Assembly (NCBI GenBank): GCA_944386495.1
Contig: CALXBE010000009.1
Coordinates: forward strand, 17,500 to 81,499
Length of the DNA stretch: 64,000 nucleotides
Direction of reading: 5' to 3'
Source: an uncultured Gemmiger sp.
GTDB taxonomy: Bacteria; Bacillota; Clostridia; Oscillospirales; Ruminococcaceae
The translations under genes and the position numbers were made by a program. Below, piece after piece: positions 1 to 64,000 of the stretch (positions within the stretch are counted from its first letter, which is position 1; every line of letters starts with the position of its first letter). The notes beneath the pieces were generated by a model that saw only the letters and a program-made list of their open reading frames with translations, had not been told where the DNA came from and did no database searches.

Positions 1-380
1 TCTGCCAGCCGGGTGACCAGGGTGCTGCTGTCGATTCCCCGGACCTGTTCAATGAAGCTGCGGCTCACCGGCTGATTGTAAGCTATGATGGCCAGCACCT
101 CCATGGCAGCCTGGGAAAGGGGTGTATTTTTCTTTTTGTCCAGCAGGGTTTTGATGGGCTGGGCAAACTGGTCCTTGGTGGCCAACTGCCACCGGTCCTC
201 CAACTGAAGAAGCTGCAATCCGCTCTCGGGACGGTCATACTCCTCCTTCATCTGCCGGAGCAGGTCTTCCACCAGGTAGGTCTGGAGCGGGATAGCCTCC
301 CCCAGCTTTTCTGCCGTTACCGGCTCTCCGCTGGCAAAGAGCAGAGCCTCCACCACCGGGCGATATTCCTTCAGGTTCAT
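1..380 (-). CDS. scpB: Segregation and condensation protein B (3' part missing)
   Basis: ScpB is the winged-helix partner of the SMC-ScpAB complex that compacts and segregates the chromosome. About 126 codons are visible before the window edge cuts the gene. The reading starts MNLKEYRPVVEALLFASGEP, the usual ScpB opening, and contains the conserved core LSQAAMEVLAIIAYNQPVSR near residues 88-107. The ATG overlaps the scpA stop by four bases (ATGA), so the two are translationally coupled, as is normal for this pair. The identification is from sequence recognition; the C-terminal third cannot be checked. Confidence 0.95.
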   Translation of the reverse strand, partial: MNLKEYRPVVEALLFASGEPVTAEKLGEAIPLQTYLVEDLLRQMKEEYDRPESGLQLLQLEDRWQLATKDQFAQPIKTLLDKKKNTPLSQAAMEVLAIIAYNQPVSRSFIEQVRGIDSSTLVTRLA

Positions 381-1102
381 GGGTTGGTCTCCTCCTGCCT
401 GGGGTTTTTGCCCCGTTTTACTTTCAGACTTTCGTCCTCTTCAATGGTCATGCGGCCTGCACGCACCAGTTCCAGCAGCGCCAGAAAGGTGGCCACTGTC
501 TCACTCCGGCTCTGGCTGTCCTTGAACAGTTCTTCCAGCCGGCGAATCCGTCCCGTGGCCAGACCCCGGAGCAGATGAATCACCCGGCTGGCTACCGACA
601 CAAAGGGAGCCGTCACCAGAGGCTCAAACCGTTCCGGTTCAGGCTGCTGTTTCCGGACACTCCGTCCCATCAGGTTGTTCCAGGCTCGTTCCAGTTCCAG
701 GGGATCGTGATGGAGCCGGTAGGTCATATCCGGTTCCACCTCCATGGGAGGACGCACTTCCCGCCAGGTGTTCTCCTGCATCTGCCGCATCTGGACGGCG
801 ATTCGCTTGCAAAGGTCATATTCAATCAACTGACCCTGCAGTTCTGCTTTGATACGCTGGGCTTCCTCACTCCTTGGAAGGAGGAGAATGCTTTTCATCT
901 GGACCAGCTGGGCAGCCATTTCAATAAATTCGCTGGCAACTTCCAGCCTGTCCCGGTCCAGAGTGTTGATGACCGCCGTATACTGATCTATCAGTTCCAG
1001 AATAGGGATATTGTGCAGGTCCATCTTATTTTTATGGACAAGATGGAGCAGCAGATCCAGCGGCCCCTCAAAATCTTCCAGATGGAAGGTCAAGATCTCC
1101 AT
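377..1102 (-). CDS. scpA: Segregation and condensation protein A
   Basis: ScpA is the kleisin that bridges SMC heads and binds ScpB. The 241-residue length is typical. The N-terminus FHLEDFEGPLDLLLHLVHKN is the highly conserved kleisin N-domain, and the C-terminal winged helix includes a VATFLALLELVRAGRM stretch. A GGAGG sits about seven bases before the ATG. It follows the M50 protease gene by about 20 bases and overlaps scpB, so all three are probably one leftward transcript. Confidence 0.97.
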   Translation of the reverse strand: MEILTFHLEDFEGPLDLLLHLVHKNKMDLHNIPILELIDQYTAVINTLDRDRLEVASEFIEMAAQLVQMKSILLLPRSEEAQRIKAELQGQLIEYDLCKRIAVQMRQMQENTWREVRPPMEVEPDMTYRLHHDPLELERAWNNLMGRSVRKQQPEPERFEPLVTAPFVSVASRVIHLLRGLATGRIRRLEELFKDSQSRSETVATFLALLELVRAGRMTIEEDESLKVKRGKNPRQEETNP

Positions 1103-1122
1103 GAAGATCCTCCGTTACTTAT

Positions 1123-1806
1123 TTAAATATAGGCAAAGCTGCCCATAAGAATGGGGTCCAGATACCCAGTCCCCCAGTCCAGGAAATGCCATACCCAGCT
1201 GTTGAGAATGCTCAGGGGCAGGTCCAGAAGACCCAGCCAGACCACCAGCAGAATTCCCACCATAATGTATTTTTCATATTCCATGATTTTGAAATAGGTA
1301 CGGGTGGGCAGGAAAACAGTGGCCAGACGGCTGCCGTCAAAGGGCGGAATGGGGAGCAGATTGAACACGGTAAGGGAGATATTGATACTGATGAACACCG
1401 ACAGGGCCACCAGCACCATCTCAACTGCCATACCGTTGGATTTATAGTAGACCAGCTTGTAGAGGATCATTCCCACATAAGCCAAGAGCAGATTCATGAC
1501 CGGACCGGCGGCGGCTGTAATGGCCATGCCTGCCTTGGGATTTTTGAAATTCCGCACATTGGCAGGAACCGGTTTTGCCCAGCCGATTCCGGCCAGAAGC
1601 ATGCACAGAGCCCCCATCAGGTCAAAATGAGCCATGGGGTTCATGGTAAGACGGCCGTACCGTTTGGCGGTATCGTCCCCCAGTTTGCTGCTGACCCAAG
1701 CATGGGCCATCTCGTGGGCCGGAATGGCAATAAAGATGGCTGCAATCCGGACCAGGTAAACTACCATCTGGATTTTTCCCATACCAGCAGTCAAAAATCC
1801 GTTCAC
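1123..1806 (-). CDS. M50 site-2 protease family membrane metalloprotease
   Basis: Intramembrane zinc protease of the site-2/SpoIVFB-like M50 family. The zinc site HEMAH is at residues 31-35 in the first membrane helix, and the second motif LLPIPPFDGS, supplying the aspartate ligand, is near 150-160. About five hydrophobic segments are visible. Two GTG codons are possible; the second (used here, 227 residues) lies six bases after AAGGGGGA, while the first abuts that ribosome-binding site and is unlikely. Beside scpAB in many Firmicutes; its substrate cannot be read from sequence. Confidence 0.88.
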   Translation of the reverse strand: MNGFLTAGMGKIQMVVYLVRIAAIFIAIPAHEMAHAWVSSKLGDDTAKRYGRLTMNPMAHFDLMGALCMLLAGIGWAKPVPANVRNFKNPKAGMAITAAAGPVMNLLLAYVGMILYKLVYYKSNGMAVEMVLVALSVFISINISLTVFNLLPIPPFDGSRLATVFLPTRTYFKIMEYEKYIMVGILLVVWLGLLDLPLSILNSWVWHFLDWGTGYLDPILMGSFAYI

Positions 1807-1838
1807 GCACACTCCCCCTTATACTTTATAATTATCTA

Positions 1839-1867
1839 ATAATATCATTTTTACCCTGGATACACAA
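1839..1867 (-). promoter_or_regulatory. Promoter of the M50-scpA-scpB operon
   Basis: On the minus strand TTGTGT and TATTAT are separated by 17 bases, a good sigma-A match, ending about 30 bases before the GTG start. Confidence 0.55.
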
Positions 1868-1938
1868 CCCTTTTTCTCCCGGACAGCCCCTTTGGAGAAA
1901 AGAATTTCTACTCCAGGTAAACTTTTTTCAAAAAAGTC

Positions 1939-1967
1939 TTGCTTTTTTCTTCGGTTTCTGATACTAT
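1939..1967 (+). promoter_or_regulatory. Promoter of rpmB
   Basis: TTGCTT, 17 bases, TACTAT. The predicted transcript start is about 40 bases before the rpmB ATG. Confidence 0.55.
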
Positions 1968-2013
1968 AGTCTAGCTGACAAAAAGCCAATCAATTACAAG
2001 GAGGTGCAGCAAA

Positions 2014-2202
2014 ATGGCTAAGTGTGATTGTTGTGGCAAAGGCGTAACCTTTGGCATTCAGGTTTCCCACTCTCATCGTCGGAGCAACCGTACCTGGAAG
2101 CCCAATGTGAAGCGTGTCAAGGCTATCGTGGATGGTTCCCCGAAGTACATCCACGCTTGCACCCGGTGCCTGCGTTCTGGTAAGGTTACCCGTGCGGTCT
2201 AA
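2014..2202 (+). CDS. rpmB: 50S ribosomal protein L28
   Basis: Small component of the large ribosomal subunit. The 62-residue protein is of the zinc-binding type: C4 and C7 pair with C49 and C52 (CTRC) to form a zinc ribbon. The internal SHSHRRSNRTWKPN stretch is the family signature. A near-perfect AAGGAGGTG ribosome-binding site precedes the ATG. Monocistronic, with its own promoter and a terminator directly behind. Confidence 0.98.
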   Translation: MAKCDCCGKGVTFGIQVSHSHRRSNRTWKPNVKRVKAIVDGSPKYIHACTRCLRSGKVTRAV

Positions 2203-2219
2203 TCAAAGAAAAACAAACT

Positions 2220-2247
2220 GCCGGTCTTAATGGACCGGCTTTTGTTT
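2220..2247 (+). terminator. Terminator of rpmB
   Basis: GCCGGTC and GACCGGC pair around a six-base loop and are followed by TTTTGTTTT. Confidence 0.85.
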
Positions 2248-2263
2248 TAGGGAGGTATATTCC

Positions 2264-2440
2264 ATGGCTCTGCCCACTGATCCCTTTATCCTTTTAAGCT
2301 ATCTCAACACCCAGCTGCGGGACGGCTGCCCTTCCCTGGAGGAGCTTTGCCGCCGGGAAGACGTTCAGCTCCAGGCTGTGGTGGAAGCCATGGGCTCCAT
2401 CGGCTATGAGTATGACCCGGAGCTGAACAAGTTTGTCTGA
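2264..2440 (+). CDS. DUF4250 family small protein
   Basis: A 58-residue protein too short for most gene finders. The N-terminus MALPTDPFILLSYLNTQLRD and the C-terminal GYEYDPELNKF match the pattern of the DUF4250 family of Firmicutes, whose function is unknown. It has a GGAGG about eight bases before the ATG and lies 18 bases before the esterase gene, so the two are probably co-transcribed. No membrane segment or signal peptide is visible. Assignment is by pattern memory, not by alignment. Confidence 0.8.
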   Translation: MALPTDPFILLSYLNTQLRDGCPSLEELCRREDVQLQAVVEAMGSIGYEYDPELNKFV

Positions 2441-2458
2441 TAATGGAGGGTACCAAGA

Positions 2459-3208
2459 ATGGAAGTGCGCTACTTTAAAGAGTACAGCCGGTATCTCAAC
2501 CGGGATATGGAATTCAAAGTATACGGCAGCACCGGACGCCCCTGCCTGGTCTTCCCCTGTCAGGGAGGCCGGTTCTGGGACTGGGAGGACTTTGGCATGT
2601 GCCAGATCGCTTCCCCCTGGATCGACAGCGGAAAGCTCATGCTTATCACCTGCGACAGCATCGACAAGGAAACCTGGGACAACCCGGGTGACTGCCGACA
2701 GCGAATTGAGCAGCATGAGCGCTGGTACAACTACATCTGCGAGGAACTGGTTCCCCGCATCGGTCAGCTCTGCGGCCACCGGTACGATGGTCAGATCCTT
2801 CTGGCCGGAACCAGCATGGGCGCTGCCCACGCTGTAAACTTCTTCCTCCGCCGTCCTGACCTGTTCAACGGCACCATTGCCCTCAGCGGTTTCTATGACA
2901 CCCGGCTTTTCTTCGGGGAGTACATGGATGACCTGACCTACCGGAACAGCCCTGTGGATTATATGCGGAACATTCCCACCGACCACCCCTACATTGAGAT
3001 GATCAACCGGGCCGACCAGTTTATCGTCTGCGTAGGCCAGGGCGCCTGGGAGGGCCCCCTGCTGGACAGTACCCGCCAGCTTCAGGGGATCCTGGAATCC
3101 AAGGGAGTTCGGGCCGATGTGGAGATCTGGGGTTATGATGTCTGCCATGACTGGAATTGGTGGAAGGTTCAGTGGCCCATGTTCCTGGGGAGGATCCTGG
3201 ACAAATAA
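2459..3208 (+). CDS. Esterase family alpha/beta hydrolase
   Basis: Cytoplasmic alpha/beta hydrolase of the putative-esterase (esterase D-like) group. The nucleophile elbow GTSMG places the catalytic serine at residue 119; a likely catalytic histidine is H230 in CHDWNWW. The 249-residue length fits. No signal peptide is present. Start chosen from GGAGGG nine bases upstream. It follows the DUF4250 gene closely and is ended by a strong terminator. The natural ester substrate is not evident. Confidence 0.85.
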   Translation: MEVRYFKEYSRYLNRDMEFKVYGSTGRPCLVFPCQGGRFWDWEDFGMCQIASPWIDSGKLMLITCDSIDKETWDNPGDCRQRIEQHERWYNYICEELVPRIGQLCGHRYDGQILLAGTSMGAAHAVNFFLRRPDLFNGTIALSGFYDTRLFFGEYMDDLTYRNSPVDYMRNIPTDHPYIEMINRADQFIVCVGQGAWEGPLLDSTRQLQGILESKGVRADVEIWGYDVCHDWNWWKVQWPMFLGRILDK

Positions 3209-3225
3209 TATCCTATATGGTTAAA

Positions 3226-3252
3226 AGAGGGGGCCTCACAGGCCCCTTTTTT
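3226..3252 (+). terminator. Terminator after the esterase gene
   Basis: GGGGCC and GGCCCC around a short loop, followed by six T. Confidence 0.85.
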
Positions 3253-3433
3253 CTGCGGGGCCAGGGCAAGGCGTACAAATCCGCCCCTTCCCCACCCTTT
3301 CCTTTGGGCAACCTGCCGAAAGATGAGTTTGGGGCTTTTCAAAGCCATCCTTTTATGATAGTATGGTAACACATTAGCAGACTAAAGTATTTATTTTTTC
3401 TGCACTAGATTGGAAGGAAACGAGGAAACACCC

Positions 3434-4300
3434 ATGAAAAAGCTGATTTGCCTGCTGCTTGCCCTGTCCATGACCGCCCTGCTTCTGGCAGGCTGCGGCT
3501 CTGCTCCTGCTGCCACTGATGAAACCGGAGACGCCGCCGATACTGCCGCCGCAGATAACGGGGCAAACGAAGGCTCTGCCGAGGGTTCTGCCCAGAGCGA
3601 TATGGCCTATGTCCAGGAAAAAGGTGTTCTGGTAGTAGGTATTACCGAATTCGAGCCCATGGACTACAAGGATGCCGACGGCAACTGGATTGGATTTGAT
3701 GCCGACATGGCCAAAGCCTTTGCTGAGAGCCTGGGCGTTGAGGTAGAATTTACCGTCATCGACTGGGACAACAAGATTCTGGAGCTGGACGGCAAGACCA
3801 TTGACTGTGTCTGGAACGGCATGACCCTTACCGAGGATGTTCTGGCTGCCATGGAGTGCAGCAACGCCTACTGCAACAACGCTCAGGTGGTCATTGTTCC
3901 CGCTGACAAGGCTGACCAGTACCAGACCGTGGAGAGCCTGGCCGACCTGAACTTTGCCGTGGAAACCGGTTCTGCCGGAGAAGCTGAGGTTTCTGCCCTG
4001 AACCTTTCCTACACTCCTGTTGTGGACCAGGCCACCGCACTCATGGAAGTGGCTGCCGGCACCTGTGACGCCGCCGTTATCGACAGCCTGATGGCCGCCG
4101 CCATGGTAGGCGAAGGCACAGGCTACGCTGACCTGACCTATACGGTGGGCCTGAACAGTGAGGAGTACGGTGTAGGCTTCCGTAAGGGTTCTGATCTGGC
4201 CGAGGCTCTCAACCAGTTCTTTGCCTCCATCTACGCCGACGGGACCATGTCCTCTCTGGCCGAGACCTACGGTGTCCAGGCTGCTCTCATTGCGCAGTAA
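3434..4300 (+). CDS. Amino acid ABC transporter substrate-binding lipoprotein
   Basis: Extracellular binding protein (SBP family 3) of a polar amino acid importer. The signal peptide is typical of lipoproteins, ending in LLAGC with the acylated cysteine at residue 21, followed by a disordered Ala/Gly/Asp-rich linker to about residue 60. The ligand-binding core includes VGITEFEPMDYKDADGNWIGFDADMA-like family motifs. An in-frame ATG 24 bases upstream is rejected because AGGAAAC precedes this one and the signal sequence starts here. The ligand cannot be named with certainty. Confidence 0.93.
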   Translation: MKKLICLLLALSMTALLLAGCGSAPAATDETGDAADTAAADNGANEGSAEGSAQSDMAYVQEKGVLVVGITEFEPMDYKDADGNWIGFDADMAKAFAESLGVEVEFTVIDWDNKILELDGKTIDCVWNGMTLTEDVLAAMECSNAYCNNAQVVIVPADKADQYQTVESLADLNFAVETGSAGEAEVSALNLSYTPVVDQATALMEVAAGTCDAAVIDSLMAAAMVGEGTGYADLTYTVGLNSEEYGVGFRKGSDLAEALNQFFASIYADGTMSSLAETYGVQAALIAQ

Positions 4301-4315
4301 GTTTTATTGAGTACT

Positions 4316-4347
4316 CTGCCCCATCTCCCCTGTCGGCGGTGGGGCAG
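4316..4347 (+). terminator. Hairpin between binding protein and permease genes
   Basis: CTGCCCCA pairs with TGGGGCAG around a 16-base loop just after the binding-protein stop. The following sequence is C/T-rich and less U-rich than a full terminator. Such hairpins commonly stabilise the abundant binding-protein mRNA or partly stop transcription before the permease; this role is inference. Confidence 0.5.
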
Positions 4348-4388
4348 ATTTCTGTCCCTTCCCTATTTTTATTTGACCAGGTGAATCT

Positions 4389-5075
4389 ATGGAATTGATT
4401 TTGCAGCAGATGCCCATTGTTATCCATTCCCTGAATGTGGGCTTTCTGCAAACTTTGAAACTGTTTTTCATTACCCTTATCGGCGCTTTTCCCCTGGGAC
4501 TGGTGATCGCTTTCGGGTCCATGTCCCGGTTTGCTCCCCTTAAATATCTGACCCGGACCTTTGTCTGGGTAATTCGGGGCACTCCCCTGATGATTCAGCT
4601 CCTTATCTTCTACTACTTCCCCGGCCTGGTTCTGGGAAATCCCATCTGGGGCGGCGGTGAATCGGGCCGTCTGGCTGCGGCTTCGGTGAGCTTTATCATC
4701 AACTATGCCTGCTATTTCAGCGAGATTTACCGGGGCGGTATCCAGGGTATCCCGGTGGGCCAGCAGGAAGCCGGTCTTGTTCTGGGAATGACCCGGGGGC
4801 AGATTTTCCGCCATGTTACCCTGCTCCAGATGATCAAGGCCATTGTTCCCCCCATGAGCAACGAGATCATCACCCTGGTAAAGGACACCTCCCTTTCCCG
4901 TATCATCGCCCTTCAGGAGATCATCTGGGCAGGACAGGCGTTCCTGAAAAGCAGCCAGGGAATCAGCGGCGCCATCTGGCCCCTGTTCTTTACCGCCATC
5001 TACTATCTTATCTTTACCGGTTTGCTTACCATTCTTCTGGGCAAGCTGGAAAAGAAGCTGAGCTATTTCCATTGA
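4389..5075 (+). CDS. Amino acid ABC transporter permease
   Basis: Inner-membrane permease subunit of the His/Glu/Gln importer family. The 228-residue protein has about five membrane helices, and the ATPase-coupling EAA loop is visible as GQQEAGLVLGMTRGQIFRHV around residues 118-137. It stands between the binding protein and the ATPase in the classic order; only one permease is present, so the transporter probably uses a homodimer. The ATPase gene begins 16 bases downstream. Confidence 0.94.
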   Translation: MELILQQMPIVIHSLNVGFLQTLKLFFITLIGAFPLGLVIAFGSMSRFAPLKYLTRTFVWVIRGTPLMIQLLIFYYFPGLVLGNPIWGGGESGRLAAASVSFIINYACYFSEIYRGGIQGIPVGQQEAGLVLGMTRGQIFRHVTLLQMIKAIVPPMSNEIITLVKDTSLSRIIALQEIIWAGQAFLKSSQGISGAIWPLFFTAIYYLIFTGLLTILLGKLEKKLSYFH

Positions 5076-5090
5076 GAGGAGGGGTTTTCC

Positions 5091-5888
5091 ATGGCATTTT
5101 TGGAAGTAAGTCACATCCGCAAATCCTTCGGCAACACCCCTGTTCTCCAGGGAATTGATTTCACCCTGGAAAAGGGACAGGTGCTCAGCCTGATCGGTTC
5201 CTCGGGCAGCGGCAAAACCACCCTGCTCCGCTCCATGAACTACCTGGAGATCCCCCAGGAAGGGACCGTCTCCCTGAACGGAGAGATCCTTTTTGACTAT
5301 GACCATCCTGCCGCCCTCCGGGACGAGGAGCTGCGCCAGAAGCGGCTTCACTTCGGAATGGTATTCCAGAGCTTCAACCTGTTCCCCCAGTACAACGTTT
5401 TGGACAACTGCACCCTGGCCATGGACCTGCTGGCCAAAGACCAGGCCAAAGCTGCCCGGCAGCGGTTTGACCAAACTGCGGTCCACAAAGCCAACCAGGA
5501 AATCGCCAAGGGTATCCTGGACCGGGTGGGCCTTTCCGCCAAGCTGGCCAACTACCCCTGTGAACTGTCCGGCGGACAGTGCCAGCGGGTAGCCATTGCC
5601 CGGGCTCTCTGCATGAAGCCGGATATCCTCTGCTTTGACGAGCCTACCAGCGCCCTGGACCCGGAGTTGACCGGGGAGGTGCTGAAGGTCATCAAGAGTT
5701 TGAAAAGCGAGGACACCACCATGGTCATTGTCACCCATGAAATGGAGTTTGCCCGGAATGTTTCGGACAAGGTGATTTTTATGGCGGATGGTGTTATTGA
5801 GGAGGAGGGCACCCCGGAAGAAGTTTTCGGAAATCCCAAAAGCCCCAAAACCAAAAGTTTCCTGGCCAAAAGTCTGGAATCCATCTGA
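5091..5888 (+). CDS. Amino acid ABC transporter ATP-binding protein
   Basis: ATPase of the polar amino acid importer. Walker A GSSGSGKT is at residues 36-43, the Q-loop FQSFNLFP near 92, the signature LSGGQ at 159-163, Walker B ILCFDEP at 179-185 with catalytic E184, and the H-loop VTHEME near 213. The length of 265 is slightly above the usual 240-250 because of an insertion around residues 70-85 and 120-140. A GAGGAGGGG precedes the ATG. Confidence 0.96.
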
Positions 5889-5893
5889 CCTTT

Positions 5894-5923
5894 CCGGTAT
5901 CCCCCTGGGGATACCGGTTTTTT
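5894..5923 (+). terminator. Terminator of the amino acid ABC transporter operon
   Basis: A perfect CCGGTATCCCC / GGGGATACCGG stem with a T-tract. Confidence 0.9.
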
Positions 5924-5924
5924 A

Positions 5925-5953
5925 TTGCGCCGGTCTGCCAATTATGATACAAT
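5925..5953 (+). promoter_or_regulatory. Promoter of nadE
   Basis: TTGCGC, 17 bases, TACAAT, about 30 bases before the nadE start; the -35 element touches the end of the preceding terminator. Confidence 0.6.
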
Positions 5954-5984
5954 ATTGCATATTACAAGAGTGAGGAATCCAGCT

Positions 5985-7895
5985 ATGAAATACGGATTTA
6001 TCAAGGCCGCCGCCCTCAGCCCCCGGCTCCAGGTGGCGGACTGCCAATACAATACCCGGGAGATCATCACCGCACTCCAGGCTGCCGCCCAGGACGGGGT
6101 CCAGCTGGCCTGTCTGCCTGAGTTTGCCATTACCGGGTACACCTGCAACGACCTGTTTCTCCAGCGGAAGCTGCAGCAGGGGGCTTTGGAGGGTCTGGAA
6201 AAGATCCTCTTTGCCAGCCGGGAGCTGAATCTGGTGGCCCTGGTTGGGCTGCCTCTGGAGGCAAACGGAAAGCTCTACAACTGTGCTGCTGTTCTCAGCC
6301 GGGGCCAGCTGCTGGGAATCGTCCCCAAGACCCACATTCCCAACTACGGGGAATTTTATGAGCGGCGGCAGTTTTCCCCTGCCCCTCAGGAGGTTTCCTC
6401 CGTTCAGGTGCTGGGGCATACCGTTCCCTTCGGGACCCGGCTTCTCTTTTCCTGCCGTCAGATGAAAGAGTTTGTGCTGGGAGTGGAGATTTGCGAGGAC
6501 CTTTGGGCTCCTGTTCCCCCCAGCTGCGGCCATGCCCTGGCCGGGGCCACCGTCATCTGCAACCTGTCCGCCAGTGACGAGACGGTGGGCAAGGCTGAGT
6601 ACCGCCAGAACCTGGTGACCGGGCAGTCTGCCCGGCTTCTCTGCGCCTACCTGTACGCCGACGCCGGCCACGGGGAGAGCACCACCGACATGGTCTTTGC
6701 CGCCCACAACCTGATTGCTGAAAACGGGATTCTCCTGGCAGAGAGCCAGCCCTTTGGGGAAGGCTACGCCGCCGCCCAGATCGACCTGGAGCGGATGATC
6801 TGCGAACGGGTAAAGAACACCACCTTTGCCCCTGCCGGTGAAGGGTATCAGGTAGTGCCCTTTGACCTGGAGCCGGTGGAAGTGCCCCTGTCCCGGCCTG
6901 TTGACCGGTTCCCCTTTGTTCCCTCCAACCCCGCCCTCCGTACCCAGCGCTGCCGTCTGATCCTCCAGATTCAGGCAGACGGTCTGGCCAAGCGGATTCA
7001 GCACGCCCACTGCAAAACCGCCGTCATTGGAATCAGCGGTGGTCTGGACAGCTGTCTGGCCCTGCTGGTGGCCGTGCGGGCCATGAAGCAGCTGGGCCGG
7101 GAACCCCGGGAGATTCTGGCGGTGACCATGCCCTGCTTCGGCACCACCAAGCGGACCCGGAGCAATGCGGAAATCCTCTGCAATGAGCTGGGCGTTTCCT
7201 TCAAGGAAATCAACATTACCCAGACCGTCCGCAGCCACATGGCGGACATCGGCCAGAGCGAGACGGACTATGATGTCACCTTTGAGAACTGTCAGGCCCG
7301 GGTCCGGACTCTGGAACTGATGGATACCGCCAACAAGGCCGGCGGTCTGGTCATCGGTACCGGTGACCTGAGCGAGCTGGCCCTGGGCTGGGCCACCTAC
7401 AACGGGGACCACATGAGCATGTATGGGGTAAACTGCGGCGTTCCCAAGACCCTGGTCCGTCATCTGGTTCAGCATGAGGCAGATACCGCCGCCTCCCCTG
7501 CCCTGGCTCAGGTCCTTCTGGACATTCTGGATACCCCGGTCAGCCCCGAGCTGCTCCCTGCCCAGGACGGGGAAATCAGCCAGAAAACCGAGGACCTGGT
7601 GGGTCCCTATGAGCTCCATGACTTCTACCTCTACTACGTGCTCCGGTTCGGCTTCTCCCCCGCCAAGATTTATTATCTGGCAAAGGTCGCCTTTGCTGGC
7701 GTGTACGAGGAGAAGGTGCTTCTCCACTGGCTGAAAAACTTCTACCGCCGGTTCTTTGTGCAGCAGTTCAAGCGGAGCTGCCTGCCTGACGGCCCCAAAG
7801 TGGGCAGTGTGACCCTCAGTCCCCGGGGAGACTGGCGGATGCCCAGTGACGCTTCCAGCGCTCTCTGGCTGGCGGAATTGGAGGAACTGGAATGA
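5985..7895 (+). CDS. nadE: Glutamine-dependent NAD+ synthetase
   Basis: Makes NAD+ from nicotinate adenine dinucleotide, ATP and glutamine; last step of NAD biosynthesis, cytoplasmic. The 636-residue protein has an N-terminal nitrilase-type glutaminase domain with the E46-K115-C170 triad (CLPEF, VPKTH, VEICEDLW) and a C-terminal synthetase domain with the ATP-binding SGGLDS loop at 351-356. The ATG with GAGGA upstream was chosen over an in-frame ATG-like start 60 bases earlier, which lies within the promoter. Overlaps the next gene by four bases. Confidence 0.97.
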   Translation: MKYGFIKAAALSPRLQVADCQYNTREIITALQAAAQDGVQLACLPEFAITGYTCNDLFLQRKLQQGALEGLEKILFASRELNLVALVGLPLEANGKLYNCAAVLSRGQLLGIVPKTHIPNYGEFYERRQFSPAPQEVSSVQVLGHTVPFGTRLLFSCRQMKEFVLGVEICEDLWAPVPPSCGHALAGATVICNLSASDETVGKAEYRQNLVTGQSARLLCAYLYADAGHGESTTDMVFAAHNLIAENGILLAESQPFGEGYAAAQIDLERMICERVKNTTFAPAGEGYQVVPFDLEPVEVPLSRPVDRFPFVPSNPALRTQRCRLILQIQADGLAKRIQHAHCKTAVIGISGGLDSCLALLVAVRAMKQLGREPREILAVTMPCFGTTKRTRSNAEILCNELGVSFKEINITQTVRSHMADIGQSETDYDVTFENCQARVRTLELMDTANKAGGLVIGTGDLSELALGWATYNGDHMSMYGVNCGVPKTLVRHLVQHEADTAASPALAQVLLDILDTPVSPELLPAQDGEISQKTEDLVGPYELHDFYLYYVLRFGFSPAKIYYLAKVAFAGVYEEKVLLHWLKNFYRRFFVQQFKRSCLPDGPKVGSVTLSPRGDWRMPSDASSALWLAELEELE

Positions 7896-8233
7896 AAGCC
7901 TGGGTAAAGAATCTTATTTTCATTCTGGTCATCCTTCTGGTGGCCGGTGGCATCTGGCTCTGGCAGGAAGCTAACCGCCGGTACGGAAAGGTAGCTGTGG
8001 TCCTCTACGGGGACAATCAGCAGATGGAACTATCCCTGGCGGAGAACGGCGTCTATGATATTGATACAGGGACCTACACGGTTCATCTTCAGGTGGAGGA
8101 TGGCAAGATTCGGTTCATTGACAGTCCCTGCCCCGATCACCTTTGCGAGGATTTCGGCTGGCTGGAAAAATCGGGCGACTATGCGGTCTGCATGCCCGCC
8201 TCCACCCTTTGCCGAATCGAAGATTCAAAATAA
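7892..8233 (+). CDS. NusG domain II-containing membrane-anchored protein
   Basis: A 113-residue protein with one N-terminal membrane helix (about residues 7-24) followed by a small beta domain of the NusG-II type. The end carries the family pattern DSPCPDHLCEDFGWL with two cysteines. Function is not known. The ATGA overlap with nadE shows translational coupling. It is not a transcription factor NusG: the NGN and KOW domains are absent. Confidence 0.8.
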   Translation: MKAWVKNLIFILVILLVAGGIWLWQEANRRYGKVAVVLYGDNQQMELSLAENGVYDIDTGTYTVHLQVEDGKIRFIDSPCPDHLCEDFGWLEKSGDYAVCMPASTLCRIEDSK

Positions 8234-8329
8234 AAACGCGGCAGGAAATGTCCTATTGGCGGAAAATACGCTTACGCAGGAGTTGCGAATGGCTTGATGA
8301 TTTCCAAATCAGAAGGAGGTAAAGCACAA

Positions 8330-8467
8330 ATGATTGTTCTGGCTGTAGTCTGTACCCTGATTGCCGGCGCATTGGGCGCTTTTCTGGAGCCGGTTTCTTT
8401 CTCTGTTGCCTTGCCAATTGCTGTTATGGGTGGTTTTATTTTGAAAGCGATCAAGTCCCGACCCTGA
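8330..8467 (+). CDS. 45-residue hydrophobic small protein
   Basis: A short frame preceded by AGAAGGAGGT, a nearly full match to the 16S 3' end, with nine bases to the ATG. The product is one or two membrane segments (MIVLAVVCTLIAGALGAFLE, then a second hydrophobic run) and a basic end KAIKSRP. It lies between the NusG-II gene and a strong terminator, about 100 bases after the former. No family is recognised; the ribosome-binding site and composition are the only support. Confidence 0.6.
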   Translation: MIVLAVVCTLIAGALGAFLEPVSFSVALPIAVMGGFILKAIKSRP

Positions 8468-8530
8468 CTGGACCAAAAGCTGTTAAAACACACCGGGCCA
8501 AAAGTGTTTGTTCTTGGATATTGTTTTGTA

Positions 8531-8577
8531 AAAAAAGAGACTGCTGCAGGACTTCCGTTCCACAACAGTCTCTTTTT
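8531..8577. terminator. Bidirectional terminator between the 45-residue gene and the YdcF-like gene
   Basis: AGAGACTG and CAGTCTCT arms are flanked by A-runs on the left and T-runs on the right, so the hairpin can stop transcription from both sides. Confidence 0.8.
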
Positions 8578-8580
8578 CAT

Positions 8581-9417
8581 TTATTTGTCCGGATAAAAAT
8601 ATTTCTTGTTCAGTTCCATCAAGCCCACCATGGGAGCCATCCATCCTGTGGTACTGGATTTGAATACCCAGTAATAGAGGACGGCAAAAACTTCCCGCAG
8701 GTAGGAGGGCAGAACAGCCGTGACCGGGATTTCCGCCGGGAGGCTGGTGACCTGGGTAAACCCGGCCTGTCGGGCATATTCCCTGCCCCGGTAGCAATGG
8801 AAAGCATTGGTCACCACCACTGTGGGCTGGTCGACGCTGTACCCGGCTTGTTCCAGAAGCTGCCGGGCGAAGAGAAAATTTTCCTCGGTGGAGGTAGATT
8901 TCTCTTCCGAAATAATCTGCTGGGCCGGGATTCCCTTCTCTACCAGATATTTTTTCATGGCATATCCTTCGGGGCAGCTTTCGTCCCGGCCCTGGCCTCC
9001 GGTGGTGACAATCAGGACATCCGGGTTTTCCTGCCAGTACTCATAGGCCTTATCCAGCCGGCACTGAAGCATAAGGCTGGGGGTGTCCTTTCGCAGGCCT
9101 GCCCCCAGGATGATCATGATCTCCTGGGGCTGAGTGGGTTGGCGGGAATATCCCGAAACCACCACAAACGCCAGAATTCCCAGGACTGCGGCAGTGCCCA
9201 GGGCAATCAAGCCCAGCAGGATTTTTCCCGCCAGGGTCCCCAGGAAAAAGCTGCTCAAGGGATTCCAGAAAAGTTTCAGAATCCAGGCTGCCAGCGCCAG
9301 CCCCACCACCAGCACCAACCCGAAGTTGAAGTTGGAGTGGGTAAAGGTCCAGACCGCCTGGGCCGTCAGAAGAAAGACCAGGCCCCAGGTAATGAGATTC
9401 CACATCTTGTTTATCAT
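8581..9417 (-). CDS. YdcF/SanA family protein (DUF218)
   Basis: Membrane protein of the DUF218 family, linked in other bacteria to envelope and vancomycin-sensitivity phenotypes. Three N-terminal hydrophobic segments (to about residue 115) precede the DUF218 domain, with IMIILGAGL, VTTGGQGRDE and the STSTEENFLFAR motif in order. The 278-residue length is normal. The ATG overlaps the deoB stop by four bases, so it is the second gene of a deoB operon. Confidence 0.88.
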   Translation of the reverse strand: MINKMWNLITWGLVFLLTAQAVWTFTHSNFNFGLVLVVGLALAAWILKLFWNPLSSFFLGTLAGKILLGLIALGTAAVLGILAFVVVSGYSRQPTQPQEIMIILGAGLRKDTPSLMLQCRLDKAYEYWQENPDVLIVTTGGQGRDESCPEGYAMKKYLVEKGIPAQQIISEEKSTSTEENFLFARQLLEQAGYSVDQPTVVVTNAFHCYRGREYARQAGFTQVTSLPAEIPVTAVLPSYLREVFAVLYYWVFKSSTTGWMAPMVGLMELNKKYFYPDK

Positions 9418-10595
9418 GCCTTCTTGATTTTATCCCAGAGGCTGGTGCCATCCAGGCCGGTGCTGTCCACTCCCAGATAATCGCAGATGGTCTTGGCAAT
9501 GGCGCCGAAGCCCAGCACAGTACCGCAGTCCACCCCGGCCTTGACAGGCTGGCCGTACACCAGCAGAGGGACATATTCCCGGGTGTGGTCGGTGGTCTGG
9601 GTGTAGGCCGGGTCACAGCCGTGGTCGGCGGTAATCATCAGGATATCCTCCGGGCCCATCTGCTCCATAAATCCGGGGAGCCAATCGTCAAACTGGGCGG
9701 TTGCCTTAGCGTACCCGTCCACATCCCGCCGGTGGCCGAAGAGCATATCAAAGTCCACCAGGTTTACAAAGGCAAGGCCATGGAAATCCTGTTTCTGGAT
9801 GTCACTGGTCATTTCCAGGCCGTGGCCATTATCCCGAGTCCGAAGGGGTTCGGGAACTCCTTTTCCGGCGAAAATATCGTAAATTTTTCCTACTCCAATT
9901 ACATCCAGGCCGGCCTTGCCCAGGTAATCCAGCAGGGTGTCCCGGGGCGGCATCAAGGAGAAATCGTGGCGGTTGGAGGTGCGGCGGAAATCATCTTTGT
10001 TGGTTCCCACAAAGGGCCGGGCAATGACCCGTCCTACCCCGTGCTTGCCGGTCAGAATTTCCCGGGCGGTGGCGCAGATCTCGTACAGCTTCTCCACCGG
10101 AACCAGCTCCTCGTGGGCGGCAATCTGGAAGACGCTGTCTGCGGAGGTGTAAAGGATGAGCTTGCCGGTTTTCAGATGTTCCTCACCGTAGTCTTTCAGC
10201 ACCTGGGTGCCGGAATAAGGTTTGTTGCAAAGGACCTCATAGCCGGTGCGGGCGGTGAACTCTTCCAGCACCTCCTGGGGGAAGCCCTCCGGATAGGTGG
10301 GCAGCGGGCTGTCACTCTCCACCCCTGCAATCTCCCAGTGGCCGATGGTGGTGTCCTTTCCCATGCTGGCTTCCTGGAGCCGGGCATAGGCTCCCAGAGG
10401 CTGGCTGGTTCCGGGGCGGCAGTCCACCCCTTCAATATTGAACAGGCCCAGTTTGGCCAGGTTCTCCCCTTTGAAAAGAGGGCTGTCCACAATATGGGCC
10501 AGAGTATTTACTCCGTAATCCCCAAAAGCGGGTGCGTCCGGCTCCGCTCCAATGCCGAAGCTGTCCAGAACCATCAGAAATACTCTCTTAGACAT
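9414..10595 (-). CDS. deoB: Phosphopentomutase
   Basis: Interconverts (deoxy)ribose-1-phosphate and -5-phosphate in nucleoside catabolism and salvage; cytoplasmic Mn-dependent enzyme of the alkaline phosphatase superfamily. The 393-residue length is standard. Visible are the N-terminal metal aspartate in MVLDSFGIGAEPDA, the phosphorylated threonine region KDTTIGHWEIAG, and the C-terminal ITADHGCDP and TTDHTREYVP metal motifs. No nucleoside phosphorylase is adjacent. GGGAGG precedes the ATG. Confidence 0.97.
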   Translation of the reverse strand: MSKRVFLMVLDSFGIGAEPDAPAFGDYGVNTLAHIVDSPLFKGENLAKLGLFNIEGVDCRPGTSQPLGAYARLQEASMGKDTTIGHWEIAGVESDSPLPTYPEGFPQEVLEEFTARTGYEVLCNKPYSGTQVLKDYGEEHLKTGKLILYTSADSVFQIAAHEELVPVEKLYEICATAREILTGKHGVGRVIARPFVGTNKDDFRRTSNRHDFSLMPPRDTLLDYLGKAGLDVIGVGKIYDIFAGKGVPEPLRTRDNGHGLEMTSDIQKQDFHGLAFVNLVDFDMLFGHRRDVDGYAKATAQFDDWLPGFMEQMGPEDILMITADHGCDPAYTQTTDHTREYVPLLVYGQPVKAGVDCGTVLGFGAIAKTICDYLGVDSTGLDGTSLWDKIKKA

Positions 10596-10641
10596 AGTAA
10601 CCTCCCTGTCAGGGGCAAGGCCCCCGTATTATTTTACCTCC

Positions 10642-10670
10642 ATTATACCGGAACCTTTCCAAAAAGTAAA
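10642..10670 (-). promoter_or_regulatory. Promoter of deoB
   Basis: TTTACT, 17 bases, TATAAT on the minus strand. The leader to the ATG contains a small GC-rich hairpin (GGGGGCC/TTGCCCC). Confidence 0.5.
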
Positions 10671-10710
10671 ATGTAACAAATTCATCGAAGAAATGCTTTT
10701 TACTTTTTAC

Positions 10711-10739
10711 TTGTGCGAAATTGGGTTCAATATTATAAT
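10711..10739 (+). promoter_or_regulatory. Promoter of pyk
   Basis: TTGTGC, 17 bases, consensus TATAAT, about 70 bases before the pyk start. Confidence 0.6.
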
Positions 10740-10810
10740 ATACATGGCGTTTGTATCCTTACAATACGCTTTTTGACCTACTTGAAGGAGAAAGAAGAAG
10801 GAGAAACTCT

Positions 10811-12553
10811 ATGCGTAAAACAAAGATCGTTTGCACCCTGGGACCCTCTACTGACAACCCGGAGGTCATGCGCAAAATGATCGAGGCCGGGATGGATGTT
10901 GCCCGGTTTAATTTCAGCCACGGTGACCATCAGGAGCACCTGGGCCGTTTAAATATGCTTGTTCCTCTGCGGGAGGAACTGAACCGCCCTGTTGCTGCCC
11001 TGCTGGATACCAAGGGTCCTGAGATCCGTCTGCGGAACTTTGCTGCCGGCAAGGAAATGCTGGAAGCCGGACAGACCTTTACCCTGACCACCCGGGATGT
11101 GGAAGGCACCAAGGATATCTGCTCCATCACCTACAAGGATCTGCCTCACGATGTTGAGGTAGGCGGAACCATCATGCTGGACGACGGCCTCATTCGTCTG
11201 ACCATCATGGAGGTGACTGATACCGACATCATCTGCCGTGTGGAAAACAGCGGTCCCATCAAGGACAAGAAGGGTGTCAATGTTCCCGGTGTTCACCTGA
11301 GCATGCCCTACATGAGCCAGAAGGACCGGGAGGACATTCTGTTCGGCATTGAGCACGGTTTTGACTTTATTGCCGCCAGCTTTGTCCGTACCGCCGAGGA
11401 TGTGCGGGAAATCCGCCGTCTGCTGGATGAGCATGACAGCAAGATCCGGATCATTGCCAAAATCGAGAACCAGGAAGGCATCGACAACATTGATGCCATT
11501 ATGGCCGCTGCCGACGGCGTTATGGTAGCCCGGGGCGACATGGGCGTGGAAATCGAGTTCACCGAGATTCCCCTGCTCCAGAAGGAGATCATTTATCACT
11601 CCTTCTCCCATGGCAAACCCGTTATCACTGCCACCCAGATGCTGGACAGCATGATCAACAACCCCCGGCCCACCCGTGCCGAAATCACCGATGTTGCCAA
11701 CGCCATCTATGACGGCACCAGCGCCATCATGCTCAGTGGTGAGACTGCTGCCGGCAAATACCCTGTGGAGAGCATCCGGACCATGGCGGCCATCGCTGAC
11801 CGTGTGGAGAGCGACAGCAGCTACATGATCCGTCAGCGGAAGGCCCTCTGCGACACCCGTCTGGATGTAAGTGCCGCTACCGCTCACGCTGCCTGCACCA
11901 CTGCCACCGACATCAATGCCAGCGCCATCATCACCGTTTCCAAGAGCGGTGCTACTGCCCGGACCCTGAGCAAGTTCCGCCCCATTACCCCCATCATTGC
12001 CTGCGTTATGGATGAGCAGGTCCGCCGTCAGCTGAACATCAGCTGGGGTGTCACCCCCATCATCATGCCCTATGCCCACAGCACTGACGAACTGATTGCC
12101 GGTTCTGTGGCCACCGCCGAGAAGGCAGGCATGATCAATCCCGGTGAGATGGTGGTTGTTACCGCCGGTGTTCCCGTTGGCATCTCCGGCACCACCAACA
12201 TGATCAAGGCTCACCTGGTAGGCAACAGCCTGATCACTGGTGTAGGCATCGGCGACCAGAATGCCAAGGGCGTGCTCTGCGTCTGCCGGAACCTCTCTGA
12301 TATCCGGGCCAAGTTCCAGCCCGGCATGGTTCTGGTCGTTCCCCATACCGACAACGATATGCTGGATTATATCCGTGAGGCTGCCGCTCTCATTGTGGAA
12401 GAGCCTGGCCTGAACAGCCACGCTGCCATCGTTGGTCAGGCCCTGGGCCTGGCTGTCATGGTGGGTGCCACCAACGCTACCCGGAAGCTCCAGGACGGCG
12501 TAAAGGTCACCCTGGACTGCGCTCACGGCACTGTACAGACCCTGGGCGAGTAA
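10811..12553 (+). CDS. pyk: Pyruvate kinase with C-terminal PEP-utilizer-like domain
   Basis: Converts PEP and ADP to pyruvate and ATP, the last step of glycolysis. At 580 residues it is about 110 longer than the E. coli enzymes: the core (residues 1-470) carries TKGPEIRLR, the MVARGDMGVEI loop and TATQMLDSMI, and the tail ends in GLNSHAAIVGQALGLAVMVG, the swivelling histidine domain found in Bacillus-type pyruvate kinases. The ATG after AAGGAG was chosen; an in-frame upstream ATG has no ribosome-binding site. Codon use is strongly biased, as for a highly expressed gene. Confidence 0.97.
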   Translation: MRKTKIVCTLGPSTDNPEVMRKMIEAGMDVARFNFSHGDHQEHLGRLNMLVPLREELNRPVAALLDTKGPEIRLRNFAAGKEMLEAGQTFTLTTRDVEGTKDICSITYKDLPHDVEVGGTIMLDDGLIRLTIMEVTDTDIICRVENSGPIKDKKGVNVPGVHLSMPYMSQKDREDILFGIEHGFDFIAASFVRTAEDVREIRRLLDEHDSKIRIIAKIENQEGIDNIDAIMAAADGVMVARGDMGVEIEFTEIPLLQKEIIYHSFSHGKPVITATQMLDSMINNPRPTRAEITDVANAIYDGTSAIMLSGETAAGKYPVESIRTMAAIADRVESDSSYMIRQRKALCDTRLDVSAATAHAACTTATDINASAIITVSKSGATARTLSKFRPITPIIACVMDEQVRRQLNISWGVTPIIMPYAHSTDELIAGSVATAEKAGMINPGEMVVVTAGVPVGISGTTNMIKAHLVGNSLITGVGIGDQNAKGVLCVCRNLSDIRAKFQPGMVLVVPHTDNDMLDYIREAAALIVEEPGLNSHAAIVGQALGLAVMVGATNATRKLQDGVKVTLDCAHGTVQTLGE

Positions 12554-12564
12554 TTGCCCCCCTT

Positions 12565-12605
12565 GTTCCCATCCCCTTCCCGGGATGGGAACTTTTTATT
12601 TTTAA
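12565..12605 (+). terminator. Terminator of pyk
   Basis: GTTCCCATCCC / GGGATGGGAAC stem followed by a T-rich tract. Confidence 0.9.
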
Positions 12606-12644
12606 ATATAAAAAGGAGGGAGCTGCCGGGCAGCTCCCTCCTTT
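12603..12644 (-). terminator. Terminator of glmS
   Basis: AAAGGAGGGAGCTG / CAGCTCCCTCCTTT stem; on the minus strand it is followed by TTTTTATATTTAAAAA. Confidence 0.88.
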
Positions 12645-12653
12645 GGCTTGGAA

Positions 12654-14474
12654 TTATTCTACGGTAACGCTCTTGGCCAGGTTTCTGGGTTTATCCACAT
12701 CGCAGCCCCGCAGCACGCTCATATAGTAAGCAAACAGCTGCAGCGGCACAATGAGAAGCAGAGGCATGAGAATATCCTCATACTCGGGCAGGCGGATGAC
12801 AAAGTCTGCCACATCCTCAGGGACCTGGGCTTCCTGGTTTACAAACAGGATGACCCGGGCGCCCCGGCTGCGGGTCTCCTTTACATTGGAAATAGTCTTT
12901 TCGTACACATTTTTCTGGGTAGCCAGACCGATGACGGGGGTACCATCCTCAATCAGGGAGATGGTACCGTGTTTCAGCTCTCCGGCCGCATAGGCCTCGG
13001 AGTGAATATAGCTGATTTCCTTCAGTTTGAGGCTTCCCTCCAGGGAGAGGGAGTAGTCAAAGCCCCGGCCAATGAAAAACAGGTCCTCTGCATTCATAAA
13101 CTGGCTGGCCAGGTACTGGATTTCCTCGCACTTTTCCAGCAAAGGCTCCTGAAGCTGACCGCTCTTCTGAAGTTGGGCCACCAGACGGCGGGCCTCCTGC
13201 TCATCAATAGCCCCCTTGGCATAGGCCAGACGGATGGCAAAAAGATAAAGGCAGCACATCTGGACGGTATATGCCTTGGTGGAAGCCACGGCAATCTCGG
13301 GGCCTGCGTAGGTGTACATCACATAATCCGCATTCCGGGCAATGCTGCTGCCCACCACATTCACAATGGCCAGCACCTTGCAGCCCTTTTCCTGGGCCAG
13401 CCGAAGGGCGGCCAGGGTGTCGCTGGTCTCTCCCGACTGGCTGACCACCACCACCAGATCCTGAGGGTCCAGAATGGGGTCATTATACCGGAACTCACTG
13501 GCAATATCCACCAGTGCAGGGACCCGGGCAATCTTCTCAATGGCTGCCTTGCCCACCATTCCGGCGTGCATGGCAGTGCCGCAGCCTACCAGGCGGATGC
13601 TCCGGACTGCAGCCAGGGCTGCATCATCCAGCTCAGGGATACCCAGCTGGGGCATTCCGTCCTCCACACGGGGATTGACAGTAGCTGCAATAGCCCGAGG
13701 CTGCTCGTGAATCTCCTTAAGCATAAAATGAGGGTAGCCGCCCTTTTCGGCAGCCTCCATATCCCAGTCTGCGGTAAGGGTCTCCTTCTTGATGGGCTGG
13801 AGAAAGCTGTTGTAAAAGACTGCTTCCCCCTCCTCCAGCACTGCAATATCCCCTTCGTCCAGGACACTGTATTCCCGGGTATATTTGAGCAGGGCGGGAA
13901 TATCGCTGGCGATGAAGTTCTCCCCTTCTCCATACCCTACAATGAGAGGGCTTTCCTTCCGGACCGCATACAGGGTATGGGGGAAATCATTGAAAAGGAT
14001 TCCCAATGCATAACTGCCCCGCACCTGGGCCAGAGCCTGCTGAATGGCTGCCAGAGGGTCCCCGGCATAGTAATAGTCCAGCAGCTTGACCAGAACCTCG
14101 GTGTCCGTCTCGCTTTCAAAAGAATAGCCCCGGCTCATAAGCTGTTCTTTCAGACTGCCATAGTTTTCAATAATTCCGTTATGAACGATGGTCACATTGG
14201 GAGCGCCCTGGGGATGGCTGTTCACATCACTGGGAGCCCCGTGGGTTGCCCAACGGGTATGGCCGATTCCCAGACCGGTCTCCGGGTAGTCTGCCTCTTT
14301 CAGCTTCTGAGCCAGATTTACCAGCCGTCCCTTTGCCTTGCAGACCTCAATGCTTCCGTTGATCATAAGGGCTACTCCGGCAGAATCATATCCCCGGTAC
14401 TCCAGCTTGCTCAGACCATCGATCAAAACCTGGGCAGCATTCCGTCTGCCCACATATCCTACAATACCACACAT
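12654..14474 (-). CDS. glmS: Glutamine-fructose-6-phosphate aminotransferase (isomerizing)
   Basis: First committed step of UDP-GlcNAc synthesis: fructose-6-phosphate and glutamine give glucosamine-6-phosphate. The 606-residue protein opens MCGIVGYVGRR, with Cys2 the glutaminase nucleophile after Met removal, and has two SIS domains (about 285-425 and 455-600; VSQSGETSDT in the first) and the typical C-terminal DKPRNLAKSVTVE. Expression is controlled by the glmS ribozyme directly upstream. It is the last gene of a leftward cluster with a polysaccharide deacetylase. Confidence 0.98.
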   Translation of the reverse strand: MCGIVGYVGRRNAAQVLIDGLSKLEYRGYDSAGVALMINGSIEVCKAKGRLVNLAQKLKEADYPETGLGIGHTRWATHGAPSDVNSHPQGAPNVTIVHNGIIENYGSLKEQLMSRGYSFESETDTEVLVKLLDYYYAGDPLAAIQQALAQVRGSYALGILFNDFPHTLYAVRKESPLIVGYGEGENFIASDIPALLKYTREYSVLDEGDIAVLEEGEAVFYNSFLQPIKKETLTADWDMEAAEKGGYPHFMLKEIHEQPRAIAATVNPRVEDGMPQLGIPELDDAALAAVRSIRLVGCGTAMHAGMVGKAAIEKIARVPALVDIASEFRYNDPILDPQDLVVVVSQSGETSDTLAALRLAQEKGCKVLAIVNVVGSSIARNADYVMYTYAGPEIAVASTKAYTVQMCCLYLFAIRLAYAKGAIDEQEARRLVAQLQKSGQLQEPLLEKCEEIQYLASQFMNAEDLFFIGRGFDYSLSLEGSLKLKEISYIHSEAYAAGELKHGTISLIEDGTPVIGLATQKNVYEKTISNVKETRSRGARVILFVNQEAQVPEDVADFVIRLPEYEDILMPLLLIVPLQLFAYYMSVLRGCDVDKPRNLAKSVTVE

Positions 14475-14499
14475 ACCTTTGTGTAAAACTCCTCAATAA

Positions 14500-14672
14500 T
14501 AAAAAGATTCCTCTTTCCCACTGTCCTGAAGGGTTCTGTCAGGTCATTACTGCCCTGGTTTGCCCTTCGTTCACGACCGCTTCAGTGGATGGCCGGGGAG
14601 TATCCGCCGAACTTTCGATTGTCTCCCACCTCGTCACCCCGGCAGTACGCAGCTGTTCCGGGGTCTGGCGCT
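14500..14672 (-). ncRNA. glmS ribozyme/riboswitch
   Basis: Glucosamine-6-phosphate-dependent self-cleaving RNA in the glmS leader. Reading the minus strand, the conserved core is clear: AAGCGCCAGA at the 5' end, then GACGAGGTGGGAGACAATCG, then TTCGGCGGATACTCCCCGG, matching the Firmicutes glmS ribozyme core. Cleavage is expected just before GCGCC, between 14672 and 14671. GlcN6P made by GlmS triggers cleavage and mRNA decay. The 3' boundary (P3/P4 region) is approximate. Confidence 0.93.
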
Positions 14673-14699
14673 TATTCGTTTTTCTGATTTTCCTCCTTA

Positions 14700-15233
14700 T
14701 TATAAAAATTGTTTCAGCCTGGGCCGCAGCTTGACTCGGTATATCACCGAAAAGCTGACCAGCAGGGTGTCATAGGCCACAAAGGTCACCAGCCCCAGCC
14801 CGATGAGCAGGGCAAAGGCCGCCATTCCTGTTCCCTCCATCTGGATAACTCCCGGGAAAATCAGTTGGAGCAACCCATACATGAGGGTCAGCATGACGCT
14901 GAAATAAATCACCTTCAAAGCCAGCATGACTGCCTTGGAGCGGAGTTTTCCCAGCTTATTCCGAATCATGGGGTAAGGCCCGGCCATAAACACAAAGCAA
15001 AAGGACATTTCCGGGTCGGAAGCGATCAGCAGGGAGAGCACCCCTACCGCCAGGTAAAGGGTGGCACCCATCCGGTTGCCGTATTCCGCAGTAACCGGGA
15101 CCAGCAGCAATCCGGCCAGCATAGGGGCACAGAAGGTTGCCAAAGGCATCACATCCCCCAGCAGCATAAAAGTGACCATCAGGGCTCCCATTACCCCGCA
15201 GAATGCCATGGATTTGCTTTTTCTGCCACCCAT
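14700..15233 (-). CDS. Multi-pass membrane protein of unknown function
   Basis: A 177-residue protein with about five hydrophobic segments and a short basic N-terminus (MGGRKSKSMAF). The start is set by AAAAGGAGG nine bases upstream; a longer frame begins further up but without a ribosome-binding site. The layout (small, compact, five to six helices, alanine/glycine-rich first helix) is reminiscent of ECF-transporter S components, but no diagnostic motif is seen. It lies 78 bases after the deacetylase gene and just before the glmS leader. The stop codon overlaps a TATAAT that might serve the ribozyme transcript. Confidence 0.7.
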   Translation of the reverse strand: MGGRKSKSMAFCGVMGALMVTFMLLGDVMPLATFCAPMLAGLLLVPVTAEYGNRMGATLYLAVGVLSLLIASDPEMSFCFVFMAGPYPMIRNKLGKLRSKAVMLALKVIYFSVMLTLMYGLLQLIFPGVIQMEGTGMAAFALLIGLGLVTFVAYDTLLVSFSVIYRVKLRPRLKQFL

Positions 15234-15311
15234 TCCGGTCCGCCTCCTTTTTTCCAGGTCCTTTTGCCTCTCCACATTCTACAACATTTTTGCCTTCCTT
15301 GCAACTTCTCC

Positions 15312-16139
15312 TCAGGCCGGGCCGGTCTGCCCTGTCTGACGGGCCATCTCCTCCACAGTACAGAAAGTAAAGCCCTGACTGCGGAACCAACTGACAATAT
15401 CCGGCAGAGCCTGAACAGTGGTGGCAGTTGCGGCGGTATCATGCATAAGAACTACACAGACTGATTTATCCTGGGCATCCTCCTTGATGTTTTTCAGAAT
15501 CTGGGAGGCTGTGGGGTGTCCGCCCACCGCATCCTCGGCGCACACATTCCAGTCTATGACCTGATACCCTTTTTCTCTGGCCTGTTCTTTCAGGTCCTTC
15601 ATAATGCTGCTGCCCCCGTATTTATGGCTTACCGTATTGGTACTTCCGCCGGGGAACCGGAGCCAGGTGACAGTGGACAGGTCCACATAATGGCAGATGG
15701 ACTGGCGCAGCTCCTTGATGTCCAGCCAGAATGCCTCGGTACTGGCATAGATGTCCTGATACCGGTGCTTAGCCGTATGCAGTGCAATCTGATGGCCCTC
15801 CTCCACCGCCCGGGCAATGAGAGGAAGATATTCCCGGTTATGGTCCGCCGCTGTCACAAAAAAGGTGGCCGGGACCTGCTCCTCCTTGAGGATGTCCAGC
15901 ACCTGGGTAGTTGTAGGGCTGGGGCCGTCGTCAAAGGTAAGGCAGACCAGCTTGGTCCCCTCCTCCAAAGCCTGTCCCCCATCCACCTGAAGCCAGGAAT
16001 CCTGAGGGATTCCCGTTACGGTTTCATCCCCGCAGCCTGTGGGCAGCTGAGCACACCGCATTCCCAGCACCAGCCCCAGCATGAGGATGGCTGTTCCAAA
16101 GTAGATTTTCCGTCTGATTCTTCCGCCCCTGTAGTCCAT
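15312..16139 (-). CDS. Polysaccharide deacetylase (peptidoglycan N-acetylglucosamine deacetylase type)
   Basis: Removes acetyl groups from GlcNAc (or MurNAc) residues, probably in the wall. Residues 10-30 form a signal anchor, so the enzyme faces outside. The NodB domain shows TFDDGPS with D70-D71, the metal histidines H121 and H125 (HTAKH), RFPGGSTN and, at the end, the VLMHDTA motif. ATG chosen after AGGAGAAGG; the frame is open 73 codons further upstream on unlikely sequence. Head of a leftward cluster ending in glmS. Confidence 0.9.
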   Translation of the reverse strand: MDYRGGRIRRKIYFGTAILMLGLVLGMRCAQLPTGCGDETVTGIPQDSWLQVDGGQALEEGTKLVCLTFDDGPSPTTTQVLDILKEEQVPATFFVTAADHNREYLPLIARAVEEGHQIALHTAKHRYQDIYASTEAFWLDIKELRQSICHYVDLSTVTWLRFPGGSTNTVSHKYGGSSIMKDLKEQAREKGYQVIDWNVCAEDAVGGHPTASQILKNIKEDAQDKSVCVVLMHDTAATATTVQALPDIVSWFRSQGFTFCTVEEMARQTGQTGPA

Positions 16140-16161
16140 GGTTTCCTTCTCCTGTCCCAGA

Positions 16162-16190
16162 TTGATTTTAACCTGCAAACCCGATATACT
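16162..16190 (+). promoter_or_regulatory. Promoter of rmuC
   Basis: TTGATT, 17 bases, TATACT, in the divergent spacer between the deacetylase and rmuC. Confidence 0.6.
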
Positions 16191-16245
16191 AGAGGATATG
16201 AGCGGTACGGGAGGATTTATGCTCCCGGGAAAGAGAGAGTAACAT

Positions 16246-17520
16246 ATGGGAGATGCCATTTCGCTGGTTACCCTGGGGCTGGCTGCCCTGGCCTGCATTT
16301 TTTCAATTCTTGCCTGGGCAAGGGCCGGGCGCTCCGGAGACCGGGACAACCAATCCACCCAGCTTTACCGGCAGCTCAGCGAGAACATTGAGAAAAACAC
16401 TTCCCGCCAGCTGCAGTATCTGATGAGCCAGCAGAACGCCCTTCAACAGACCCTCACCGGCCAAAACCGGCTGGTAGCGGAGCAGCTTCAGGGCATGGCT
16501 TTACAGACAGAGCAGAAGCTGGAAAATATCCGGACCACCATGGAATCCCGGCTGGCCAGCCTTCAGCGGGACAACACCCGACAGCTGGATCAGATGCGGA
16601 TGACGGTGGATGAGAAAATGCAGAAGACCCTGGACGAAAAGCTGAGCCGGAGTTTCGGCCTGGTAAGCCGCCAGCTGGAGCAGGTATACAAAGGTCTGGG
16701 GGAAATGCAAAATCTGGCTGCCGGTGTGGGCGATTTGAAAAAGGTCCTCAGCGGCGTGAAAACCCGGGGAATCCTGGGAGAAGTCCAGCTTTCCGCCATT
16801 CTGGAGCAGCTTCTGACCAAGGACCAATACGCAGAAAACATTGCCACCATTCCCGGCAGCAGCGAGCGGGTGGAGTTTGCCCTCCGCCTCCCCGGAGACG
16901 GACGAGAGCCGGTTTACCTGCCCATTGATGCCAAGTTCCCCCTGGATGCCTACAACGCCCTGGTCACCGCCCAGGAATCCGCTGACCCCCGGCTGGTGGA
17001 TGCGACGGCCAAAGCCCTGGAGCAGCGGGTCCGGAGCTTTGCCAAGGACATTCGAACCAAATATGTCCGTCCTCCCCATACCACCGATTTTGGAATTATG
17101 TTCCTGCCGGTGGAGGGGCTGTACGCAGAGGTGGTCAGCCGCGGGATCGCTGACCGGATTCAGGGAGAATTCCGGGTAGTTGTAGCCGGCCCCACCACCA
17201 TGAGCGCCCTTCTCAACAGTTTACAGATGGGATTCCGCACCCTGGCCATCCAGCAGCGGAGCAGTGAAGTCTGGAAGGTGCTGGACAGCGTGACCCAGGA
17301 GTTTGAGACCTTCGGTCTTGCCCTGGCCCAGACCCAGAAGCGAATTGCCCAGGCGGGCAGTGACCTGGAAAACCTGGTGGGGGTACGCACCCGCCAAATC
17401 CAGCGAAAGCTGAAAGCGGTGGGTGAAATGAACCCTGCTTCCTCCCAGGAAGAGCAGATTCCCTCCCCTGCTTTCAGAAGAGATGAAGATTTTTCCAAAT
17501 ATCCTGGTCATACCTCTTGA
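16246..17520 (+). CDS. rmuC: DNA recombination protein RmuC
   Basis: RmuC limits recombination at inverted repeats and has a nuclease-like fold. The 424-residue protein has an N-terminal membrane helix (residues 3-22), a coiled coil to about 150, then the RmuC domain with VKTRGILGEVQLSAILEQLL, the LPIDAKFPLDAYN segment and GIMFLPVEGLYAEV. A weak AGAGAG ribosome-binding site precedes the ATG. The -35 of the tRNA-Leu promoter overlaps the stop codon. Confidence 0.95.
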   Translation: MGDAISLVTLGLAALACIFSILAWARAGRSGDRDNQSTQLYRQLSENIEKNTSRQLQYLMSQQNALQQTLTGQNRLVAEQLQGMALQTEQKLENIRTTMESRLASLQRDNTRQLDQMRMTVDEKMQKTLDEKLSRSFGLVSRQLEQVYKGLGEMQNLAAGVGDLKKVLSGVKTRGILGEVQLSAILEQLLTKDQYAENIATIPGSSERVEFALRLPGDGREPVYLPIDAKFPLDAYNALVTAQESADPRLVDATAKALEQRVRSFAKDIRTKYVRPPHTTDFGIMFLPVEGLYAEVVSRGIADRIQGEFRVVVAGPTTMSALLNSLQMGFRTLAIQQRSSEVWKVLDSVTQEFETFGLALAQTQKRIAQAGSDLENLVGVRTRQIQRKLKAVGEMNPASSQEEQIPSPAFRRDEDFSKYPGHTS

Positions 17521-17546
17521 CTTTTATACTCCATTTGTGATATTAT
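17517..17546 (+). promoter_or_regulatory. Promoter of tRNA-Leu
   Basis: TTGACT, 18 bases, TATTAT. It shares bases with the rmuC stop codon. Confidence 0.6.
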
Positions 17547-17578
17547 AAGTCCTGCGGTGATAAGTCCGCAGGATATAT

Positions 17579-17662
17579 GCGAGAGTGCTGGAACTGGCAG
17601 ACAGGCACGTTTGAGGTGCGTGTGCTATTAGCGTGTGGGTTCAAGTCCCATCTCTCGCACCA
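17579..17662 (+). tRNA. tRNA-Leu (anticodon GAG)
   Basis: Class II tRNA. Acceptor arms GCGAGAG and CTCTCGC pair fully; D-arm CTG/CAG; anticodon stem CACGT/GCGTG with loop TTGAGGT giving GAG; a long variable arm; T-arm with GGTTCAAGTCCC; discriminator A and a genome-encoded CCA. Reads CUC/CUU leucine codons. Confidence 0.96.
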
Positions 17663-17703
17663 GCAAAAAGGCGGTTGCCCACAAGGGCGACCGCCTTTTT
17701 GCT
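17663..17703 (+). terminator. Terminator of tRNA-Leu
   Basis: A 19-base near-perfect stem (AGCAAAAAGGCGG... / ...ACCGCCTTTTTGCT) beginning directly after the CCA end. Confidence 0.9.
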
Positions 17704-17904
17704 GGGCAGATAAGGCTTGAAGCTGGCAAGGAATCTGCCGTAAAGAACCCAGTCCTGTGGACTGGGTTTAGACAGAGTGCCCTGAGGGCATAACCCTCAG
17801 GGCGAAATCTTTTGCAAAGCAAAAGATTTTTCAAGCCCCATCCTCCAGCCCTCCTCATCCCTTTCCCGACCAAGCAGGGCAACCGCCTTTTTCTGGGCGG
17901 ATGA
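17684..17904. repeat. Duplicated terminator halves enclosing three perfect hairpins
   Basis: The segment 17684-17713 (AGGGCGACCGCCTTTTTGC...) recurs imperfectly at 17876-17904 (AGGGCAACCGCCTTTTT...). Between them lie three perfect hairpins in a row: 17746-17768 (AACCCAGTCC arms), 17779-17803 (GCCCTGAGGG arms) and 17805-17829 (AAATCTTTTGC arms, then TTTC). No reading frame with a ribosome-binding site occupies this 230-base spacer. It could be an inserted repeat element; its nature is unknown. Confidence 0.7.
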
Positions 17905-17936
17905 ACTTTTTTAACTTGAAAAGAAGGTGTTTTTTT

Positions 17937-19310
17937 ATGGGTTCCGATACCCTTTCGCCCCAGACAAGAATCTTCCGGGACATGCCCATCCCCGCCGCTC
18001 TGGGAAAGATGATTCTTCCGGCGGTGGTCAGTCAGCTGATCGTCCTGATTTATAACATGGCCGACACCTTCTTTGTAGGGCAGACCGGAGACCCTTACAT
18101 GGTAGCCTCCACCTCCCTGATTCTGCCGGTCTTTAACATTACCCTTTGTCTGGCAGGCCTTTCGGGAGTGGGAGGCGGCTCCCTCATCTCCCGCCTGCTG
18201 GGCCTGTCCCGGGAGGAGGAAGCCCGCCGGGTAAGTGCCTTTTCCCTCTGGCTCGGGGTCTTTATTGCAGTAATCTTTGCCCTGGGTACTGCCCTTTTCA
18301 TGGACCCTCTTCTGGAACTGCTGGGTGCCGGTGCAAACACCTACCCTTACGCCCGGCAATATGCCTTCTGTGTCATCGTGCTGGGAGGCGTTCCCACGGT
18401 ACTGTCCAATGTTCTGTCCAACCTCATTCGAAGCATCGGCCGGTCCCGGGAGGCCAGTGCCGGAATCATCCTGGGCGGCGTTCTGAATATAGCCCTGGAC
18501 CCTCTTTTCATGTTTGTGCTTCTCCCCTCCGGTCATGCGGTGCTGGGGGCAGGAATCGCCACCTGCGTTTCCAACTGTGTGGCCCTGCTCTACTTCATCC
18601 GGGTGCTGGTGGGGATGGGACCCGGCTCCATCATCACATTCAGTCCCCGGGAAGGTATGCCCTGCAGGGAAAGCATCCTGGGGGTGTTCGGGGTCGGTAT
18701 TCCTTCTGCTGTGGCCACCCTCCTGTTTGATTTGGATTATGTGGTGCTTGACAAGCTTATGGTCTCCTACCATGACCTGGCACTGGCCGCCATCGGCATC
18801 GTACTGAAGGTGGAGCGGTTCCCCCTGAATGTGGGAATCGGCATCTGCCAGGGTATGCTCCCTCTGGTGGCCTACAACTATTCTGCCGGCAACAAAAAGC
18901 GGATGGAGGATGCCATCCGTTTTTCCCGGACCCTGGGTCTGGTGATTGCAGGAGTAAGCATTCTTCTCTATGAATTGTTTGCTCCCCAATTGGCCAACCT
19001 GTTTATCTCGGAGCCCCAGACGGTGGCTCTGGCCACCCAGTTCCTCCGAATCCGGGTACTGGCTACTCCTCTCATGTTCCTGAGCTTCTTTACCGTCTAC
19101 CTTTTCCAGTCCTTCGGGAAAGGCCGGATTTCCCTGTTCCTGGGTGTTGCCCGGTGGCTGGGCTTCAATATTCCCATGCTTTTCATTCTGAATACCCTGG
19201 TGGGGATGTATGGTCTGGTATGGTCCCAGGTGACCGCAGACATTCTCACCGTTCTGCTCTCCTTCTGGGTTTATTTCCGGTACAAGCCCCGCCTGCAAGA
19301 TAACAAATAA
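17937..19310 (+). CDS. MATE family efflux transporter
   Basis: Twelve-helix multidrug/toxin cation antiporter, 457 residues. Typical are the N-terminal GKMILPAVVSQLIVLIYNMA and ADTFFVGQTGD segments and the twofold repeat of six helices. The ATG after AAGAAGGTG was taken; an in-frame ATG 36 bases upstream lies in the repeat region. It belongs to a different MATE subgroup than the two other MATE genes in this window. Monocistronic with a strong terminator. Substrate unknown. Confidence 0.93.
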   Translation: MGSDTLSPQTRIFRDMPIPAALGKMILPAVVSQLIVLIYNMADTFFVGQTGDPYMVASTSLILPVFNITLCLAGLSGVGGGSLISRLLGLSREEEARRVSAFSLWLGVFIAVIFALGTALFMDPLLELLGAGANTYPYARQYAFCVIVLGGVPTVLSNVLSNLIRSIGRSREASAGIILGGVLNIALDPLFMFVLLPSGHAVLGAGIATCVSNCVALLYFIRVLVGMGPGSIITFSPREGMPCRESILGVFGVGIPSAVATLLFDLDYVVLDKLMVSYHDLALAAIGIVLKVERFPLNVGIGICQGMLPLVAYNYSAGNKKRMEDAIRFSRTLGLVIAGVSILLYELFAPQLANLFISEPQTVALATQFLRIRVLATPLMFLSFFTVYLFQSFGKGRISLFLGVARWLGFNIPMLFILNTLVGMYGLVWSQVTADILTVLLSFWVYFRYKPRLQDNK

Positions 19311-19342
19311 AAAAATCCCGGGTCATTTTGACCCGGGATTTT
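19311..19342. terminator. Bidirectional terminator between MATE and guaB
   Basis: AAAAATCCCGGGTCA / TGACCCGGGATTTTT, symmetrical with A and T tracts, serving both converging genes. Confidence 0.92.
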
Positions 19343-19357
19343 TCTTTTTGATTCAGT

Positions 19358-20863
19358 TTAGTTGGCGCCCTGGCTGTTCTTGAGGATAACATCATGGCTG
19401 CCGCCCTCCACGATACTGGTGGAGGAAACCACGGTCAGGCGGGCCTTCTCCTGCAGTTCAGGAATGGAGAGAGCGCCGCAGTTGCACATGGTGCTCTTGA
19501 CCTTGTACAGGGTAATATTTACGCCGTCGGCCAGAGGTCCGGCGTAAGGCACATAGCTGTCTACGCCTTCTTCAAAGCTCAGCTTGGAGGCGCCGCCCAG
19601 GTCGTACCGCTGCCAGTTCCGGGCACGGTTGCTTCCCTCGCCCCAGTACTCCTTCACATAGTTGCCGTTGATACGCAGCTTGTTGGTGGGGCTTTCATCG
19701 AACCGGGCAAAGTAGCGGCCCAGCATGACGAAGTCAGCGCCCATGGCCAGGGCCAGGGTAATATGATAGTCGTGAACGATACCGCCGTCGGAGCAGATGG
19801 GCACATAAATGCCGGTCTCCTTGTAGTACTCGTCCCGGGCCTTGGCTACCTCAATAACGGCAGTGGCCTGTCCACGGCCAATACCCTTGGTCTCACGGGT
19901 AATGCAGATGGAACCGCCGCCAATGCCGATCTTGACAAAGTCAGCACCGGCCTTGGCCAGGAAACGGAATCCGTCCCGGTCCACCACATTGCCGGCACCT
20001 ACCTTGACGGTATCGCCGTAATGCTCCCGAATCCAGGAGATGGTCCGGCTCTGCCACTCGCTGAAGCCCTCGGAGGAGTCAATGCAGAGCACATCGGCGC
20101 CGGCTTCCACCAGAGCGGGAACACGCTTTGCGTAGTCACGGGTATTGATACCGGCGCCTACCACATAGCTCTTGTTGGCATCCAGCAGCTCGTTGACAAA
20201 TTCCTTGTGGCTGTCGTAGTCCTTCCGGAATACCAGATACTGGAGATGTCCATCCTTATCCACCAGGGGCAGGCTGTTGATCTTATTGTCCCAGATAATG
20301 TCGTTGGCTTCCTTCAGGGTAGTGGTATCAGGGGCAACCACCAGTTTCTCCAGGGGAGTCATAAACTCGCTGACGGGAGTCTCCACGCTCATCCGGCTGA
20401 CCCGGTAATCCCGGCTGGCTACAATGCCCAGCAGTTTGCCGTGGGCAGTGCCGTCGTGGGTGATAGCCACAGTGGAGTGACCGGTGGTAGCTTTCAGTTC
20501 CAGAACATCGGCCAGGGTTGCCTCAGGGCAAAGGTTGCACTTGCTGGTGACAAAGCCCTTCTTATAGCTCTTTACCCGGGCTACCATTGCGGCTTCGTCC
20601 TCAACGGTCTGGTTGCCGTAAATGAAGGACACGCCGCCCTGCTTGGCCAAGGCAATGGCCAGGTTATCCCCGGACACAGACTGCATGATGGCGCTGACCA
20701 TGGGAATGTTCATGGTGAGAGGGCACTCTTCCTGGCCCTTTCTGTACTTGACCAAAGGAGTTTTCAGACTGACAGCGTCCGGCACACATTCTGAGGAAGA
20801 ATAACCAGGGACCAACAGATACTCTCCAAAAGTGCGGCTGGGCTCGGTAAAATAAGTAGCCAT
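19358..20863 (-). CDS. guaB: IMP dehydrogenase
   Basis: Oxidises IMP to XMP, the rate-limiting step of GMP synthesis. The 501-residue protein has the TIM barrel interrupted by paired CBS domains (about 95-225). The catalytic loop reads [18 protein letters not shown], containing the cysteine that attacks C2 of IMP, and the flap has [14 protein letters not shown]. The loop and the N-terminus ([20 protein letters not shown]) are of the divergent IMPDH group found in some Clostridia and protists rather than the E. coli type. GGAG precedes the ATG. Confidence 0.95.
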
Positions 20864-20908
20864 AACATATCTCCTTTTCTTGTAACAGGTATGTGATTTT
20901 TGTTTACC

Positions 20909-20937
20909 ATTTTAGCACAGAACCCGCCAAAAGACAA
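20909..20937 (-). promoter_or_regulatory. Promoter of guaB
   Basis: TTGTCT, 17 bases, TAAAAT on the minus strand. The leader is only about 40 bases, so no purine riboswitch is present. Confidence 0.6.
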
Positions 20938-20967
20938 AGCCTTTCCCTGCCAAACTTTTCTTTTTTA

Positions 20968-21066
20968 TTTTGTGGAAAAAGTGGCATTTTCACAACAACT
21001 GCTCCTGATTAGTAGTACTTTCCCGAAAGGCGGTTTCTTTCCCCATAAAATTTCTTTTCCACAAAA
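20968..21066. repeat. Inverted repeat TTTTGTGGAAAA / TTTTCCACAAAA
   Basis: Perfect 12-base arms at 20968-20979 and 21055-21066, enclosing 75 AT-rich bases in the spacer upstream of guaB. Each arm contains TTTTCCACA, one base off the DnaA box. Possible protein-binding pair or cruciform; nothing else in this part of the spacer looks like a gene. Confidence 0.6.
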
Positions 21067-21094
21067 ATTTTACATATTTTTCCCCAACTTTCTA

Positions 21095-21123
21095 TTGACA
21101 AGTTATTTCAATTTGGTTACAAT
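21095..21123 (+). promoter_or_regulatory. Promoter of the candidate small RNA
   Basis: Consensus TTGACA, 17 bases, TACAAT. The 10-mer TTGGTTACAA covers the -10 (21113-21122) and recurs at 21135-21144, a 22-base period, which could be an operator pair. Confidence 0.7.
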
Positions 21124-21129
21124 TTAATT

Positions 21130-21276
21130 GCAGGTTGGTTACAAACTTTTTTCATGTGTTTCCTTTCATAACATTGGGCATCCGCAGTTTTCCAAAACGG
21201 CCCAACTCCTGTCCTCCTTTGCAGGAGTGCGGAAAAAGATTAGAGCTTTGCTTTTTGGCAAGGCTCTTTCTTTTTA
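21130..21276 (+). ncRNA. Candidate small RNA with anti-Shine-Dalgarno loop
   Basis: A promoter-to-terminator unit of about 145 bases with no reading frame. Stem 1: TTGGGC (21174-21179) with GCCCAA (21200-21205), capped by GTTT/AAAC. Stem 2: ACTCCTG (21205-21211) with CAGGAGT (21222-21228), loop TCCTCCTTTG, which equals the anti-Shine-Dalgarno end of 16S rRNA. TCCGC (21181-21185) can pair with GCGGA (21229-21233) as a pseudoknot. It ends in a ten-base-pair terminator (21242-21267) with TTCTTTTT. It does not resemble SRP RNA, tmRNA or RNase P RNA; 6S RNA cannot be excluded. Confidence 0.65.
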
Positions 21277-21289
21277 TCCTATATAAATA

Positions 21290-21322
21290 AAAGAAAGGGG
21301 ACGGCCCTTTTCAGGCTGTCCC
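21290..21322 (-). terminator. Terminator of the ATP-grasp/GH13/lipoprotein operon
   Basis: GGGACAGCC / GGGCCGTCCC on the minus strand, followed by CTTTCTTTTATTT. Confidence 0.75.
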
Positions 21323-21335
21323 ATTTTGCTGTATC

Positions 21336-21818
21336 TTATTGCCGGCCAGCGGGAGTGACCTCGGTCACATCCATCTTTAGCCGGTAGGTGTGGGGGGTTC
21401 CGTCTTTCTGAATCACTTCCAGTTCAAAATAGAGCTGATCCGTCCAGCCCTCTTTCAAGCTGAGGAAAGAGCCTTTTTCTCCCCACATCTTGCCCAGATC
21501 TCCATTTGCCTTTATTGATTCTCCCGTCTGGTCCACCACCGCATTTTGGGTGATCACGCTTTCCTCCAAACCATCGACCCAGTAATAGGTCGTAGTGAAT
21601 TCGGCAATTTCTTCCGGGAATCCTTCCAGGGTTTTGAGCTCTCCGCCGCAGAAGATGTCCTGCTCCTCGCTCTGGACGATGACCCCATTGGAGACAGAAA
21701 AGAGAGTGTCTTCCCCGTGGAAGGAGTAGACCCGCAGGGGTTCCTGCTCTTTGGTCTGGCATCCTGCCAGGGCCAGGAGAAAAATGAGAGCCAAAGCCAG
21801 TTTTTTGAATTTACTCAT
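21336..21818 (-). CDS. Small lipoprotein of unknown function
   Basis: A 160-residue exported protein. The signal peptide ends in LLALAGC with the acylated cysteine at residue 20. The mature part is mainly beta-type, with KTLEGFPEEIAEFTTTYYW and a C-terminal YRLKMDVTEVTP strand; no family is recognised. It starts seven bases after the GH13 stop and is the last gene of that operon. Confidence 0.75.
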   Translation of the reverse strand: MSKFKKLALALIFLLALAGCQTKEQEPLRVYSFHGEDTLFSVSNGVIVQSEEQDIFCGGELKTLEGFPEEIAEFTTTYYWVDGLEESVITQNAVVDQTGESIKANGDLGKMWGEKGSFLSLKEGWTDQLYFELEVIQKDGTPHTYRLKMDVTEVTPAGRQ

Positions 21819-21824
21819 TTTTTC

Positions 21825-23135
21825 TTATCTCTCGCAAAGCCAGTACTGGACACTGTAAGGAGGCAGAAGGCTTCCCCCTCCGAAGTCGTGCTGGTTCCCG
21901 GTAATCAGGTCCACGGCCAGGCCGCATCCCGCATTGAAGTGAGCGGTATAGGGTTCACTGTCCGCATTGATGGCCACCAGCACCCGCTGGTTCTGGGTGG
22001 CACGCTGGAAGATGATTTGCTTATTGTTGAGCATGATGTTCTGGTAGTCCCCGTAGCAAAGGGCTTCGCTCTTTTTATGGGCCTGAGCCAGCTGGGCGAT
22101 CCAGCGGGTCAGGTCGTTTTCCTCCGGCTTATCCAACTGGGGACGAAGGCTCCAGTCTCCCTGGGATTTATCTCCCTTGATTCCCCACTCGCTGCCGTAG
22201 TAGACCGCCGGAACTCCCGGCATACCGAACATGAGCCCGTAGATAGGTGCCAGATGTTCCTGGTTGGAAAGGATACTGGCGATACGGCTTACATCGTGGT
22301 TATCCACAAAGCAGACCAGGTGTTTTCCCTTATACAGAGTCCAGGGCTCGGGGCCGAACTGCCGGGCCAGGCTGTGACCAATCTCAAACATATTCATGCT
22401 GTTGAAGCTGGAATAAAGCCCCTTGTAGCACTCGTAGTTGGTCACGGAATGGCACATCTCGTCATTCATCCACCGGTTGTAGTCTCCGTGGAGGGTTTCC
22501 CCGAACAGAACAAAATCCGGTTTCAGGCTGCCGGTAAACTGCCGCAGCTGCCGCAGATAATCCGGGTCCAGGCAGTAGGCCACATCCAGCCGCAGGCCGT
22601 CAATGTCAAACTCTTCCACCCATTTCCGGATGGCGGAGAATTGGTGATCCACCACCGCCGGGTTCTTCAGGTTCAGTTTGACCAGCTCGTAGTGGCCTTC
22701 CCAGCCCTCATACCAGAATCCGTCCTGGTAGGGACTGTCCCCGTCAAAGTGTACATTGAACCAGTCCTTGTAGGGGCTGTCCCATTTTTTCTCCTGTACA
22801 TCCCGGAAAGCCCAGAACCCCCGGCCCACATGGTTGAACACTCCATCCAACATGACCTTCATTCCTGCATCATGGATGGCCTGGCAGACCTTTTTGAAAT
22901 CCTCATTGGTCCCCAGACGGTTATCTACCAGGGTATAGTCCCGGGTATCATAGCCGTGGGCATCGGACAGGAACAAGGGATTGAACAGCACCGTAGTAGC
23001 GCCCAGAGAGCGGATGTGCTCCACCCAGTCCAGCACTTTCAGGATATTATGGCTTTCTTCCCCGCAATTCTGCCGGGGTGCGCCGCACAGGCCCAGGGGG
23101 TAAATTTGGTAGATCACTGCCTCATCAAACCACAT
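21825..23135 (-). CDS. Alpha-amylase family glycosyl hydrolase (GH13), cytoplasmic
   Basis: TIM-barrel GH13 enzyme of the cyclomaltodextrinase/neopullulanase-like type. The four family motifs are present: DGVFNHVG (97-104), DGLRLDVAY with nucleophile D184, FGETLHGD with acid/base E213, and FVDNHD with D281. At 436 residues it is short, lacking the N-domain of maltogenic amylases; there is no signal peptide, so it acts in the cytoplasm on imported oligosaccharides or stored glucan. ATG chosen after AAGGAAG; an in-frame TTG six codons upstream abuts the preceding stop. Confidence 0.92.
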   Translation of the reverse strand: MWFDEAVIYQIYPLGLCGAPRQNCGEESHNILKVLDWVEHIRSLGATTVLFNPLFLSDAHGYDTRDYTLVDNRLGTNEDFKKVCQAIHDAGMKVMLDGVFNHVGRGFWAFRDVQEKKWDSPYKDWFNVHFDGDSPYQDGFWYEGWEGHYELVKLNLKNPAVVDHQFSAIRKWVEEFDIDGLRLDVAYCLDPDYLRQLRQFTGSLKPDFVLFGETLHGDYNRWMNDEMCHSVTNYECYKGLYSSFNSMNMFEIGHSLARQFGPEPWTLYKGKHLVCFVDNHDVSRIASILSNQEHLAPIYGLMFGMPGVPAVYYGSEWGIKGDKSQGDWSLRPQLDKPEENDLTRWIAQLAQAHKKSEALCYGDYQNIMLNNKQIIFQRATQNQRVLVAINADSEPYTAHFNAGCGLAVDLITGNQHDFGGGSLLPPYSVQYWLCER

Positions 23136-23153
23136 ACACTTCTTCCTTTCCAA

Positions 23154-24395
23154 TCAGCCGGAAGCAGCAGGCTTCTTCTCCTGTTTCCGGGCTGCCTTAT
23201 TCTTGTGGGTTGTAATGACCATTTTGCTGAAATCATCCATTTCTTTCTTGGTATCAAAGCAGGCGATATACAGCATATTTCCCATGGTATCGGCCAGGAC
23301 CTCGGGCAGGCGCTCCACCATGACCAGGTTCTTGTTATATTTCTTGTAAATCTCCTCCTGGGGAACGGAATACACATTTTTGTCCCGCCGGGTGGCGCAG
23401 ACACAATACTGCATTTTTTCTGCCAGAGGATGGCGCATTTCCCCAAAGGCCACCATATCCGCCCAGAGCTGGTAAAGGTCCAGGCTTCCGGCAAAGTTTT
23501 CCATATCCACCGTAAAGCCTCCGGCCGGGCGCATATTCACTTCCAGGCCTACAATATCGCCCTTCTTGCCCAGGCCGGGCTTGCCGGTTTTCAGGCGGAA
23601 GAACTCACAGTGGAAGAAGCGGTTCCGGGCATCAAAGGCCTTGATGGTTGCCTCCCCTGCCTTCCGCAGGTTATCTGCAATGCTCTTGTCCACATAATAC
23701 CAGAGGCTGGTCTTTTCATTTACCGCATCCATAATGGAGTCGGGGCTCACATGGCTGGTAGCATAGAAAATCTCGGCGTTCCGTCCGGAGATGCCGTCAA
23801 AGGTGACAATCTCCCCGTCCACGAATTCTTCCATAATATACTGGACCCCATACCGTTTCCCGGCCAGGAACCGGTTCAGGTCGGTCTCGTTCTTGATTTT
23901 CCAGTTATCGCTGCTGCCCACACCGCTGTCCGGCTTGGCCACAACAGGATACCCCACCTGTTTGATAAATTCCAGGCAGTCCGCCTTTTCCTTTACCATG
24001 TGATACCGGGCCACCGGAATCCCTGCCTTCTCATAGTAAGCCTTCATCCCGGACTTGGATTTATACCGGCTTATCTCGCTGGCATTCAGGCCGGTGGTAA
24101 TGTTGAAATCGGTGCGGAGCTGAGCGTCCTGCTCCAGCCAATACTCGTTGTTGCTTTCCACCCAGTCGATTTTTCCGTACCGGAAGGTAAAGTAGCCCAT
24201 GGCACGAAGCATTTCGTCGTAATTTTCCATATTATCGACCCGGTAATACTCGGTCAGGCTATCCCGAAGCTCCCAGCGGAGCTGTTCATAGGGGCAGTCC
24301 CCGATTCCCAGCACATTGACTCCGTTCTGGTGGAGCCTCTGGACAAAGTTCCAGTAGTTGGTGGGAAAATGGGGGCTGATGAATACGAAGTTCAT
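23154..24395 (-). CDS. ATP-grasp domain protein, function unknown
   Basis: A 413-residue cytoplasmic ligase-fold protein. The ATP-grasp core includes the VGYPVVAKPDSGVGSS lysine/glycine loop (about 169-184), QYIMEEFVDGEIVTFDG and the Mg-binding VGLEVNMRPAGGF (about 294-306). Such enzymes join a carboxylate, activated as an acyl phosphate, to an amine or thiol. The substrate is not evident; it resembles carbamoyl-phosphate or biotin carboxylase-like folds only in the core. The GH13 gene starts shortly after its stop, so they are co-transcribed. Confidence 0.8.
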   Translation of the reverse strand: MNFVFISPHFPTNYWNFVQRLHQNGVNVLGIGDCPYEQLRWELRDSLTEYYRVDNMENYDEMLRAMGYFTFRYGKIDWVESNNEYWLEQDAQLRTDFNITTGLNASEISRYKSKSGMKAYYEKAGIPVARYHMVKEKADCLEFIKQVGYPVVAKPDSGVGSSDNWKIKNETDLNRFLAGKRYGVQYIMEEFVDGEIVTFDGISGRNAEIFYATSHVSPDSIMDAVNEKTSLWYYVDKSIADNLRKAGEATIKAFDARNRFFHCEFFRLKTGKPGLGKKGDIVGLEVNMRPAGGFTVDMENFAGSLDLYQLWADMVAFGEMRHPLAEKMQYCVCATRRDKNVYSVPQEEIYKKYNKNLVMVERLPEVLADTMGNMLYIACFDTKKEMDDFSKMVITTHKNKAARKQEKKPAASG

Positions 24396-24499
24396 AAATC
24401 TTTCTTTCCTTTCCTGCTTCTCTCTTACCCATTCTACTTTATCACTTTAAGAAATAAAAGAGTTTTTTTGACATTTTAGGGAAAATGTAGCAGAAAAGT

Positions 24500-25576
24500 T
24501 CAGCCTTTATCCTTCAATCTCTGATGGGTCACTTCCCCGATTATGGTGTAGAGGACCCGGAAAACCGGAATCATCAGAATCATGCCGGCCACTCCGAACA
24601 GCCGTCCGCCCAGGGTCACCGCAGCCAGCACCCAGATAGGGGGCAGCCCAACCGAGTTGCCCACCACCTTGGGGTAGACAAAGGTTCCCTCTACCTGCTG
24701 CACAGCCAGGAAGATGACCAGAAACCAGATGGTCTTTTCCGGCTGCTGGGCCAGCATCAGGAACACTCCCACGCCGCCCCCGATGAAGCTGCCGAAAATG
24801 GGGATAATGGCAGTGATTCCCACCACCACGCAAATCAGGGCAATATTGGGCATACGGCAGATGAACATGGCCACCGCCAGCATAAGGGCCAGGATGACCG
24901 CTTCCAGGCACTGAACTCCAAAGAAGGTGCGGAAGCTCTCCCCCACCAGCCGCAGAATCCTAAACAGGCTTTTTGCCTTGTCTTCGGGAAGCCAGGCCAT
25001 GGCCAGCTGCACTCCCTGGCGGTGGAGGGTCTGGCGGTGAAGGAGGATATAGCAGGCAAAGACCAGGCCCAGGCCGAAATCGGTCAGGCCGCCCATCATA
25101 CCGGAAAGGCCGCTGACCGTTCCGCCGCCTACGGTGCCCAGCAAATCCTCCGCCACCTTTGAAAAGTCAGGCATGGGAATCTGGGCCAGCCAGGGCCATT
25201 TTTCCATCTGGACTGCCAGCCAGGCCTCTGTTTTATCCCAGAACCCGGGCAGGGACTGGGCCAGGGCTTTTCCGCTTTCCATCAGCTGGGGAACCACCAA
25301 AAATCCCGCCAGCAAAAGGGCCGCCAGGACCCCCAGCAAGGTAATGATCAAAGCCAGTGGGCGGCGGACTTTGATGATTCCGCCAGGGAGGTTATCCTCC
25401 ACCGCCATCATGGGAATGCTGAGAAGAAAGGCCAGCAGTCCCCCTACAAAGAAAGGAGCCGTGATCCGCCAGATCCAGGCGGCCAGGCCGGCGGCCATCC
25501 CCTCCCCTGCCAGGAGCAGGACCGCTGCCACCAGCCAGCCCAATTTTCCCAGAAGACTCATTCCCTGTCCTTTCAT
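24500..25576 (-). CDS. AI-2E family transporter
   Basis: Polytopic membrane protein of the AI-2E/YtvI group (358 residues, about eight helices). Members export small molecules or act as Na+/H+ antiporters; sporulation YtvI belongs here too. The conserved GITAIIPIFGSFIGGGVG stretch near residues 253-270 is diagnostic. ATG placed after AAGGAGG; an upstream in-frame start is less well supported. Last gene of a leftward operon led by a CPBP protease. Confidence 0.85.
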   Translation of the reverse strand: MKGQGMSLLGKLGWLVAAVLLLAGEGMAAGLAAWIWRITAPFFVGGLLAFLLSIPMMAVEDNLPGGIIKVRRPLALIITLLGVLAALLLAGFLVVPQLMESGKALAQSLPGFWDKTEAWLAVQMEKWPWLAQIPMPDFSKVAEDLLGTVGGGTVSGLSGMMGGLTDFGLGLVFACYILLHRQTLHRQGVQLAMAWLPEDKAKSLFRILRLVGESFRTFFGVQCLEAVILALMLAVAMFICRMPNIALICVVVGITAIIPIFGSFIGGGVGVFLMLAQQPEKTIWFLVIFLAVQQVEGTFVYPKVVGNSVGLPPIWVLAAVTLGGRLFGVAGMILMIPVFRVLYTIIGEVTHQRLKDKG

Positions 25577-25626
25577 TTTTGCTCTATCCTCCTTATGGAG
25601 AAACCTCATTCTCCGGTTATTTCCGT

Positions 25627-26748
25627 TTATTCCAGCGCCTGCTGGGCTGCGGCGATTTTCTGTTCCAGAACCGTTACCTGACCCTGGAATTCTTCCACCT
25701 GGCCCTGAAGGAACTGAATCTGTTGTTTGAGTGCTTCGGTCTGGGCGCCCGATTCCAGGTCCTCTATCTGTTCTTCCAGGGCTGCGATCTGGGCTTCCAA
25801 AGCAGCGATCTGGGCCTCAAGGGCTGCGATCTGGGCTTCAAGTTCGGCAATCAGTTCTTCATTGCCCCCGGTGTCCAGCCGGACCAACTTGACCCGGTCA
25901 TCGGTGAGGGCTGCCCAGTACACCCCTCCATTATAGGCAAAGGTGACCCAGTTGAAACCGTTATAGGGTTCCAGGGAGACCGACAGCACCCGGTAAAGGC
26001 CCATAGGCAGATAGCCCACAATATCATAGATGCTGGCGGTATAGAAATACTCTGCATTGGGGCTGATGGATTCAATATACTGCCCGGTGACCTCCTCCAT
26101 GAGGGGGCCGGTCTGGTTGGCCGTATATCCATTCTTTCCCGCTGCCACAATTTGGGGCAGATAATCCGCATAGGCGTAGTTCAGGTCACAGGCGCCGCTG
26201 ATTCCCGGCACACTGCCGGTGGAGGAGTACTGCCACATACTCCATGCACCCGAATACCCCACATATCCCCGGTAGTCTGCGATCCAGAAAGGATACATTT
26301 CCAGGTTGGCCGGGTTCAGGTAGCTCTGCACAAAGTAGGTGTAGGTATACCATCCAGGGAAAAATCCCCGCTCATACATGGTATCCATGGCAAACCGGAC
26401 CAGACTGGTCAGGGTGGAACGGCCCAGGCTTCCCAGGCTGGATTCCTCCACATCCACAAAGACCGGATATTCCAGCTTGAGCCCTGCCAGGCTGGGCAGG
26501 AAGGTATCCAACTCTTTCAGGACCTTGGCCCGGGTGTTGGCGTAGGTGTAATAGTAGGCTCCCACCCGCATTCCGGCGGAGTGAGCGCCCTCCACATTTT
26601 TCTTGAAATAAGGGTCTACATAGGGGCCGCTGTTATTGGATGAGCCCAGGCGGACAATGGCAAATTGTTTGCCGGAGGCCGCCACCTGGCTCCAGTTTAT
26701 GTTGCCCTGATACCGGGAAACATCAATTCCATACTGGAAAATAGGCAT
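25627..26748 (-). CDS. GH25 lysozyme-like protein with C-terminal coiled coil
   Basis: Muramidase-type GH25 domain (about residues 4-215): GIDVSRYQG supplies D9 and YPVFVDVEE the second acidic pair D99/E101. A beta-rich linker follows, then from about 300 a heptad coiled coil with near-identical LEAQIAA repeats (DNA 25779-25850). No signal peptide is visible, which is unusual for a wall hydrolase and is seen in phage endolysins that need a holin. The second of two ATGs is used, after AGGAGGGA with proper spacing; 373 residues. Confidence 0.87.
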   Translation of the reverse strand: MPIFQYGIDVSRYQGNINWSQVAASGKQFAIVRLGSSNNSGPYVDPYFKKNVEGAHSAGMRVGAYYYTYANTRAKVLKELDTFLPSLAGLKLEYPVFVDVEESSLGSLGRSTLTSLVRFAMDTMYERGFFPGWYTYTYFVQSYLNPANLEMYPFWIADYRGYVGYSGAWSMWQYSSTGSVPGISGACDLNYAYADYLPQIVAAGKNGYTANQTGPLMEEVTGQYIESISPNAEYFYTASIYDIVGYLPMGLYRVLSVSLEPYNGFNWVTFAYNGGVYWAALTDDRVKLVRLDTGGNEELIAELEAQIAALEAQIAALEAQIAALEEQIEDLESGAQTEALKQQIQFLQGQVEEFQGQVTVLEQKIAAAQQALE

Positions 26749-26804
26749 AACCATTCCCTCCTTTGTCTCATTCTATGAGACGGGAAGAGGGAATGTGCCG
26801 GCCC

Positions 26805-27527
26805 TCAGATAACCAGGCCTCCGTTGGGGGCCAGCACCTGACCGGTGATATATCCCGACTCTTCCCCTGCAAGGAAAAGCAGGGCATGGGCCACCTCCCG
26901 GGCAGTTCCCAGCCGGCCCACCGGGGTCTCCTGGGCCAGGGCTTCCTTATCCTCCGGGGTGAAACCTGCCATCATATCGGTTTCAATCACGCCGGGAGCC
27001 ACCACATTCACCGTAATGCCGCTGGGGCCTTCCTCCTTGGCCAGAGCCTTGCCCAGGCCAATCAGTCCCGCTTTGGCGGCGGAATAAGCCACTTCACAGC
27101 TTCCTCCGGTCTGGCCCCACATGCTGGAGACCAGCAGGATGCGCCCCCACTTCTGATGAATCATCTGGGGCAGGGCCGCCTGACAGCAATGGAAGGCACC
27201 GGTCAGGTCCACATCCAGAATCCGCTGCCACTGCTGGGGGGTGGTGTCTGTAAAAAGCCCCACATGGGCAATTCCTGCATTGCAGACCAGAATGTCCACG
27301 CCCCCCATAAAGTCCCGGGCCTGCTGAAAAAGGGTTTCCACCTGGGAGCGGTCGGCCACATCTGTCCGGAAGGCTGCCACCTGTCCGGGGTATTTATCCG
27401 CCAGCGCCTGAGCCTTCTCCCCGCTGCTGCACCAGCTGAAAACCACCTGGTACCCTGCCTGGGCAAAAATCTCCACGGCAGCAGCTCCGATTCCCCGGCT
27501 TCCTCCTGTAATGAGCACCCTTCTCAT
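26805..27527 (-). CDS. SDR family oxidoreductase (FabG/YmfI-like)
   Basis: NAD(P)H-dependent short-chain dehydrogenase of 240 residues. TGGSRGIG (7-14) binds the cofactor, NAG at 83-85, and the catalytic S135-Y148-K152 set is present. It could be a 3-oxoacyl-ACP reductase or the EF-P 5-aminopentanone reductase (YmfI), which is encoded by isolated FabG-like genes in Firmicutes; no fab genes are near, which favours the latter slightly. The ATG overlaps the tadA stop by four bases. Confidence 0.88.
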   Translation of the reverse strand: MRRVLITGGSRGIGAAAVEIFAQAGYQVVFSWCSSGEKAQALADKYPGQVAAFRTDVADRSQVETLFQQARDFMGGVDILVCNAGIAHVGLFTDTTPQQWQRILDVDLTGAFHCCQAALPQMIHQKWGRILLVSSMWGQTGGSCEVAYSAAKAGLIGLGKALAKEEGPSGITVNVVAPGVIETDMMAGFTPEDKEALAQETPVGRLGTAREVAHALLFLAGEESGYITGQVLAPNGGLVI

Positions 27528-28000
27528 TTTTTCTCCTCCTTGGCTTTCAGCCGTTTCTGACGAAGATAGATAAAGAAATTCTGCAAAAGAGCGGTGGCCT
27601 CCTCCTGGCAAAGGCCCCTTTCAATCACCGGATGATGATTGAAGGGCTGGGCAAAGAGGTCGGTCAGTCCTCCGCAGCAGCCCGCCTTGGGGTCTGCCGC
27701 CCCGTACACCACCCGCCGAATCCGGCTGTTGATGATGGCCCCCGCACACATGGGGCAGGGCTCCAGGGTGACAAACAGTTCGCACTGCCAGAGCCGCCAG
27801 CCCCCCAGCACCCGGCAGGCCTCATCAATGGCTTTCAGCTCCGCATGGTGAAGGGCGTTCTTCTCGGTTTCCCGGGTATTGTAGGCCATGGCAATGGGAA
27901 TCCCGTCCTTGGCCACCACAGCCCCCACCGGCACTTCCCCCAGGGCAGCCGCCTTGGCTGCCTGGTCCAGGGCCAGTTCCATCAGTTCCCGATCAGTCAT
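27524..28000 (-). CDS. tadA: tRNA-specific adenosine deaminase
   Basis: Deaminates the wobble adenosine (A34) of tRNA-Arg(ACG) to inosine. Zinc-dependent CDA fold: HAE at 52-54 with catalytic E54 and PCPMC giving C82 and C85. The 158-residue length fits. Start set by TTTAGGAGG upstream; a longer frame continues into the preceding gene and is discarded. Placed between the CPBP gene (14 bases) and the SDR gene (overlap). Confidence 0.95.
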   Translation of the reverse strand: MTDRELMELALDQAAKAAALGEVPVGAVVAKDGIPIAMAYNTRETEKNALHHAELKAIDEACRVLGGWRLWQCELFVTLEPCPMCAGAIINSRIRRVVYGAADPKAGCCGGLTDLFAQPFNHHPVIERGLCQEEATALLQNFFIYLRQKRLKAKEEKK

Positions 28001-28014
28001 ACAGGTTTTTCCTC

Positions 28015-28887
28015 CTAAAAATTGCCCATCAGCTGCAACAGCAGCAGTCCCGCCGCCGTCAGGCCGCAGGCCGGGACTGTGAACACGGTAAAAGGACCGG
28101 GGCTTTCCGGTTGAGGGGCCTCCCTTTTCAGGATTCCCCTTCTGATTCCTTTTACCAGCAGAATTCCTCCGGCCACCGGCCAGAAAATAAAGTGAAACCA
28201 CTGGAAGGCCGCTGCCAGCTCCCAGGAAGCAAACTGGGTCAGGTAGATTTCCACCACCGCTATGAGATTATTGACAAAGTGCAGGGCCATGCCCGGGAGG
28301 ATGCTCCCCTGTCTACAGGCAAGCCATCCCAAAAACAGCCCGGTAAAAAAGGCCACAAAGCCCTGGGTCACCCTGCCATGAAGAAGGCTGAAAAAGAGGG
28401 CCGGGAGAAATATGGCAACGCCCTTGCCGCAGGGGGTGAGGATTCCCTCCATGATTCCCCGGAAAAGAAGTTCCTCCCCCACCGCCGGGATCACACAGTA
28501 TATGAGAAAGACCATTCCCATGGGTCCCAGGCCGCCGGGGAGTATCTCCTGGGCCGAGTGGTCAAGGGGCCGGAGCAGGAGCGAAGCCAGATTGACCAGG
28601 GCTCCCCCGCCCAGGAAAACAGGTAGCCAGAACCAGACTGTCCCCTTTTTGCAGGGGCGCAGTCTCAGCTGACGGTTGCCCATGGGTTCCAGAACAAGGA
28701 TGACCAGGCAGGGCAGGAACAGTGCCAGAAAGTTCACCAGGGCATTGACCGCCAGCCGAAGCATTTCGCCGCCGGGCATGAACCATCCCAGCAGAAAGCC
28801 CATTGCCTCCCGCATTGCCGCATAGGTCAGGGCCGCAAAAATGCAGGCATTGATCCGGTTTTTCTGCCGTTTTGTGAGGGATTTCAT
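28015..28887 (-). CDS. CPBP family intramembrane glutamic endopeptidase
   Basis: Membrane protease of the CAAX/bacteriocin-processing (Abi) family, 290 residues with about eight helices. The active-site motifs are VGEELLFRG (the two catalytic glutamates and arginine), FSLLHGRV and HFVNN. First gene of the leftward operon with tadA, SDR, GH25 and AI-2E genes. Bacterial members mostly lack known substrates; some give immunity to peptides. Confidence 0.88.
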   Translation of the reverse strand: MKSLTKRQKNRINACIFAALTYAAMREAMGFLLGWFMPGGEMLRLAVNALVNFLALFLPCLVILVLEPMGNRQLRLRPCKKGTVWFWLPVFLGGGALVNLASLLLRPLDHSAQEILPGGLGPMGMVFLIYCVIPAVGEELLFRGIMEGILTPCGKGVAIFLPALFFSLLHGRVTQGFVAFFTGLFLGWLACRQGSILPGMALHFVNNLIAVVEIYLTQFASWELAAAFQWFHFIFWPVAGGILLVKGIRRGILKREAPQPESPGPFTVFTVPACGLTAAGLLLLQLMGNF

Positions 28888-28915
28888 GGTCGTGCCACCT
28901 TTCATTCTGCCTTAC

Positions 28916-28945
28916 AGTGTACCATTCCTTCCGCAGTACGGTCAA
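28916..28945 (-). promoter_or_regulatory. Promoter of the CPBP-tadA-SDR-GH25-AI-2E operon
   Basis: TTGACC, 18 bases, TACACT on the minus strand. Confidence 0.6.
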
Positions 28946-29017
28946 CCCAAAATTGGCAGACCTTTTCCGGAAAAGGGAGGAATTTTCCCTTATCTTCCGG
29001 GGAATGGGGATATTTCC

Positions 29018-29046
29018 TTGACAGAGACTGTAAAAGAGGGTACAAT
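29018..29046 (+). promoter_or_regulatory. Promoter of the GntR regulator gene
   Basis: Consensus TTGACA, 17 bases, TACAAT. Confidence 0.7.
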
Positions 29047-29057
29047 AATGAAAATTC

Positions 29058-29069
29058 CTTGTATACAAG
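29058..29069. promoter_or_regulatory. Palindromic operator, probable GntR binding site
   Basis: CTTGTATACAAG, a perfect 12-base palindrome 12 bases after the -10 and just before the ribosome-binding site. FCD-type GntR proteins bind sites built on TTGTATACAA, so negative autoregulation is likely. Confidence 0.7.
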
Positions 29070-29093
29070 AATCGTGAAAGGAGAGCTGTTCAT

Positions 29094-29813
29094 ATGCGTC
29101 CGGTGGATCTATGTGATGAAATATATCGGGAGCTGACCCGGGAAATCGTAAGCATGCAGCTGCTGCCCGGGCAGACCATCAGCGAGAACGGCCTTTGCGA
29201 GCGGTTCGGGGTAAGCCGTACCCCCATCCGAAGCGTGCTCCAGCGGCTGAGCCATAACCGGCTGGTGGAAATCGTCCCCCACAAGCATACCATCATCACC
29301 CTTATCGACTATGACATCCTCCGCCAAATTATCTATGAGCGGGTGGCGGTGGAGTGCATGGTATTCCGGGACTTTGTACTGAATCACACCCAGGAGCAGC
29401 TGGACCAGGCCCGCCATGCCATGGAGGAAATGCGGAAACTGGCCCTTATGCAGCGGGTGGCCCCCCAGAAATTCAATCCCAACCGGTTCTTTTCCCTGGA
29501 CAGAAGCATGCACAAGCTCTGGTTCCAGGCCACCGGCAACCCCTACCTCTTTGAGAGTTTTGAAAGTGACCTGGCCAACTACAACCGGTTCTGTATGATG
29601 GATATCCAGGCCGGCCGGAACACCGCCGATGTAATGGAGGAGCACGAAAGCATGCTCCGTCTTGTGGAAACCGGAGACATCTCCCAGGTAGAGCCGCTTC
29701 TCAAACGACATTTTTACGGAGGTCTGCGCCGGTTGGAATCCCACATTTTTGATGATCTTGCCCCCTATTTTTCCAATCTTCCCCAAGCTGAAGAAACTCC
29801 CGATCAGGAGTAA
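29094..29813 (+). CDS. GntR family transcriptional regulator (FCD subfamily)
   Basis: A 239-residue repressor-type protein. The winged helix-turn-helix is in residues 8-70 (LPGQTISENGLCERFGVSRT) and the all-helical FCD effector domain in 80-225, with metal/ligand histidines in DRSMHKLWF and EEHESMLRLV. Effectors of this subfamily are usually small carboxylates. It converges on the aconitase-family gene and shares its terminator, beside citrate synthase and IDH, so control of that branch by citrate or a related acid is a fair inference. Confidence 0.93.
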   Translation: MRPVDLCDEIYRELTREIVSMQLLPGQTISENGLCERFGVSRTPIRSVLQRLSHNRLVEIVPHKHTIITLIDYDILRQIIYERVAVECMVFRDFVLNHTQEQLDQARHAMEEMRKLALMQRVAPQKFNPNRFFSLDRSMHKLWFQATGNPYLFESFESDLANYNRFCMMDIQAGRNTADVMEEHESMLRLVETGDISQVEPLLKRHFYGGLRRLESHIFDDLAPYFSNLPQAEETPDQE

Positions 29814-29814
29814 T

Positions 29815-29856
29815 CAAAAAAGAAGCCGTCCCCTCTGTGGGGACGGCTTCTCTGTT
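29815..29856. terminator. Bidirectional terminator between gntR and the hydratase gene
   Basis: AGAAGCCGTCCCC / GGGGACGGCTTCT with A-tract on the left and T-rich flank on the right. Confidence 0.9.
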
Positions 29857-32144
29857 TATTCCAGGCCGCTGTGGCGGTTCCGGTTATGGTTGATGAGGCA
29901 TCCGGCCTTGACGATTTTCTTCTCGTCCCGGGTCATGGGCGCAATGTAAAGCGTCAGGGGGGTGACAGTCTCTCCCAGCAGGTAAGCCTGGATGGAGGTC
30001 ATATCTCCGTCCAGAGCCTTCCGGGCACCGGGGACAAAGATATAGTCCCCTACCTCAAAGGCCGGCTCACCCTCCATCTGGAAGGGCAGCATACCCCAGT
30101 TGATCACATTGCTCCGGTACCGCTTGGTGGCATACTCGGCGGCAATATTGGCCAGACCTCCCAGCACGCGCTGGCAGCTGGCAGCCTGCTCCCGGGCGGA
30201 ACCGTCGCCGGGTTTTACGGCATAGATGACACTGCCGATCTCCACGGTGGCAGGGTCCAGCGCTTCGTACCCGGGCAGCTGTTTGAGGCGTTCCCAGGCC
30301 TGAGCCAGGGACTCATCCCCGGCAGCGGGGTCCTCCCCTGCCACACGGGCCCGCTCCAGCTTATCCACAACTTTGGCACGGCCCACATATTCCGGGTCAC
30401 GGCGGCTGAGGGTAAACTCGGCCAGACCCAGAGGATTGGACCGGTAGCTGCTGGTCTCCCCGGAGGGAATCAGTTCATCGGTGGTGGTGACCAGGTCCAG
30501 AATCTTGCTGCAGACCCGGAGCAGAATGTTCTCTCCCAGAGCCTCCATGGAGGGCCAGTCCTTGATGTTGGGTCCGTAAATCAGTTCCTTCTCAGGCTCT
30601 GCCTTTCCGAAGCCGTTGTAGACCCGCTTATCGTAGGCGGAAGAATCATACTGGTAATCGGGGACCTGGTACCCGTCTGCCACGGCGGTGGCGGGAGTCA
30701 GGATTCCTCCGTTGGCGGCGGTGGCTGCAATGCTCCGGGCATCCATGAGGGCTACGCCGGCCATCTGTCCATTGCCCGGCTTGGAGCCTTCCCGGTTGGG
30801 GAAGTTCCGGGTGGTGTGGCGGATGGAAAGGCAGTTGTTGGCAGGGGTATCGCCCGCGCCGAAGCAGGGACCGCAGAAAGCAGTGCGGAGGATGGCTCCC
30901 GCTGCCATAAGGGTGCCTGCGGCCCCCTTCTTGACCAGGTCCATAAAGACAGGCTGGCTGCTGGGATAGACGGACAGGTTGAATACATCGTTGCCGCAGT
31001 CGGCCCCCTGGAGGATATGAGCGGCTTCCATAATGTTGGAGTAGGTGCCGCCGGCGCAGCCTGCGATAACACCCTGGTCCACCTGGAGGCGGCCATCCCG
31101 AATCTTATTGGTCAGGCGGAACTCAAAGCTGCCGCTGATACGGGCGGCCTCCACCTCTGCTGCCCGGAGTGCATCCTCCAGACGGCTGCCGGTCAGGTCC
31201 TCGATTTCAAACACATTGCTGGGATGGAAGGGCAGGGCAATCATAGGCTTGACAGTGGACAGGTCCAGATACACGCAGCCATCGTAGTAGGCCACCTTTC
31301 CGGGTTCCAGCTTCTTGTAGTCCCCTTCCCGGCCATGGAGCGCCAGATAAGCGCGGGTGTCCTCGTCGGTGCACCAGACACTGGACAGGCAGGTGGTCTC
31401 GGTGGTCATAACATCCACACCGTTCCGGTAATCGGTGGTCATGGAGGCAATGCCGGGGCCCACAAATTCCATCACCTTATTTTTTACATATCCATTCTTG
31501 AACACTGCCCCGATGATAGCCAGGGCAATATCCTGGGGACCTACGCCCGGCTGAGGTGCACCGTCCAGATAAACGGCCACAACCCCGGGGTAAGCTACAT
31601 CGTATGTATCACAGAGCAGCTGCTTGGACAGCTCGCCGCCGCCCTCACCCACGGCCATGGTTCCCAGAGCGCCATACCGGGTATGGCTGTCCGAGCCCAA
31701 AATCATCTTTCCGCACCCGGCCATCCGTTCCCGCATATACTGATGGATGACGGCAATGTGGGGAGGAACATAGATTCCGCCGTATTTCTTGCAGGCAGAC
31801 AGGCCGAACAGGTGGTCGTCCTCGTTGATGGTGCCCCCTACCGCACAGAGGGTATTATGGCAGTTGGTCAGCACATAGGGAATGGGAAACTTCTCCATTC
31901 CGGAAGCCTTGGCGGTCTGGATGATTCCCACAAAGGTAATATCGTGGCTGGCCATGGCATCGAACCGAATCCGAAGGTTCTCCATGTTCTCCGCCTGGTT
32001 ATGGGCTTTCAAAATGCCGTAGGCAATGGTCTGCTGCCGGGCCTGTTCCCGGTCAGCCTGAGGGCCCAGCTGGGCGGCCTCCTTTTCGGGTACAAGACGA
32101 ACGCCGTCTACCAGGTAGACGCCGCCTTCATACAATTTTACCAT
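29856..32144 (-). CDS. Aconitase-family hydratase (probable aconitate hydratase)
   Basis: A 762-residue [4Fe-4S] hydro-lyase. The cluster cysteines are seen in the CAGGTYSN and CGPCFG segments, and [21 protein letters not shown] is the substrate-binding region; the swivelling domain has [15 protein letters not shown]. It belongs to a clostridial group often named only hydratase, not to AcnA or AcnB. Divergent from citrate synthase and IDH, so it most likely isomerises citrate to isocitrate. GAGGGAAG precedes the ATG. Confidence 0.88.
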
Positions 32145-32196
32145 GGTTCTTCCCTCCGTCTCAATGGCCGCATTCAGTAATGCGTTTCTGGTTACA

Positions 32197-32225
32197 AGTA
32201 TACCCCACCCCGATTGATTCGTCTA
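32197..32225 (-). promoter_or_regulatory. Promoter of the aconitase-family gene
   Basis: TAGACG, 17 bases, TATACT on the minus strand. The imperfect palindrome GGTATACTTGTAACC overlies the -10 and shares ACTTGTA with half of the GntR operator, hinting at control by that regulator. Confidence 0.5.
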
Positions 32226-32310
32226 TACTTTAGTGGAAAAAAGTCCCCTGTCAAAGGGTGGAAACGCCCGGTAAAGTCAGTCTTTTCCCCCTGTCCAAAC
32301 GGAAAAAAGA

Positions 32311-32339
32311 TTGTGTTCAGCCCCTTTCTCGTGTATAAT
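32311..32339 (+). promoter_or_regulatory. Promoter of the citrate synthase-IDH operon
   Basis: TTGTGT, 17 bases, consensus TATAAT. Confidence 0.65.
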
Positions 32340-32394
32340 GGAAAGGTATTCTCGATTTTTGATCCTGAAAAAAAGGCAAAGGAGTGTGTTCAAG

Positions 32395-33783
32395 ATGAAA
32401 AATGTGCAAAGCTTCAAACAGTATATACAGGACCTGAATCTGCAGGGAACCATGCGGATCAATATGGCCCAGGTATACGGAAAAAGTTTGAATTACACCA
32501 ACATTCCCAACGCCTACTTTAAAGAATACAACATTAAAAAGGGTCTCCGGAACGAGGACGGCACCGGCGTGGCTGTGGGCCTGACCCGGGTAAGCGATGT
32601 TGTGGGCTACCGCCACAATGAGGAAGGCAAGAAGGAAGCCGTTCCCGGCAACCTGGTCTACCGGGGCATCAGCATCGGAGACCTGGTCAAGGGCGAGCGG
32701 CTCACCCCCGATGGATTCGAGGAAGCCTGCTTCCTGCTTTTGTTCGGGTATCTTCCCAGCCAGAGTGAGTTTGAGCAGTTCCTCCAGTGCCTCCGGGGCT
32801 TCTACGACCTGCCCGACGACTTTCTCACCGACCTGATCCGGTCTCCCGGAGAGAACCTGATGAACACCCTCCAGCAGTGTGTTCTCACCCTTTACAACTA
32901 CGACCGTACCCCCGACGACACTGACCCCTATCAGACCCTGCTGAAAGGTCTGAACATTCTGTCCAAGCTGCCCAGCATCAGCTGCTACGCTTACCAGAGC
33001 AAGATCCATCACTTTGACCGGCAGAGCCTGGTGATCCACTATCCCAACCCGGACTACACCATTGCAGAGAACATTCTGTACATGCTCCGGCCCACCTGCG
33101 AGTTCACCGACAACGAGGCCAAGCTGCTGGACACCCTGCTCATTCTCCATGCTGACCACGGCGGCGGCAACAACAGCACCTTCACCAATGTGGTCATCAG
33201 CTCCACCGGCACCGACATCTACTCCACCGTATCCGGAAGCATCGGCAGCCTGAAAGGCCCCCGCCACGGCGGCGCCAACATCCGGGCCTGCGAGATGATG
33301 GAGGCTGTGGTGGCTGAAATCGGATTCAGCGAGGACGAGGAAGAGATCCGCGGCCTGGTCAAGCGCATCCTCCAGAAACGGTTCTACGACCGCAGCGGTC
33401 TGGTATACGGCTTCGGCCATGCAGTTTACACCATCAGCGATCCCCGGGCTGAGATTCTCCGGGAGGTCTGCAAGACAGTGGCCCACGAGAAGAACCGGGA
33501 CGAGGAATACGCTTTCTATGAGCGGTTTGAGCGGATTGCCCGGGAGGTCCTTACCGAAGCCAAAGGCACCCCCATCAGCAACAATGTGGACTATTACAGC
33601 GGATACGCCTACAGCATGCTGGGCATTCCCCGTGACCTGTTCACTCCCCTGTTCGTCTGCGCCCGGATGGTGGGCTGGCTGGCACACAACATTGAAAACA
33701 AGCTCTACGACGGCCGTATCATGCGGCCCGCCAACATTTATGTAGGCAGCGAAGTGGAGTACATTCCCATCGACAATCGTTGA
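32395..33783 (+). CDS. gltA: Citrate synthase
   Basis: Condenses acetyl-CoA and oxaloacetate to citrate. The 462-residue protein has an N-terminal extension of about 60 residues, as in several clostridial forms. Catalytic residues lie in ILHADHGGGNNSTF and GFGHAVYTISDPRAE, followed by the NVDYYSGYAYSMLGIP arginine/aspartate segment. ATG chosen after AAAGGAG; the open frame upstream is within the promoter. IDH follows 22 bases later, making a citrate-to-2-oxoglutarate set with the divergent hydratase. Confidence 0.95.
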   Translation: MKNVQSFKQYIQDLNLQGTMRINMAQVYGKSLNYTNIPNAYFKEYNIKKGLRNEDGTGVAVGLTRVSDVVGYRHNEEGKKEAVPGNLVYRGISIGDLVKGERLTPDGFEEACFLLLFGYLPSQSEFEQFLQCLRGFYDLPDDFLTDLIRSPGENLMNTLQQCVLTLYNYDRTPDDTDPYQTLLKGLNILSKLPSISCYAYQSKIHHFDRQSLVIHYPNPDYTIAENILYMLRPTCEFTDNEAKLLDTLLILHADHGGGNNSTFTNVVISSTGTDIYSTVSGSIGSLKGPRHGGANIRACEMMEAVVAEIGFSEDEEEIRGLVKRILQKRFYDRSGLVYGFGHAVYTISDPRAEILREVCKTVAHEKNRDEEYAFYERFERIAREVLTEAKGTPISNNVDYYSGYAYSMLGIPRDLFTPLFVCARMVGWLAHNIENKLYDGRIMRPANIYVGSEVEYIPIDNR

Positions 33784-33805
33784 TAAAGGAGAGAAAAAAA
33801 TCATT

Positions 33806-34804
33806 ATGCAGAAAATCACTGTATTCAAGGGGGACGGCATCGGCCCCGAAATCACCGACTGCGTCCTGAAAATTCTGGATGCTGCCGGCGCTGAACTGGA
33901 ATATGACATCCATAATGTGGGCGAGGCAGAATACAACGCTCACGGCGCGCTGATTCCCCAGGCCGCCTTTGACAGCTTTGAGCAGACCAAGGTCCTGCTG
34001 AAAAGCCCCATCACCACCCCCATCGGGAAGGGATTCCGCAGCCTGAATGTGACCCTGCGGGAGAAGTATGACCTGTACGCCAACATCCGCCCCGCCAAGA
34101 GCAATCCTGCCGTGAAGACTCCCTTTGAGAATGTGGACATTGTCACCTTCCGGGAGAACACCGAGGACCTGTATGTGGGCAAGGAGGAAAAGCCGGACGA
34201 GAACACCGTCATCGCCTACAAAATCATTACCCGGAAGGCCAGCACCCGCATCATTGAGGATGCCTTTGAGTATGCCCGGAAGAATCACCGGAAGAAGGTG
34301 ACCTGCGTACATAAGGCCAACATCCTCAAGCAGAGCGACGGGTTGTTCCTGGATCTGTTCCGCCAGATCGCTGCCGGTTACCCCGACATTGAGAGCGACG
34401 ACAAAATCGTGGACAATGTGGCCATGCAGCTGGTCATGCGGCCCCAGCAGTTTGACATTCTGGTCATGCCCAACCTGTACGGAGACATTATCAGCGACCT
34501 GACCAGCGGCCTTATCGGCGGTCTGGGACTTCTGCCCAGCTGCAATCTGGGTGCCGAGTACAGCATGTTTGAGGCCGTCCACGGCAGCGCCCCCGACATT
34601 GCCGGAAAAGGAATTGCCAACCCCACTGCCCTGCTCTGGAGCGCCTGCATGATGCTGGAGCATCTGGACCAGGAGGAGGTTGCTGCCCGTATCCGGGCCG
34701 CAGTGGACCAGGTTCTGGCAGAAGGAACTGTCCGTACCCCCGACCTGGGAGGCAGTTCCACCAGCGCCCAGTACACCCAAGCTATCATCGACCATCTCCA
34801 TTAA
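33806..34804 (+). CDS. Isocitrate dehydrogenase (NAD-type, short form)
   Basis: Oxidatively decarboxylates isocitrate to 2-oxoglutarate. At 332 residues it is the short homo-isocitrate/isopropylmalate-like form, with FKGDGIGPEITDCVLKIL, the substrate loop TFRENTEDLYVG, and the cofactor region GSAPDIAGKGIANPTAL. No phosphate-binding NADP pocket is obvious, so NAD use is likely. Homoisocitrate or isopropylmalate dehydrogenase activity is the alternative, but gene context favours isocitrate. Confidence 0.9.
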   Translation: MQKITVFKGDGIGPEITDCVLKILDAAGAELEYDIHNVGEAEYNAHGALIPQAAFDSFEQTKVLLKSPITTPIGKGFRSLNVTLREKYDLYANIRPAKSNPAVKTPFENVDIVTFRENTEDLYVGKEEKPDENTVIAYKIITRKASTRIIEDAFEYARKNHRKKVTCVHKANILKQSDGLFLDLFRQIAAGYPDIESDDKIVDNVAMQLVMRPQQFDILVMPNLYGDIISDLTSGLIGGLGLLPSCNLGAEYSMFEAVHGSAPDIAGKGIANPTALLWSACMMLEHLDQEEVAARIRAAVDQVLAEGTVRTPDLGGSSTSAQYTQAIIDHLH

Positions 34805-34810
34805 GTTCTG

Positions 34811-34840
34811 TCCCCGGTCTTTTCGGCCGGGGATTTTTCT
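34811..34840 (+). terminator. Terminator of the citrate synthase-IDH operon
   Basis: CCCCGGTC / GGCCGGGG followed by ATTTTTCTTT. Confidence 0.88.
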
Positions 34841-34892
34841 TTCCTGGCCAAAACTTTCCGGGGTTTTCCCTCTGTTTTGGGGAAAATGTATC

Positions 34893-34921
34893 TTGCCCCG
34901 GCAGGAAAAAGTTGATAAAAT
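34893..34921 (+). promoter_or_regulatory. Promoter of apt
   Basis: TTGCCC, 17 bases, TAAAAT, about 65 bases before apt. Confidence 0.5.
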
Positions 34922-34987
34922 GGAAATGGTTTGTTTTTTGCTGTTTAGGGGCTGTTCCCCACTAATTCTGAGAGGAGAAATCTGACC

Positions 34988-35512
34988 ATGAGTAAAGCAG
35001 AACAATATGTAACCAGTATTCCCGATTTTCCCCAGCCCGGCATTATTTTCCGGGATGTGACCAGCGTACTCTGCCACGCAGAAGGCCTGAAAGCCGCCAT
35101 CGACGAGATGCAGGAACTGCTGGAAGGTGTGGACTTTGATGTGGTGGCCGGTCTGGAAAGCCGCGGCTTTGTCCTGGGCACCCCCATTGCCTACAACCTG
35201 CACAAGCCTTTTGTGATGGTTCGGAAGAAGGGCAAGCTTCCCCGGGCCACTGTGGAGGCCAGCTATGAACTGGAATATGGCAGTGCCACCATTGAAATGC
35301 ACAAGGATGATGTAAAGCCCGGGGACCGGGTGGTTCTCATTGACGACCTGATCGCCACCGGAGGCACTCTGGAGGCAGCAGCCAATCTGGTAGAACAGTG
35401 CGGCGGCAAAGTGGTCAAAATCGTCTGCCTGATGGAACTGGCAGGGCTAAACGGACGGGCCAAGCTGGAAGGCTATGACACCTCCTCCGTTATCGTATAC
35501 CCCGGAAAATAA
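34988..35512 (+). CDS. apt: Adenine phosphoribosyltransferase
   Basis: Salvages adenine to AMP with PRPP. The 174-residue length is standard; the PRPP loop VVLIDDLIATGGTL (about 118-131) and GLESRGFVLGTPIAY are clear. AGAGGAGAAA precedes the ATG. The NCS2 purine permease begins 48 bases downstream with no terminator between, giving an uptake-and-salvage pair. Confidence 0.96.
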   Translation: MSKAEQYVTSIPDFPQPGIIFRDVTSVLCHAEGLKAAIDEMQELLEGVDFDVVAGLESRGFVLGTPIAYNLHKPFVMVRKKGKLPRATVEASYELEYGSATIEMHKDDVKPGDRVVLIDDLIATGGTLEAAANLVEQCGGKVVKIVCLMELAGLNGRAKLEGYDTSSVIVYPGK

Positions 35513-35560
35513 CAAACCAAAATCACAAAATCAAATCACAAAGAGAGAAGGAACAAAATC

Positions 35561-36919
35561 GTGCTGGAAAAAGTTTTCAAGCTGTCCGCTCATAAGACGG
35601 ATGTAAAGACTGAAGTCATGGCCGGTATCACTACCTTTATGACTATGGCTTATATCCTGGCTGTCAACCCCAGTATTCTGTCTGCCGCCGGGATGGACCC
35701 CACTGCCGTACTTCTGGCCACCGCTCTGGCCAGCTTCATCGGCACCCTCTGCATGGCCCTTATGGCCAACCTGCCCTTTGCCCTGTCCGCAGGCATGGGC
35801 CTGAACGCTTACCTGGCTTACACAGTAGTCCTGGGCATGAACTACACCTGGCAGGTAGCTCTGCTGGCCGTTTTCCTGGAAGGTCTCATCTTCATTGTCC
35901 TCAGCCTGACCAATGTCCGTGAGGCCATCTTCAACGCCATCCCCTACACCCTGAAAAAGGGCGTATCCGTTGGCATCGGCCTGTTCATCTGCTTCATCGG
36001 CCTGCAGAACGCCGGCCTGTCTGTGGACAGCAGCACCCTGGTGACCATCACCAGCTTCACCGACAACTTCAACACCAGCGGCATCTGCGCTCTGCTGGCC
36101 GTGATCGGCATCTTCCTCACCGCCGCCCTCCACATCAAGAAGGTAAAGGGCGCCATCCTCTGGGGCATTCTGGGCACCTGGGTCCTGGGCATGATCTGCC
36201 AGGTAGTGGGTCTGTACCAGCCCGACTATGTATCCTACTTCAGCCTCTTCCCCACCTTCGCCATCACCGACTTCTCCAAGCTGGGTGAGACCTTCGGTCA
36301 GTGCTTCAATGTGGACTTCTCCTCTGTGGGAATCCTCAACTTCATTGTGGTGGTGTTCAGCTTCCTGTTTGTGGATATCTTTGATACCCTGGGCACTCTC
36401 ATTGGTGTAGCCACCAAGGCCGACATGCTGGACGAGGAAGGCCACCTGCCCGGAATCAAGCCCGCCCTGCTGTCTGACGCTATTGCCACCTCCGCAGGCG
36501 CTGTGCTGGGCACTTCCACCACTACCACCTTTGTAGAGTCCGCTTCCGGTGTTGCTGCCGGCGGCCGCACCGGCCTCACCGCCGCCGTGACCGGTCTGCT
36601 CTTCCTGGTAAGCACCCTGTTTGCCCCCATCTTCACCGCCATCCCCAGCTTTGCCACCGCCCCTGCCCTGATCATGGTTGGTTACCTGATGGTATCCACC
36701 GTTACCACCATCAGCTTTGACGATGAGCACGCTGTGGAAGCCATCCCTGCCTACCTGGCCATCATTGCCATGCCTCTGTTCTACAGCATCAGCGAAGGCA
36801 TCGCCCTGGGAATCATCAGCTATGTGGTTCTCCACCTGGTCACCGGCAAGGCCAAAAAAGTCAACGCCCTCATGTATGTGCTGGCGGTGCTCTTTGTTCT
36901 GAAATACATCTTTCTGTAA
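35561..36919 (+). CDS. NCS2 family purine permease (AzgA/PbuG-like)
   Basis: Proton-coupled importer of hypoxanthine, guanine and/or adenine. The 452-residue protein has the 14-helix pattern with MAYILAVNPSILSAAGMDP, the motif DIFDTLGTLIGVA, and VLGTSTTTTFVESASGVAAG typical of the AzgA clade. The start is GTG, with AGAGAAGGAAC upstream. Coupled to apt in the same transcript, which supports adenine/hypoxanthine as the cargo. Confidence 0.93.
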   Translation: MLEKVFKLSAHKTDVKTEVMAGITTFMTMAYILAVNPSILSAAGMDPTAVLLATALASFIGTLCMALMANLPFALSAGMGLNAYLAYTVVLGMNYTWQVALLAVFLEGLIFIVLSLTNVREAIFNAIPYTLKKGVSVGIGLFICFIGLQNAGLSVDSSTLVTITSFTDNFNTSGICALLAVIGIFLTAALHIKKVKGAILWGILGTWVLGMICQVVGLYQPDYVSYFSLFPTFAITDFSKLGETFGQCFNVDFSSVGILNFIVVVFSFLFVDIFDTLGTLIGVATKADMLDEEGHLPGIKPALLSDAIATSAGAVLGTSTTTTFVESASGVAAGGRTGLTAAVTGLLFLVSTLFAPIFTAIPSFATAPALIMVGYLMVSTVTTISFDDEHAVEAIPAYLAIIAMPLFYSISEGIALGIISYVVLHLVTGKAKKVNALMYVLAVLFVLKYIFL

Positions 36920-36929
36920 AAAATCTCTG

Positions 36930-36964
36930 GAAAGCCGGGAGCCTTCTCCCGGCTTTCTTTTTTG
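36930..36964 (+). terminator. Terminator of apt-permease operon
   Basis: GAAAGCCGGGAG / CTCCCGGCTTTC followed by TTTTTT. Confidence 0.9.
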
Positions 36965-36968
36965 GTTG

Positions 36969-36997
36969 TTGCTTTTTTCCCGCCGCCCCGGTATAAT
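36969..36997 (+). promoter_or_regulatory. Promoter of luxS-mtnN
   Basis: TTGCTT, 17 bases, consensus TATAAT. Leader of under 40 bases, so there is no SAM or SAH riboswitch. Confidence 0.65.
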
Positions 36998-37031
36998 GGG
37001 GAGAAATATCTGATTTGAAAGGAGCTTTCCT

Positions 37032-37493
37032 TTGGAACGCATTACCAGTTTTACCGTAGACCATGACCTTCTGGAGCCCGGCATTTACATCAGCCGGGTG
37101 GACGGAGACATTACCACCTACGATCTTCGCACCCGGAAACCCAATGCCGGGGATTATATGGACAACCTGACCATGCATAGTTTGGAGCATATGATGGCCA
37201 CCTATCTGCGGAACTCCTCCATCAAGGAAAACATCATCTACTTCGGGCCCATGGGCTGCCAGACCGGATTCTATCTTCTGGTCCGGAACGCCCGCCACGG
37301 CCAGGTGCGGGATGTTCTCATCCAACTGCTGGAAACCATTCTCTCCTACCAGGGTCCGGTATTCGGAGCCAGCGCCAAAGAGTGCGGCAACTATAAGAAT
37401 CTGGACCTGGAAGCTGCCAAGGCTGAGTGTCGGAAGTATCTCTCTGTCCTGCGGGCCAACCCCAACCCGGATTTCCGGTACAAGGAGGGCTGA
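37032..37493 (+). CDS. luxS: S-ribosylhomocysteine lyase (AI-2 synthase)
   Basis: Splits S-ribosylhomocysteine to homocysteine and DPD, the AI-2 precursor. The 153-residue protein has the metal site H49-x3-H53 (HSLEH) with C118 (AKECGN) and the catalytic C76 in GPMGCQTG. Translation starts at TTG, supported by AAAGGAG eight bases upstream and by the family N-terminus MERITSFTVDH. mtnN follows after three bases. Confidence 0.97.
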   Translation: MERITSFTVDHDLLEPGIYISRVDGDITTYDLRTRKPNAGDYMDNLTMHSLEHMMATYLRNSSIKENIIYFGPMGCQTGFYLLVRNARHGQVRDVLIQLLETILSYQGPVFGASAKECGNYKNLDLEAAKAECRKYLSVLRANPNPDFRYKEG

Positions 37494-37496
37494 GAA

Positions 37497-38192
37497 ATGA
37501 TCGGTGTCATCGGTGCCATGAAAATGGAGGTCGAAGGTTTGAAGGCTCTGCTGGAGAGCCCTGAGACCACCACCATCAGCGGAATTGAATTTGTCACCGG
37601 AAAGCTGAACGGCACCGAAGTGGTGCTGGCTGTCTGCGGTGTAGGCAAGGTTTTTGCCGCTCTCTGCGCCCAGACCCTCTGCCTGAAGTTTCCCGTCAAG
37701 GCCATCCTCAACACCGGCGTTGCAGGGACCCTCTGCCCTCAGCTGGGAATCGGGGATGTAGCCATTGCCCGGGATGTAGTCCAGCACGACATGGACACCA
37801 GCGGTCTTGGTGACCCGGTAGGAATGATTTCCGGACCCAACATCATCCACATTCCTGCGGGAGAATCTCTGGTGGAGGCCATTCAGCAGGCCGCCGGGGA
37901 GATGGGCCTTTCCACCCACACCGGCACCATTGCCACCGGGGACCAGTTCCTCTGCGAGGCAGGGCGTAAGGAATGGATTCACCAGACCTTCGGCGCCATT
38001 GCCGGGGAAATGGAGGGCGGCAGCATCGGGCAGGTCTGCTTTACCAACGGCATTCCCTTTGGGGTTATCCGGGTCATCAGTGATGATGCCGACGGAAACG
38101 CCCCTCAGGACTTCCCCGCCTTTGCCGCCAAGGCTGCTTCCACCAGCGTAGCCCTCACCGCACGAGTGGTGGAGCTGCTGGGAAATCAGTAA
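37497..38192 (+). CDS. mtnN: 5'-methylthioadenosine/S-adenosylhomocysteine nucleosidase
   Basis: Removes adenine from SAH and MTA, giving the substrate of LuxS. The 231-residue protein has the N-terminal IGVIGAMKMEVEGLK, the NTGVAGTL segment, GDQFLC and the catalytic aspartate in RVISDDADGNAP. Co-translated with luxS in an efficient two-step SAH recycling operon; the adenine released could feed the nearby apt. Confidence 0.96.
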   Translation: MIGVIGAMKMEVEGLKALLESPETTTISGIEFVTGKLNGTEVVLAVCGVGKVFAALCAQTLCLKFPVKAILNTGVAGTLCPQLGIGDVAIARDVVQHDMDTSGLGDPVGMISGPNIIHIPAGESLVEAIQQAAGEMGLSTHTGTIATGDQFLCEAGRKEWIHQTFGAIAGEMEGGSIGQVCFTNGIPFGVIRVISDDADGNAPQDFPAFAAKAASTSVALTARVVELLGNQ

Positions 38193-38209
38193 TCTTTGAT
38201 TATACTAAA

Positions 38210-38256
38210 ACATACCGCCCCGGCAGAATTTTCTCTGCCGGGGCGGTACCTTTTTT
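38210..38256. terminator. Bidirectional terminator between mtnN and the phosphoesterase gene
   Basis: ACCGCCCCGGCAGA / TCTGCCGGGGCGGT, then CCTTTTTT on the plus side. Confidence 0.9.
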
Positions 38257-39112
38257 ATGATTGAGTATGGAGCACTGCCAGCACCAGCTGGGGCTGGTTG
38301 TTGAATCGTACCGGGATGATGCTGTTCCCCACCCCACGGCTGACCACCATGGTGGTGGACTTCTGCCGGAAAACTCCTGCATCATACTGAGGAAGCAGTC
38401 CCTGGTCCGGGGCAGCCAGTCCCCCCACCAGGGGAAGGCGGAACTGTCCTCCATGGGCATGACCGGAAAAGACCAACCCCAGCTTTTCCTCCCCGTAGAG
38501 GGAAATCTGTTCCGGGCGATGAGAAAGAAGAAGGGTAAACAGTCCCTCTCCCCCATCCAAAGCCTGGTCGATTCGGCGGCGGAGAGTCTCTGTCTCAGTT
38601 TCTCCCTTTTCCCTCTCCCCGAACCGGGGGTCCTCCACCCCCATGATCCAGATGGATTCCTCCCCCCGGGTATAAGGCAGTCCCTGGTTATGAAGGGGTA
38701 TCACGCCACGGTCCATCAGACCTTTTTCAAAGGCGGCGTATTCATCCTCATCCAGGCGGCCCTCATGGTTGCCGGGCACATAATAACAGGGAGCCACGGC
38801 CGCCGCCTGTTCTGCCAGGTCAAGGGCCAGGTCAGGGCGGGTATTTCTGGAATCCACCATATCTCCCGTAAAGAGAATCAGGTCGGGGGCCGTCTGGCGG
38901 ATGGCTTCCATAAGCCGGGCATTTTCTTTTCCGTAAACTGCATTGTGCAGGTCAGATATCTGAAGCACCCGCAGTCCTTCAAAGGAATGGGGAAGTCCTT
39001 CCAGGTACAGGTCATACCGGGTGGTCTCCAAAGTAAAGTTTCCCCAGCCCATCCAGCCCAGGAAAAGCACCAGCACCGCCAGGGCCAAAACCAGCCTTTT
39101 CCTTTTGGTCAT
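38255..39112 (-). CDS. Membrane-anchored metallophosphoesterase (YkuE/YaeI-like)
   Basis: Calcineurin-type phosphoesterase with one N-terminal membrane helix (6-24), so the catalytic domain is outside. Metal motifs in order: QISDLHNA (D54, H56), FTGDMVDS, PGNHEGR, LSHRP and FSGHAHGGQ. Related enzymes hydrolyse the pyrophosphate of lipid A precursors or undecaprenyl-linked compounds; the substrate here is unknown. The ATG overlaps the tcdA stop. Confidence 0.9.
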   Translation of the reverse strand: MTKRKRLVLALAVLVLFLGWMGWGNFTLETTRYDLYLEGLPHSFEGLRVLQISDLHNAVYGKENARLMEAIRQTAPDLILFTGDMVDSRNTRPDLALDLAEQAAAVAPCYYVPGNHEGRLDEDEYAAFEKGLMDRGVIPLHNQGLPYTRGEESIWIMGVEDPRFGEREKGETETETLRRRIDQALDGGEGLFTLLLSHRPEQISLYGEEKLGLVFSGHAHGGQFRLPLVGGLAAPDQGLLPQYDAGVFRQKSTTMVVSRGVGNSIIPVRFNNQPQLVLAVLHTQS

Positions 39113-39843
39113 GGGGTTTCCTTTCGGGCAGTCAGGTCCTTGATGACCTCTCCTGCCAGAATCAGCCCCGCCACGCTGGGCACAAAGGCCACACTCCCGG
39201 GCAGGCTCCGCCGCTGGCCGGGGTCCTCCCCGGTGGCAGCCTTATGGGTCACCGGCTCCTCGGTGGAGTAGACCACCTTGAGGTGATGGATTCCCTTTTT
39301 CCGCAGCTGGGTCCGCATGGCACGGGCCAGAGGGCAGACGGTGGTTTTGGACAGGTCCGTCACCTGAAAGCGGGTGGGGTCCAGCTTGTTTCCCGCCCCC
39401 ATGCAGCTGATGATGGGTGTTCCCGCCTCCTTGGCCTGGACAGCCAGCTGGACCTTTCCCGCCACCGTATCAATGGCATCCACCACATAGTCGTACTGGG
39501 TAAAGTCAAACTGTTCCGCTGTCTCGGGCAGGTAGAAGCATTCCCAGGTCCGGACCTTTATCTCCGGGTTGATGTCCAGGCAGCGGGCTTTCGCCACCTC
39601 CACCTTGGACATTCCCAGGGTGGAGTGAAGGGCCAGTATCTGCCGGTTCAGGTTGGTCAGGCTGACCCGGTCCATATCAATCAGGTCCAGGGCTCCCACT
39701 CCGCTGCGGGCCAGGGCTTCCACTGCATAGCCTCCGACGCCCCCTACTCCGAACACTGCCACCCGGCTGTTTTGCAAAACATTCATTCCCTCTTCCCCCA
39801 AAAGCAGGGCGGAGCGGGAAAACTGGTCAGCTGGTTGTGCCAT
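39109..39843 (-). CDS. tcdA: tRNA threonylcarbamoyladenosine dehydratase
   Basis: E1-like enzyme that cyclises t6A37 of tRNA to ct6A with ATP. The 244-residue protein shows the nucleotide-binding VAVFGVGGVGGYAVEALARSG, then DxDxV as DLIDMDRVSLTNLNRQ, and DAIDTVAGK. A sulphur-carrier role (ThiF/MoeB) is less likely because the zinc CxxC pairs are absent. Follows the tRNA-Arg terminator. Confidence 0.92.
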   Translation of the reverse strand: MAQPADQFSRSALLLGEEGMNVLQNSRVAVFGVGGVGGYAVEALARSGVGALDLIDMDRVSLTNLNRQILALHSTLGMSKVEVAKARCLDINPEIKVRTWECFYLPETAEQFDFTQYDYVVDAIDTVAGKVQLAVQAKEAGTPIISCMGAGNKLDPTRFQVTDLSKTTVCPLARAMRTQLRKKGIHHLKVVYSTEEPVTHKAATGEDPGQRRSLPGSVAFVPSVAGLILAGEVIKDLTARKETP

Positions 39844-39872
39844 TTTCAGGTTCCTCGTTTCATAATAATAAA

Positions 39873-39907
39873 AAACAGCCCAGGTCTTTCAGAGACCTGG
39901 GCTGTTT
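39873..39907 (-). terminator. Terminator of tRNA-Arg
   Basis: AACAGCCCAGGTCT / AGACCTGGGCTGTT, starting right at the CCA end and followed by TTTTTATTATTATG on the minus strand. Confidence 0.9.
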
Positions 39908-39981
39908 GGCACCCCCTGGGGGAATCGAACCCTCAACTAGCCCTTAGGAGGGGCTTGTTATATCCATTTAACTAAGGAGGC
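39907..39981 (-). tRNA. tRNA-Arg (anticodon CCU)
   Basis: Acceptor GCCTCCT with AGGGGGT, anticodon stem AGCCC/GGGCT with loop CTCCTAA giving CCU, T-arm with GGTTCGATTCC, discriminator G and encoded CCA. Reads AGG. Confidence 0.95.
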
Positions 39982-40021
39982 AGAGCCAAACCGGCGCCAT
40001 CGGGCGACCGGGTCTTTTGGT

Positions 40022-40050
40022 ATTATACCCTACCCCCGGTGGAAATGCAA
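40022..40050 (-). promoter_or_regulatory. Promoter of tRNA-Arg
   Basis: TTGCAT, 17 bases, consensus TATAAT on the minus strand, about 40 bases before the tRNA. Confidence 0.6.
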
Positions 40051-40153
40051 GCCGGGGGGCTATCCCTGTCCTGTCCCGGCAAAAAATTTCAGGGATATGT
40101 TTATTCCCCGGATTTCTGGCAATCCTAAGGGCAGGAAGGAGGGTTGGTTCTCA

Positions 40154-40363
40154 ATGAATATCTACCACAAGATCATCCTGGCCATTCTCATTGTGGGAGG
40201 TCTGAACTGGGGCATTTACGGCCTGTTCACCTTCGACTGTGTAGGCTGGTTGTTCGGCGGCAGTACCTCTTTGCTGTCCCGGATCGTGTTTGTACTGGTA
40301 GGCGCAGCTGCTGTGCTGGGTATCACCGGCCTGTTTGCCGCCGACCGCACCAAGGGAGAGTGA
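40154..40363 (+). CDS. DUF378 family small membrane protein
   Basis: A 69-residue protein with two membrane helices. The pattern IVGGLNWGIYGLFTFD near the N-terminus and the second helix VFVLVGAAAVLGIT are typical of DUF378 (YuzA-like), a widespread family without known function. ATG chosen after GAAGGAGGG. Stands alone with its own terminator. Confidence 0.88.
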   Translation: MNIYHKIILAILIVGGLNWGIYGLFTFDCVGWLFGGSTSLLSRIVFVLVGAAAVLGITGLFAADRTKGE

Positions 40364-40375
40364 GGACCCTCCCCT

Positions 40376-40412
40376 GCAGTCTGCTCCCTTTCGGGGGCAG
40401 GCTGCTTTTTTT
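40376..40412 (+). terminator. Terminator of the DUF378 gene
   Basis: GCAGTCTGC.. / ..GCAGGCTGC stem followed by TTTTTTT. Confidence 0.75.
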
Positions 40413-41562
40413 ATCTTCCGAACAGCCTGCCCTTATTTCTGCTCATTACCGACAGCACCAGACCCGCGGACAGATACCCCATCCAGGTGCTGGTCCCCCC
40501 CGCAGAGAAGAAAGGCAGGGTCACCCCCACCACCGGAAGGAGCCGCAGGTTCATTCCCACATTCAAGGTGGTCTGGACCAGAAGCATCCCGAACACTCCC
40601 ATGCAGATTCCCCTTCCGGCCCGGTCCTCCGCCTGACCGGCCACTGCCAAGGCCCCGCCCATGATTCCAAACAGCAGTCCCAGTATCAGGGCGCAGCCAA
40701 AAAAGCCCAGGCATTCCCCCAGGTAGGAAAAGATAAAGTCATTCCAGGCGTAAGGGATATAGGTGTGGGAGGAGGAGAAAAGGCCTTCGCCCCAGAGTCG
40801 TCCCGCACCAATGGCCATTACTCCTTTGTCCTGCTGGTAGGCGTATGCCTGGTAAGCCGGGTCTTCCGGGTAAAACAGGGCCAGTATCCGGGCCATCTGG
40901 TAGCTTTTCAAAAGCCGGTCTCCCCAGAGGGTAAAGGCCACCGCCCCCGCAGTGGAAGCCAGGGCTGCCCCTCCCAGAATGTATTTCCAGGAAAGGCCTG
41001 CCCCAAACAGCATAATAAGGCCCGCTCCCACGAACACCAGTGCGGTCCCGTCATCCCCCTGGAAATGGATGAGCGCTACCGGAACCGCCAGATGGGCCAG
41101 CAGTCCTGCCAGGACCGCCGGGCGGTTGAGGCGGTTTTCTGCCCACTCCAGGTGAGCGCTGAAGGAAAGAAGGAATCCCACCTTTGCCAGTTCCGAGGGC
41201 TGAAAGCTGTAAGGGCCCAGCCGGTACCAGCCGTAGTTGCCGGTCCCACCCACATCGTAGCCGATGGTGAGAGGTCCTAAACTCACATTATGGAGCACCA
41301 AAGTAGGAAGCACCAGCGCCCAGAGGCCGAAGGTATAGACCGGCCAGAATCGGATGAGCTGGCGGTAGTCCACTTTGGACACCAGCCAGGCCATTCCAAG
41401 ACCGGTGAGGGCAGCCACCCCCTGGGTCAGCGCCTTGGAGTAGCCATTCAGCTGATCTGCCCCCAATGACAGCAGCCCCAGCACGCTGATGGCAGAGCAG
41501 CTGCCACAAAGGGCAAGGTAAATTCCTGCCCCGTTTTTTAAGCCCGTCTTGATGTTTTTCAT
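40411..41562 (-). CDS. FtsW/RodA/SpoVE family (SEDS) protein
   Basis: Polytopic SEDS glycosyltransferase that polymerises lipid II into glycan strands. The 383-residue protein has ten or so helices, FQPSELAKVGFLL as the SEDS signature, a catalytic-type aspartate in IHFQGDDGTALVF, and the C-terminal LLPVVGVTLPFFSAGGTS. It is closer to RodA in length than to FtsW. No penicillin-binding protein or MreBCD gene is next to it. AAAGGAGGATGAG precedes the ATG. Confidence 0.9.
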   Translation of the reverse strand: MKNIKTGLKNGAGIYLALCGSCSAISVLGLLSLGADQLNGYSKALTQGVAALTGLGMAWLVSKVDYRQLIRFWPVYTFGLWALVLPTLVLHNVSLGPLTIGYDVGGTGNYGWYRLGPYSFQPSELAKVGFLLSFSAHLEWAENRLNRPAVLAGLLAHLAVPVALIHFQGDDGTALVFVGAGLIMLFGAGLSWKYILGGAALASTAGAVAFTLWGDRLLKSYQMARILALFYPEDPAYQAYAYQQDKGVMAIGAGRLWGEGLFSSSHTYIPYAWNDFIFSYLGECLGFFGCALILGLLFGIMGGALAVAGQAEDRAGRGICMGVFGMLLVQTTLNVGMNLRLLPVVGVTLPFFSAGGTSTWMGYLSAGLVLSVMSRNKGRLFGR

Positions 41563-41638
41563 GGCTTCTCATCCTCCTTTTCATACAGTATGCCCAGGAA
41601 TTCTGAAAAACCCGGAGGGATCATCGTCCTTCCGGCAG

Positions 41639-41667
41639 TTGAAATTTTTTCTGCCTTATACTATAAT
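41639..41667 (+). promoter_or_regulatory. Promoter of tsaE-tsaB
   Basis: TTGAAA, 17 bases, consensus TATAAT. Confidence 0.7.
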
Positions 41668-41704
41668 AGGCATTGGTTATGACTAAAAGAAGGGAGCGGG
41701 GTTT

Positions 41705-42130
41705 ATGGCCAGCTATCTTACCACCAGTCGTGAAGAAACGGTGGCATTGGGCCGCCGTCTGGCAGCCATCCTCTCCCCCGGCAGTCTAGTGACCTTTACA
41801 GGGGGTCTGGGCGCCGGCAAGACCGCTTTCTGCCAGGGGCTGGCAGAAGGACTGGGCTGCACCGATCCGGTGAGCAGTCCCACCTTTGCCATTGTAAACT
41901 ATTACCGTGGTCCTCAGCCCATGGCTCACTTTGACCTGTACCGTATCTCCACCGAGCAGGATCTGGCTGCCGCCGGGTTTTATGATTACCTGGATCAGGG
42001 CGCCGTTGTGGCTGCGGAGTGGAGCGAAAATCTGGCTGATCTGCTGGCTCTGGAGCACCCCATTCAGGTGGATATCCAACACAAGGACGAAAACAGCCGG
42101 CTTATCACCATTACGGGAGGTGCCATATGA
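41705..42130 (+). CDS. tsaE: tRNA threonylcarbamoyladenosine biosynthesis ATPase TsaE
   Basis: ATPase that drives turnover of the TsaB-TsaD complex in t6A37 synthesis. The 141-residue protein has Walker A TGGLGAGKTAF (about residues 36-46), SSPTFAIVNYY and the HFDLYRI segment. Its stop overlaps the tsaB start by four bases. GGGAGCGGGG lies before the ATG. Confidence 0.95.
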   Translation: MASYLTTSREETVALGRRLAAILSPGSLVTFTGGLGAGKTAFCQGLAEGLGCTDPVSSPTFAIVNYYRGPQPMAHFDLYRISTEQDLAAAGFYDYLDQGAVVAAEWSENLADLLALEHPIQVDIQHKDENSRLITITGGAI

Positions 42131-42816
42131 TTTGTATGGGGGTTGATTCCTCCGGAAAAACTGCAGCTGTAGCCCTTATGCAGGATGAGAAAGTCCTGTA
42201 TGAGGAATTCATAAATGCAGGGCTGACCCACAGCCAGACCCTTCTGCCCATGATGGCCCGGGCTCTGGACTGCACCGGTCTCTCCCCTGCTCAGATAGAT
42301 CTTTATGCCGTCAGCGCCGGCCCCGGCAGCTTTACGGGGCTTCGGATCGGTCTGGCCGCCGTGAAAGGAATGGCCCAGCCCTTTTCCACACCCTGCGCCG
42401 GAGTCTCCACCCTGGAAGCCCTGGCCTGGAATGTTGCCTGTGAGGGAACTGTGGTATCGGTTCTGGATGCCCGCCGGGGGGAAGTTTACTGGGCTGCCTT
42501 TGACGGGCTTACCCACCACAGGCTGACCCCTGATGCCGCCGCTCCGGTGACGGAGTTGGGGAATTTTTTGGGAAACTGCAAAAAACCTGTTTTTTTTGTT
42601 GGTGACGGAGCAGATTTGTGTTATAATAGGTACGATAATCTTTCGGATATTATCCATCTGCCCCAGTCTTTATCTCTTCCCAGAGGCTCCGGCCTTTGTC
42701 TGGCCGGAATGGAACTGCACCGCCGGGGGGAAAGCGTTCACCCTGCCCTGCTGGTTCCCAATTACCTTCGGCTGAGTCAGGCCGAACGGGAGCGTGCTGC
42801 TCGCCTCGGGCAGTAG
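42127..42816 (+). CDS. tsaB: tRNA threonylcarbamoyladenosine biosynthesis protein TsaB
   Basis: Inactive ASKHA-fold partner of TsaD, needed for t6A37. The N-terminal GVDSSGKTAAVALM, the GPGSFTGLRIGLAAVKGMA motif (about 62-80) and LDARRGEVYWA are clear. The 229-residue length is normal. The partner tsaD is at 58.6 kb in this window. An internal promoter for upp lies within its last third. Confidence 0.94.
   Translation: MICMGVDSSGKTAAVALMQDEKVLYEEFINAGLTHSQTLLPMMARALDCTGLSPAQIDLYAVSAGPGSFTGLRIGLAAVKGMAQPFSTPCAGVSTLEALAWNVACEGTVVSVLDARRGEVYWAAFDGLTHHRLTPDAAAPVTELGNFLGNCKKPVFFVGDGADLCYNRYDNLSDIIHLPQSLSLPRGSGLCLAGMELHRRGESVHPALLVPNYLRLSQAERERAARLGQ
42599..42627 (+). promoter_or_regulatory. Internal promoter in tsaB, probably for upp
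   Basis: TTGGTG, 17 bases, consensus TATAAT, preceded by an AT-rich stretch with a run of eight T inside an otherwise GC-rich gene. Confidence 0.55.
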
Positions 42817-42889
42817 TTGATTGGAAAGTCGGGCCACGGCCCTTGTTTTTGAAGATTGCATTTTACATAAGTGATAGGAGTGTACTATT

Positions 42890-43519
42890 ATGAGCGAACC
42901 CATGATCGTAAGCCATCCTCTTCTTCAGCACAAGATCAGCCTGCTGCGGGATAAGAGCACCGGCACCAAAGAGTTCCGGGACCTGGTAGGCGAGATTGCC
43001 ACTCTGCTTTGCTACGAAGCAACCCGCGATCTGCCCACCGAGGAGGTTGAGATCGAAACCCCCATCGCCGTTGCAAAGACCAAGGTCCTTGCCGGCCGCA
43101 AGCTGGCTCTGGTCCCCATTCTCCGGGCTGGCCTGGGCATGGTGGACGGAATGCTGAGCCTTATCCCCGCTGCCAAGGTTGGTCACATCGGCCTTTACCG
43201 GGACGAGACCACTCTGGAGCCTGTGGAATATTACTGCAAGCTGCCCAGCGACATTGCTGAGCGTGAAGTGATCGTTCTTGACCCCATGCTGGCTACCGGC
43301 GGCAGCGCCAGCGATGCTGTTGCCCAGATCAAGAAGCATGGTGCCAAGCACATCAAATTCATTGGCCTGATTGCCGCTCCCGAAGGACTGAAGGCTCTTC
43401 ACGAGGCTCATCCCGATGTGGACATTTATGTGGCACAGCTGGACGACAAGCTGAACGAGAACGGTTACATCGTTCCCGGACTGGGTGATGCCGGAGACCG
43501 CATTTTCGGCACCAAGTAA
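42890..43519 (+). CDS. upp: Uracil phosphoribosyltransferase
   Basis: Converts uracil and PRPP to UMP. The 209-residue length is standard; [14 protein letters not shown] (about 79-92), the PRPP loop [14 protein letters not shown] (about 125-138) and the uracil-binding [12 protein letters not shown] near the C-terminus are diagnostic. ATAGGAG precedes the ATG. Strongly biased codon use suggests high expression. Confidence 0.97.
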
Positions 43520-43558
43520 TTCTGACATTATTATTTTTCAAGTAAGGATGTGAAGCGT

Positions 43559-45436
43559 TTGAATAAGAAAACACTGATCCGCAACCTGATTGTCAGTCTG
43601 GTATTCAGCGGCATTCTGGGTTATGCGGTGGTGATCTTCCTCCAATACCAGAACTACTTTGATCCCCTGGTGCGGAATATCATCTTGATTTGTATTGCAG
43701 CCCTTTTCATTTGCGTTTGGTGGATCTTCCTTGTGGATCTGCGGGAAAGCCTTCGTTCCAAGGGGCGTGAGGAAGACCGTGATCTGGATGACGACGATGA
43801 CGAATTCGGATATGCCAACCCTGATATGATGGCCTACATGGAGCAGGCCACCATGGAGCTCGACCTCAACGGGGAGGACGAAGATCTGGTCCTTCAGCCC
43901 GGTGCCCCCGCAGCTGAGCCGGAAGTATTCCAGCCTGTTGAGGAGGAAGATGCCCCCTTCCAGGAAGAGCCCATTCCTGAACCCGTCTATGAGGAGCCCG
44001 CCCCTGTTGAGGCCCCTGCTCCCGTTGTTCCCGAACCCGTTTACCAAGAGCCTGTTCAGGAAGAACCCGTTTACGAGGAACCCGCTTTTGTGGAGCCTGT
44101 TCCCGCCTTCAATGCTCCCTCTTTTGAGCCCGAGGAACCTCCTGTGGAAGAGGACCACACCGTGGAAATCTCCATCCCCGAAGAGTTCGAGGTGGAGCAG
44201 CCCCAGCAGTCTCAGCCTGAGGAGCCTGTATTCGTACAGCCTCAGCCTGTAGCTCCCGTTGCAGAGGAGCCTGCCCCTGTACAGCCTGCAGCAGAAACCG
44301 TTGCTCCTGTTCAGCCCGCTCCCGCCCCTGTGCAGCCGGTACAGCCTGTTCAGGCTGCCCCCGCCGAGCTGCCCAACCCCGAGCCCATCAAACTGGAGCT
44401 TCCCGATGTTCCCGAGAAGCCCGATGTAAACACTGTTGATCTTCGTTCCCTCACCCCCGCTTACATTGAGATGCTCAACGAGCGGGAGCGGAAGATCCTG
44501 GCCATGCGGATCAGCAAGGAGAAGCGCCGCCGTGCTGATATCCGGGCACAGCAGGAGGCTATCATGCGGACCCAGGAGCTGCAGCTTTACGCTCAGGCTC
44601 AGGCCAACCGGAGAATTATGGAAGCCCAGCAGCTCCAGGAAGAGCGCAAGCGGATGGCTGCCGAGCAGATGAGCGAACTGGCCGCCAACGCTGAGGCCGC
44701 TATCACCTCCGGTCTTACCCCCAATCCCGAACCCATGACCGCTGAAGAGCGGGAACTCCAGCTTCAGAAGGAAGAAGAGAGCCGGATGGAAGTCATCCGC
44801 AGCCGGGAAGCCATCATCCGTCAGGATGCTGCCCGCCGGTCTCAGGCTGATGCCGCCCACCGTCAGGCTCTCCGCACCGCCCAGCAGGAAGCTGCCCGGA
44901 TGGATCTGGAGCGCCGTGCCCAGGAAGAAGCCCTTCACCAGGAAGCAGACCAGCAGCGTGCCGCTGAGCGTGCTCTTCAGGATGCAGCTCACTTTGCATA
45001 TCTGGAAGCCGAACGGCTGGCCAAGGAACAGCTGGTTCAGCAGGAAATGGTACGCCGGGCTCAGGAGCGGATCGTTGCTACTACTGCCAAGTCCTCTGCC
45101 GGTGGCTCCGTCACCGATGTGGTTCAGCTTCAGATGGATCTGGACCGTGCCAACAAGGCAGAGCGTCAGCGCATCGAGCGTGAGATTGCCCTGCGGAGAA
45201 AGCAGGAAGAGGCTGCCCGTCATCTCCAGGAGCTGCAGCAGCGCCGCCGGGATGCAGAAGCCATGCGCCAGCAGGTCCGTCAGCGGAAGATGGCAGAATG
45301 GGCCAGCACTACCCAGCAGTTTGCCGCTGTGACCGAGGAAACCCTGGCACAGGCCGCTGCAGAAAAGGTCGCCCGTCTTGCCTCCATCACCGCCGAGCTG
45401 GAAGCAACCATCAAGGATACCGGCAAGAAATCCTGA
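43559..45436 (+). CDS. Large membrane-anchored Pro/Glu-rich coiled-coil protein, function unknown
   Basis: A 625-residue protein with two N-terminal membrane helices (about residues 8-28 and 40-60), an acidic stretch (DLDDDDDEF), a Pro/Glu/Val-rich region to about 280 with repeated EEPVYEEP- and APVQP-like units, a short segment VDLRSLTPAYIEMLNERERKIL, then a 300-residue coiled coil rich in Ala, Arg, Gln and Glu. TTG is taken as start because AAGGA is nine bases upstream; a GTG three codons earlier is too near. No family recognised. Probably cytoplasmic apart from its anchor; a scaffold role is only a guess. Confidence 0.75.
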   Translation: MNKKTLIRNLIVSLVFSGILGYAVVIFLQYQNYFDPLVRNIILICIAALFICVWWIFLVDLRESLRSKGREEDRDLDDDDDEFGYANPDMMAYMEQATMELDLNGEDEDLVLQPGAPAAEPEVFQPVEEEDAPFQEEPIPEPVYEEPAPVEAPAPVVPEPVYQEPVQEEPVYEEPAFVEPVPAFNAPSFEPEEPPVEEDHTVEISIPEEFEVEQPQQSQPEEPVFVQPQPVAPVAEEPAPVQPAAETVAPVQPAPAPVQPVQPVQAAPAELPNPEPIKLELPDVPEKPDVNTVDLRSLTPAYIEMLNERERKILAMRISKEKRRRADIRAQQEAIMRTQELQLYAQAQANRRIMEAQQLQEERKRMAAEQMSELAANAEAAITSGLTPNPEPMTAEERELQLQKEEESRMEVIRSREAIIRQDAARRSQADAAHRQALRTAQQEAARMDLERRAQEEALHQEADQQRAAERALQDAAHFAYLEAERLAKEQLVQQEMVRRAQERIVATTAKSSAGGSVTDVVQLQMDLDRANKAERQRIEREIALRRKQEEAARHLQELQQRRRDAEAMRQQVRQRKMAEWASTTQQFAAVTEETLAQAAAEKVARLASITAELEATIKDTGKKS

Positions 45437-45446
45437 TACCTGATTG

Positions 45447-45488
45447 AAAAATCCCCTTTTCGGAAAACTCCGAAAAGGGGATTTTTTT
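45447..45488. terminator. Bidirectional terminator between the coiled-coil gene and tmcAL
   Basis: AAATCCCCTTTTCGGA / TCCGAAAAGGGGATTT with A and T flanks. Confidence 0.92.
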
Positions 45489-45503
45489 GACCTATTCAAA
45501 ATA

Positions 45504-46679
45504 TCAGTCCAGCAAAACAGGCGGCCGGGTATAGGCCTGTCCCATCCTTCCGGGTCTGTGGGCACAGAGGGCCGCCAGGTCCTCTGCCCGGCTGTGAGCC
45601 TTTCCCACCAGGAATGCGGCCCGGTTTACAGTTTCCAGCTCTGTCAGGCTGGTACCCGCCGGAAGAGCCGCCTTTTTCAGAAGAGGAAGCGCTTCCCTTC
45701 TGCCCGCCAGGATGTGAAGGTAGGGCGGCAGTTCCGGCAGCTGGTCCCCGTATTCCAGGGCACTGTCCAGAACCAGCCTGCGGAGCCTTGCCAGAGGATA
45801 GCGCTTGGTTTTCAGTGCAGTAAGAAGGTCCTCCAGGGTTGCCGTCTCCCGGATGCACCGTTCCAGTCTCCGGTCCAGGCCTTCCCCCGTGTGGCGGATG
45901 GCTGCCAGCTGCTCGGTGGACATAGCCCGGAGCCGGGACAAAATAGCCGTCTCCGCCCGGGTCTGGTCCAGAAACAAGCCTTCCCGTTCCGCCTCCCGAT
46001 AAAGTTCCAGCGCATAGGGCGGCACGAAAGGCTCCCAGCTGTCCAATCCCTTTTCCCGGTAAATCTTCCGCAGCCAGCTGGCGCTGGCATAGGGCGGCGA
46101 AGGAATATTGCTGTCATGGCCGGTTCCCAGCCGAATCAGGGGCAGCGGTTTCAAGGGGCTGTTCTGTTCCAGAATTGCCCGGCAATACTCTACCCCCAGG
46201 ATATTATTGGGAGTGTCCAGCAGAAAGGAGAGACGGGGTGCAGTCTGCCTCAGTGCCACGGCCCTGGCCTGGGCAAAGGTGGTGCCTTTTGCCAGTTCCT
46301 TTTTCAAAGGTTCTGAAAGGGCTTCACTGTTCAGGAGCCGGGCCAGCTCCATAAATTCCTCTGCTTTTCCCCTTTCCGCCCCAAAGGCAAGGGTATCTGC
46401 CCCCAGGGCGGTAAGGACTGCCACCCCCGCTGCAGCAAATTTCTGGGCAGTAGCGCAGGCATAGGGGGCCGGGATGGCTGCCACCAGGTCAGCGCCTCCT
46501 TCCAAGGCCGCACGGGCCCGGATATGGGCCGGCAGAAGGGCCAATTCGCCCCGCTGAACCACCTGGGGGCTCATGGCAACCAGCACCTTGGTATCTCCCT
46601 GTTCCCGGAGCATTTTTATCTGTTTGGCATGGCCATTATGGAAAGGATGATATTCTGCAATAATCCCCACAAGCCTCAT
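45504..46679 (-). CDS. tmcAL: tRNA(Met) cytidine acetate ligase
   Basis: Makes N4-acetylcytidine at the wobble position of elongator tRNA-Met using ATP and acetate (YlbM/TmcAL of Bacillus). The 391-residue protein has a nucleotidyltransferase domain with GIIAEYHPFHNGH (HxGH-type) and SPQVVQRGE, and the later family segment SNIPSPPYASASWLRK. It is divergent from acetate kinase, which shares the acetate pool; the two promoters overlap. Confidence 0.92.
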   Translation of the reverse strand: MRLVGIIAEYHPFHNGHAKQIKMLREQGDTKVLVAMSPQVVQRGELALLPAHIRARAALEGGADLVAAIPAPYACATAQKFAAAGVAVLTALGADTLAFGAERGKAEEFMELARLLNSEALSEPLKKELAKGTTFAQARAVALRQTAPRLSFLLDTPNNILGVEYCRAILEQNSPLKPLPLIRLGTGHDSNIPSPPYASASWLRKIYREKGLDSWEPFVPPYALELYREAEREGLFLDQTRAETAILSRLRAMSTEQLAAIRHTGEGLDRRLERCIRETATLEDLLTALKTKRYPLARLRRLVLDSALEYGDQLPELPPYLHILAGRREALPLLKKAALPAGTSLTELETVNRAAFLVGKAHSRAEDLAALCAHRPGRMGQAYTRPPVLLD

Positions 46680-46696
46680 GTTATTTCCCCCAGGCC

Positions 46697-46725
46697 TTGA
46701 AAATCTTTTGGTAACATTATATAAT
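46697..46725 (+). promoter_or_regulatory. Promoter of ackA
   Basis: TTGAAA, 17 bases, consensus TATAAT. Its -10 overlaps the -10 of the opposing tmcAL promoter. Confidence 0.7.
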
Positions 46726-46744
46726 GAAAAAAGTAAAATGAAAA
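46716..46744 (-). promoter_or_regulatory. Promoter of tmcAL
   Basis: TTTTCA, 17 bases, TATAAT on the minus strand; the palindrome ATTATATAAT supplies -10 elements to both directions. Confidence 0.5.
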
Positions 46745-46781
46745 GGTCTGACCAAGACCTTTGAAAGAAAGGAAGAGTTTA

Positions 46782-47984
46782 ATGAAAGTTCTGGTTATCA
46801 ACTGCGGTTCTTCCAGTCTGAAGTACCAGCTCATCGATATGGAGGGCGAGAAGGTCCTCTGTAAAGGTCTCTGCGAGCGTATCGGCATCGAGGGCAGCAT
46901 CATCACCCACAAGGTGGGAGGCAACAAATGGGTAGAAACCATCCCCTTCCCCACCCACACTGAGGCTTTTGCCGCTGTGGTAAAGATGATGACCTCCGGC
47001 GAGGGCAAGGTCATTGACCATATGAGCGATGTTTCTGCCATCGGCCACCGTGTGGTTCACGGCGGTGAGAAGATCAAGGAGAGCTGCCTGGTTACCGAGG
47101 ACCTGATCAAGACCATCGAGGAGCTGGCTCCTCTGGCTCCCCTCCACAACCCTGCTGGCGTTCTGGGCCTGCGTGCCGCTCAGGAAGTATTTGGAAAGGA
47201 TGTCCCCAATGTGGCCGTCTTTGACACTGCTTTCCACAGCACTATGCCCGCCAAGGCTTACATGTATGCTCTGCCCTATGAGTGCTACGAGAAGTACGGC
47301 ATCCGCCGTTACGGCTTCCACGGCACCAGCCACCGCTATGTAAGCAAGACCGCTGCTCAGTTCCTGGGCAAGGACCCCAGCGAGCTGAAAATTGTCACCT
47401 GCCATCTGGGCAACGGTTCCTCCATTGCCGCAGTAGACGGCGGCAAGGTTCTGGATACCTCCATGGGTATGACCCCTCTGGCTGGTCTGATCATGGGTAC
47501 CCGCTGCGGTGACCTGGACCCCTCTATTCCCGGCTTCCTGATGAACACTGCCGGCATGACCGCCGATGAAGTGGACAGCCTGATGAATAAGAAGTCCGGC
47601 TTCCTGGGCGTTTCCGGCATTTCCAGCGACAACCGCGATGTGACCGAGGCTGCCGAAAACGGCAACGAGCGTGCCCACCTGGCCAACGAGATGCTCTCCT
47701 ACCAGATCAAGAAGTACATCGGCGGCTATGCAGCTGCCATGGGCGGTCTGGACTGCGTTGTATTCTGCGGCGGCATTGGTGAGAACGGCCCTGAGCTCCG
47801 TTCCTCTGTCTGCTCCGGTCTGGACTTCCTGGGAATCAAGGTCAACGAAGAGCAGAACAAGATCCGCGGCCTGGACATCAACGACATTACCGGTGAGGAC
47901 AGCCGGGTCAAGGTTCTGGTCATCTGCACCAACGAGGAGCTGATGATTGCCCGGGATACCCAGGAAATCGTCTCTGCCCTGTAA
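46782..47984 (+). CDS. ackA: Acetate kinase
   Basis: Acetyl-phosphate plus ADP to acetate plus ATP, the energy-yielding end of acetate fermentation. The 400-residue protein shows VLVINCGSSSLKYQLID, the VAVFDTAFHSTMP and RYGFHGTSHRYVS segments with the catalytic histidine, and CHLGNGSS. ATG chosen after AGAAAGGAAGAG. No phosphotransacetylase gene is adjacent. Codon bias indicates high expression. Confidence 0.98.
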   Translation: MKVLVINCGSSSLKYQLIDMEGEKVLCKGLCERIGIEGSIITHKVGGNKWVETIPFPTHTEAFAAVVKMMTSGEGKVIDHMSDVSAIGHRVVHGGEKIKESCLVTEDLIKTIEELAPLAPLHNPAGVLGLRAAQEVFGKDVPNVAVFDTAFHSTMPAKAYMYALPYECYEKYGIRRYGFHGTSHRYVSKTAAQFLGKDPSELKIVTCHLGNGSSIAAVDGGKVLDTSMGMTPLAGLIMGTRCGDLDPSIPGFLMNTAGMTADEVDSLMNKKSGFLGVSGISSDNRDVTEAAENGNERAHLANEMLSYQIKKYIGGYAAAMGGLDCVVFCGGIGENGPELRSSVCSGLDFLGIKVNEEQNKIRGLDINDITGEDSRVKVLVICTNEELMIARDTQEIVSAL

Positions 47985-47997
47985 TATAAGCCTATCC

Positions 47998-48035
47998 TTC
48001 TCCCCGGCCCCTTTGCCGGGGAGAATTTCTTTTTA
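47998..48035 (+). terminator. Terminator of ackA
   Basis: TTCTCCCCGGC / GCCGGGGAGAA followed by TTTCTTTTT. Confidence 0.9.
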
Positions 48036-48070
48036 AAACAACAAAGGCCGTCCCTTTTGGGGCGGCCTTC
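48036..48070 (-). terminator. Terminator of the HPr-like gene
   Basis: AAGGCCGCCCC / GGGACGGCCTT on the minus strand followed by TGTTGTTTT. Confidence 0.8.
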
Positions 48071-48085
48071 TTCGTTACTCCCAGA

Positions 48086-48307
48086 TCAATGGATGATTGC
48101 TCTCAATACCCGGTCCAGGTCTTTTTCGTCCTCGCAGATAACATTGACAGGATGGCTGTAATCCAGGCTCATCATGCCCAGAATGCTCTTTGCATCAGCA
48201 ATGCTACCCTTCATATCATGAATGCCAATATCGTTGAGGCTCTTCGATGCGGCAGTCACGATCTCTTTGACTTCCTGAAAATTGGAAATTTTAACCTGTT
48301 TTACCAT
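48086..48307 (-). CDS. HPr-like protein lacking the catalytic histidine
   Basis: A 73-residue HPr-fold protein. The regulatory serine region is intact (DAKSILGMMSLD, matching the Ser46 motif of HPr), but the GIHARPA phospho-histidine loop is replaced by NFQEVKEIV. It therefore cannot pass phosphate to sugar permeases; like Bacillus Crh it may be a target of HPr kinase and act in carbon regulation. No PTS genes are nearby. AAGGAGGAAGACG precedes the ATG. Confidence 0.85.
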   Translation of the reverse strand: MVKQVKISNFQEVKEIVTAASKSLNDIGIHDMKGSIADAKSILGMMSLDYSHPVNVICEDEKDLDRVLRAIIH

Positions 48308-48391
48308 ATCGTCTTCCTCCTTATCTTTCTAAATAGGAATTTGCTGAGAGGCCGGCGGTCTCTTGCGGAGACTCCTTACTCCGATCCTCTA

Positions 48392-48440
48392 TTGTGCATT
48401 ATAGCACAAATTTACCACTTTTCAATGTGCAACTTGCACA
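48392..48440. promoter_or_regulatory. Two inverted repeats in the HPr-like gene promoter
   Basis: TTGTGC-N6-GCACAA (48392-48409) is centred on the -10 box, and TGTGCAA-C-TTGCACA (48426-48440) lies just upstream of the -35. Both use the same TTGTGC/GCACAA half-site, so a dimeric regulator could bind both. Confidence 0.6.
48398..48425 (-). promoter_or_regulatory. Promoter of the HPr-like gene
   Basis: TTGAAA, 16 bases, consensus TATAAT on the minus strand, followed by a leader of about 80 bases with a GTCTC/GAGAC hairpin. Confidence 0.6.
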
Positions 48441-48689
48441 ATTGCCTAATTTTCTGTACCCTGAACAAAAAGCATTCCCAGCCGGCCTTTCCTTTTGTTC
48501 ACTATTACAGATAGTTAATTATCTCTTAATATTTTTTAATTATTATAAAGAACAGCCCGATTTTATTTATTATATTATGCTTTTTCTTGCTTTAATTTTG
48601 TTTTCTGCATTTCGGAAAGTTCCTGTTTTTAATTATTTCAGTCAAATTTGTTGAAGAATCATCAATTTTCTTTTTTTGAAAAATTTTTC
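48441..48689. other. AT-rich intergenic spacer
   Basis: About 250 bases of T-rich sequence upstream of the CNNM/CorC gene, much richer in A/T than the surroundings. No reading frame with a ribosome-binding site, no tRNA and no clear hairpin were found. Confidence 0.6.
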
Positions 48690-48718
48690 TTGCAATCATC
48701 TGAAAAAGCCGTTATCAT
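48690..48718 (+). promoter_or_regulatory. Promoter of the CNNM/CorC-type gene
   Basis: TTGCAA, 17 bases, TATCAT. Confidence 0.5.
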
Positions 48719-48774
48719 GTTCTTGAGTGTTTTTTACGCTTTACTATTTTTTATAAAGAAAGGTTTGTGATTTT

Positions 48775-50037
48775 TTGGATTCCCCTGGCCCTAGTATATA
48801 CCTGGCACTTCTTGGTTTGTTGATTGGCTCTGCCTTCTTCTCTGCTTCCGAGACCGCTATCAGTTCCATCAACCGTATCCGGATGAAAACCCGGGCGGAC
48901 GACGGCGACCGGCGGGCGGCAATGGTTCTTCGCCATGCAGATGACTATGACCGCACCCTTTCCACTGTTCTGGTGGGCAACAATGTGGTCAATCTGAGTA
49001 TGTCCAGCTTGGCTACCGTTCTATTCACCCAGCTGTTGGGCGCCGGCATCGGTCCCACTGTGGCTACTGCCGTTATGACGGTCCTGGTCCTTATCTTTGG
49101 AGAGATTCTTCCCAAAAGCTACGCAAAGGGACACGCTGAGCAGGTGGCAATGAGCTTTATTCCTCTGCTGAGTTTTATCAAGGTCATTCTCACCCCTGTT
49201 GTTGTCTTCTTTACCAGTCTCCAGAAGCTGGTTTCCCGACACGGGAAGGAAAAGGGCGAGGATGTCCCCACCGTTACGGAAGACGAGCTGAAAACCTTCA
49301 TTGATACGGTGGAGGAGGAAGGTGTGCTGGATGCCCAGGAGAGCGATATCATCCAGAGCGTCATTGACCTGGACGAAACCACCGTGCAGGAGATTCTGGT
49401 GCCCCGGGTAGATATGGTAGCCCTGAGCATGGATGCCAGCCAGGAGGAGATCCTCAAGCTGCTGGAAGATTGCAGCTTTACCCGGATTCCCCTGTATGAA
49501 GATACCATCGACCACTGTGTAGGTATGCTCCATGTGCGGGATGTGTTCCGGTGCCTGGCCCAGGGACGGCCCATTGTGCTGGAGGAGCTGAAACGGGAAC
49601 TTCTTTTTGTATACCGCACCAAACGGCTCAGTGACCTGCTGGCCGAGTTCCGGCGGACCCAGCACCATATTGCAGTGGTGGCCGACGATTACGGCGGGAC
49701 CCTGGGTCTGGTGACCCTGGAGGATGTGCTGGAAGAACTGGTGGGCGAGATTTTCGACGAGACCGAGACTGCTCAGCCCAGCCCGGTCCAGCAGCTCTCC
49801 GACGACCTGTACCGGGTGGAAGGGGATGCCAACATCGACGATATGTTTGAGGCCATCGGCTACAAGCCGCCCAAGGATGCGGAGGAAGGCGACTATACCA
49901 GCGCCGCAGGATGGGCCCTCAGCTGCCTGGGACATATCCCCGTCCAGGGTGAAACTTTCCAGTTTGACACTTTGGAAGGCACCGTAGGCGAGATGGACAG
50001 CCAGCGTATTGCAAGCCTGGTCATTCGCAAGCTGTAA
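48775..50037 (+). CDS. CNNM/CorC-type transporter (hemolysin family)
   Basis: Membrane protein linked to Mg2+ or Co2+ export/homeostasis. Order of domains in 420 residues: DUF21 membrane domain (1-170, with SAFFSASETAISSINRIRM), two CBS domains (about 195-320, EILVPRVDMVAL and the DDYGGTLGLVTLEDVLEE motif), and a C-terminal CorC_HlyC domain (335-420). The start is TTG; no ATG is available upstream and the AAAGG is spaced somewhat far, so the exact start is uncertain. Confidence 0.9.
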   Translation: MDSPGPSIYLALLGLLIGSAFFSASETAISSINRIRMKTRADDGDRRAAMVLRHADDYDRTLSTVLVGNNVVNLSMSSLATVLFTQLLGAGIGPTVATAVMTVLVLIFGEILPKSYAKGHAEQVAMSFIPLLSFIKVILTPVVVFFTSLQKLVSRHGKEKGEDVPTVTEDELKTFIDTVEEEGVLDAQESDIIQSVIDLDETTVQEILVPRVDMVALSMDASQEEILKLLEDCSFTRIPLYEDTIDHCVGMLHVRDVFRCLAQGRPIVLEELKRELLFVYRTKRLSDLLAEFRRTQHHIAVVADDYGGTLGLVTLEDVLEELVGEIFDETETAQPSPVQQLSDDLYRVEGDANIDDMFEAIGYKPPKDAEEGDYTSAAGWALSCLGHIPVQGETFQFDTLEGTVGEMDSQRIASLVIRKL

Positions 50038-50052
50038 TAGTTCATAAATAAC

Positions 50053-50095
50053 AAAAGGCAGAGCAAGCCGATATGCTTGCTCTGCCTTTTGTGTT
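50053..50095. terminator. Bidirectional terminator between the CNNM/CorC gene and tex
   Basis: AAAAGGCAGAGCAAGC / GCTTGCTCTGCCTTTT. Confidence 0.9.
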
Positions 50096-50112
50096 TGTTT
50101 CAGGATGGGCTG

Positions 50113-52269
50113 TTACTGCTCCTGTTTTACATCCTTCATGGTCAGGGAGATACGCTTCTTTTTCAGGTCCAGGTCCAGTACCTTTACCTTCACCTTATCC
50201 CCCACCTTCAGCACCTCACGGGGGTGCTTGATGAACTTATTGGAAATCTGGCTGATGTGGACCAGGCCATCCTGATGGACCCCAATATCCACAAAAGCAC
50301 CGAAGTCAATCACATTCCGGACAGTTCCCACCAGTTCCATACCGGGGGTCAGGTCCTCCATGCTCAGCACATCACTGCGGAGGATGGGCTGGGGCAGGCT
50401 GTCCCGCATATCCCGGCCCGGCTTCTGGAGCTCGGCCATAATATCTTCCAGGGTGGGACGGCCTGCCCCGGTCTTTTGGGTCAGGGTATCCCAGCCCAGA
50501 GACTGAGCTGCCTTGGGCAGCTGTGCCATCTCCTGGGTGCCGATTTGCTCTGCCTTATACCCGCAGAGGACCAGCAGGGTTTTGGCGGCCTCGTAGCTTT
50601 CAGGGTGAACTGCGGTCTCATCCAGCTTAGCTTTGGCTCCGGGAATACGGAGGAATCCGGCGCACTGCTGGTAGGCCTTGGGGCCCAGGCCCTTTACCTT
50701 TTTCAGCTGAGTACGGCTGGTAAAGGGACCGTTCTCCTCCCGCATGGTCACAATGTTTTTGGCAATGGTGTTGGTGATACCCGCCACCCGGGCCAGGAGG
50801 GGTGCGCTGGCGGTGTTCAGGTCCACGCCTACACTGTTTACACAGTCCTCCACCACCCCGTCCAGGGTTTCGTTCAGCCGCTTCTGGGGCATATCGTGCT
50901 GGTACTGGCCCACGCCCACTGCCTTGGGGTCGATTTTCACCAGCTCGGCCAGGGGGTCCTGGAGCCGCCGGGCAATGGAAACGGCACTTCTCAGGTTTAC
51001 ATCAAACTGAGGGAATTCCTCTGCGGCCAGCTTGCTGGCAGAATAGACCGAGGCGCCGGCCTCGCTGACCACCATATATTGGACGCCGCCTCCCAGCTCC
51101 CGAATCACATCGGCTGCAAAGATTTCGGTCTCCTTGCTGGCGGTGCCGTTGCCGATGGCAATGATCTGCACCCCGTATTTCTGAATCAATCCCTTGATGA
51201 TGGACTTGGCCTGCTCCACCTTCTTAAACTGAGGGATGGGATAGACCACCGCAGTGTCCAACACCTTGCCGGTGGGGTCCACCACTGCCACCTTACAGCC
51301 CATCCGGTAGCCGGGGTCCAGACCCAAGGCCACCTTTCCCTTGATGGGGGGCTGGAGAAGAAGCTGACGGAGGTTTTCGCCAAAGACCTGGATAGCGCCT
51401 TCCTCGGCCTGGGCGGTCAGCTGGCCCCGAATCTCGGTTTCCAGGCTGGGATGAATCAGCCGCTTGTAGCTGTCCTCCACCGCCATCCGGACCTGAAGGG
51501 CACAGGCTCCGCCGCTCACCGCTTTCACGAACATTTTGGAAAGTTGGGTCACTGCCCGCTCCAGGTCCACTTCCACCCAGACCTTGAGGAAGCCTTCCCG
51601 CTCTCCCCGGTCCAGAGCCAGCACCCGGTGGCCTGCTGCCTTCCGCACCGGCTCGGTATACTCGTAATACTGGGAATAGACACTGTCCTCCTCCTTGGCG
51701 GCCTTGCTGCAAAGGGTTCCCTGATTCTGGTAGTAGGTACGCAGCTGGGCCCGGGCCTTGGGGTCGTCGCTGACCAGTTCCGCAATAATATCCCGGGCTC
51801 CGGCCAGGGCTTCCTCCACATCCTTCACTTCCTCAGTCAGGAATGCCTGGGCCTCCTTTTCCGGGTCGGTGTTATGGTCCTGGGCAAGAATCAGCTGGGC
51901 CAGAGGTTCCAGGCCCTTGGCTTTGGCCACGCTGGCCCGGGTTTTCCGCTTGGGTTTGTAGGGGCGGTAGATGTCCTCCACCACGGCCAGGGTGGCTGCT
52001 TCCTCCAGAGCCTTCTGGATTTCGGGGGTCATGGCGCCCAGAGTCTCAATGGCCCCGGCCACCTCCTCCTTCCGCTTGTCCAGATTCCGCAGGTATTCCA
52101 GCCGTTCGCCCAGCTGCCGGAGCACCTGGTCATCCATACTGTTGGTGGCTTCCTTCCGGTAACGGGCAATGAAAGGGATGGTGTTTCCCTGGTCAATGAG
52201 CTCAATGGCTCCTGCCACATACTTTTCCTGAATTCCCAGTTCCTGGGCGATCTGCTTTGCGTGATCCAT
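50113..52269 (-). CDS. tex: RNA-binding transcription accessory protein Tex
   Basis: Tex is a conserved RNA/DNA-binding factor tied to transcription. The 718-residue protein has the N-terminal helical Tex domain (IPFIARYRKEATNSMDDQ), the YqgF/RNase H-like domain (LGLDPGYRMGCKVAVVD), helix-hairpin-helix segments (LLARVAGITNTIAKNIV) and a C-terminal S1 domain (GTVRNVIDFGAFVDIGVHQD). ATG chosen after AAAGGAG; the frame stays open upstream opposite yfbR, but that part is an artefact. Confidence 0.96.
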   Translation of the reverse strand: MDHAKQIAQELGIQEKYVAGAIELIDQGNTIPFIARYRKEATNSMDDQVLRQLGERLEYLRNLDKRKEEVAGAIETLGAMTPEIQKALEEAATLAVVEDIYRPYKPKRKTRASVAKAKGLEPLAQLILAQDHNTDPEKEAQAFLTEEVKDVEEALAGARDIIAELVSDDPKARAQLRTYYQNQGTLCSKAAKEEDSVYSQYYEYTEPVRKAAGHRVLALDRGEREGFLKVWVEVDLERAVTQLSKMFVKAVSGGACALQVRMAVEDSYKRLIHPSLETEIRGQLTAQAEEGAIQVFGENLRQLLLQPPIKGKVALGLDPGYRMGCKVAVVDPTGKVLDTAVVYPIPQFKKVEQAKSIIKGLIQKYGVQIIAIGNGTASKETEIFAADVIRELGGGVQYMVVSEAGASVYSASKLAAEEFPQFDVNLRSAVSIARRLQDPLAELVKIDPKAVGVGQYQHDMPQKRLNETLDGVVEDCVNSVGVDLNTASAPLLARVAGITNTIAKNIVTMREENGPFTSRTQLKKVKGLGPKAYQQCAGFLRIPGAKAKLDETAVHPESYEAAKTLLVLCGYKAEQIGTQEMAQLPKAAQSLGWDTLTQKTGAGRPTLEDIMAELQKPGRDMRDSLPQPILRSDVLSMEDLTPGMELVGTVRNVIDFGAFVDIGVHQDGLVHISQISNKFIKHPREVLKVGDKVKVKVLDLDLKKKRISLTMKDVKQEQ

Positions 52270-52290
52270 CTGTTTCTCCTTTGATAAATG

Positions 52291-52320
52291 TTGACAAAGA
52301 GTTTGAAAAGGGGTTAGAAT
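52291..52320 (+). promoter_or_regulatory. Promoter of yfbR
   Basis: TTGACA, 18 bases, TAGAAT, in the divergent spacer with tex. Confidence 0.65.
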
Positions 52321-52416
52321 ACCTCTGTCCCGGTTCCAGTTTACCCGATTCACAGTCCCGTTTATGGGATTTATTTTCCGGTATTCTGAATTCAGAACAG
52401 AAAGGAAGGGACCCTT

Positions 52417-53013
52417 ATGTCTTTGTTTGGTTTGAATGCCCTGTTGGGCCGAATGAAATATATTACCCGGTGGAGCCTTATGCACTCCAGCCGGGAGGAA
52501 TCCCTCAGCGAGCACACGGCGGACACTGCCATCCTGGCCCACACTCTGGGCCTGATCGCCCAGGAAATCACCGGCACTCCGGTACGCTGCCAGGTGCTGG
52601 CCACTGCCGCCCTCTACCATGATGCTCCCGAGATTCTTACAGGGGATTTGCCCACCCCCGTCAAATACAAGTCTCCCCGGCTCAAGGCCGCTTACCAGGC
52701 CCTGGAGGAGGAGAGCATCCAGAACATGGCAGCCATGACACCGCCTCAGTTGACCGAATCCCTGCTGCCCTATCTGGACGGGAGCATCCTCACTGAGCAG
52801 GAGCGGGTGCTTCTCAAGGCTGCTGACCGACTTTCTGCCCTTATCAAGTGCCTGGAGGAATGTCAGTCGGGAAACCGGGAATTTGAAGCCGCCCGGAAGC
52901 AGCAGTTCCAGGCTTTGCTGGATATGCACTGTCCCGAGGTGGAATATTTTATGGAGCACATGCTCCCCTGCTACACCCTGAATCTGGACGAGCTGACCCG
53001 GACCACCGGCTGA
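52417..53013 (+). CDS. yfbR: 5'-deoxynucleotidase, YfbR-like HD protein
   Basis: HD-domain phosphohydrolase that dephosphorylates deoxynucleoside 5'-monophosphates. The 198-residue length is typical. Metal and active-site residues: SLSEHTADTA (first histidine), ALYHDAPEILTGDLPTPVKY (HD pair and family signature), and AADRLSALIKCLEE (last aspartate). GAAAGGAAGGG precedes the ATG. Monocistronic. Confidence 0.93.
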   Translation: MSLFGLNALLGRMKYITRWSLMHSSREESLSEHTADTAILAHTLGLIAQEITGTPVRCQVLATAALYHDAPEILTGDLPTPVKYKSPRLKAAYQALEEESIQNMAAMTPPQLTESLLPYLDGSILTEQERVLLKAADRLSALIKCLEECQSGNREFEAARKQQFQALLDMHCPEVEYFMEHMLPCYTLNLDELTRTTG

Positions 53014-53019
53014 CCTGGT

Positions 53020-53058
53020 CAGGAAAAGCGCCTTCCTTTTGGAAAGGCGCTTTTTTAT
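53020..53058. terminator. Bidirectional terminator between yfbR and dusB
   Basis: AAAGCGCCTTCC / GGAAAGGCGCTTT with one bulged A, T-tract on the plus side. Confidence 0.85.
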
Positions 53059-53059
53059 T

Positions 53060-54040
53060 TTATTCCGGCAGCTTTTCCTGGGCCTGGTAGACCAAGTCGA
53101 TAAGCCGGTCCAGGTCGGTGAAATGCTCCAGGGTGACACAGGCCCGGCGAAGGGCAGCAGCACCCCGCAGCCCCTTCATGTAATACATGGCCTGGCTCCG
53201 GGCCTGGGGCATGGCTGCCCACTCCCCTTTTTCCTCACAGGTCTGGTAAACCTGAGTCCGAAGGGCTTCCATCCGCTGACGAAGGGTAGGTGCCGCCGGG
53301 GCAGGCTTTCCCTCCATGGTGGCTTTGATTTCCCCGAACAGCCAGGGATTGCCCAGAGCGCCACGGCCCACCGCCACCGTATCACAGCCGGTGCGCTCCA
53401 TCATTTCCATGGCATCCTGTGCGGTCTGGATGTCCCCATTTCCCACCACCGGGATGGAAACGGCTTCTTTCACCTTCCGGATGATTTCATAGTCGATGCC
53501 GGGAATATACATCTGGCTCCGGGTCCGGGCATGAACCATCACCGCAGCAGCGCCCGCAGCTTCCACCTGCCGGGCTACCTCCACGGCGGTAATGTTCTCC
53601 TCGTCCCAGCCGGCCCGCATTTTTACGGTGACCGGACGGTCCCCCGCCGCTTTTACCACCGCAGCGGTGATTTCACCACAGAGGGCCGGGTCCAGCATAA
53701 GCCTGCTTCCCGCTCCGCTGCCGGTGATTTTAGGGGCGGGACATCCCATATTGATGTCATAAAAATCGAACTTCTGTTCCCTGATCATCTCGGCTGCCTG
53801 GGCCATGACCTGAGGCTCCGAGCCGAACAGCTGGACCCCGTAAATTCCGTGAGGGTCCCGGTCCCGAATCAGCTCCATGCTTTTCCGGTCCCCGAAGGTA
53901 ATGGCCTTGGCACTGACCATCTCACTGATGGTATAGGCGGCCCCATGGTCCACCATGAGCCGGCGGCAGGGGGCATCGCTGAATCCTGCCATAGGGGCAA
54001 AGGCAGCTCCCACCGGAAGCTGCAGCGCTCCAATCTTCAT
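53060..54040 (-). CDS. dusB: tRNA dihydrouridine synthase
   Basis: FMN-dependent reduction of uridine in the tRNA D-loop. The 326-residue TIM-barrel protein has APMAGFSDAPCRRL near the N-terminus, DINMGCPAPKITGSGAGS with the catalytic cysteine, VKMRAGWDEENI, VHARTRSQMY and the FMN phosphate site GNGDIQTAQDA plus VAVGRGALGNPWLF. It follows a MATE gene by about 17 bases and is probably in its transcript. Confidence 0.95.
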   Translation of the reverse strand: MKIGALQLPVGAAFAPMAGFSDAPCRRLMVDHGAAYTISEMVSAKAITFGDRKSMELIRDRDPHGIYGVQLFGSEPQVMAQAAEMIREQKFDFYDINMGCPAPKITGSGAGSRLMLDPALCGEITAAVVKAAGDRPVTVKMRAGWDEENITAVEVARQVEAAGAAAVMVHARTRSQMYIPGIDYEIIRKVKEAVSIPVVGNGDIQTAQDAMEMMERTGCDTVAVGRGALGNPWLFGEIKATMEGKPAPAAPTLRQRMEALRTQVYQTCEEKGEWAAMPQARSQAMYYMKGLRGAAALRRACVTLEHFTDLDRLIDLVYQAQEKLPE

Positions 54041-54057
54041 CTACTTTTTCTCCTTTA

Positions 54058-55428
54058 TTATTTTGCGGTTTTCTCAGGCACCTTGGCATAGTCCAGCCAC
54101 CGTCCGGACAGATACCGCCATCCGAAGAAGCCGAGCCGGCAGGCCCAGTCCGCTACCATGGCGATCCAGACACCGATGGCTCCCATCTGGAATCCGATTC
54201 CCAACACATAGCTGAATCCCAGCCGCCAGATAAACATACTGCCAATGGAGACCCACATGGTAAACTTCACATCATTGGCTGCCCGCAGGGCATTGGGGAG
54301 CACAAAGGCCGGAGGCCACATGAGGATGGAAAATGCCTCGTGAATCCAAACCAGGATAAAGGCCAGGTCCGCTGTTTCCTGGCTGACCGAATAGAGCCCG
54401 ATCAGAGGGTTGAGGAATATGAGGATAAGCACAATGGATGCGCCCTGCAGCAGAACATCCAGGCCGATCAGTTTATTGGTATAGTATTTGGCCTGGCCGT
54501 ATTCCCCGGCGCCGATGCACTGTCCAATGACGGTGATGATGCCCAGGCCAAAAGCCTGACCAATGATACAGCCCATTCCGTCCAGGTTGTTGGCAATGGC
54601 GTTGGCGGAAATCTGAACCGTTCCGAACACCGAGATAATGCTGACCACCAGCACCCGGCCCAGCTGGAAGATGCTGTTTTCCGCAGCGGAAGGGATTCCG
54701 ATGTTGAGAATGGACCGGGACATTCCCTTGTCAAACCGGAAGATTTGGGCGAGCTCCACCCGGACCGTTCCCTCCCGTTCAGCCGCCAGCCAGAGCATGA
54801 CCACAGCGGCAATGGCATAGCTGATGAGGCTGGGGATTGCTACGCCCTCGATTCCCATGCCCAGCACAAAAATGCAGAAAGCATTGCCCCCGATGTTGAT
54901 GATGTTCATGACAGCGCTGACCTGCATGCTGATTTTGCTGTTTCCCACACTTCGGAAGATGGCGGCCCCTGCATTGTAAAGGGCCATGAATGGATAACTG
55001 CAGGCCAGAATCCGGAAATAAAGGAGGGCTGCCGCCATGACATCCTCCTCAATGCTGCCGAAAAAGAGCCGGAGCATGGGCTTTGCCAGGAGCAGGCAGA
55101 TCGCCATCAGTCCAATGCCGAACACACCAGCCAGCAAAACCAGTTGGTTGACGCTTTTGTGAGCCTGATTTTCCAACCGAGCCCCCAGATACTGGCTGGT
55201 AACTACGGCGCCGCCGGTGGCCAGGGCCGCCAGCAGGGTGATGACCAGCTGGTTGATCATGTCCACCAGTGAGACCCCGGAAACGGCTGCCTCCCCGGCG
55301 TAGGAGACCATCATGGTATCTGCCATGCCTACCAGCCGTGCCAGAAATTGTTCAATCACCAGGGGAATCATCAGTGCCATCAGATCCTGACGGCTGAACA
55401 TGGTCCCCTTTACGGTTTCAACTTTCAC
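54058..55428 (-). CDS. MATE family efflux transporter
   Basis: Twelve-helix cation/drug antiporter of 456 residues. The segment VGMADTMMVSYAGEAAVSGVSLVDMIN and the GGAVVTSQYLGA loop are nearly the same as in the MATE gene at the right of polA, so the two are close paralogues. Start assigned to GTG, preceded by AGAAGGAACGAGA at good spacing; an ATG ten codons later is the alternative. Substrate unknown. Confidence 0.92.
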   Translation of the reverse strand: MKVETVKGTMFSRQDLMALMIPLVIEQFLARLVGMADTMMVSYAGEAAVSGVSLVDMINQLVITLLAALATGGAVVTSQYLGARLENQAHKSVNQLVLLAGVFGIGLMAICLLLAKPMLRLFFGSIEEDVMAAALLYFRILACSYPFMALYNAGAAIFRSVGNSKISMQVSAVMNIINIGGNAFCIFVLGMGIEGVAIPSLISYAIAAVVMLWLAAEREGTVRVELAQIFRFDKGMSRSILNIGIPSAAENSIFQLGRVLVVSIISVFGTVQISANAIANNLDGMGCIIGQAFGLGIITVIGQCIGAGEYGQAKYYTNKLIGLDVLLQGASIVLILIFLNPLIGLYSVSQETADLAFILVWIHEAFSILMWPPAFVLPNALRAANDVKFTMWVSIGSMFIWRLGFSYVLGIGFQMGAIGVWIAMVADWACRLGFFGWRYLSGRWLDYAKVPEKTAK

Positions 55429-55511
55429 TCTCGTTCCTTCTTTGCCGTTACAGGCAGTTCTTATTTTCAGCCAAGAACGCCTCTCCTTCGCGTTTAACCC
55501 ACTCGAAGCCA

Positions 55512-55540
55512 ATTATACCATTCCAAAATTTGAAAAACAA
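55512..55540 (-). promoter_or_regulatory. Promoter of the MATE-dusB unit
   Basis: TTGTTT, 17 bases, consensus TATAAT on the minus strand. Confidence 0.6.
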
Positions 55541-55551
55541 TACTCCCCCCT

Positions 55552-55581
55552 CTTTTGATTTCCCATCAAAAGTGGTATACT
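55552..55581 (+). promoter_or_regulatory. Promoter of polA with overlapping inverted repeat
   Basis: TTTGAT, 16 bases, TATACT. A perfect repeat CTTTTGAT-TTCCC-ATCAAAAG (55552-55572) covers the -35 and spacer, as a repressor site would. Confidence 0.5.
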
Positions 55582-55615
55582 AATTTAGTATGTCATTGAA
55601 GAGAGGAAGTGTTTT

Positions 55616-58135
55616 ATGAAGCTGCTGGTTTTGGACGGCAACAGTATCGTCAACCGTGCCTACTACGGCATCAAGCTGCTGACCACCAAGGACGGAATCT
55701 ACACCAACGGAATCTTTGGATTTCTCAATATACTGAATACCCTGCTGCGGGACTACCAGCCCGACGAGGTAGCCATTGCCTTTGATGTAAAGCAGCCCAC
55801 CTTCCGCCATAAAATGTATGACGGCTACAAAGCCACCCGGCACGGGATGCCCCAGGAACTGGCCCAGCAGATGCCCATTCTGAAAGAACTTTTGGAGGAC
55901 CTGGGCTTTGTGCTGGTGGAATGCCCCGGCTGGGAAGCCGATGATATTCTGGGCACCCTGGCTGCCGCCTGCGCCGCCCGGAAGGATGACTGCCTTCTCT
56001 CCACCGGAGACCGGGACAGCCTCCAGCTGGTAAGCGACACCACCACTGTTCTGCTGGCCAGCACCCGGATGGGAAAGAGTGAGACGGTGGTCATGGATGT
56101 GGATGCCGTTCAGGAAAAATACGGCCTGTCCCCCAAACAGCTCATTGATGTAAAAAGCCTCATGGGAGACACCAGCGACAATATTCCCGGTGTGGCCGGA
56201 ATCGGAGAAAAGACTGCCCTCTCCCTTATCCAGAAGTTCGGCAGTCTGGACGGAGTATATGCCCATCTGGAGGATTCCTTTATCAAGCCCGGCCAGCGGG
56301 CCAAGCTGACTGCCGGGGAGGAAAGTGCCCGGCTCAGCTATACTTTGGGAACCATCGCCACCGATGCTCCCATTCCCACCCAGGAGGGCAGTTATCTCCG
56401 CCGACCCGGCAACCCTGCCGCAGCCGCCCAGCTGCTGGCCCGGCTGGAAATGCACACCATGGTCACCCGGTGGGGTCTGGACCAGGAGGCTGCTTCCCTG
56501 CCCCAGGACCAGGAGGAAGAACTGCCCCATGTGTCCTGCTGCACCCTGAATTCTTTCCAGGGGGAGTGGTGCCTGGCCCGGCAGGATGACCGGTGGTTTG
56601 CCGTCCAGGGTCAGACCCTGGTGGCACTGGGCCGGGATTGTCTCCCTGCTCTCCTGGACAGTTCCTGCAAGCTGCGGGTGTTTGATTCCAAGCCACTTTA
56701 CCGGATGGCTTTGGAGGCCGGCGGCATTGGCGAGAGCATTATCTTTGACGGAAAGCTGGCCGCCTACCTGCTCAACCCCAGCGCCGCCGGGTATCAGCCC
56801 GACCAGCTGGCCGCGGAGTACGGGGTCAAGGCCCGGTTTGTCTCGGAGGAATACCCTCTGGCCGGGTGCCTGGAAGAACTTTTGGATGTGCTGGATTCCA
56901 AGCTGAAGGAATGCGGCATGGAGGAACTTCTCCACACCATCGAACTTCCCCTGGCCCGGGTCCTGGCCGATATGGAGCGGCTGGGCTTCCTGGTGGATGC
57001 CCAGGGCATCCGGGATTTCGGGAAGGTGCTGGAAGGAGAGATTCAGGCCAGCCTGGACCGAATCTACCAGGCTGTGGGATATTCCTTCAATGTGAACAGT
57101 CCCATTCATCTGGGCAAGGCCCTGTTTGAAGATTTGGGGCTGCCGCCCCGGAAAAAGACCAAGCGGGGGTACAGCACCGATGCCGAGACCTTGGAAAGCC
57201 TCCTCCCCTACAGTCAGGTGGTGGAGGACATTCTCCATTACCGGGCCTGCGCCAAACTGAACAGCACCTATGTGGAGGGGCTGTTGAAGCAGATCGAGCC
57301 GGACGGACGGGTCCACAGTGAATTCATCCAGACCGAGACCCGCACCGGCCGTATCAGCAGCATCGAACCCAACCTGCAGAACATCCCCATCCGGACTCCC
57401 CTGGGCAGTCAGATGCGGGGATTCTTCCTGGCCCGGGAAGGCTGTCTCCTGGCCGATGCAGACTACAGCCAGATCGAGCTTCGCATTCTGGCCCATGTAA
57501 GCGGGGACGAGAGCATGCGGCAGGCCTTTTTGTCCGGAGCGGACATTCACCGGAGCACCGCCGCCAAGATTTACCATATTCCTCCCGAGGAGGTCACTCC
57601 TGACCTCCGTTCGGGGGCCAAGGCCATCAACTTCGGAATCATGTACGGAAAAGGCGCATTCAGCCTGTCCAAGGACCTGAATGTTTCGGTGAAGGAAGCG
57701 GATGCCTTCTTGAAGGAGTATCTGGCCACCTTCCCCCGGATCGATGCCTATATGAACGAGACCATCCAGCAGGGCCGGGAGCAGGGATATGTTTCCACCC
57801 TGTTCGGCCGGAGACGGTATCTTCCCGAACTGACCAGCAAGAACTTCCAGGTCCGTTCCAGCGGGGAGCGGATGGCCCGGAACACCCCCATCCAGGGAAC
57901 CGCCGCCGACATTATCAAGCTGGCCATGGTCCGGGTCTGGGAGCGGCTGCGCCGGGAAAAGCTGGAAGCACGGCTTATCCTTCAGGTCCACGACGAACTG
58001 ATCGTGGAAGCCCCCGAAGCTGAGGTGGAACAGGTTGCCCGAATCCTCCAGGAGGAAATGCAGGGAGCGGTGGAGTTCTCTGTTCCCCTGACCGTGGATG
58101 TCCATACCGGGAAAACCTGGAAGGAGGCCCACTGA
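55616..58135 (+). CDS. polA: DNA polymerase I
   Basis: Repair and Okazaki-fragment polymerase. 839 residues: 5'-nuclease domain (1-290; GNSIVNRAYYG, STGDRDSLQLV, GDTSDNIPGV), a reduced middle domain (about 300-460) without the DEDD proofreading residues, and the polymerase domain with motif A DADYSQIELRILAH, motif B RSGAKAINFGIMYG and motif C QVHDELIVE. Loss of proofreading is usual in Firmicutes Pol I. The rimI start shares one base with its stop. Confidence 0.97.
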   Translation: MKLLVLDGNSIVNRAYYGIKLLTTKDGIYTNGIFGFLNILNTLLRDYQPDEVAIAFDVKQPTFRHKMYDGYKATRHGMPQELAQQMPILKELLEDLGFVLVECPGWEADDILGTLAAACAARKDDCLLSTGDRDSLQLVSDTTTVLLASTRMGKSETVVMDVDAVQEKYGLSPKQLIDVKSLMGDTSDNIPGVAGIGEKTALSLIQKFGSLDGVYAHLEDSFIKPGQRAKLTAGEESARLSYTLGTIATDAPIPTQEGSYLRRPGNPAAAAQLLARLEMHTMVTRWGLDQEAASLPQDQEEELPHVSCCTLNSFQGEWCLARQDDRWFAVQGQTLVALGRDCLPALLDSSCKLRVFDSKPLYRMALEAGGIGESIIFDGKLAAYLLNPSAAGYQPDQLAAEYGVKARFVSEEYPLAGCLEELLDVLDSKLKECGMEELLHTIELPLARVLADMERLGFLVDAQGIRDFGKVLEGEIQASLDRIYQAVGYSFNVNSPIHLGKALFEDLGLPPRKKTKRGYSTDAETLESLLPYSQVVEDILHYRACAKLNSTYVEGLLKQIEPDGRVHSEFIQTETRTGRISSIEPNLQNIPIRTPLGSQMRGFFLAREGCLLADADYSQIELRILAHVSGDESMRQAFLSGADIHRSTAAKIYHIPPEEVTPDLRSGAKAINFGIMYGKGAFSLSKDLNVSVKEADAFLKEYLATFPRIDAYMNETIQQGREQGYVSTLFGRRRYLPELTSKNFQVRSSGERMARNTPIQGTAADIIKLAMVRVWERLRREKLEARLILQVHDELIVEAPEAEVEQVARILQEEMQGAVEFSVPLTVDVHTGKTWKEAH

Positions 58136-58566
58136 TGGAGGTCTGTCCCCTGCTTCCTGCCCAGTGCAACCAGGCCGCCCAGGTAACTGCCACCGCCACC
58201 GAAGGCTGGAGCAGTGCCGCTTTGGAGGAGACCCTTGCCCACGGGACTGGCCAGGTATTCGGGCTGTGGGAGGATGAAGCTCTTCTGGGTGTAGCCGTCT
58301 TTCAGCTGGTGCTGGAGGAAGCCAGCCTGGAAGGGATAACCCTCCTGCCTGACTGCCGGGGCAAAGGGCTTGGGAAGCTGTTCCTGGCCCGCTGCCTGGA
58401 GCAGCTCAAGTCAGGCGGTGCCGAAACCTGCTTTCTGGAAGTCCGTTCCCAGAATCAGCCTGCCATTGCCCTGTACGAGGGAATGGGCTTTCTGAAAATG
58501 GGAATGCGGAAAAACTTCTACCGCAATCCCCCTGACCACGCCCTGACCTATCGGCTGGACTTTTGA
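58135..58566 (+). CDS. rimI: Ribosomal-protein-alanine N-acetyltransferase
   Basis: GNAT-fold enzyme that in E. coli acetylates the N-terminus of S18. The acetyl-CoA loop is LPDCRGKGLGKLFLARCLE (about 82-100) and the C-terminal EVRSQNQPAIALYEGMGF is the usual RimI signature. 143 residues. Located between polA and tsaD, the normal place of rimI next to tsaD in many bacteria. Overlap TGATG with polA indicates coupling. Another protein target cannot be excluded. Confidence 0.9.
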   Translation: MEVCPLLPAQCNQAAQVTATATEGWSSAALEETLAHGTGQVFGLWEDEALLGVAVFQLVLEEASLEGITLLPDCRGKGLGKLFLARCLEQLKSGGAETCFLEVRSQNQPAIALYEGMGFLKMGMRKNFYRNPPDHALTYRLDF

Positions 58567-58607
58567 ATATTTCTGCCGGAGTTTCCGGTGAAAGAGGAGA
58601 ATCTTTC

Positions 58608-59618
58608 ATGTACATATTAGGAATCGAATCCACCTGCGACGAGACCGCCGCAGCGGTGGTGGAGGATGGCCGCCGGGTGGTAAGCAATGTGATTGCCACC
58701 AGCGTGGAGGAACAAGCCCTTTACGGGGGCGTTGTTCCCGAAATTGCCAGCCGCCGCCACATTGAATCCATCAGTGCCGTGGTGGACCAGGCCCTGGAAA
58801 AGGCAGGACTGACCGCCTCCCAGCTGGATGGTATTGCCGTCAGCTTTGCCCCCGGCCTCATTGGGGCGGTGCTGGTGGGCGTGAATTACGCCAAGGGCCT
58901 GAGCTTGGCCACCGGGGTTCCCCTGGTACCGGTCCATCATCTCCGGGGACATATTGCCGCCAATTATCTCACCTGTCCCGACCTGGAGCCGCCCTTTCTC
59001 TGTCTGGTAGCCAGCGGCGGGCACAGCCACATTGTCCAGGTGGAGAGCTACACCCGGTACAAGATCCTGGGCCGGACGGTGGATGATGCCGCCGGGGAAG
59101 CCTTTGACAAGGTAGCCCGGACCCTGGGGCTTCCCTATCCCGGAGGGCCCAGCGTAAGCCAGGCTGCCAAAACCGGCAACCCCAAGGCCTACAAGCTGCC
59201 CGTTCCCCATGTGGAGGGGCCTTACAATGTAAGTTTCAGCGGTCTGAAAACCGCTGTTCTCAACGAAGTGAACCAGGCCAACATGAAGGGCCAGCCGGTG
59301 AATGTTCCGGACATGGCCGCCAGCTTCCAGGAGCGGATCGCCCAGATCCTGGCCCAGAAGCTGCTGGATGCTGCCCGGGACACCGAAGCGAAAACCATCT
59401 GCCTTGCCGGAGGAGTGGCCGCCAACGGGCGGCTTCGCCAGCTGGTCAACGACGGAGCCCAGAAGCTGGGAGCAAAGGTGCATCTGCCCCAGCTGCGGTA
59501 CTGCGGCGACAACGGTGCCATGATTGCCGCCCAGGGATATTATGAATTGCAGGCCGGGCATACTGCCGGGTTGGACCTGAACGGTCTGCCCACCCTGCCC
59601 ATAGATTATCAAGACTAA
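58608..59618 (+). CDS. tsaD: tRNA N6-adenosine threonylcarbamoyltransferase
   Basis: Transfers threonylcarbamoyl to A37 of ANN-reading tRNAs, with TsaB and TsaE. The 336-residue ASKHA protein has LGIESTCDETAAAVVEDG, the metal-binding histidines in VHHLRGHIAAN, and ASGGHSHIV. ATG chosen after AAGAGGAGA; an open frame upstream has no ribosome-binding site. Third gene of the polA operon; an aminotransferase gene follows 26 bases later. Confidence 0.97.
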   Translation: MYILGIESTCDETAAAVVEDGRRVVSNVIATSVEEQALYGGVVPEIASRRHIESISAVVDQALEKAGLTASQLDGIAVSFAPGLIGAVLVGVNYAKGLSLATGVPLVPVHHLRGHIAANYLTCPDLEPPFLCLVASGGHSHIVQVESYTRYKILGRTVDDAAGEAFDKVARTLGLPYPGGPSVSQAAKTGNPKAYKLPVPHVEGPYNVSFSGLKTAVLNEVNQANMKGQPVNVPDMAASFQERIAQILAQKLLDAARDTEAKTICLAGGVAANGRLRQLVNDGAQKLGAKVHLPQLRYCGDNGAMIAAQGYYELQAGHTAGLDLNGLPTLPIDYQD

Positions 59619-59644
59619 CAGAGGAAAAAAGAGGGAAAAAGGAA

Positions 59645-60811
59645 ATGGAATTCAGCAAGCGTTTGGATTTGTTCGGGGAGGAAATCTTCTCCAGCCTTAA
59701 CGACAAGAAAGTGGAACTGGAACGGCAGGGCCGTACACTCTACAACCTGTCGGTGGGAACCCCTGATTTTCAGGCTGCTCCCCACATCAAGCAGGCTCTC
59801 ATTGATGCCGCCGCCGACCAGGACAACTGGAAGTACAGTCTGCGGGATATTCCCGAAATGCAGCAGGCTGTGGTGGACTACTATGCCCGCCGGTACGGGG
59901 TCAAGGACCTGACCCGGGAAATGGTCATGAGCTGCAACGGCAGCCAGGAAGGAATGGGTCACATTTTCATGGCCCTGTGCAATCCCGGCGACCTGGTGCT
60001 TCTCCCCGACCCCGGCTATCCGGTTTTCACCGCCGGCACCCTTCTGGGGGAAGCCACTCCCTGGTACTACCCCCTCAAGGCAGAGCATGATTTTCTTCCC
60101 TGCGTAAAGGAGATTCCCGCTGACATTGCCCAAAAGGCCAAGGCCATGGTGGTCAGCCTTCCCGCCAACCCGGTGGGCAGCGTGGGCACTCCCCAGGTCT
60201 ACAACGAAATCATTGCCTGGGCCAAGGAGAACGATGTTCTGATCATTCATGACAATGCCTACAGTGACATTATTTTTGACGGCGTTGTGGGAGGCAGCTT
60301 CCTGAGCTATCCCGGCGCCCGGGAGGTGGGTGTTGAATTTTTCAGCCTGTCCAAGAGCTTCAATGTGACCGGTGCCCGGATCAGTTTCCTGGTGGGCCGT
60401 CCCGATGTGGTGGCTGCCGTCCACAAGCTCCGCAGCCAGATCGACTTTGGTATGTTCCTCTGCCTGCAGAAGGTAGCCATTGCCGCCCTCACCGGCCCCA
60501 CTGACATGGTGAAGACCCAGTGCCAGGAGTATCAGGCCCGCCGGGATGCCCTGTGCGGCGGTCTGCGGAGCCTGGGCTGGAATGTACCGGACAGCAAGGG
60601 CAGCATGTTCGTCTGGGCCAAGATTCCCGAGGGGTATCCTTCCAGCATGGAGTTCTGCCTGGAACTTATGGACCGGACCGGGGTCATCTGCACTCCCGGC
60701 AACAGCTTTGGTCCTCACGGGGAGGGGTATGTCCGTTTTGCCCTGGTCCTGCCCGTGGAGAAGATTCAGGCCGCAGTCAGCGCCATTGGAAACAGCGGCC
60801 TTCTGGGTTGA
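59645..60811 (+). CDS. PLP-dependent aminotransferase, class I/II
   Basis: Fold-type I aminotransferase of 388 residues. SVGTPDFQAAPHIKQAL at the start, NPVGSVGT in place of the common NPTG motif, HDNAYSDIIFDG with the PLP aspartate and tyrosine, SLSKSFNVTGAR with the Schiff-base lysine, and RFALVLP with the carboxylate-binding arginine. It resembles LL-diaminopimelate aminotransferase-like (DapL/DapC-type) or alanine/aspartate aminotransferases; the substrate is unresolved. GAAAAAGGAA precedes the ATG. Confidence 0.9.
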   Translation: MEFSKRLDLFGEEIFSSLNDKKVELERQGRTLYNLSVGTPDFQAAPHIKQALIDAAADQDNWKYSLRDIPEMQQAVVDYYARRYGVKDLTREMVMSCNGSQEGMGHIFMALCNPGDLVLLPDPGYPVFTAGTLLGEATPWYYPLKAEHDFLPCVKEIPADIAQKAKAMVVSLPANPVGSVGTPQVYNEIIAWAKENDVLIIHDNAYSDIIFDGVVGGSFLSYPGAREVGVEFFSLSKSFNVTGARISFLVGRPDVVAAVHKLRSQIDFGMFLCLQKVAIAALTGPTDMVKTQCQEYQARRDALCGGLRSLGWNVPDSKGSMFVWAKIPEGYPSSMEFCLELMDRTGVICTPGNSFGPHGEGYVRFALVLPVEKIQAAVSAIGNSGLLG

Positions 60812-60847
60812 TTTTTCTATAAATTTTGATTCAGAGGTTGTCTGTTT

Positions 60848-62200
60848 ATGTCCCAGTCTAATACTCAGCCACGGTTTACCAACCGGGCCCTGTTTGCATT
60901 GATTCTGCCCCTGATTCTGGAGCAGACCTTTGCCGTCACCATCGGTATGGCAGATACCCTGATGGTTTCCAGCGTAGGGGAAGCGGCTGTTTCCGGCGTT
61001 TCCCTGGTGGACACCATCAACACTCTTTTCATCCAGATTCTCTCCGCTCTTTCTGCCGGCGGTGCCGTGGTCACCAGCCAGTATCTGGGCCGGAAAGATT
61101 ATTCCAGCGCCCAGAAAAGCGGCGGACAGCTCTTTATGGTATCGGGGCTGTTTTCCCTCTTTCTCTCCGTTCCCATTATCCTGCTGAAAACCCAGATCCT
61201 TACGGGAATTTACGGCAGCATTGAGCCGGATGTAATGGCTGCTGCCGACACCTACTTTTTCCTCAGTGCTCTCAGCTATCCCTTTATTGCCCTGTTTTAC
61301 AGCGGCACTGCCCTTTTCCGCAGCCAGGGCAACAGCAAGGTGAGCATGATCATCAGCCTGGTCATGAATGTCACCAATATCGGAGGAAACGCCATCCTTA
61401 TCTACGGTTTCGGCATGGGAGTCAAGGGTGCTGCCATTGCATCCCTGGTCAGCCGGATGGCCGCCGCCTTCGCGGTGATATTCCTTCATCAGGGTCATCA
61501 TAATCCTCTGCGCCTGGACCGGTTGTCCCTTCTGGTTCCCAACCGGGAAATGTACAGCCGAATCTTGAAGGTAGGCATCCCCACCGGAACCGAAAACGGA
61601 ATGTTCCAGTTCGGCAAGCTGGCAGTAAGCCATCTTACCGCCTCCTTGGGCACTGCGGCCATTGCAGCCAATGCCGTGGCCAACAGCACCTCCAGTTTTC
61701 TGAACATTCCCGGCAACGCCATGGGCCTGGCCATGATCACCGTTTTGGGTCAGACTTTGGGGGCCGGGGACAAGGAGGAAGCCAAGCGGTACGCCCGGAA
61801 GCTGATGATTTTTGCCTATGCCGGAAACGCCATTATGAACCTGGCCATGCTTCTGGTAGGGCGGCAGTACATTATTCCCCTTTTCAATCTCAGCGACGAG
61901 GCCATTGCCCTGTGCAGTCAGGTGGTCTTGCACTTCAACATTATTTCTATCCTCTGCTGGCCTCTCAGCTTTACCCTTCCCAACGGACTTCGGGCCGGAG
62001 GGGACAGCAAGTACACCATGAAGGTGGGAATCCTCTCCATGTGGCTCTGCCGGGTAGGTGCCAGCTATCTTTTGGGCGGCTACCTGGGCTTTGGTCTCCT
62101 GGGCATCTGGTGGGGCATGTTCCTGGATTGGTTTTTCCGGAGCAGTTTCTTCCTTACCCGCTTTTTCTCGGGAAAATGGTGCGAGCACAAGGTCATTTGA
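60848..62200 (+). CDS. MATE family efflux transporter
   Basis: Twelve-helix antiporter of 450 residues, close paralogue of the MATE gene left of polA (shared EAAVSGVSLVD and GGAVVTSQYLG segments). The start has only a weak GAGGTTGT before it. It follows the aminotransferase by 36 bases without a terminator, so it is probably the last gene of the polA-rimI-tsaD transcript or of a local one. Confidence 0.92.
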   Translation: MSQSNTQPRFTNRALFALILPLILEQTFAVTIGMADTLMVSSVGEAAVSGVSLVDTINTLFIQILSALSAGGAVVTSQYLGRKDYSSAQKSGGQLFMVSGLFSLFLSVPIILLKTQILTGIYGSIEPDVMAAADTYFFLSALSYPFIALFYSGTALFRSQGNSKVSMIISLVMNVTNIGGNAILIYGFGMGVKGAAIASLVSRMAAAFAVIFLHQGHHNPLRLDRLSLLVPNREMYSRILKVGIPTGTENGMFQFGKLAVSHLTASLGTAAIAANAVANSTSSFLNIPGNAMGLAMITVLGQTLGAGDKEEAKRYARKLMIFAYAGNAIMNLAMLLVGRQYIIPLFNLSDEAIALCSQVVLHFNIISILCWPLSFTLPNGLRAGGDSKYTMKVGILSMWLCRVGASYLLGGYLGFGLLGIWWGMFLDWFFRSSFFLTRFFSGKWCEHKVI

Positions 62201-62204
62201 TTTT

Positions 62205-62248
62205 TCGCAAAAAAAACAGCAGACACAAATTGTGTCTGCTGTTTTTAT
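62205..62248. terminator. Bidirectional terminator between MATE and the coiled-coil gene
   Basis: AAAACAGCAGACACA / TGTGTCTGCTGTTTT with A-tract left and T-tract right. Confidence 0.9.
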
Positions 62249-62254
62249 TTTATA

Positions 62255-62902
62255 TCAGTGTTTAGGCGCGTTGTCCCCTGTCTGTTCCCGAAGACTGGCC
62301 AACTGCTCCTCTGCAGCATGAGCCCGCTTTTCCCAGGCTTTGGCCCATTTCCGGGCCTGTTCCATCTGCCGCAGGGTCCGCTGTTCCTCCCGCAGCTGTC
62401 CCAGCTGAAACCGCATTTTTTCGTTTTCCCTCCGGAGCTGGCCCACGACCTGCTCCGACTGTTTCAAGGCATTCTGCAGTCCCTCTTCCCGCACGGTAGA
62501 CTCATAAAAAGCATTGTGCACCAGAGGACGATACTTCAGCTCATCTTCCCAGCGCACCTGATGATATTCCACCGATACAGGAACACCATCCTGGTATTGG
62601 ATGCACCTGTAGGCATCCCCGGCGTGAAGTTCTTCTCCCGAGATCAGATAATTTACCGAGTCAGGACGGGCAATGCAGTCCTGCCAGATATAGAGGGCTT
62701 CCCCGCCCGGGACAGGCTTTGCGGCAGCTTTTTGCCACCGGTACGCAGTATTCCGGCCTGCATGGGCCATCATGACCACCAAAGGCTGCTCCCCTTCGGT
62801 CCCCTCCAGGTGGCAGACCTGCAGGGGCTGACAGGGCAAGCCGTCCGTATTCACCTGAGTATTCTGGGTCTCCCAGGGCTGGATATTTTCCTGATCGTTC
62901 AC
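62255..62902 (-). CDS. Coiled-coil protein of unknown function
   Basis: A soluble 215-residue protein. The first half has short beta-like segments (LYIWQDCIARPDSVNYLISG, DAYRCIQYQDGVPVSVEYHQ) and the second half (about 130-205) is a coiled coil rich in Arg, Gln and Glu. No family recognised. GTG is taken as start, preceded by AAGGAGGAG at seven bases. It lies downstream of the holin and M23 genes on the same strand but has its own promoter. Confidence 0.7.
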   Translation of the reverse strand: MNDQENIQPWETQNTQVNTDGLPCQPLQVCHLEGTEGEQPLVVMMAHAGRNTAYRWQKAAAKPVPGGEALYIWQDCIARPDSVNYLISGEELHAGDAYRCIQYQDGVPVSVEYHQVRWEDELKYRPLVHNAFYESTVREEGLQNALKQSEQVVGQLRRENEKMRFQLGQLREEQRTLRQMEQARKWAKAWEKRAHAAEEQLASLREQTGDNAPKH

Positions 62903-62973
62903 TAAGGACTCCTCCTTCAAAGGACGCTGCGGCTCACTGTTTATGAAATGTCGCTCTTTATTATTACTGCCTT

Positions 62974-63003
62974 AGTATAACACAAAGAGGGCGCAACATT
63001 CAA
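62974..63003 (-). promoter_or_regulatory. Promoter of the coiled-coil gene
   Basis: TTGAAT, 18 bases, TATACT on the minus strand, abutting the holin stop codon. Confidence 0.5.
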
Positions 63004-63462
63004 TCATTCAGATTTTTCTTCCAGAACATCCTGTGCTGCCGCCAGAGCCTTTACCAGAAAACCAGGGAGGGGCGCTCCCAGAGCATTGGCATTTTCCAGA
63101 ATGCTTCCCAACTCAGTAAGGATATACCAGCCAAGGGTCATGGGCAGAAGCATTCCTGCATATTCCACACTACCCTCCAGAATGGGCAGGTTATTCAGGG
63201 TATTTCCCAGCACCCCGTCTGCCACAGCAGCCACGGCCACCACCACGATCATTCCGGCTTTGTGCCACAGTCCTGCCCGGGCCTGGGCGCTGGACCACTT
63301 TCCCTCTTTGCAGGCAGCAGCACTGCCGCTGAGATAGTCAGCGCCCATGCAGATGACCCATGCTGCCACCAGCCAGCCTAGCCAGCCAAAGGCTTCCGAG
63401 AAGGCCCACACTGCCCCCACGGTCAGCACCTTGATCCACAAAAAAATATTGTTGTTCTCCAC
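63004..63462 (-). CDS. Phage-type holin (toxin secretion/lysis holin family)
   Basis: A 152-residue membrane protein with three or four hydrophobic segments. The pattern WLVAAWVICMGADYLSGSAAACKEGKWSS, with a glycine/serine turn and charged loop, and the MTLGWYILTELGSILENANALG end are typical of the Holin_4 (TcdE/UtxA-like) family. Such proteins form pores that let a wall hydrolase or toxin out. It lies 11 bases after an M23 peptidase frame, as in a lysis cassette. GGAGGAAAAAG precedes the ATG. Confidence 0.87.
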   Translation of the reverse strand: MENNNIFLWIKVLTVGAVWAFSEAFGWLGWLVAAWVICMGADYLSGSAAACKEGKWSSAQARAGLWHKAGMIVVVAVAAVADGVLGNTLNNLPILEGSVEYAGMLLPMTLGWYILTELGSILENANALGAPLPGFLVKALAAAQDVLEEKSE

Positions 63463-63472
63463 TTTTTCCTCC

Positions 63473-63826
63473 TTACTCCAGGGCGGTTCCGGCAGCGGAC
63501 AGCTTGTCCAGAAGCTGTTCCATGCGGGCAGCCATGGACTTCTGGGCGGTCAGGACCTGTGCCATTCCCTCTTCCAGTTCCGACAGCTTTTCCATTACAG
63601 GAGACAGGTCTGCCGACACAGAACCCTGATAATCTGCACAGCCAAGGGACAGTTCCCGGGCCTTGGCTGCCACGGCATCCCTGACTTCTTCGCTCATGGG
63701 CCCTGCCACCAGATAGTCTCCCTCGTCCCGCACGGCTGCTCCCAGCCGGCCGGCGTATTCCGTCACGGTTTTCCGGTCCCCGGTACTTACCGGGCCGATT
63801 TTCAGGGTATCGCTGGTATAGGTCAT
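63473..63826 (-). CDS. 117-residue protein read in frame from the end of the M23 gene
   Basis: Starts at an ATG with AAAGGAGGAGACCC directly before it and runs to the TAA shared with the M23 frame. The protein MTYTSDTLKIGPVSTGDRKT... has no known family; the C-terminal half is helical with SPVMEKLSELEEGMAQVL. Because no stop separates it from the M23 frame, it may be made alone, as the tail of the peptidase, or both. The strong ribosome-binding site favours at least some independent synthesis. Confidence 0.6.
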   Translation of the reverse strand: MTYTSDTLKIGPVSTGDRKTVTEYAGRLGAAVRDEGDYLVAGPMSEEVRDAVAAKARELSLGCADYQGSVSADLSPVMEKLSELEEGMAQVLTAQKSMAARMEQLLDKLSAAGTALE

Positions 63827-64000
63827 ATGGGTCTCCTCCTTTTTTCTCTCTACCGGCCCTTCCCCGGGGCCGTAAGTATAAACTGTATTCCAGGCTGTGG
63901 AAAAATCCCCGTCCAGCCAGACTAAGGGATTGCGGCGAACACCTCCCAGAATCACCTCAAAATGCAGGTGAGCACCGCTGCTTTTCCCGGTGTTCCCGGT
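63473..64000 (-). CDS. M23 family metallopeptidase (5' part missing)
   Basis: The window edge cuts the gene; the visible end starts TGNTGKSSGAHLHFEVILGG, the last zinc motif (HxH) of LytM/M23 glycyl-glycine or D,L-endopeptidases, followed by RRNPLVWL, the normal end of the domain. The frame then runs on without a stop through a ribosome-binding site and the 117-residue segment. It precedes the holin gene, suggesting an endolysin-holin pair. Signal sequence and N-terminal domains are not visible. Confidence 0.85.
   Translation of the reverse strand, partial: TGNTGKSSGAHLHFEVILGGVRRNPLVWLDGDFSTAWNTVYTYGPGEGPVERKKEETHMTYTSDTLKIGPVSTGDRKTVTEYAGRLGAAVRDEGDYLVAGPMSEEVRDAVAAKARELSLGCADYQGSVSADLSPVMEKLSELEEGMAQVLTAQKSMAARMEQLLDKLSAAGTALE

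Follow-up and report, generated by a model that had tools for sequence, protein, structure and literature searches.

RESULTS

A predicted sRNA gene next to guaB

What does the segment at 21095-21276 (+) of the window encode, the window being the whole 64,000-nt stretch of uncultured Gemmiger DNA that was analysed? An initial annotation, made from the letters alone, described it as a candidate small RNA (sRNA) gene whose loop copies the 3′ end of 16S rRNA and could pair with the Shine-Dalgarno (SD) sequence of many mRNAs. The observation itself was confirmed. The core promoter (21095-21123, +) consists of TTGACA (21095-21100) and TACAAT (21118-21123) separated by 17 nt and, as had been claimed, is close to consensus, with 11 of 12 letters; three promoter-like sites were found in 20800-21400 where 0.8 were expected. 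Promoter, fold and terminator predict an RNA of about 146 nt (21131-21276, +), with a start at about 21130-21131. Folding of 21131-21280 gave a z score of -3.2, and none of 200 dinucleotide shuffles was equally stable. The two stems described are hairpin 1 (TTGGGC/GCCCAA, 21174-21205, +) and hairpin 2 (CTCCTG/CAGGAG, 21206-21227, +). The intrinsic terminator (21242-21276, +) was likewise present, with a stem of 11 pairs at 21242-21267 followed by a T-run. The statement that the transcript holds no reading frame was too broad, since a pair of ORFs with TTG starts, 51-52 aa long, overlaps the transcript, while the gaps of one and four bases that a third species shows relative to the window sequence agree with it.

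The gene was found in the two other genomes of the window genus that were searched, with 98% and 82% identity. Both hairpins are kept in these relatives, and hairpin 2 has one change on both sides, from U-A to C-G. The terminator stem is also kept within the genus, with one-sided changes. Support for the pseudoknot proposed earlier (TCCGCA 21181-21186 with TGCGGA 21228-21233; 21181-21233, +) is weak: four of its six pairs are kept in all three species and the other two are not. The 3′ end of 16S rRNA reads ...CACCUCCUUU..., and the loop of hairpin 2, TCCTCCTTT (21212-21220), matches it in eight of nine letters rather than in all nine; when the transcript was dinucleotide-shuffled 3000 times, 0.4% of the shuffles contained this 9-mer. 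In the third species the loop reads UCCUUCUUU (UCCUUC), so the loop is not the part that is kept best. The first 38 bases of the RNA (21131-21168), on the other hand, are identical in all three species. They include a single-stranded seed, CUUUUUUCAUGUGUUUCCUUUCA (21146-21168, +), complementary to SD-spacer-AUG-AAA-AAA-G. Because these 5′ bases are unchanged while the loop differs in one species, we take the seed and not the loop to be the core of the window sRNA, namely the 5′ single strand CUUUUUUCAUG(UGUUUCC), which is complementary to SD-AUG-AAA-AAR.

The divergent neighbour guaB (IMP dehydrogenase, 19358-20863, -) points away from the sRNA and a small lipoprotein-like ORF (21336-21818, -) points toward it, which makes the sRNA a stand-alone unit; as the ORF is convergent, the sRNA does not act here as a leader for any gene downstream. 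A housekeeping RNA such as 6S, for which a covariance check had been proposed, was not found. No Rfam family reached its gathering score at the window sRNA or at the sRNA in 16 relative loci, and of the 18 permissive matches at the window sRNA up to E 10, none came near its own gathering score. Neither the window sRNA nor the 16 relative loci gave a 6S model match, and no long open-bubble hairpin was seen. The window sRNA is therefore not filed as 6S, and we rejected 6S and any other known Rfam family. Elsewhere in the window there are a glmS ribozyme/riboswitch at 14517-14683 (-; 81 bits) and a tRNA gene at 39910-39981 (-).

The sRNA family and its distribution

The sRNA belongs to a family of 29 distinct loci, derived from 57 pattern-matching loci, and four more genomes reached via guaB, in Gemmiger, Fournierella, Anaerofilum and relatives. 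With up to three mismatches, a promoter/5′ pattern matched 37 of 297 same-family genomes, 29 of these at zero or one mismatch; its reversed control matched four of the 297. Those matches at two or three mismatches that were read lacked the sRNA anatomy. The scan of named genomes gave 27 loci, which lie in Gemmiger, Fournierella, Anaerofilum, the MAG Faecalibacterium sp. UBA7177, a Ruminococcaceae isolate and other Oscillospiraceae or Clostridia. When 100 relatives were searched, another seven genomes of the same family (L004-L010) gave a match that ran from the promoter to about base 30 of the transcript and no further; two other matches (L011, L012) are not the sRNA but something else.

The initial annotation had suggested a comparison of guaB upstream regions in related genomes. 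Among 20 genomes read, six carried the sRNA there (L211, L212, L214, L215, L216, L224), four of them genomes missed by the pattern and two (G033, G182) already matched. It was not seen upstream of guaB in the other 14; L213 (G049) carries it elsewhere. Across the family, 24 of 29 loci have a guaB-region cluster no more than about 3.5 kb away from the sRNA; both orientations occur and the spacing varies. A sequence-only model of promoter and seed matched in 23 of 394 genomes of the order, three strongly, a lower bound given its stricter filters. One match (L137 in G122) is a real homologue that adjoins guaB; the other weak matches that were read proved for the most part to be TTACAA-N5-TTACAA arrays lacking the sRNA. 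The family seems confined to one clade, as judged with filters strict enough to give a lower bound. Among the papers listed from the searchable part of the literature, which lacks most subscription papers, no regulatory RNA with a proposed role was found for Gemmiger, Fournierella or Anaerofilum, and we found there no earlier description of this conserved sRNA gene family. We regard the computational evidence for the gene and its structure as good.

Structure of the RNA across the family

All 29 members have UUUUUCAUG near the 5′ end; it was part of the scan pattern. UCCUCC occurs in 28 of the 29 distinct loci, compared with 3.7 expected from shuffles. Among 28 sequences, the mean unpaired probability was 0.92 for the best UCCUCC copy, 0.57 for the seed and 0.43 for whole transcripts. 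Several members have a further CU-rich segment (CUCCU) near the 3′ end. The family thus has a conserved unpaired C-rich motif complementary to the SD, the feature of C-rich SD-blocking sRNAs.

Two forms of the RNA were seen. In the long form, a long covarying stem has an asymmetric bulge whose 5′ strand holds UCUCCUCCU, adjoining an inner hairpin; the sequence of the stem arms differs between members while their pairing is kept. In ten long-form members (alignment A4), 12 of 20 pairs changed on both sides, and the covariation score was reached by none of 500 shuffles. In the same ten, 86.4% of cells were paired compared with 29-48% in slid controls, a comparison that favours the structure because it was taken from one of the ten. 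The short form (L044, L048, L050, L055 and L060; 87-88 nt) has the seed, UCUCCUCCU and the terminator hairpin only, so the pairing sequences persist where the stem is gone. Transcript lengths exclude L046 and L065, whose ends had been called wrongly. In the window genus the UCCUCC motif is found in the loop of hairpin 2, not in a stem bulge.

An array of promoter boxes

The promoter region contains five boxes, one every 11 bp (21095-21144, +): TTGACA at 21095, TTTCAA at 21106, TTACAA at 21117, TTGCAG at 21128 and TTACAA at 21139. Boxes 3-5 belonged to the scan pattern, whereas boxes 1 and 2 did not. TTGACA with the 17-nt spacer is nevertheless present in 29 of 29 distinct loci, the -35 being outside the pattern, and box 2 (NNTCAA), also outside it, has TCAA in 26 of 29. 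The family consensus is TTGACA-N5-NNTCAA-N5-TTACAA-N5-TTGCAA-N5-TTACA, and in most members the complement reads TGTAAC-N5-TGCAAC-N5-TGTAAC, an 11-bp head-to-tail arrangement.

Head-to-tail repeats of the 11-bp type are typical of OmpR/PhoB-type regulators. In the available part of PMC9210968, the consensus of WalR (YycF) is given as TGTWAH-N5-TGTWAH, and going by that text the sRNA boxes are alike in their 11-bp head-to-tail TGTAAC-type repeats: the outer boxes fit, and the middle TGCAAC is off at one position. The sRNA array differs from what is given there in having five boxes, which run from the -35 to about +14. We consider that the array is probably bound by an OmpR/PhoB-type, WalR-like regulator, an identity suggested by the resemblance of the boxes. 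Since the boxes overlap the -35, the -10 and the start, repression would fit.

Similar arrays were also seen away from the sRNA. In genus g16 (G243, G557; L133, L135, L154, L156, L158 and L159) there are several TTACAA-N5-TTACAA-like arrays per genome, with up to five matches in one genome, apparently WalR/PhoB-type operators. A TTACAA array at L134 lies upstream of an exported protein that by eye resembles a cell-wall protein with SH3 repeats, as would be in keeping with a WalR regulon. Promoters of the TTGACA...GTTACAA type with more TTACAA boxes (L136, L141, L144, L145, L147, L152) precede a conserved, YKGHPLRRKDNLIYYG-like protein of about 100 aa that occurs in several families of the order.

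Predicted targets

Within the window, the predicted target is a gene at 3434-4300 (+) for an amino-acid ABC transporter substrate-binding lipoprotein (SBP_bac_3; PF00497, E 3.7e-29), with the start region GAGGAAACACCC/ATGAAAAAGC. It ranked second by duplex energy among the 59 called window genes, and none of 500 shuffled seeds did as well. The first-ranked gene, at 58135, has a start that we judge doubtful.

Motif searches in the three window-genus genomes pointed to the same class. The pattern AGG + 3-9 nt + ATGAAAAAA gave 65 matches, of which three are the sRNA's own complement; nine of the other 62 were not included. Many of the genes behind these matches encode substrate-binding lipoproteins, and a Pfam scan of 10 of the proteins identified seven binding proteins (the families being ABC_sub_bind, SBP_bac_1, SBP_bac_3 and DctP). 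Among 45 distinct genes of the window genus that start with MKK and encode at least 50 aa, the 19 with a lipobox gave better pairing with the seed's upstream half than did the remaining 26 (P = 0.004; 4 of 1000 shuffled seeds did equally well), with the lipobox defined by a simple motif and orthologues counted separately.

We also searched for AGGAAACA-N0-4-ATGAAAAA outside the sRNA locus. There were seven matches in the three window-genus genomes and 17 in 29 other carriers, compared with 10 in 32 genomes in which the sRNA was not found. Binding-protein-like genes made up 12 of the 24 carrier matches and none of the other 10. Ten of the 12 were assigned by Pfam and one (L241, not scanned) by orthology, while L246 is a 66-aa frame without a Pfam match; the Fisher P value was 0.005 with all 12 and, calculated by hand, 0.009 with the 11 left when the short frame is omitted. 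With one mismatch allowed, SD-N7-ACATGAAAAARG gave 1-9 matches per genome in 17 of 18 carriers, and 9 of the 24 genes listed look by eye like binding lipoproteins. Used as a long antisense, the Anaerofilum seed found no good mRNA match in Anaerofilum, its only zero-mismatch matches being the sRNA genes themselves; a single mRNA with an exact long antisense match was accordingly dropped as a candidate there. As a separate observation, G037:C7 and G023:C212 hold open frames 1284-1287 aa long in which four SBP_bac_3 domains follow one another.

Binding-protein starts in carriers and non-carriers

In order to compare the start regions of SBP_bac_3 genes, 16 carriers and 16 non-carriers were used, and multi-domain repeats were excluded along with frames containing stops. 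Of the 71 genes that were given a start, seven were dropped, four for a wrong start or none (L280, L285, L317, L318) and three for lack of a lipobox (L311, L313, L314). With the window seed, the mean duplex energy was -19.9 kcal/mol in carriers (37 genes) and -14.8 kcal/mol in non-carriers (27 genes; P = 2e-8). The effect was also seen after shuffled-seed correction (P = 6e-7), with genus means (9 versus 10; P = 0.0002), with ATGAAAAA starts only (27 versus 15; P = 2e-6), with only the region upstream of the ATG (P = 0.00015) and with no rows dropped (43 versus 28; P = 1e-7). Response-regulator genes (Response_reg), used as a control, came from 10 carriers and 8 non-carriers. Of the 70 fetched, 68 had a usable start, and these showed no carrier effect (37 versus 31 genes; P = 0.61). 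The class-by-carrier interaction was equalled in 2 of 5000 permutations, which ignore phylogeny.

Several points limit the weight of this difference. The seeds of other members were weaker, the interaction being equalled in 49 of 5000 permutations for L051 and 604 of 5000 for L044, and the seeds of L062 and L063 showed no carrier effect in the shuffle-corrected score (P = 0.30 and 0.72). Part of the match is general, since non-carriers too showed better pairing for binding-protein starts than for those of response regulators (P = 6.7e-5). The carriers form one clade, so they do not provide a fully independent comparison, and they have more C and GC in their start regions. Non-carrier status came from the promoter/5′ pattern, which four carriers escaped until guaB led to them, and the guaB upstream region was read in 6 of the 16 non-carriers; any wrong assignment among these would make the observed difference smaller. 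We regard the computational evidence for the target class as moderate.

DISCUSSION

Proposed mode of action

Computation establishes a conserved gene, its structure, its promoter array and its complementarity to start regions, with the statistics given above. Our joint reading, to which we assign a probability of roughly two in three, is that the RNA is a trans-acting antisense sRNA that mirrors SD-spacer-AUG AAA AAR and would block translation initiation on the mRNAs of transporter binding proteins. Such an mRNA start is mirrored jointly by the 5′ single strand CUUUUUUCAUGUGUUUCC and the exposed UCCUCC. Pairing with the target mRNA would cover its SD and start codon, and 30S subunits would be kept off. 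The main targets would be substrate-binding lipoproteins of ABC and TRAP transporters, and the sRNA would then lower the amount of nutrient-binding proteins at the cell surface. The 11-bp TTRCAA-like boxes at the promoter suggest that a response regulator that binds head-to-tail, WalR-like by box resemblance, probably sets the level of the sRNA. Transcription, pairing and repression in the cell and the action of this regulator are what we infer from the computed features.

The sRNA would probably act without Hfq. An Hfq model found no match in any of 12 carriers searched (three of the assemblies being 77-84% complete), while it was positive in 5 of 14 control genomes, namely E. coli, B. subtilis and three others. 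Since Hfq was not found in carriers and the model works in controls, the sRNA would pair on its own or with the help of a different chaperone.

A wider proposal is possible but less probable than its opposite. It holds that an Hfq-free sRNA reaches a whole class of exported proteins by way of the letters for their export signal, AUG-AAA-AAR (the Met-Lys-Lys of lipoprotein signal peptides), together with a matching SD and spacer, that binding-protein starts evolved to stay in the regulon, and that an envelope-sensing response regulator acting on the sRNA promoter sets the amount of nutrient-binding protein. It suggests that the start codons of signal peptides may serve as a shared address for an sRNA.

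Other explanations

The initial interpretation is supported in so far as there is a structured sRNA gene that stands alone, exposes an anti-SD sequence and is kept by relatives; what needs revision is the breadth of targets through the loop. A generic anti-SD regulator would use its exposed UCCUCC to bind the SD of a wide range of unrelated mRNAs or to compete for 30S subunits, with a minor role for the 5′ segment; this is in our view unlikely, though likelier than the other alternatives. The near-universal, unpaired UCCUCC, the additional CU-rich segment near the 3′ end of several members and the weak or absent target signal of the L062 and L063 seeds all suit it. However, the window genus keeps the 5′ seed better than the loop, and with the window seed it is the starts of binding proteins, not those of response regulators, that track the presence of the sRNA. 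Because nearly every SD could pair with the loop by itself and the 5′ seed is better conserved, the targets are likely a class and not random mRNAs, and substrate-binding lipoprotein mRNAs are the likely class. A structural or protein-binding RNA, perhaps one that acts as a sponge for an RNA-binding protein, with only incidental complementarity to start sites, would account for the conserved stem with its bulge and for a long stem that otherwise lacks an explained function. Since the short form keeps only the seed, UCUCCUCCU and the terminator hairpin, we consider this very improbable.

We hold it to be just as improbable that the RNA is a cis-acting leader or attenuator of guaB, even with guaB nearby in most loci, mostly downstream and on the same strand. 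In the window genus and in L060 guaB runs in the opposite direction; where guaB is downstream, a terminator-like hairpin and, by eye, a promoter-like stretch lie between; in L059 the sRNA precedes another gene and the guaB of that genome is on another contig; and no Rfam match was found at the sRNA. Orientation and the terminator-like hairpins thus argue against a guaB leader or riboswitch. The remaining explanation, a short peptide gene on the opposite strand, arises because the complement of the seed resembles a real start site in many members. In the window the complement of 21146-21164 resembles a good translation start (AAAGGAAACAC ATG AAA AAA) that opens a 12-codon frame (MKK...), but relatives lack this frame. 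Frames range from 5 to 31 aa across the 29 loci, near-identical loci differ in theirs (MKKGV in L047, MKKGCNFLATKL in L056), and promoter and terminator face the other way. With a frame that is not conserved, this explanation was rejected and is the hardest of all to credit.

Comparison with known sRNAs

Rfam holds covariance models for LhrC and GcvB. The LhrC model was absent from the 18 matches up to E 10 at the window sRNA and from the gathering-score matches in the 16 relative loci; the GcvB model had no match at either. The model of RsaE scored 16.3 bits on the opposite strand, compared with a gathering score of 79.

GcvB is associated with Hfq and has GU-rich pairing letters in its R1 region. 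In enterobacteria it represses amino-acid and peptide transport mRNAs including oppA, according to the accessible text of PMC9988348. The likeness to the present sRNA lies in transport mRNAs as targets, which for our RNA are predicted from complementarity only. The differences are the pairing letters, a different phylum and the association of GcvB with Hfq, which was not found in 12 of 12 carriers searched.

The C-rich sRNAs of Gram-positive bacteria, RNAIII, RsaE, SprD and FsrA, block translation starts through the SD by a UCCC-type motif, as stated in the available part of PMC4132741. As far as that text describes them, the present sRNA differs in carrying UCCUCC in a bulge or loop in addition to an anti-start seed.

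LhrC1-5 of Listeria monocytogenes pair with the SD region through unpaired CU-rich motifs, and their known targets include oppA and tcsA, which encode surface proteins, OppA being a substrate-binding protein; Hfq is not required for the interaction with lapB mRNA, and LhrC is controlled by the two-component system LisRK (PMC4132741, PMC5880928, each in the portion available). Judged by those portions, the two are alike in having several exposed CU-rich motifs, which in our sRNA are the seed, UCCUCC and, in several members, the 3′ CUCCU. Unlike LhrC, which has several copies per genome, the present sRNA gave one pattern match per genome (29 genomes, zero or one mismatch, a search that could miss diverged copies), its pairing would cover the start codon and lysine codons besides the SD, and structure, promoter boxes and host are different.

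We liken the mode of action proposed here to those of GcvB and LhrC; membership in either family is not supported, as no covariance match was found. If our reading is true, these gut bacteria would have a conserved sRNA with predicted, testable targets that controls nutrient uptake, and these hosts, in which Hfq was not found, would provide another independent case, beside GcvB and LhrC, of convergence on transporter binding proteins.
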